Below, in pieces: positions 1 to 10,762 of a stretch of DNA of 10,762 nt. Source of the DNA: a bacterium (GTDB lineage Bacteria; UBA9089; JASEGY01); NCBI GenBank assembly GCA_030019105.1, contig JASEGY010000086.1:1-10762 (forward strand), in the 5' to 3' direction. Made by a program: the position numbers and the translations under genes. Below the pieces are notes generated by a model. That model ran no database searches. It was not told the DNA's origin and saw nothing but the letters and a program-made list of their open reading frames with translations. Position 1 is the stretch's first letter; each line of letters opens with the position of its first letter.

Positions 1-150
1 CCTACCTTGCCAACCTATTGTGTTTCAAAAGCTTCGGCTTAACTTAATGGCAGTGACGCAGAGCGTAGGGACGAGGGGGAATATTACCCCTCGAATCCGC
101 CTTGACCCAAATATTCTTAGCTTTTATGCGTTAAAGATGAGGTGATAAAG
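1..150. other. Gene-free left edge with small hairpins
   Basis: I see no convincing coding region here. Two short inverted repeats are visible: AAGC-TTCG-GCTT at 29-40, and an imperfect 22-bp palindrome at 72-93 with arms CGAGGGG and CCCCTCG around a central AATATT. Neither is followed by a clear T-run, so I do not call a terminator. The last bases (139-146, GAGGTGAT) form the ribosome binding site of the disrupted small ORF that follows. Confidence 0.5.
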
Positions 151-463
151 ATGTCTGTTAAAGAAAAACCAATTACGGGGACGGTTCATAATCTACAATT
201 TTACTGTGAAAACTTGTGGATTGAATATCGAATATCGAATAAAGAATTTAGAATTATGAAGTCTTGTTCCCCTTTTTCCTTCGACATTCATTATTCCTTG
301 TTCGATATTCGATATTTTACTCAGCCGCAAGCTTTCACAGTAAGGTGAACCATCCCCAATTACGGTAAATGGTAATACTTTCAACAATTGGGCAAATGTG
401 ATGAATCTCGAAGACAGCAAAATACTTATTCACATCTGCAGTCAGGAAAGAGATGGAAGATAA
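151..463 (+). pseudogene. Small leader ORF split by a fold-back element (41 codons when restored)
   Basis: An ATG at 151 follows GAGGTGAT (139-146), a near-perfect Shine-Dalgarno sequence at good spacing. The reading frame runs MSVKEKPIT and then enters the inserted element at 178, where it ends at an unrelated TGA (346-348). Removing the element (178-356) and one copy of the 8-bp duplication joins codons 151-177 to 365-463. This gives 41 uninterrupted codons, continuing VNGNTFNNWANVM and ending CSQERDGR. The stop TAA at 461-463 overlaps the ATG of the downstream transporter (TAATG). I do not recognise the family. The start signal, intact frame and coupled stop suggest this was a real small gene, perhaps a leader peptide or small partner of the transporter. 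Because the element plus duplication is 187 bp, not a multiple of three, the frame is broken today. The restored frame is read directly; the function is unknown. Confidence 0.6.
178..356 (+). mobile_element. Fold-back MITE-like element, copy 1
   Basis: This is a 179-bp non-coding element with ends GGGACGGTTCA (178-188) and TGAACCATCCC (346-356), inverted with 10 of 11 matches. An inner inverted pair follows: TACTGTGAAAACTTGTGG (202-219) against CCGCAAGCTTTCACAGTA (325-342), 16 of 18. A central inverted pair has 15 identical bases (225-239 against 301-315), so the whole element can fold into one long hairpin. It is flanked by a perfect 8-bp direct repeat, CAATTACG, at 170-177 and 357-364, the signature of transpositional insertion. 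It encodes no transposase and must depend on one elsewhere. Eight-base duplications occur in families such as ISL3, IS66, IS256 and IS1595; I cannot say which. It interrupts a small ORF. The right-hand 34 bp (323-356) are identical to copy 2. Confidence 0.82.
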
Positions 464-1437
464 TGCACATTCATCGACATCCGGAGAAATCTCCGCAATC
501 CAGAACTCAAAACTCTAAACTCGAAACTCGAAACCCGAATATGGCCGGGGCTGATCATTGTCACGACGGGCATGGTCACCGGATAGTGGGGCGCAAGAGG
601 CTGGGAGCCGCCATTATCCTGACGGTGGTGGTTATGATCGTTGAGGTCGTGGGCGGGCTCCTGGCTAACAGCCTGGCCCTGCTTTCTGATGCCGGTCATA
701 TGTTGACCCATATTTTTGCCCTCGGCATGAGCTTTTTTGCAATCATCCTTGCGGCCAGGCCGGCCACCAAGGAGAAGACCTACGGCTATTTTCGGGCGGA
801 AGTCCTGGCCGCCTTTATCAACGGGATTGTCCTCTTATTTATTACTATTTATATCCTGTATGAAGCCGTCCTCAGGATTATGACCCCGGTGCCGGTAAAG
901 GCGACAGAGATGTTTCTGGTCGCCTTGCTGGGTCTTATCGCCAATGGGGCCAGCGTCATTCTCCTGGGAGGGGTCGGGCATAAGGATATTAATATCAGGA
1001 GCGCCTTTCTTCATGTGATTGGGGATACGGCTTCCTCGGTGGCAGTGGTTATTGGGGCTATAGTTATGGCTTACACCGGCAAGAGCATAGTTGACCCTAT
1101 CCTGAGCGTGCTTATCTCTGTCCTGATCGTCATCTGGGCCTTCAGGCTGTTCCATGAATCAGGCAACATCCTCCTTGAGTCTGCCCCTAAACACCTTGAT
1201 ATTGATGAGGTGTCTGCCTTTATTAAGGAGAAGGTTGAGGGAGTCAATGAGGTGCACGATGTTCATCTTTGGGTGCTTACTTCTTATATGTATGCCATGA
1301 CCGCCCATATCCTGGTCGATGATATCAAGATCAGCCAGAGCGAAGAGATATTGAGACAAATAAACCAACTGGTGGCTGAGGAGTTCAATATCAGCCATAC
1401 TAACATCCAGTTTGAATCACCGCAAGTTCAATTGTGA
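463..1437 (+). CDS. Cation diffusion facilitator (CzcD/ZitB-type) metal efflux transporter
   Basis: This is an inner-membrane secondary transporter of the CDF family, which exports Zn2+ and related divalent metals in exchange for protons. The 324-residue product (start at 463) has a His-rich N-terminus (MHIHRH; DHCHDGHGHR at 31-40), six hydrophobic segments (about 47-68, 71-98, 112-136, 147-170, 183-204, 209-230) and a cytoplasmic C-terminal domain (about 240-318) with the typical VHDVHLW and SHTNIQFE motifs. The transmembrane metal site in TM5 is the normal HxxxD (H184, D188). TM2 reads H79-MLT-H83, where zinc transporters usually have HxxxD. The start at 463 is preferred because GGAAG lies just upstream and the ATG overlaps the stop of the disrupted leader ORF (TAATG). 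An alternative start at 541 (MAGADHCH) gives 298 residues, nearer the family norm, but has no visible ribosome binding site. Residues between the two starts are partly encoded by a heptamer repeat. Fold-back elements lie on both sides. Confidence 0.9.
   Translation: MHIHRHPEKSPQSRTQNSKLETRNPNMAGADHCHDGHGHRIVGRKRLGAAIILTVVVMIVEVVGGLLANSLALLSDAGHMLTHIFALGMSFFAIILAARPATKEKTYGYFRAEVLAAFINGIVLLFITIYILYEAVLRIMTPVPVKATEMFLVALLGLIANGASVILLGGVGHKDINIRSAFLHVIGDTASSVAVVIGAIVMAYTGKSIVDPILSVLISVLIVIWAFRLFHESGNILLESAPKHLDIDEVSAFIKEKVEGVNEVHDVHLWVLTSYMYAMTAHILVDDIKISQSEEILRQINQLVAEEFNISHTNIQFESPQVQL
504..538 (+). repeat. Heptamer tandem repeat (AACTCGA-type, five units)
   Basis: Five consecutive 7-bp units are AACTCAA, AACTCTA, AACTCGA, AACTCGA and AACCCGA. 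Repeats of this kind are usually intergenic. Here the array lies within the open reading frame of the CDF transporter, just before the second possible ATG (541). It encodes the polar segment around TQNSKLETRN, between two His-containing stretches. If translation starts at 463, the repeat has expanded into the protein; if at 541, it is leader sequence. Confidence 0.75.
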
Positions 1438-1470
1438 GGACAACTAATCCTGATACACATTTGATTTTGG

Positions 1471-1628
1471 GGGACGGTTCAAAAATCGTCCATTTTCTTG
1501 TGAAACCTTGCGTTCTTTCTGGAGTTTAGGCTTTAGCCTTTCATAACTAATGAAATCCTAAAGAATTAACTCCGGAAAGTTAATGATAATTTTTAGCCGC
1601 AAGCTTTCACAGTAAGGTGAACCATCCC
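1471..1628 (+). mobile_element. Fold-back MITE-like element, copy 2
   Basis: This 158-bp element belongs to the same family as the one at 178-356, in the same orientation. Ends GGGACGGTTCA (1471-1481) and TGAACCATCCC (1618-1628) are flanked by a perfect 8-bp direct repeat, GATTTTGG, at 1463-1470 and 1629-1636. The right 34 bp (1595-1628) match copy 1 exactly, and the left roughly 40 bp are clearly related (TGTGAAACCTTGCG). The middle shares nothing obvious with copy 1 but is again self-complementary: CTTTCTGGAGTT (1515-1526) against AACTCCGGAAAG (1568-1579), with smaller stems GGCTTTAGCC and TTTCAT/ATGAAA inside. It begins 33 bases after the transporter stop. No coding capacity. Confidence 0.82.
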
Positions 1629-1646
1629 GATTTTGGCAATTCGGGT

Positions 1647-1679
1647 AGAAACCAGGTTTCTTCAAGAAACCTGGTTTCT
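1647..1679. repeat. 33-bp palindrome P1 (16+1+16) at the phosphoesterase stop
   Basis: Perfect inverted arms AGAAACCAGGTTTCTT (1647-1662) and AAGAAACCTGGTTTCT (1664-1679) surround a single C. Each arm also contains a smaller palindrome, AAACC-A/T-GGTTT. It overlaps the last two bases read of the minus-strand phosphoesterase stop codon (TAG, 1680-1678). No T-run follows in the direction of transcription, so it is not a textbook intrinsic terminator, although a hairpin this stable could protect the mRNA 3' end. It has the same design as P2 and P3. Confidence 0.85.
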
Positions 1680-3102
1680 AAAGGTCCATTATCCTGGCCC
1701 GCAGATTCTGAGCCCGAATATGCACCGAACGGGCAACAACGTCCGAAAATGTCTTCCAGGGCTCCTCAGAAGGATTAACTAAGCCTGCCATTCGTTGGTG
1801 TAATGGATTTATTTGGGCGCCGGTGTGGGTGGCTTCTTCAACCCTGACGGAGTATTCTGCCGGACCGGCTGCCTCGTTATACATTCGAAGTGATGTGGCG
1901 TTCAGGTTTTCATCTATCAAGAGTACTGCCCCGCCGTGAATCGGCTTCGGTTCGATCGTCTCCACTACCCATCCGCCGGTATTATAGACATTTACCCACT
2001 TCTGGTATTCTTTAAAACTCATGTCCTCCTGAAACGGTTTATGCGTATGTCCGAAAACAACAGTCACATCAGATGGCATCTCCTGCTGTTCTGATAGAAT
2101 TTGTTTCCGAAGGGGGCCGTTTGCATATTCCTGCATGCCCTTTTCTGCCTCAAGGGTTAAGATGCGGTCTGTAAATCTTCTTTCTCTCTTTGAAGCCTTA
2201 TCTACCAGGTAATGAAAAATCCCTTTTAGGATATTGGCTTCCATCCAATCGCCCCATCCAGGCAGGTCATACCTTTCAGCCAGATTATCGGCAAATTCGG
2301 AAAGGAGTTTCTTGAAACGTTTCTCATCATGCATGTGCTCATAAATTGTTTCAATACTTGCCCCTACCTCCCCGGAACGTCCCAGGGTGGACCAGAAAAA
2401 ATCAATCCAGGCAAAGTTTTCAGCCTCCAGGCCATCAATTCCGGCGGGCATTTCATAGCCGAAAAGTCGATTTTTTAATATGCTCATTAACTGATAGATC
2501 GACTCGATAAAATGACCGTGATGAAATACAACGCCTCGTTGGCCATCGTCTGTAATGAGGCCTAAGTTAGGATATGCTACCGGGATGACGACATCCGTTA
2601 AGTGAGGGAATCTATTAACCAGTTTGGTTAAAAAGTAGGAAGGCACCGGGGCAGGATCGTTTTCTACAAACATCTTTGTCCTGTGCCAGGGAACAGGTAG
2701 ATCCTCACCCGGCCGGAGCCTTCTGGTAATATAATCTACATATTGTGTCTCGCGGGCAAGTTCCCAGAGATGATGGTCATGATTACCGGGGATGTAGAGA
2801 ATCTTTTCAAAAAGTTGTCCCTCAGGCGGCATAATGAGTTCCACAAAGCGTTCAAATGCCATGGCCGCCTCATTGGTGGTAGTCAGGGCCAGTTCCAGGA
2901 TGTCTCCGTTTAGGATCAGCGTTGGCTTCTTCTCGTCATCGTTCTTAGAGATAAGGTGTTCTAAACATTCTACCAATTGCTTCATAACCGGGCTTGGCTG
3001 AGCAGGATCAGTCTCTTTCCCGGCTTCTTTCAAATTGGTTAACAGGCTGTCTTCCTCTCCCAGGTGCATATCTGACAGGCAGACATAACGAATATCAGGC
3101 AT
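1678..3102 (-). CDS. Calcineurin-like metallophosphoesterase
   Basis: This 474-residue, apparently cytoplasmic protein (no signal peptide or membrane segment) carries the full dinuclear-metal phosphoesterase signature: D11-M-H13, NGD (D67), GNHDH (N107, H108, D109), HHGH (H194-H197) and GHTH (H352, H354). Enzymes of this fold hydrolyse phosphomono- or diesters using Mn2+ or similar metals. Substrates range from nucleotides to lipid A precursors (LpxH-like), and the sequence alone does not tell which. It is much longer than LpxH: an insert of about 150 residues (about 200-345) separates the last two motifs, and about 100 residues follow GHTH. The start at 3102 is chosen because GGAGGAGGAT lies immediately upstream, whereas an in-frame ATG at 3162 begins inside palindrome P2. 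It follows the amylase gene by 99 bases on the same strand and may be co-transcribed with it. Confidence 0.88.
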   Translation of the reverse strand: MPDIRYVCLSDMHLGEEDSLLTNLKEAGKETDPAQPSPVMKQLVECLEHLISKNDDEKKPTLILNGDILELALTTTNEAAMAFERFVELIMPPEGQLFEKILYIPGNHDHHLWELARETQYVDYITRRLRPGEDLPVPWHRTKMFVENDPAPVPSYFLTKLVNRFPHLTDVVIPVAYPNLGLITDDGQRGVVFHHGHFIESIYQLMSILKNRLFGYEMPAGIDGLEAENFAWIDFFWSTLGRSGEVGASIETIYEHMHDEKRFKKLLSEFADNLAERYDLPGWGDWMEANILKGIFHYLVDKASKRERRFTDRILTLEAEKGMQEYANGPLRKQILSEQQEMPSDVTVVFGHTHKPFQEDMSFKEYQKWVNVYNTGGWVVETIEPKPIHGGAVLLIDENLNATSLRMYNEAAGPAEYSVRVEEATHTGAQINPLHQRMAGLVNPSEEPWKTFSDVVARSVHIRAQNLRARIMDL

Positions 3103-3124
3103 ATTATCCTCCTCCTTCATTCTT

Positions 3125-3157
3125 ATCTTCCCGAAAGCTTCAAGCTTTCGGGAAGAT
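3125..3157. repeat. 33-bp palindrome P2 (16+1+16) between amylase and phosphoesterase
   Basis: Inverted arms ATCTTCCCGAAAGCTT (3125-3140) and AAGCTTTCGGGAAGAT (3142-3157) surround a single C; one further T-A pair extends the stem. On the minus strand it lies just before the phosphoesterase ribosome binding site, so in a joint transcript with the amylase it would form a stable hairpin in the intercistronic leader. No T-run follows. Same design as P1 and P3, with the same CTTCAAG centre as P1. Confidence 0.85.
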
Positions 3158-3201
3158 ATCACCCCGGTGTTATCCGAACTGACCTTTTTGGAACCATGTC
3201 C

Positions 3202-5076
3202 TTATTCGTAAATAACAATCCCGGCCGCAGGAACCGTAATTAACACAGACTTGCCATTCCTCGCCTCAACTGGTATCTCTCCATTTACCTGTCCGTTATC
3301 GGTAGAGTAAAGACATTTCAACTTATCCCCAGCTTTATGTAAGGAATCGTCTATGGTTACCCATGCAGTTTTTGGCTGAAAATAGTCTGTATTGATGGCC
3401 AGGAGTATCTCTTTGTTATTGAAAATACGGGACCAGGGGACGACTGAGCGCATCTCATTTCCAATCATATTTGGCGCTCCGAAGTTTACTCCATCTCCGG
3501 AGATGGGACGTAAGTACTGGCGGCCCCGACGCAGGGCTATTTTCTCCTTCCTGATTTTTAATATCTTTGCCAGCTCCTTGTATGCCGGACTATCTTCATT
3601 GAAGAAATGCCGGTTTCTGCTTTCAAATGCCCCAAACTCGCCTCCGAACATGGCTTCCCGCAAGTAGCGGTCATTAGTCCCATGACCATTAAAATACTGT
3701 TCAGTTCCATAATAGATACAGGGAATGCCCATGGTCGTCGCATTGAGGGCCAGGACATTCAACAAAACTCTATGGTTTTCCTGAGTTATAACTTCATCGT
3801 GGCAAAAACGGGCCTTGTTATTTCCTTTCCGCACCTGGTCATGGTCGTCAAAGGTGGTAACAACCCTGTTTCTGAACCAGACGTGAGAATCCTTTTTAAC
3901 AAGAAGAGAATTTCGGAACAGGTCAAAGTATTCACCGGGATTGCGAAATCCCTTGACCAGATATTCCAGTTTATCAGGCATATCGTTTATACCCAGGGCT
4001 GCATTCAGACCGGTCTCTTCCAGGGTATCAAAGGCCCTTTTTCTTCCTCCGGTAATTTCGCCTATTAAATAAAAGTTTTCTTTCCCTATACTCTGAGCAA
4101 ATTCATGGATGACGGAAGTGAAGAATCGGGTGGCGCCAAGGTCCATATGCTTGACAGTGTCGACTCGAAATCCGTCAATATCAGCAAAGGCTATCCAGAA
4201 TTTATAAGCCTCACAAAGGGCCAGGAGGGCAGAGGAAGGCTGGAAATTATCCACTTCTCCCCAGCCAAGATTCACATCTTTCAGACTGCAAAAATCCCCT
4301 TCCAGATACTCCGGATAGTAATCCCAGCTATTGATGCGCCCTTTTTGGGTAAAAGTAGATGGTTCCTGGAATTCAGAAGGCCAAACAGCCCCATCCGGCC
4401 AGGCGGAGGGAAGATTGACCGGCCCAAACGGTATGTCAGGCACTCCTTTTTCATCCTTAAATCCCTTGACCCGATAAGGGTTCCTATCCCAGCGGGGGTC
4501 GATAAACCATTTGCCATCTTCACCTTTTGTCCAATAGCGCTCGGCATCATAATCAAAGACATCTCCGGTATGGTTTAAGATAATATCCAGAATTACATAT
4601 ATACCATGTTCATGGGCGGTTTTTACCATGCTTTGCAAATCCTGGCGGGTTCCGAAATGGGGGTCCACGTCGATAAAGTTTTGGATACCGTAGCCGTGGT
4701 AGGTTTCCTCAAAAGACACCTGCTTGAAAATAGGGCTTACCCAGATAGCAGTCACGCCAAGGCGTTTCAAATAGCCGATTTTACTTTTAAGCCCTTTCAG
4801 CGTTCCTCCCACAAATTTGCCGCCGGCATTAAACCAGCTTTTTCGATCCACAGCATTTTCCACAGCATTTCCGCTGTCCTCATTTCTGTACAAAGGGGTT
4901 TTGCCTCCGGCAACCTTTTTTCCCTTGTTGTTTATGTACCCCTTTTCCTTTCCGTCCGAAAACCTGTCTAACATCAAAAAATAGAGCACCTGATCTTCCC
5001 AGGCAGCCGGGGATGAAAAGAAATCTCGATTACACAACTCCTCAAAATTCAATTCAGTCAATCTTTTTTCCACCAT
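3202..5076 (-). CDS. Alpha-amylase family glycoside hydrolase (GH13)
   Basis: This 624-residue cytoplasmic protein without a signal peptide acts on alpha-linked glucans or maltodextrins, by hydrolysis or transglycosylation. The (beta/alpha)8 catalytic barrel spans about 28-510. The four GH13 regions are clear: DIILNHT (164-170), GFRVDTVKH with nucleophile D306, LIGEITGG with acid/base E340, and TFDDHD with stabilising D413. Region IV reads DDHD where most members have NHD. Domain B is the stretch about 170-270. The C-terminal beta domain (about 520-624) ends in AAGIVIYE. The opening LYFLMLDRFSDG and HGYGIQNF resemble cyclodextrinase and CGTase-like branches, but I cannot fix the subfamily. 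A good ribosome binding site (AAGGAGG, 5084-5090) supports the ATG at 5076. The cytoplasmic location suggests turnover of internal glycogen or imported maltodextrins. Confidence 0.93.
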   Translation of the reverse strand: MVEKRLTELNFEELCNRDFFSSPAAWEDQVLYFLMLDRFSDGKEKGYINNKGKKVAGGKTPLYRNEDSGNAVENAVDRKSWFNAGGKFVGGTLKGLKSKIGYLKRLGVTAIWVSPIFKQVSFEETYHGYGIQNFIDVDPHFGTRQDLQSMVKTAHEHGIYVILDIILNHTGDVFDYDAERYWTKGEDGKWFIDPRWDRNPYRVKGFKDEKGVPDIPFGPVNLPSAWPDGAVWPSEFQEPSTFTQKGRINSWDYYPEYLEGDFCSLKDVNLGWGEVDNFQPSSALLALCEAYKFWIAFADIDGFRVDTVKHMDLGATRFFTSVIHEFAQSIGKENFYLIGEITGGRKRAFDTLEETGLNAALGINDMPDKLEYLVKGFRNPGEYFDLFRNSLLVKKDSHVWFRNRVVTTFDDHDQVRKGNNKARFCHDEVITQENHRVLLNVLALNATTMGIPCIYYGTEQYFNGHGTNDRYLREAMFGGEFGAFESRNRHFFNEDSPAYKELAKILKIRKEKIALRRGRQYLRPISGDGVNFGAPNMIGNEMRSVVPWSRIFNNKEILLAINTDYFQPKTAWVTIDDSLHKAGDKLKCLYSTDNGQVNGEIPVEARNGKSVLITVPAAGIVIYE

Positions 5077-5180
5077 TTTGTAGCCTCCTTATTTTTTTGG
5101 AATTTCGGCACTCCCTGAGCGCCTTTTCTCGTGCCTCTGTCTCGAAATCGGCTGATTCCGGTAACGCCTTGTGGAGACAC

Positions 5181-5213
5181 AACCTCCCGCAGGTTTGAAA
5201 CCTGCGGGAGGTT
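5181..5213. repeat. 33-bp palindrome P3 (16+1+16) between activase and amylase
   Basis: Perfect inverted arms AACCTCCCGCAGGTTT (5181-5196) and AAACCTGCGGGAGGTT (5198-5213) surround a single G. Each arm holds a smaller inverted pair (AACCT...AGGTT). It lies 29 bases beyond the activase stop on the minus strand, in the 166-bp gap before the amylase gene. That gap holds no other gene or clear promoter. There is no T-run after the stem on the minus strand. Same architecture as P1 and P2, with a different sequence. Confidence 0.85.
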
Positions 5214-5242
5214 GAACCTGCATCACCTTGAGGCGCTCCTGG

Positions 5243-6196
5243 TTAAAAAGTCACCACTTCTGCCCAGGAGTATATCCGGCGACAGCTCTCTTCCTCCGAC
5301 TTTGACATCCAGCCGGTAGGAAGAGACGGCCTCTTCTTGCCTAAGCGCTCCCACTTGGAAAGACCTAACGGGTTGTAAGGCAGGAGAGAACATTTCTTGA
5401 TCCCATTCTCTTTAAGGAAGTCCGAGATACCGGTTAAGTTTTCCTTCGAGGTGGTAAATCCCGGCACCAGGGGAATGCGGGGTGTCACCTCAATATCCTC
5501 TTTCAATAGTTGCCGGAAGTTCTCCAGGATCTTTTGATTATCCCGGCCGGTGTGTTGAAGATGGGTTTTGCGATCGATGATCTTGAGATCATACATAACC
5601 AGGTCAAGCCAGGGGAGTATCTCTTCCTTAAAGGCAGGGTACTCAAAGCAGCCGCAGGTCTGAATTGCGGTGTGAATGCCCTCTGATTTGATCCCCCTCA
5701 ACAGTTCCCCAGCGTAGGCCGGCCAGAGGGTTGGCTCCCCTCCGGACAAGGTTATTCCGCCTCCTGAGGTCTCGTAGAAGGCCCGATCGCGAAGGAGGAG
5801 TTCTAAAAGGGCCTCTGTCTCATAATATCTGCCTATCTGTCGGAGGCCCCTGCCGGGGCATACCCCGGTGCATTTCCCGCAACGAGTGCATCTTGAGCGG
5901 TCGATTCTTACCTCCGCCCCTTTGAGGATGGCCCCCGCCAGGCCGGCTCGGCCTGCCAGGCCGGCTCGGCCTGCCAGGCCGGCTCGGCCCTCCGGGCAGG
6001 CCTTTTCACAATCAAAGCAGCCGATACAATTTTGGGGGTAGAAGCCAATCTCAGGCTTAGGGTCTATTGCCTCCGGGTTCTGGCACCACTGGCAAGAGAG
6101 GGGACATCCCTTGAAGAAGACGGTCGTTCTTATCCCCGGCCCGTCCTCGGTAGAGCCCTTTTGCACATCCACGATAAGAGGAAAGCTCTCTGACAT
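5243..6196 (-). CDS. Glycyl radical enzyme activase (radical SAM)
   Basis: This 317-residue radical-SAM enzyme uses a [4Fe-4S] cluster and S-adenosylmethionine to abstract hydrogen from the conserved glycine of a partner glycyl radical enzyme. The SAM cluster motif is C31-PLS-C35-QW-C38, with SGGEP at 151-155 as the SAM-binding GGE motif. Two ferredoxin-type motifs follow the SAM cluster: C57, C60, C63, C67 and C103, C106, C109, C113. This layout is typical of activases for the dehydratase/decarboxylase-type enzymes rather than PFL-AE itself. Residues 71-88 are three copies of RAGLAG inserted in the linker; without them the text reads CPEG-AILKG, as in ordinary homologues. The likely target is the glycyl radical enzyme at 8242-10665. 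The gene starts 12 bases after the ATPase stop in A+T-rich sequence with no clear ribosome binding site, unlike its neighbours. Confidence 0.93.
   Translation of the reverse strand: MSESFPLIVDVQKGSTEDGPGIRTTVFFKGCPLSCQWCQNPEAIDPKPEIGFYPQNCIGCFDCEKACPEGRAGLAGRAGLAGRAGLAGAILKGAEVRIDRSRCTRCGKCTGVCPGRGLRQIGRYYETEALLELLLRDRAFYETSGGGITLSGGEPTLWPAYAGELLRGIKSEGIHTAIQTCGCFEYPAFKEEILPWLDLVMYDLKIIDRKTHLQHTGRDNQKILENFRQLLKEDIEVTPRIPLVPGFTTSKENLTGISDFLKENGIKKCSLLPYNPLGLSKWERLGKKRPSLPTGWMSKSEEESCRRIYSWAEVVTF
5937..5990 (-). repeat. In-frame 18-bp palindromic tandem repeat (3 units) inside the activase
   Basis: Three 18-bp units begin at 5937, 5955 and 5973; the third differs only in its last base. Each junction contains CAGGCCG-GCT-CGGCCTG, a perfect 7-bp stem. 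On the minus strand the array encodes RAGLAG three times, at residues 71-88 of the activase. Being 54 bp, it keeps the frame. It sits exactly between the two ferredoxin-like cluster motifs, a loop that can probably tolerate an insert. Confidence 0.9.
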
Positions 6197-6208
6197 TGTG
6201 ACTTTTTA

Positions 6209-7513
6209 TTAAAGATAATAGACCGGGGCAAATAAGATTTCTGTCTTACCCTGTTGCTTTCTACCCCAATAATCTCTTGTAAGTATAATCCCCCGAAGCG
6301 GCTCAAAAGAATTGATGAAACTCATAAAGCTTCGAGAGACCTTCTCCTCCGTCATTTTTGAGAACTTAACCTCGATGGGAACAATATCCCCTTTTATCTG
6401 GAAGATAAAGTCCACCTCTGCGCCGGCCTTTGTCCGATAGAAGTTTATCTTACCTGCTCCTTTAGAAAGTTCATTAAGTCTGATAAAAACAGCATTCTCT
6501 ACTATTGCGCCGGTATCTGAGCGTTTATCAAAGGTATTCATATTCTCCATAAGATTGTTTCTAAAACCCATATCAATAAAGAATATCTTTGGATTTTTGG
6601 TTAATTCCTTCTGTCGATTTCTAAAAAATGGTTTTACTTCCTGGCAGATCATAGTCTCTTTCAGGATATTAAGATGCCTCTTGAGTTGTCGATAATCAAG
6701 GTTTGAAGCCTGTCCAAGGTTTTGATAAGTCAGAAGATTTCCTGCCTGAGTGGCTAAGTATTGAGAAAGAGAAAAGAGATTAGTATCAGTGGCCAACTCT
6801 AAGAGACCCTTTATGTCCTTTAATATATAGTTGTTATAAATATCGGCCAGAATCTTTTGCCGTTCTTTATCTGTTTGAGATAAGACTACCGCCGGATATC
6901 CTCCCCAAAGGCAAAACTCTTCATAGCGATTTATCATCTCCTGAGCAAATATATCTTTCCCCCTTTTTTCACAAGTTCGTTTATCCTCAAGTAACCAGGC
7001 GCTAATTTCCCTGTTACCCTCTCGATATATTCTTTCAAGTCTTGTCTCCTTTCCTCGTAAAACCTCCCCGAAATTAAAGGGATAAAGATGAAAGGTCAGA
7101 ATGCGGCCAACCAGAAACTTACCCACCTGAGCCTTTATGTCTAAAGAAGATGAGCCGGTGATAATGATCTTTATTCCCTTTATTGTGTCATAGATCAGCT
7201 TTAGTTTCTGGCCGCCATTATCTGCATACTGAAACTCGTCTATCATAAGGTAGGCAACTTTGTCTGAAAGAGGCGGAAAGTATGATTTGACAAAAGCAAC
7301 CGGATCAGCCTCAAACTGGGCAAGCAGCCTTCTATCCTCAAAGGTTGCTGTCTGTATTAGATCCTTATCAACCCTTAACCCTTTGCATAAATAGTCTCTT
7401 AACATCTCTAACACGGTAGTCTTCCCAGCCTGTCTCGGCCCAATTATGGCTATAAATTCTCGTCTTTTCAGGAAGATATTTATCTCTTCGAGCAGGTCTC
7501 TTGGCACAAGCAT
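6209..7513 (-). CDS. AAA ATPase with DUF4143 domain
   Basis: This 434-residue protein of the AAA_14/DUF4143 type, a large family mostly of unknown role, is common in accessory regions. The N-terminal ATPase has Walker A GPRQAGKTT (25-33), Walker B YLMIDEFQ (D92, E93) and a sensor-like ITGSSS (119-123). The C-terminal DUF4143 region (about 200-415) ends with EVDF...IEVK (E366, D368, E381, K383), which matches the PD-(D/E)XK-like core of the domain; whether it cuts DNA is unknown. The ATG at 7513 follows GAGGGG at good spacing, and a sigma70-type promoter lies upstream. The gene is visibly more A+T-rich than the activase and glycyl radical enzyme genes and lies between them, so it looks like an independent acquisition. 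A similar ATPase could act in defence or toxin-antitoxin-like roles, but nothing here shows that. Confidence 0.88.
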   Translation of the reverse strand: MLVPRDLLEEINIFLKRREFIAIIGPRQAGKTTVLEMLRDYLCKGLRVDKDLIQTATFEDRRLLAQFEADPVAFVKSYFPPLSDKVAYLMIDEFQYADNGGQKLKLIYDTIKGIKIIITGSSSLDIKAQVGKFLVGRILTFHLYPFNFGEVLRGKETRLERIYREGNREISAWLLEDKRTCEKRGKDIFAQEMINRYEEFCLWGGYPAVVLSQTDKERQKILADIYNNYILKDIKGLLELATDTNLFSLSQYLATQAGNLLTYQNLGQASNLDYRQLKRHLNILKETMICQEVKPFFRNRQKELTKNPKIFFIDMGFRNNLMENMNTFDKRSDTGAIVENAVFIRLNELSKGAGKINFYRTKAGAEVDFIFQIKGDIVPIEVKFSKMTEEKVSRSFMSFINSFEPLRGIILTRDYWGRKQQGKTEILFAPVYYL

Positions 7514-7551
7514 AATATTCCCCTCACTATTTATGCACTAATAACAATTAT

Positions 7552-7580
7552 AGTATAGCTATTTTTGCACAGCAGGTCAA
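7552..7580 (-). promoter_or_regulatory. Sigma70-type promoter for the ATPase gene
   Basis: On the minus strand, TTGACC (7580-7575) is separated by exactly 17 bases from TATACT (7557-7552), five of six matches to each consensus hexamer. The -10 box lies 38 bases upstream of the ATPase start codon. The -35 box sits inside a bulged inverted repeat (7567-7578 against 7591-7599). Confidence 0.6.
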
Positions 7581-7599
7581 GATAAATTTCGACCTGTGC
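7567..7599. promoter_or_regulatory. Inverted repeat over the -35 box (possible operator)
   Basis: GCACAG-CAG-GTC (7567-7578) is complementary to GACCTGTGC (7591-7599) apart from a 3-base bulge, giving nine pairs around a 12-base A+T-rich centre. It covers the -35 box of the ATPase promoter, a position suited to a repressor site. It could equally be a chance hairpin. Confidence 0.3.
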
Positions 7600-7612
7600 C
7601 AATCAAAATTCA

Positions 7613-7636
7613 CCACGGAGACACGGAGGCATGGAG
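7613..7636. repeat. CACGGAG-type octamer repeat
   Basis: Three degenerate 8-bp units are CCACGGAG, ACACGGAG and GCATGGAG. I recall similar CACGGAGACACGGAG strings as a common intergenic repeat in environmental bacterial genomes. No function is known to me. Confidence 0.6.
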
Positions 7637-7708
7637 ATATAATCTTGGAGCATCTGTAAGCCTTGCTCATCCCCGAGAGGGAATGTCTCTGGCATTATTA
7701 GACTTAAG

Positions 7709-7758
7709 GTAGCACAGGCGTCCCGCCTGTGTCTGCTACATTCATAGCCGAGACGGCT
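7709..7758. repeat. Two hairpins after the carrier-like gene
   Basis: The first stem is GTAGCACAGGCG (7709-7720), loop TCC, then CGCCTGTG with a 3-base bulge before GCTAC (to 7739). The second is AGCCG-AGA-CGGCT (7746-7758), 8 bases after the stop of the minus-strand gene that ends at 7767. They could stabilise or end the glycyl radical enzyme transcript, but no T-run follows either stem on the minus strand. The rest of the 253-bp gap (7514-7766) holds only the ATPase promoter and the octamer repeat. Confidence 0.6.
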
Positions 7759-7766
7759 GTGTTACT

Positions 7767-8240
7767 TTATAAGAGCTTGAGCTGGAGGTGGTTAGCCAGG
7801 AATCCGAATCGGAAGATGTAGTTGAAGTTCCCTTCAAGGGCCACCTCGTTTTCTAAGATCGGCCTTAAGATGTCCCTGCGGCCATCACCACCACCCTTAG
7901 GAAGAAGAAAATTCATCAGGGCATCGGCATTCTTGAAGACAACGGTTGCATTTGGTGTGGCCTTCAACTTCTCGGTTGGCTTGAGCTCTTTTGCCTTAAG
8001 CCGGTTATCTTTGAATTCCGCCAGGACCCTTACCTCGTTGTCCTTGCTCCTGAACTGGATCAGGCCGTTGAAGCCCTCTATGTTCTTTCGCAGATTGCGG
8101 TCAAGGCAGAAGGAGAGGCTCATCAGCTTGAGCAAAATTTCCAGGAACTCCTCAGCCACTTCATCTCTCAGGCATTTCAGGAAGGCCCTTCTTGCGAGAT
8201 AACGCCAGATTCTTCGGACAGGATATAACAGCCAATCCAT
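7767..8240 (-). CDS. Small SCP2-like protein coupled to the glycyl radical enzyme
   Basis: This 157-residue protein has no confident family assignment. The C-terminal half (about 55-157) has the look of an SCP2-type sterol/lipid-binding domain: a beta-rich start (FNGLIQFRS, VRVLAEF), then ATVVFKNADALMNFLL, a helix, and NEVALEGNFNYIFRFGFLA, the usual 'expressed mass, then G-N' end of that fold. The N-terminus (1-25) is basic and aromatic (LLYPVRRIWRYLARRAF) and could touch the membrane surface. The ATG at 8240 follows the upstream stop codon by one base. A near-ideal ribosome binding site (AAAGGAGGTGA) lies inside the end of the upstream gene, so translation is coupled. The pairing suggests it serves the enzyme, for example by holding a hydrophobic substrate or product. 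That role is inference. Confidence 0.75.
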   Translation of the reverse strand: MDWLLYPVRRIWRYLARRAFLKCLRDEVAEEFLEILLKLMSLSFCLDRNLRKNIEGFNGLIQFRSKDNEVRVLAEFKDNRLKAKELKPTEKLKATPNATVVFKNADALMNFLLPKGGGDGRRDILRPILENEVALEGNFNYIFRFGFLANHLQLKLL

Positions 8241-8241
8241 T

Positions 8242-10665
8242 CTATCTCACCTCCTTTCCTGTCTGCAGGTCATACTCGGCCCTGGTAATGATCTCTTTCT
8301 GCATGTGTGGGTTTAGATCGGCAAAGTAGGCCGTATAGCCGGAGACCCTGACTAAGAGATTCGGATGCTTCTCGGGATGATCTCTGGCCTCTTCAAGGGT
8401 GGCCCGATCGATAAGGTTGAACTGGACCTGGAGTCCACCCATCTTCATATAGGCTTCAATGCCGGCGGCAAACTTAGCCATCATCCGGCTGGGATCCCTG
8501 GCCGGCGTATATTTGAGGTTCAGGGCGTGGCTGTTGGCCATCTTTGTTGAATCAAGCCCGGCCACAAACCTTAAGGCCTCAGTCAGCTCCGGGGCCTGTC
8601 CTGAAACGGGGGTGATGCCGCTGGGCAGGACATCTCTATTTTTGCGGCCGGAAGGCATGGCGCCGGTAAGCAGTCCCCATCCGGCATGGGTGGTCATTGT
8701 CCAGTAGCCGACCACGTATCTGCCTCCTTTAAAGTTCTCTCTTTTCTGGTATTCGGCATGGAGGAAGTCCATGAGATAACCGGTCATGTCTTTGGCGTCT
8801 TTGCTGGCTGTGCCAAATTTGTTTCCGGAATGGATTATTTTAAGCCGCAGCTTCTCATGCCCTGCCCAGTCCTTCTCTATGGCTGCAATCAACTCACTGA
8901 ATGTAATCTCCTTTTTGTCAAAGACAAACTCCTCGATGGCACAGAGGGAGTCTACCACCTCAGCAAGTCCGATGACAAACACCCCCGAGGTGTTGTAAAC
9001 TGCCCCGCCTTCCAGGACGTCCTTTCCTTTTTCTAAGGTGTTTTGGGTTAGGCTTGAGAGGAGAGGCAGGGGATGAACCTTCAGGTGGGTCTTGCCCAGC
9101 ATATTGTTTAACTCCACCCCCTGGTCGATCAGGAAGATGAGTTGTTCCTTGAAAGCGGAAAGAAATTCATCAAGACTTGATATCCGGGAAGGAGGGGGTG
9201 TTTTTGGCCCAAACTGCTCTTCCCCGGTCAGCCTGTGTCTTCCCTGAAAGAGAGACATTTCTAAAACTGAGGCAAGGTTGAGCGCAATAGCGCCGGGATA
9301 GCCAAAGGTTTTACTTCCCCTCTGGGGCTCGACACAGCCGATAATGGAGTAGTCGCGGGCGTCTTCAAGGGAGTAGTCTTGAACCAAAAGGGTTTTGATA
9401 ACTTCAATATCATTGTGGAAGCAGGGGGTGGCCTTAGTGTTTATGTTTACCTCGCAGAGGCGGTTCAGGTATTCTTTCGGGTTAACCCCCGGGTAATACC
9501 TGGCATTGACATTGGGGTCTCTTACCTGGAGCAGTTCTGTTGCTCGGAGTATGATATATGTCAGGTCATTCACGGCGTCCTTGCCGGCCGGGTCTATCCC
9601 GCCTAAGGTGACGGCTTGGTTTGAACCACTGCCGCCAAAGAGCTCCTCGGCGGTCTCAGGACTCATCGGCACGTGGTCGGCCAGTTTCAGGAAAAGGCAG
9701 CCTATCAGTTCGACCGCCCTGGCTGGAGTAAGCGTGCCTTCTTCGATCCCCTGGCGATACAAGGGATAAAGGACCTGATCAAGTCGCCCCAGACTTAAAG
9801 AAATGTTGTTGTTCTCCTGGTGAAGGGCCACGTGACAGGTCCAGATTGCCTGTAAACCTTTACTGAAGGTATTTGACCTTTCTTTCGGCACTCGCTGACA
9901 GATACTACTCATCTCGGCAAGCTCTTTCTTGCGGACCGGATCAGTCTCTTTTTCCGCCAGCGAGGTGGCCTCCTGGCTCAGCTTATGGGCATAGGTAATT
10001 ACCCCTTCTAAGCCCATCTTGGCGGCCTTATAAAAATCCCTCTTTCCGGGATCGGTTTCAGAGGCTTCCTTCTCCTGTGCCCTCTTGATTATGGAAGTCA
10101 TTCCTTCTTTAACCACTGCCTCATAGTCAGCGACGGTGTGGGAGATGCAATGGGCCTTGGTAGCCAGGAAGAAAACCAGTCGCTCCATGATCCTCTGGCA
10201 GAAGGGGTTGTCGTAGTCTTTTCGGCAGACCTCCATGACCGTCCGGTCCATCCAGTAGGGAAATATCTCCAGGTTCAAGGCATCGATTGCCTCCTGACTG
10301 ATGGTGTAAGGGTTTTTCTTGCGGGAGGAGAGTGTCTCCAGTTCAGGCCACAATGACTGGGCAAAAAACTGGGGATAGATGGGGACTCCTTTAATCTTAG
10401 TCGTGGTGGTCCCGGCCAGGAGGTCATCCTCATGGATTATTGGACTCTTGTTTTCAAGGACATATTTAAGCCTCTTGCCGGCCCGAAGCTCTGATGAGTC
10501 GGATGGATTATCCATCTGTTGCATATACCTGGTCATCAGCCGGGGGAGTTCAACACATACCTCCGGTTGGGTATTGAAGTGAATCTCCCGCAGCCGCTTC
10601 AGCCGGGGCAAGCCCTCCAGGGTAATATCTTTCAAGCTTACATCATCAACGGTAACCTTACTCAT
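8242..10665 (-). CDS. Glycyl radical enzyme, PFL2/PflD type, substrate unassigned
   Basis: This 807-residue oxygen-sensitive cytoplasmic enzyme has an N-terminal PFL-like barrel, with the thiyl-radical cysteine in IIGCVEPQ (C444, followed by E446), and the C-terminal glycyl radical motif RVSGYTAYF (G776). The Cys-x-Glu pair is the pattern of dehydratase and C-N or C-S lyase members (glycerol dehydratase, choline and isethionate lyases), where Glu is the general base. True pyruvate formate-lyase has two adjacent cysteines instead. Other landmarks are SHTVADYEAV (175-184), HQENNNISLSLGR (282-294), ATPCFHND (412-419) and SGITPVSG (682-689). The style recalls the Archaeoglobus PFL2/PflD group of unknown or disputed function. 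The ATG at 10665 follows GGAGG at normal spacing. It begins the operon with the small SCP2-like gene; the activase lies farther downstream beyond the ATPase gene. Automated tools would probably name it formate acetyltransferase, which I do not support. Confidence 0.93.
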   Translation of the reverse strand: MSKVTVDDVSLKDITLEGLPRLKRLREIHFNTQPEVCVELPRLMTRYMQQMDNPSDSSELRAGKRLKYVLENKSPIIHEDDLLAGTTTTKIKGVPIYPQFFAQSLWPELETLSSRKKNPYTISQEAIDALNLEIFPYWMDRTVMEVCRKDYDNPFCQRIMERLVFFLATKAHCISHTVADYEAVVKEGMTSIIKRAQEKEASETDPGKRDFYKAAKMGLEGVITYAHKLSQEATSLAEKETDPVRKKELAEMSSICQRVPKERSNTFSKGLQAIWTCHVALHQENNNISLSLGRLDQVLYPLYRQGIEEGTLTPARAVELIGCLFLKLADHVPMSPETAEELFGGSGSNQAVTLGGIDPAGKDAVNDLTYIILRATELLQVRDPNVNARYYPGVNPKEYLNRLCEVNINTKATPCFHNDIEVIKTLLVQDYSLEDARDYSIIGCVEPQRGSKTFGYPGAIALNLASVLEMSLFQGRHRLTGEEQFGPKTPPPSRISSLDEFLSAFKEQLIFLIDQGVELNNMLGKTHLKVHPLPLLSSLTQNTLEKGKDVLEGGAVYNTSGVFVIGLAEVVDSLCAIEEFVFDKKEITFSELIAAIEKDWAGHEKLRLKIIHSGNKFGTASKDAKDMTGYLMDFLHAEYQKRENFKGGRYVVGYWTMTTHAGWGLLTGAMPSGRKNRDVLPSGITPVSGQAPELTEALRFVAGLDSTKMANSHALNLKYTPARDPSRMMAKFAAGIEAYMKMGGLQVQFNLIDRATLEEARDHPEKHPNLLVRVSGYTAYFADLNPHMQKEIITRAEYDLQTGKEVR

Positions 10666-10714
10666 TTTTTTCTCCTCCCTTCTGACAGGGCAAATTGTGA
10701 TTGTTACTCTTAGC

Positions 10715-10760
10715 GCGGCGAAGCCGCAACCAACCTTAAGTGCCTTAAGTGCCTAAAGTT
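10715..10760. repeat. GCGGC hairpin and 9-bp tandem repeat upstream of the glycyl radical enzyme
   Basis: A GCGGC-GAA-GCCGC hairpin (10715-10727) is followed by a 9-bp tandem: CCTTAAGTG (10734), CCTTAAGTG (10743) and the degenerate CCTAAAGTT (10752). This lies 50-95 bases upstream of the glycyl radical enzyme start. I see no convincing promoter in the remaining leader, which may lie beyond the window. Confidence 0.6.
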
Positions 10761-10762
10761 TT

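Follow-up and report, generated by a model that had tools for sequence, protein, structure and literature searches.

Background

Bacterial non-autonomous DNA transposons of the MITE type, e.g. Chunjie of Geobacter uraniireducens and QMITE2 of Coxiella, are described in the available excerpt of a review (PMC10969869) as elements of less than 500 bp with short terminal inverted repeats and target duplications. According to the same excerpt (PMC10969869), they occur in tens of copies, form a stable stem-loop, are AT-rich, come in size variants and are mostly intergenic, although some are found in genes or operons. A second relevant system is ISCth4, a member of the IS256 family, for which the accessible part of the paper reports a transposase with a helical insertion domain that carries a C/DxxH motif, as well as A/T-rich 8-bp duplications; entry code 6xg8 appears in that paper (PMC7780238).

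The element discussed here lies at positions 178-356 of a stretch of 10,762 nucleotides, which was analysed as a whole and is referred to as the window. It seems very likely (with a probability of roughly 0.93) that the element is a MITE of a large family in its own genome, which was moved in trans and left an 8-bp duplication. In a literature search by titles, the end sequence was found as text only in papers from other fields, and no paper on MITEs of such a lineage was found.

Structure of the element

The element (forward strand, 179 bp, assigned below to subfamily A) has terminal inverted repeats GGGACGGTTCA / TGAACCATCCC, as follows from both reading the sequence and repeat searches, by which the inverted-end element of the original prediction was re-derived. 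It is flanked by CAATTACG, which reads identically at 170-177 (left) and 357-364 (right), so that the perfect 8-bp target duplication claimed earlier is exact. Between the ends, three parts can be distinguished: a left arm of about 44 bp (178-221), which has similar counterparts in MITE copies whose cores differ, as well as at the end of a transposase remnant on another contig (C191); a core (220-318; GAATATCGAATATCG...CGATATTCGATATT), i.e. a separate dispersed imperfect palindrome that also occurs outside these MITE ends; and a right arm of about 38 bp (319-356), which is largely common to subfamily B. Internal arms pair at 201-219 with 325-343 (89% complementary) and at 224-261 with 279-316 (79% complementary), and 170-364 folds as single-stranded DNA with a z of -10.3 (200 shuffles), in line with a stable stem-loop. 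The element is AT-rich, with a G+C content of 64/179 (36%). Two ORFs of at least 60 codons overlap it (68 and 75 codons), each of which starts or ends in the flanks.

The element is thus smaller than 500 bp with terminal inverted repeats, is flanked by a duplication, is dispersed in multiple copies and has no transposase gene of its own. It had been called a fold-back element, and it does indeed fold back on inverted arms, but MITE is the better name. Fold-back (FB) transposons are large eukaryotic elements with long repetitive termini; the present element resembles them in its long inverted arms that fold back, and differs from them in being a 179-bp bacterial element.

Copies and subfamilies

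The genome to which the window belongs (4.34 Mb in 1053 contigs, 95% complete) contains the 11-base end GGGAYGGTTCA 201 times (102 forward and 99 reverse), compared to none for the reversed pattern used as a control. Among the best 40 of 127 candidates in this genome, 12 full or nearly full-length copies of subfamily A were found at 96-100% identity (178-356 included), besides many partial matches. Subfamily B (158 bp) gave at least 34 long matches at 87-100% identity among the best 40 of 383 candidates, 30 of which at 98-100%. One member of subfamily B lies within the window itself, at 1471-1628 on the forward strand (158 bp), with the same ends as subfamily A, another core, and an exact 8-bp duplication GATTTTGG to its left (1463-1470) and right (1629-1636). 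It begins just past the stop of the transporter gene discussed below, which is therefore situated between two MITEs. At 1648-1679 the window also holds an uninterrupted copy of a hairpin repeat, GAAACCAGGTTTCTTCAAGAAACCTGGTTTCT, other copies of which carry MITE insertions.

The cores are not confined to these elements. The subfamily A core (220-318) was found without its usual arms at all eight other places that were read; at two of these (L018 and L174) another element starts exactly at the core end, and the rest have differing flanks. Positions 52-115 of subfamily B have matches in 7 further places at 95%, and the one that was read is likewise without arms. Together, these arrangements could be read as cores having been swapped between shared ends, as an overall reading rather than a reconstruction step by step. 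A related element family with GGCATGGTTCAA ends was also observed (L181 1476-1628, L046 3237-3373, and near the core at L174), with an exact 8-bp duplication at the L181 copy and none at the L046 copy.

Within the phylum, the end motif was matched in 15 of 19 genomes. It occurs more than 20 times in seven of these (201, 104, 93, 44, 34, 28 and 22, versus 0-1 in controls), and 0-8 times in the rest of the 19 (controls 0-2). In the stretches examined from three relatives (G013, G018 and G011), there were 4 exact duplications, all in G013, and duplications with one mismatch numbered 3 in G013, 1 in G018 and 2 in G011; many ends were without any.

Target duplications and empty sites

Paired ends were collected from the own-genome stretches examined, at 90-260 bp apart and with at most one mismatch per end, without requiring a duplication; copies within 30 bases of the end of a stretch were dropped and duplicates were removed on the basis of the element plus 30-base flanks. 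Of the resulting 60 distinct pairs, 45 have identical 8-bp flanks, 2 differ by one base and 13 by two or more, which leaves 15 without an exact duplication. At least four of the 13 mismatched pairs (L003 1501-1756, L010 1433-1660, L029 1501-1719 and L167) apparently join the ends of nested or adjoining elements. The 8-bp flanks of different elements, on the other hand, agree in only 13 of 3540 comparisons (0.4%), and windows shifted outwards by 8 bp never agree (0 of 60), which means that the CAATTACG duplication is not due to chance. The 45 duplicated elements are mostly 158 bp (24) or 179 bp (10) long, the others being 155 bp (6), 157 bp (2), and 144, 153 and 202 bp (one each); the 153-bp element belongs to the related end family, since its ends are GGCATGG. 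By position, the duplication is roughly G/A-A-A-A-T/A-T/A-T-C/G, i.e. A/T-rich in the middle.

For the reconstruction of empty sites, the 60-base flanks of the 45 copies were joined with one copy of the duplication and searched against all loci examined. An uninterrupted similar site that matches across the junction was found for 19 of the 45, with a best match of at least 60 bases in 14; the remaining junction matches are short. Several matches fall in low-complexity GAAATTGG-type repeats or are gapped near the junction, and one (L056) is in a relative only. Neither 178-356 nor 1471-1628 is among the 19. The matching sites are uninterrupted copies of repeats, from which it follows that the MITEs often reside inside other dispersed repeats. 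Three contig pairs (C259/C264, C68/C69 and C352/C354) were considered as strain variants with an empty site and rejected, since what the members of each pair have in common is limited to the MITE, its short flanks and some other short repeats. Viral contigs gave no match for the right end, the joined window site or the candidate transposase family described below.

After removal of the element, 10 of the 45 sites fall in an ORF of at least 100 codons, compared to 72% of positions drawn at random from 11 own-genome stretches (n = 4000), so that insertions in long ORFs are depleted. For two of the insertions that are in ORFs, the separate halves gave a DUF2283-like and an AbiEii-like match, in one half each and both below the Pfam cut-off.

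The insertion of a mobile element at 178-356 is strongly supported, and the confidence of the original prediction on this point was justified, given the many copies, the exact 8-bp duplications and the paralogous empty sites. Direct observations on the family comprise shared ends, near-identical copies in large number, paralogous empty sites and duplications of exactly 8 bp. As for the mechanism, a transposase supplied in trans would recognise the ends of about 11 bp, and probably the adjoining arms too; the element would then be joined to a staggered, 8-bp-wide cut in A/T-rich DNA, and host repair would leave the 8-bp duplication. At this locus the MITE lies in the leader region of a CDF transporter gene, where it may have cut a frame of 41 codons.

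The transporter leader and the interrupted frame

The CDF (cation efflux) transporter is encoded at 541-1437 on the forward strand if its start is taken from its closest relative, while an in-frame ATG at 463 is also possible. The relative in question (P0034, 86% identical) aligns with its first residue to residue 27, i.e. to window position 541, and 463-540 has a codon score of -0.17, which resembles non-coding sequence; nevertheless, the ATG at 463, which opens a His-rich MHIHRHPE, could be the true start. In frame between the two ATGs, at 501-540, a repeated sequence of the AACTCGAAACTCG type was seen by eye. The one same-genus genome examined had no match to the transporter at E <= 1e-20, and a search of the contigs with the transporter returned one distant match at 27% identity. 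Promoter-like and terminator-like sites in 1-1750 numbered 3 each, which is no excess over shuffled sequence (2.7 and 1.9, respectively), and one of the terminator-like sites is inside the second MITE. Further along the window, two observations on other genes were made: a tandem in-frame repeat (AGRAGL units, by eye) at 5940-6000 in a radical-SAM activating-enzyme-like gene, and an ORF of 157 amino acids without Pfam match at 7767-8240, next to a glycyl-radical-enzyme-like gene.

When the element and one copy of the duplication are removed, a frame of 41 codons is restored that runs from ATG 151 to a TAA at 461-463, just as had been claimed. As a possible gene, it would have its first 9 codons at 151-177 and the rest at 365-463, both on the forward strand; in its present form the frame runs into the MITE and stops at 346-348. 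That the insertion split a genuine small gene, translationally coupled to the transporter, is a tentative reading that is given slightly less than an even chance. It draws on the ribosome binding site, which was rightly called near-perfect: the Shine-Dalgarno-like ATGAGGTGAT at 137-146 (forward strand) matches AGGAGGTGAT in 9 of 10 positions and ends 4 nt before ATG 151. Such sites, with one mismatch or none and a well-placed ATG behind them, number 10 in the roughly 230 kb of own-genome stretches covered, versus 1.7 expected; 3 of these lead to frames of at least 100 codons, 4 (ATG 151 included) to frames of 41-99 codons, and 3 to shorter ones. If the motif is loosened to two mismatches, however, the excess is diluted (46 versus 28 expected). 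The length of the frame also counts to some extent in favour of a gene, as non-ORF sequence of 31-40% GC keeps a fixed frame open for 32 codons in 14% of cases (23% when all compositions are taken together), and as 15% of intergenic ATGs are open for 41 codons at that composition (20% overall), or 54 of 145 when they stand behind a loose ribosome motif. Finally, the last A of the TAA is the A of ATG 463, so that the TAATG overlap of the original prediction does exist; as the closest relative starts at 541, however, the overlap may not be with the start of the transporter.

An even chance is given to the other reading of the frame, in which the MITE landed in an ordinary non-coding leader and the 41 codons are a chance ORF. 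The same 15-20% of intergenic ATGs that stay open this long can be cited for it, as can the 35 of 45 family MITEs that are outside ORFs of at least 100 codons, and the 66% of 1120 random non-coding positions that are spanned by some ORF of at least 41 codons. Since the latter control counts all frames and all starts, it leans too far towards the null when the frame in question has a named start, and the statistics of ribosome site and open frame favour a small gene more than this control does; it is the ribosome site, matching better than expected by chance, that speaks against a chance ORF. The codon score of the restored frame (-0.057 per codon) is neutral, between that of genes and that of intergenic ORFs: scores this low are seen in 4% of the gene pieces (n = 550) and 13% of the gene starts (n = 110), and scores this high in 24% of the intergenic ORFs (n = 217). 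The search for homologues of the restored peptide, which had been put forward as a check, turned up no convincing one in proteins, Pfam, plasmids, phages or 19 genomes of the phylum. There was no relative by shared words among 5.8 billion proteins and nothing in Pfam, plasmids or phages, and the matches outside the locus in the 19 phylum genomes had E-values of 0.12, 0.17 and 0.64. Two of the phylum matches, when realigned alone, gave 30 residues at 37% identity (L080, E 5e-5) and 27 residues at 33% (L081, E 3e-4); these are not counted, although not disproved either, because each E-value refers to a single 3-kb subject, which had been selected as the best from 19 genomes, and because the alignments are inside much longer frames. 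The former gene, which had been called well supported, is therefore plausible in view of its ribosome site and open frame, but the neutral codon score and the lack of a convincing homologue make the restored frame weaker evidence for a gene than was claimed.

The hairpin could, in principle, also be a resident regulatory RNA of the transporter (an attenuator or a metal riboswitch) rather than an insertion. It is located upstream of a metal exporter and the RNA fold is strong (142-480, z = -7.2), yet this explanation is highly improbable, as the same sequence is present at a dozen sites with different duplications. Moreover, a search of the window with Rfam gave no family at its gathering score. 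All that 1-1700 matched with an E of 1 or less were four microRNA models, each of which fell far short of its gathering score (best E 0.011, 28 bits versus 211). As the origin of the hairpin a resident regulatory RNA is thereby refuted, whereas later co-option could still have taken place. In the preferred reading, i.e. that of an inserted MITE, any transcript reading through the element would acquire a strong hairpin, located between ATG 151 and the transporter.

Search for the mobilising transposase

Pairs of ends up to 5 kb apart were screened for duplications with no more than one mismatch, and all those that have one are 351 bp long or shorter. Pfam-family searches of the 19 phylum genomes gave matches to IS1595 in 3 (over the cut-off in 1), to Y1 in 10 (over the cut-off in 9) and to IS256 in 4, all of the latter being fragments or having inner stops. 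These genes were rejected as the autonomous partner, as no plus/minus pair of ends with at most one mismatch each was present at any of the 37 loci returned; with two mismatches allowed there were three pairs (L128, L137 and L157; 437-1054 bp), all without duplication (5-8 of 8 bases differing). Next to a piece of IS256-like transposase, at L161 1281-1495, inverted GGGACGGTGGTGTAGAAAG ends were observed around a broken frame that by eye looks like the start of a Y1-type transposase. Of the 37 ORFs of at least 90 codons that start no more than 700 bp behind an unpaired end (55 such ends), no two from different loci belong to the same family.

Outside the latter test, because it starts about 745 bp in, is an ORF on contig C191, where a decayed IS256-like transposase ORF is seen behind a MITE-like left arm (L048 698-2288). 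The arm (42-44 bp) is 83-84% identical to the MITE arms, and the transposase-like ORF (1543-698) begins about 745 bases inward of it, with an inverted-repeat insertion (arms 1642-1696 and 1836-1890) in between. A 147-bp repeat, other copies of which exist elsewhere, interrupts the 3' part, and the C191 copy ends before the Glu of the DDE-like set given below. Even at E-values up to 10, Pfam gave no match for the ORF, which scores 18.3 against IS256_N_4Cys (cut-off 27). It has 32 relatives of up to about 420 amino acids, found to be without precomputed Pfam domain; in an alignment of 10 of them (numbering of relative P0005), D120, D176 and D195-x-x-H198 are invariant and E323 is at least 90% conserved. 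Family searches gave weak IS256, IS66 and IS1 scores. Against NCBIfam transpos_IS256, the best of six relatives reached 26.5 bits, which is below the cut-off of 150, and against PF00872 one of the 6 is just over the cut-off (22 versus 21) and one just under it (20.9). In the PDB, the family has a single match with an E of 1 or less, to the Mutator family transposase 6xg8 (E 0.0065). The predicted model of P0005 has strands followed by helices at 194-309, at low confidence (mean pLDDT 56). The family has DDE-like residues and a DxxH motif, and its second Asp is followed by a stretch that is predicted to be helical; P0005 had no plasmid match.

The decayed IS256-like ORF is the best lead for the mobilising transposase, as a candidate with a putative link to the MITE ends. 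As C191 yielded no right end, the remnant may be a chance neighbour of the MITE-like arm. In addition, within the phylum the ORF is present only in the genome of the window (G000), apart from a 39-residue piece in G001, whereas five more genomes have abundant MITE ends; unless copies were lost or are missing from the assemblies, this disfavours the ORF as a partner serving the entire family. From the available features we infer a DDE transposase acting in trans, most likely of an IS256/Mutator-like class. A wider model is on the less probable side: one set of ends might have been fitted to several unrelated palindromic cores across this uncultured phylum, all moved in trans by an undescribed IS256/Mutator-like branch at or below the detection threshold of Pfam and NCBIfam, of which the copy in the own genome would be a decayed remnant only.

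Comparison with known systems

The locus documents a highly amplified MITE family in an uncultured lineage on replicate evidence, i.e. duplications and paralogous empty sites. It also provides a correction to over-reading, in that the loss of a gene is only weakly supported by a single short frame that is broken. If both the exchange of cores and the orphan IS256-like transposase are true, the family would offer a natural test of the end requirements of a transposase, as well as of how new MITEs arise by the capture of cores.

By the features listed in the excerpt of the review (PMC10969869), 178-356 is an ordinary bacterial MITE: its family agrees with those described there in size, ends, duplications, copy number, stem-loop, AT-richness, mostly intergenic sites with some in genes or operons, and size variants. 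Compared to Chunjie and QMITE2 as far as that excerpt portrays them, it differs in having several subfamilies with common ends and arms but different palindromic cores, and in that at least two of the cores also occur outside its MITEs. The 8-bp A/T-rich duplications of the MITEs are like those of the IS256/Mutator-like ISCth4 in the accessible part of its paper (PMC7780238). Unlike the IS256 family proper, however, the candidate transposase family falls below the NCBIfam IS256 cut-off, and its copy in the own genome is a decayed remnant.
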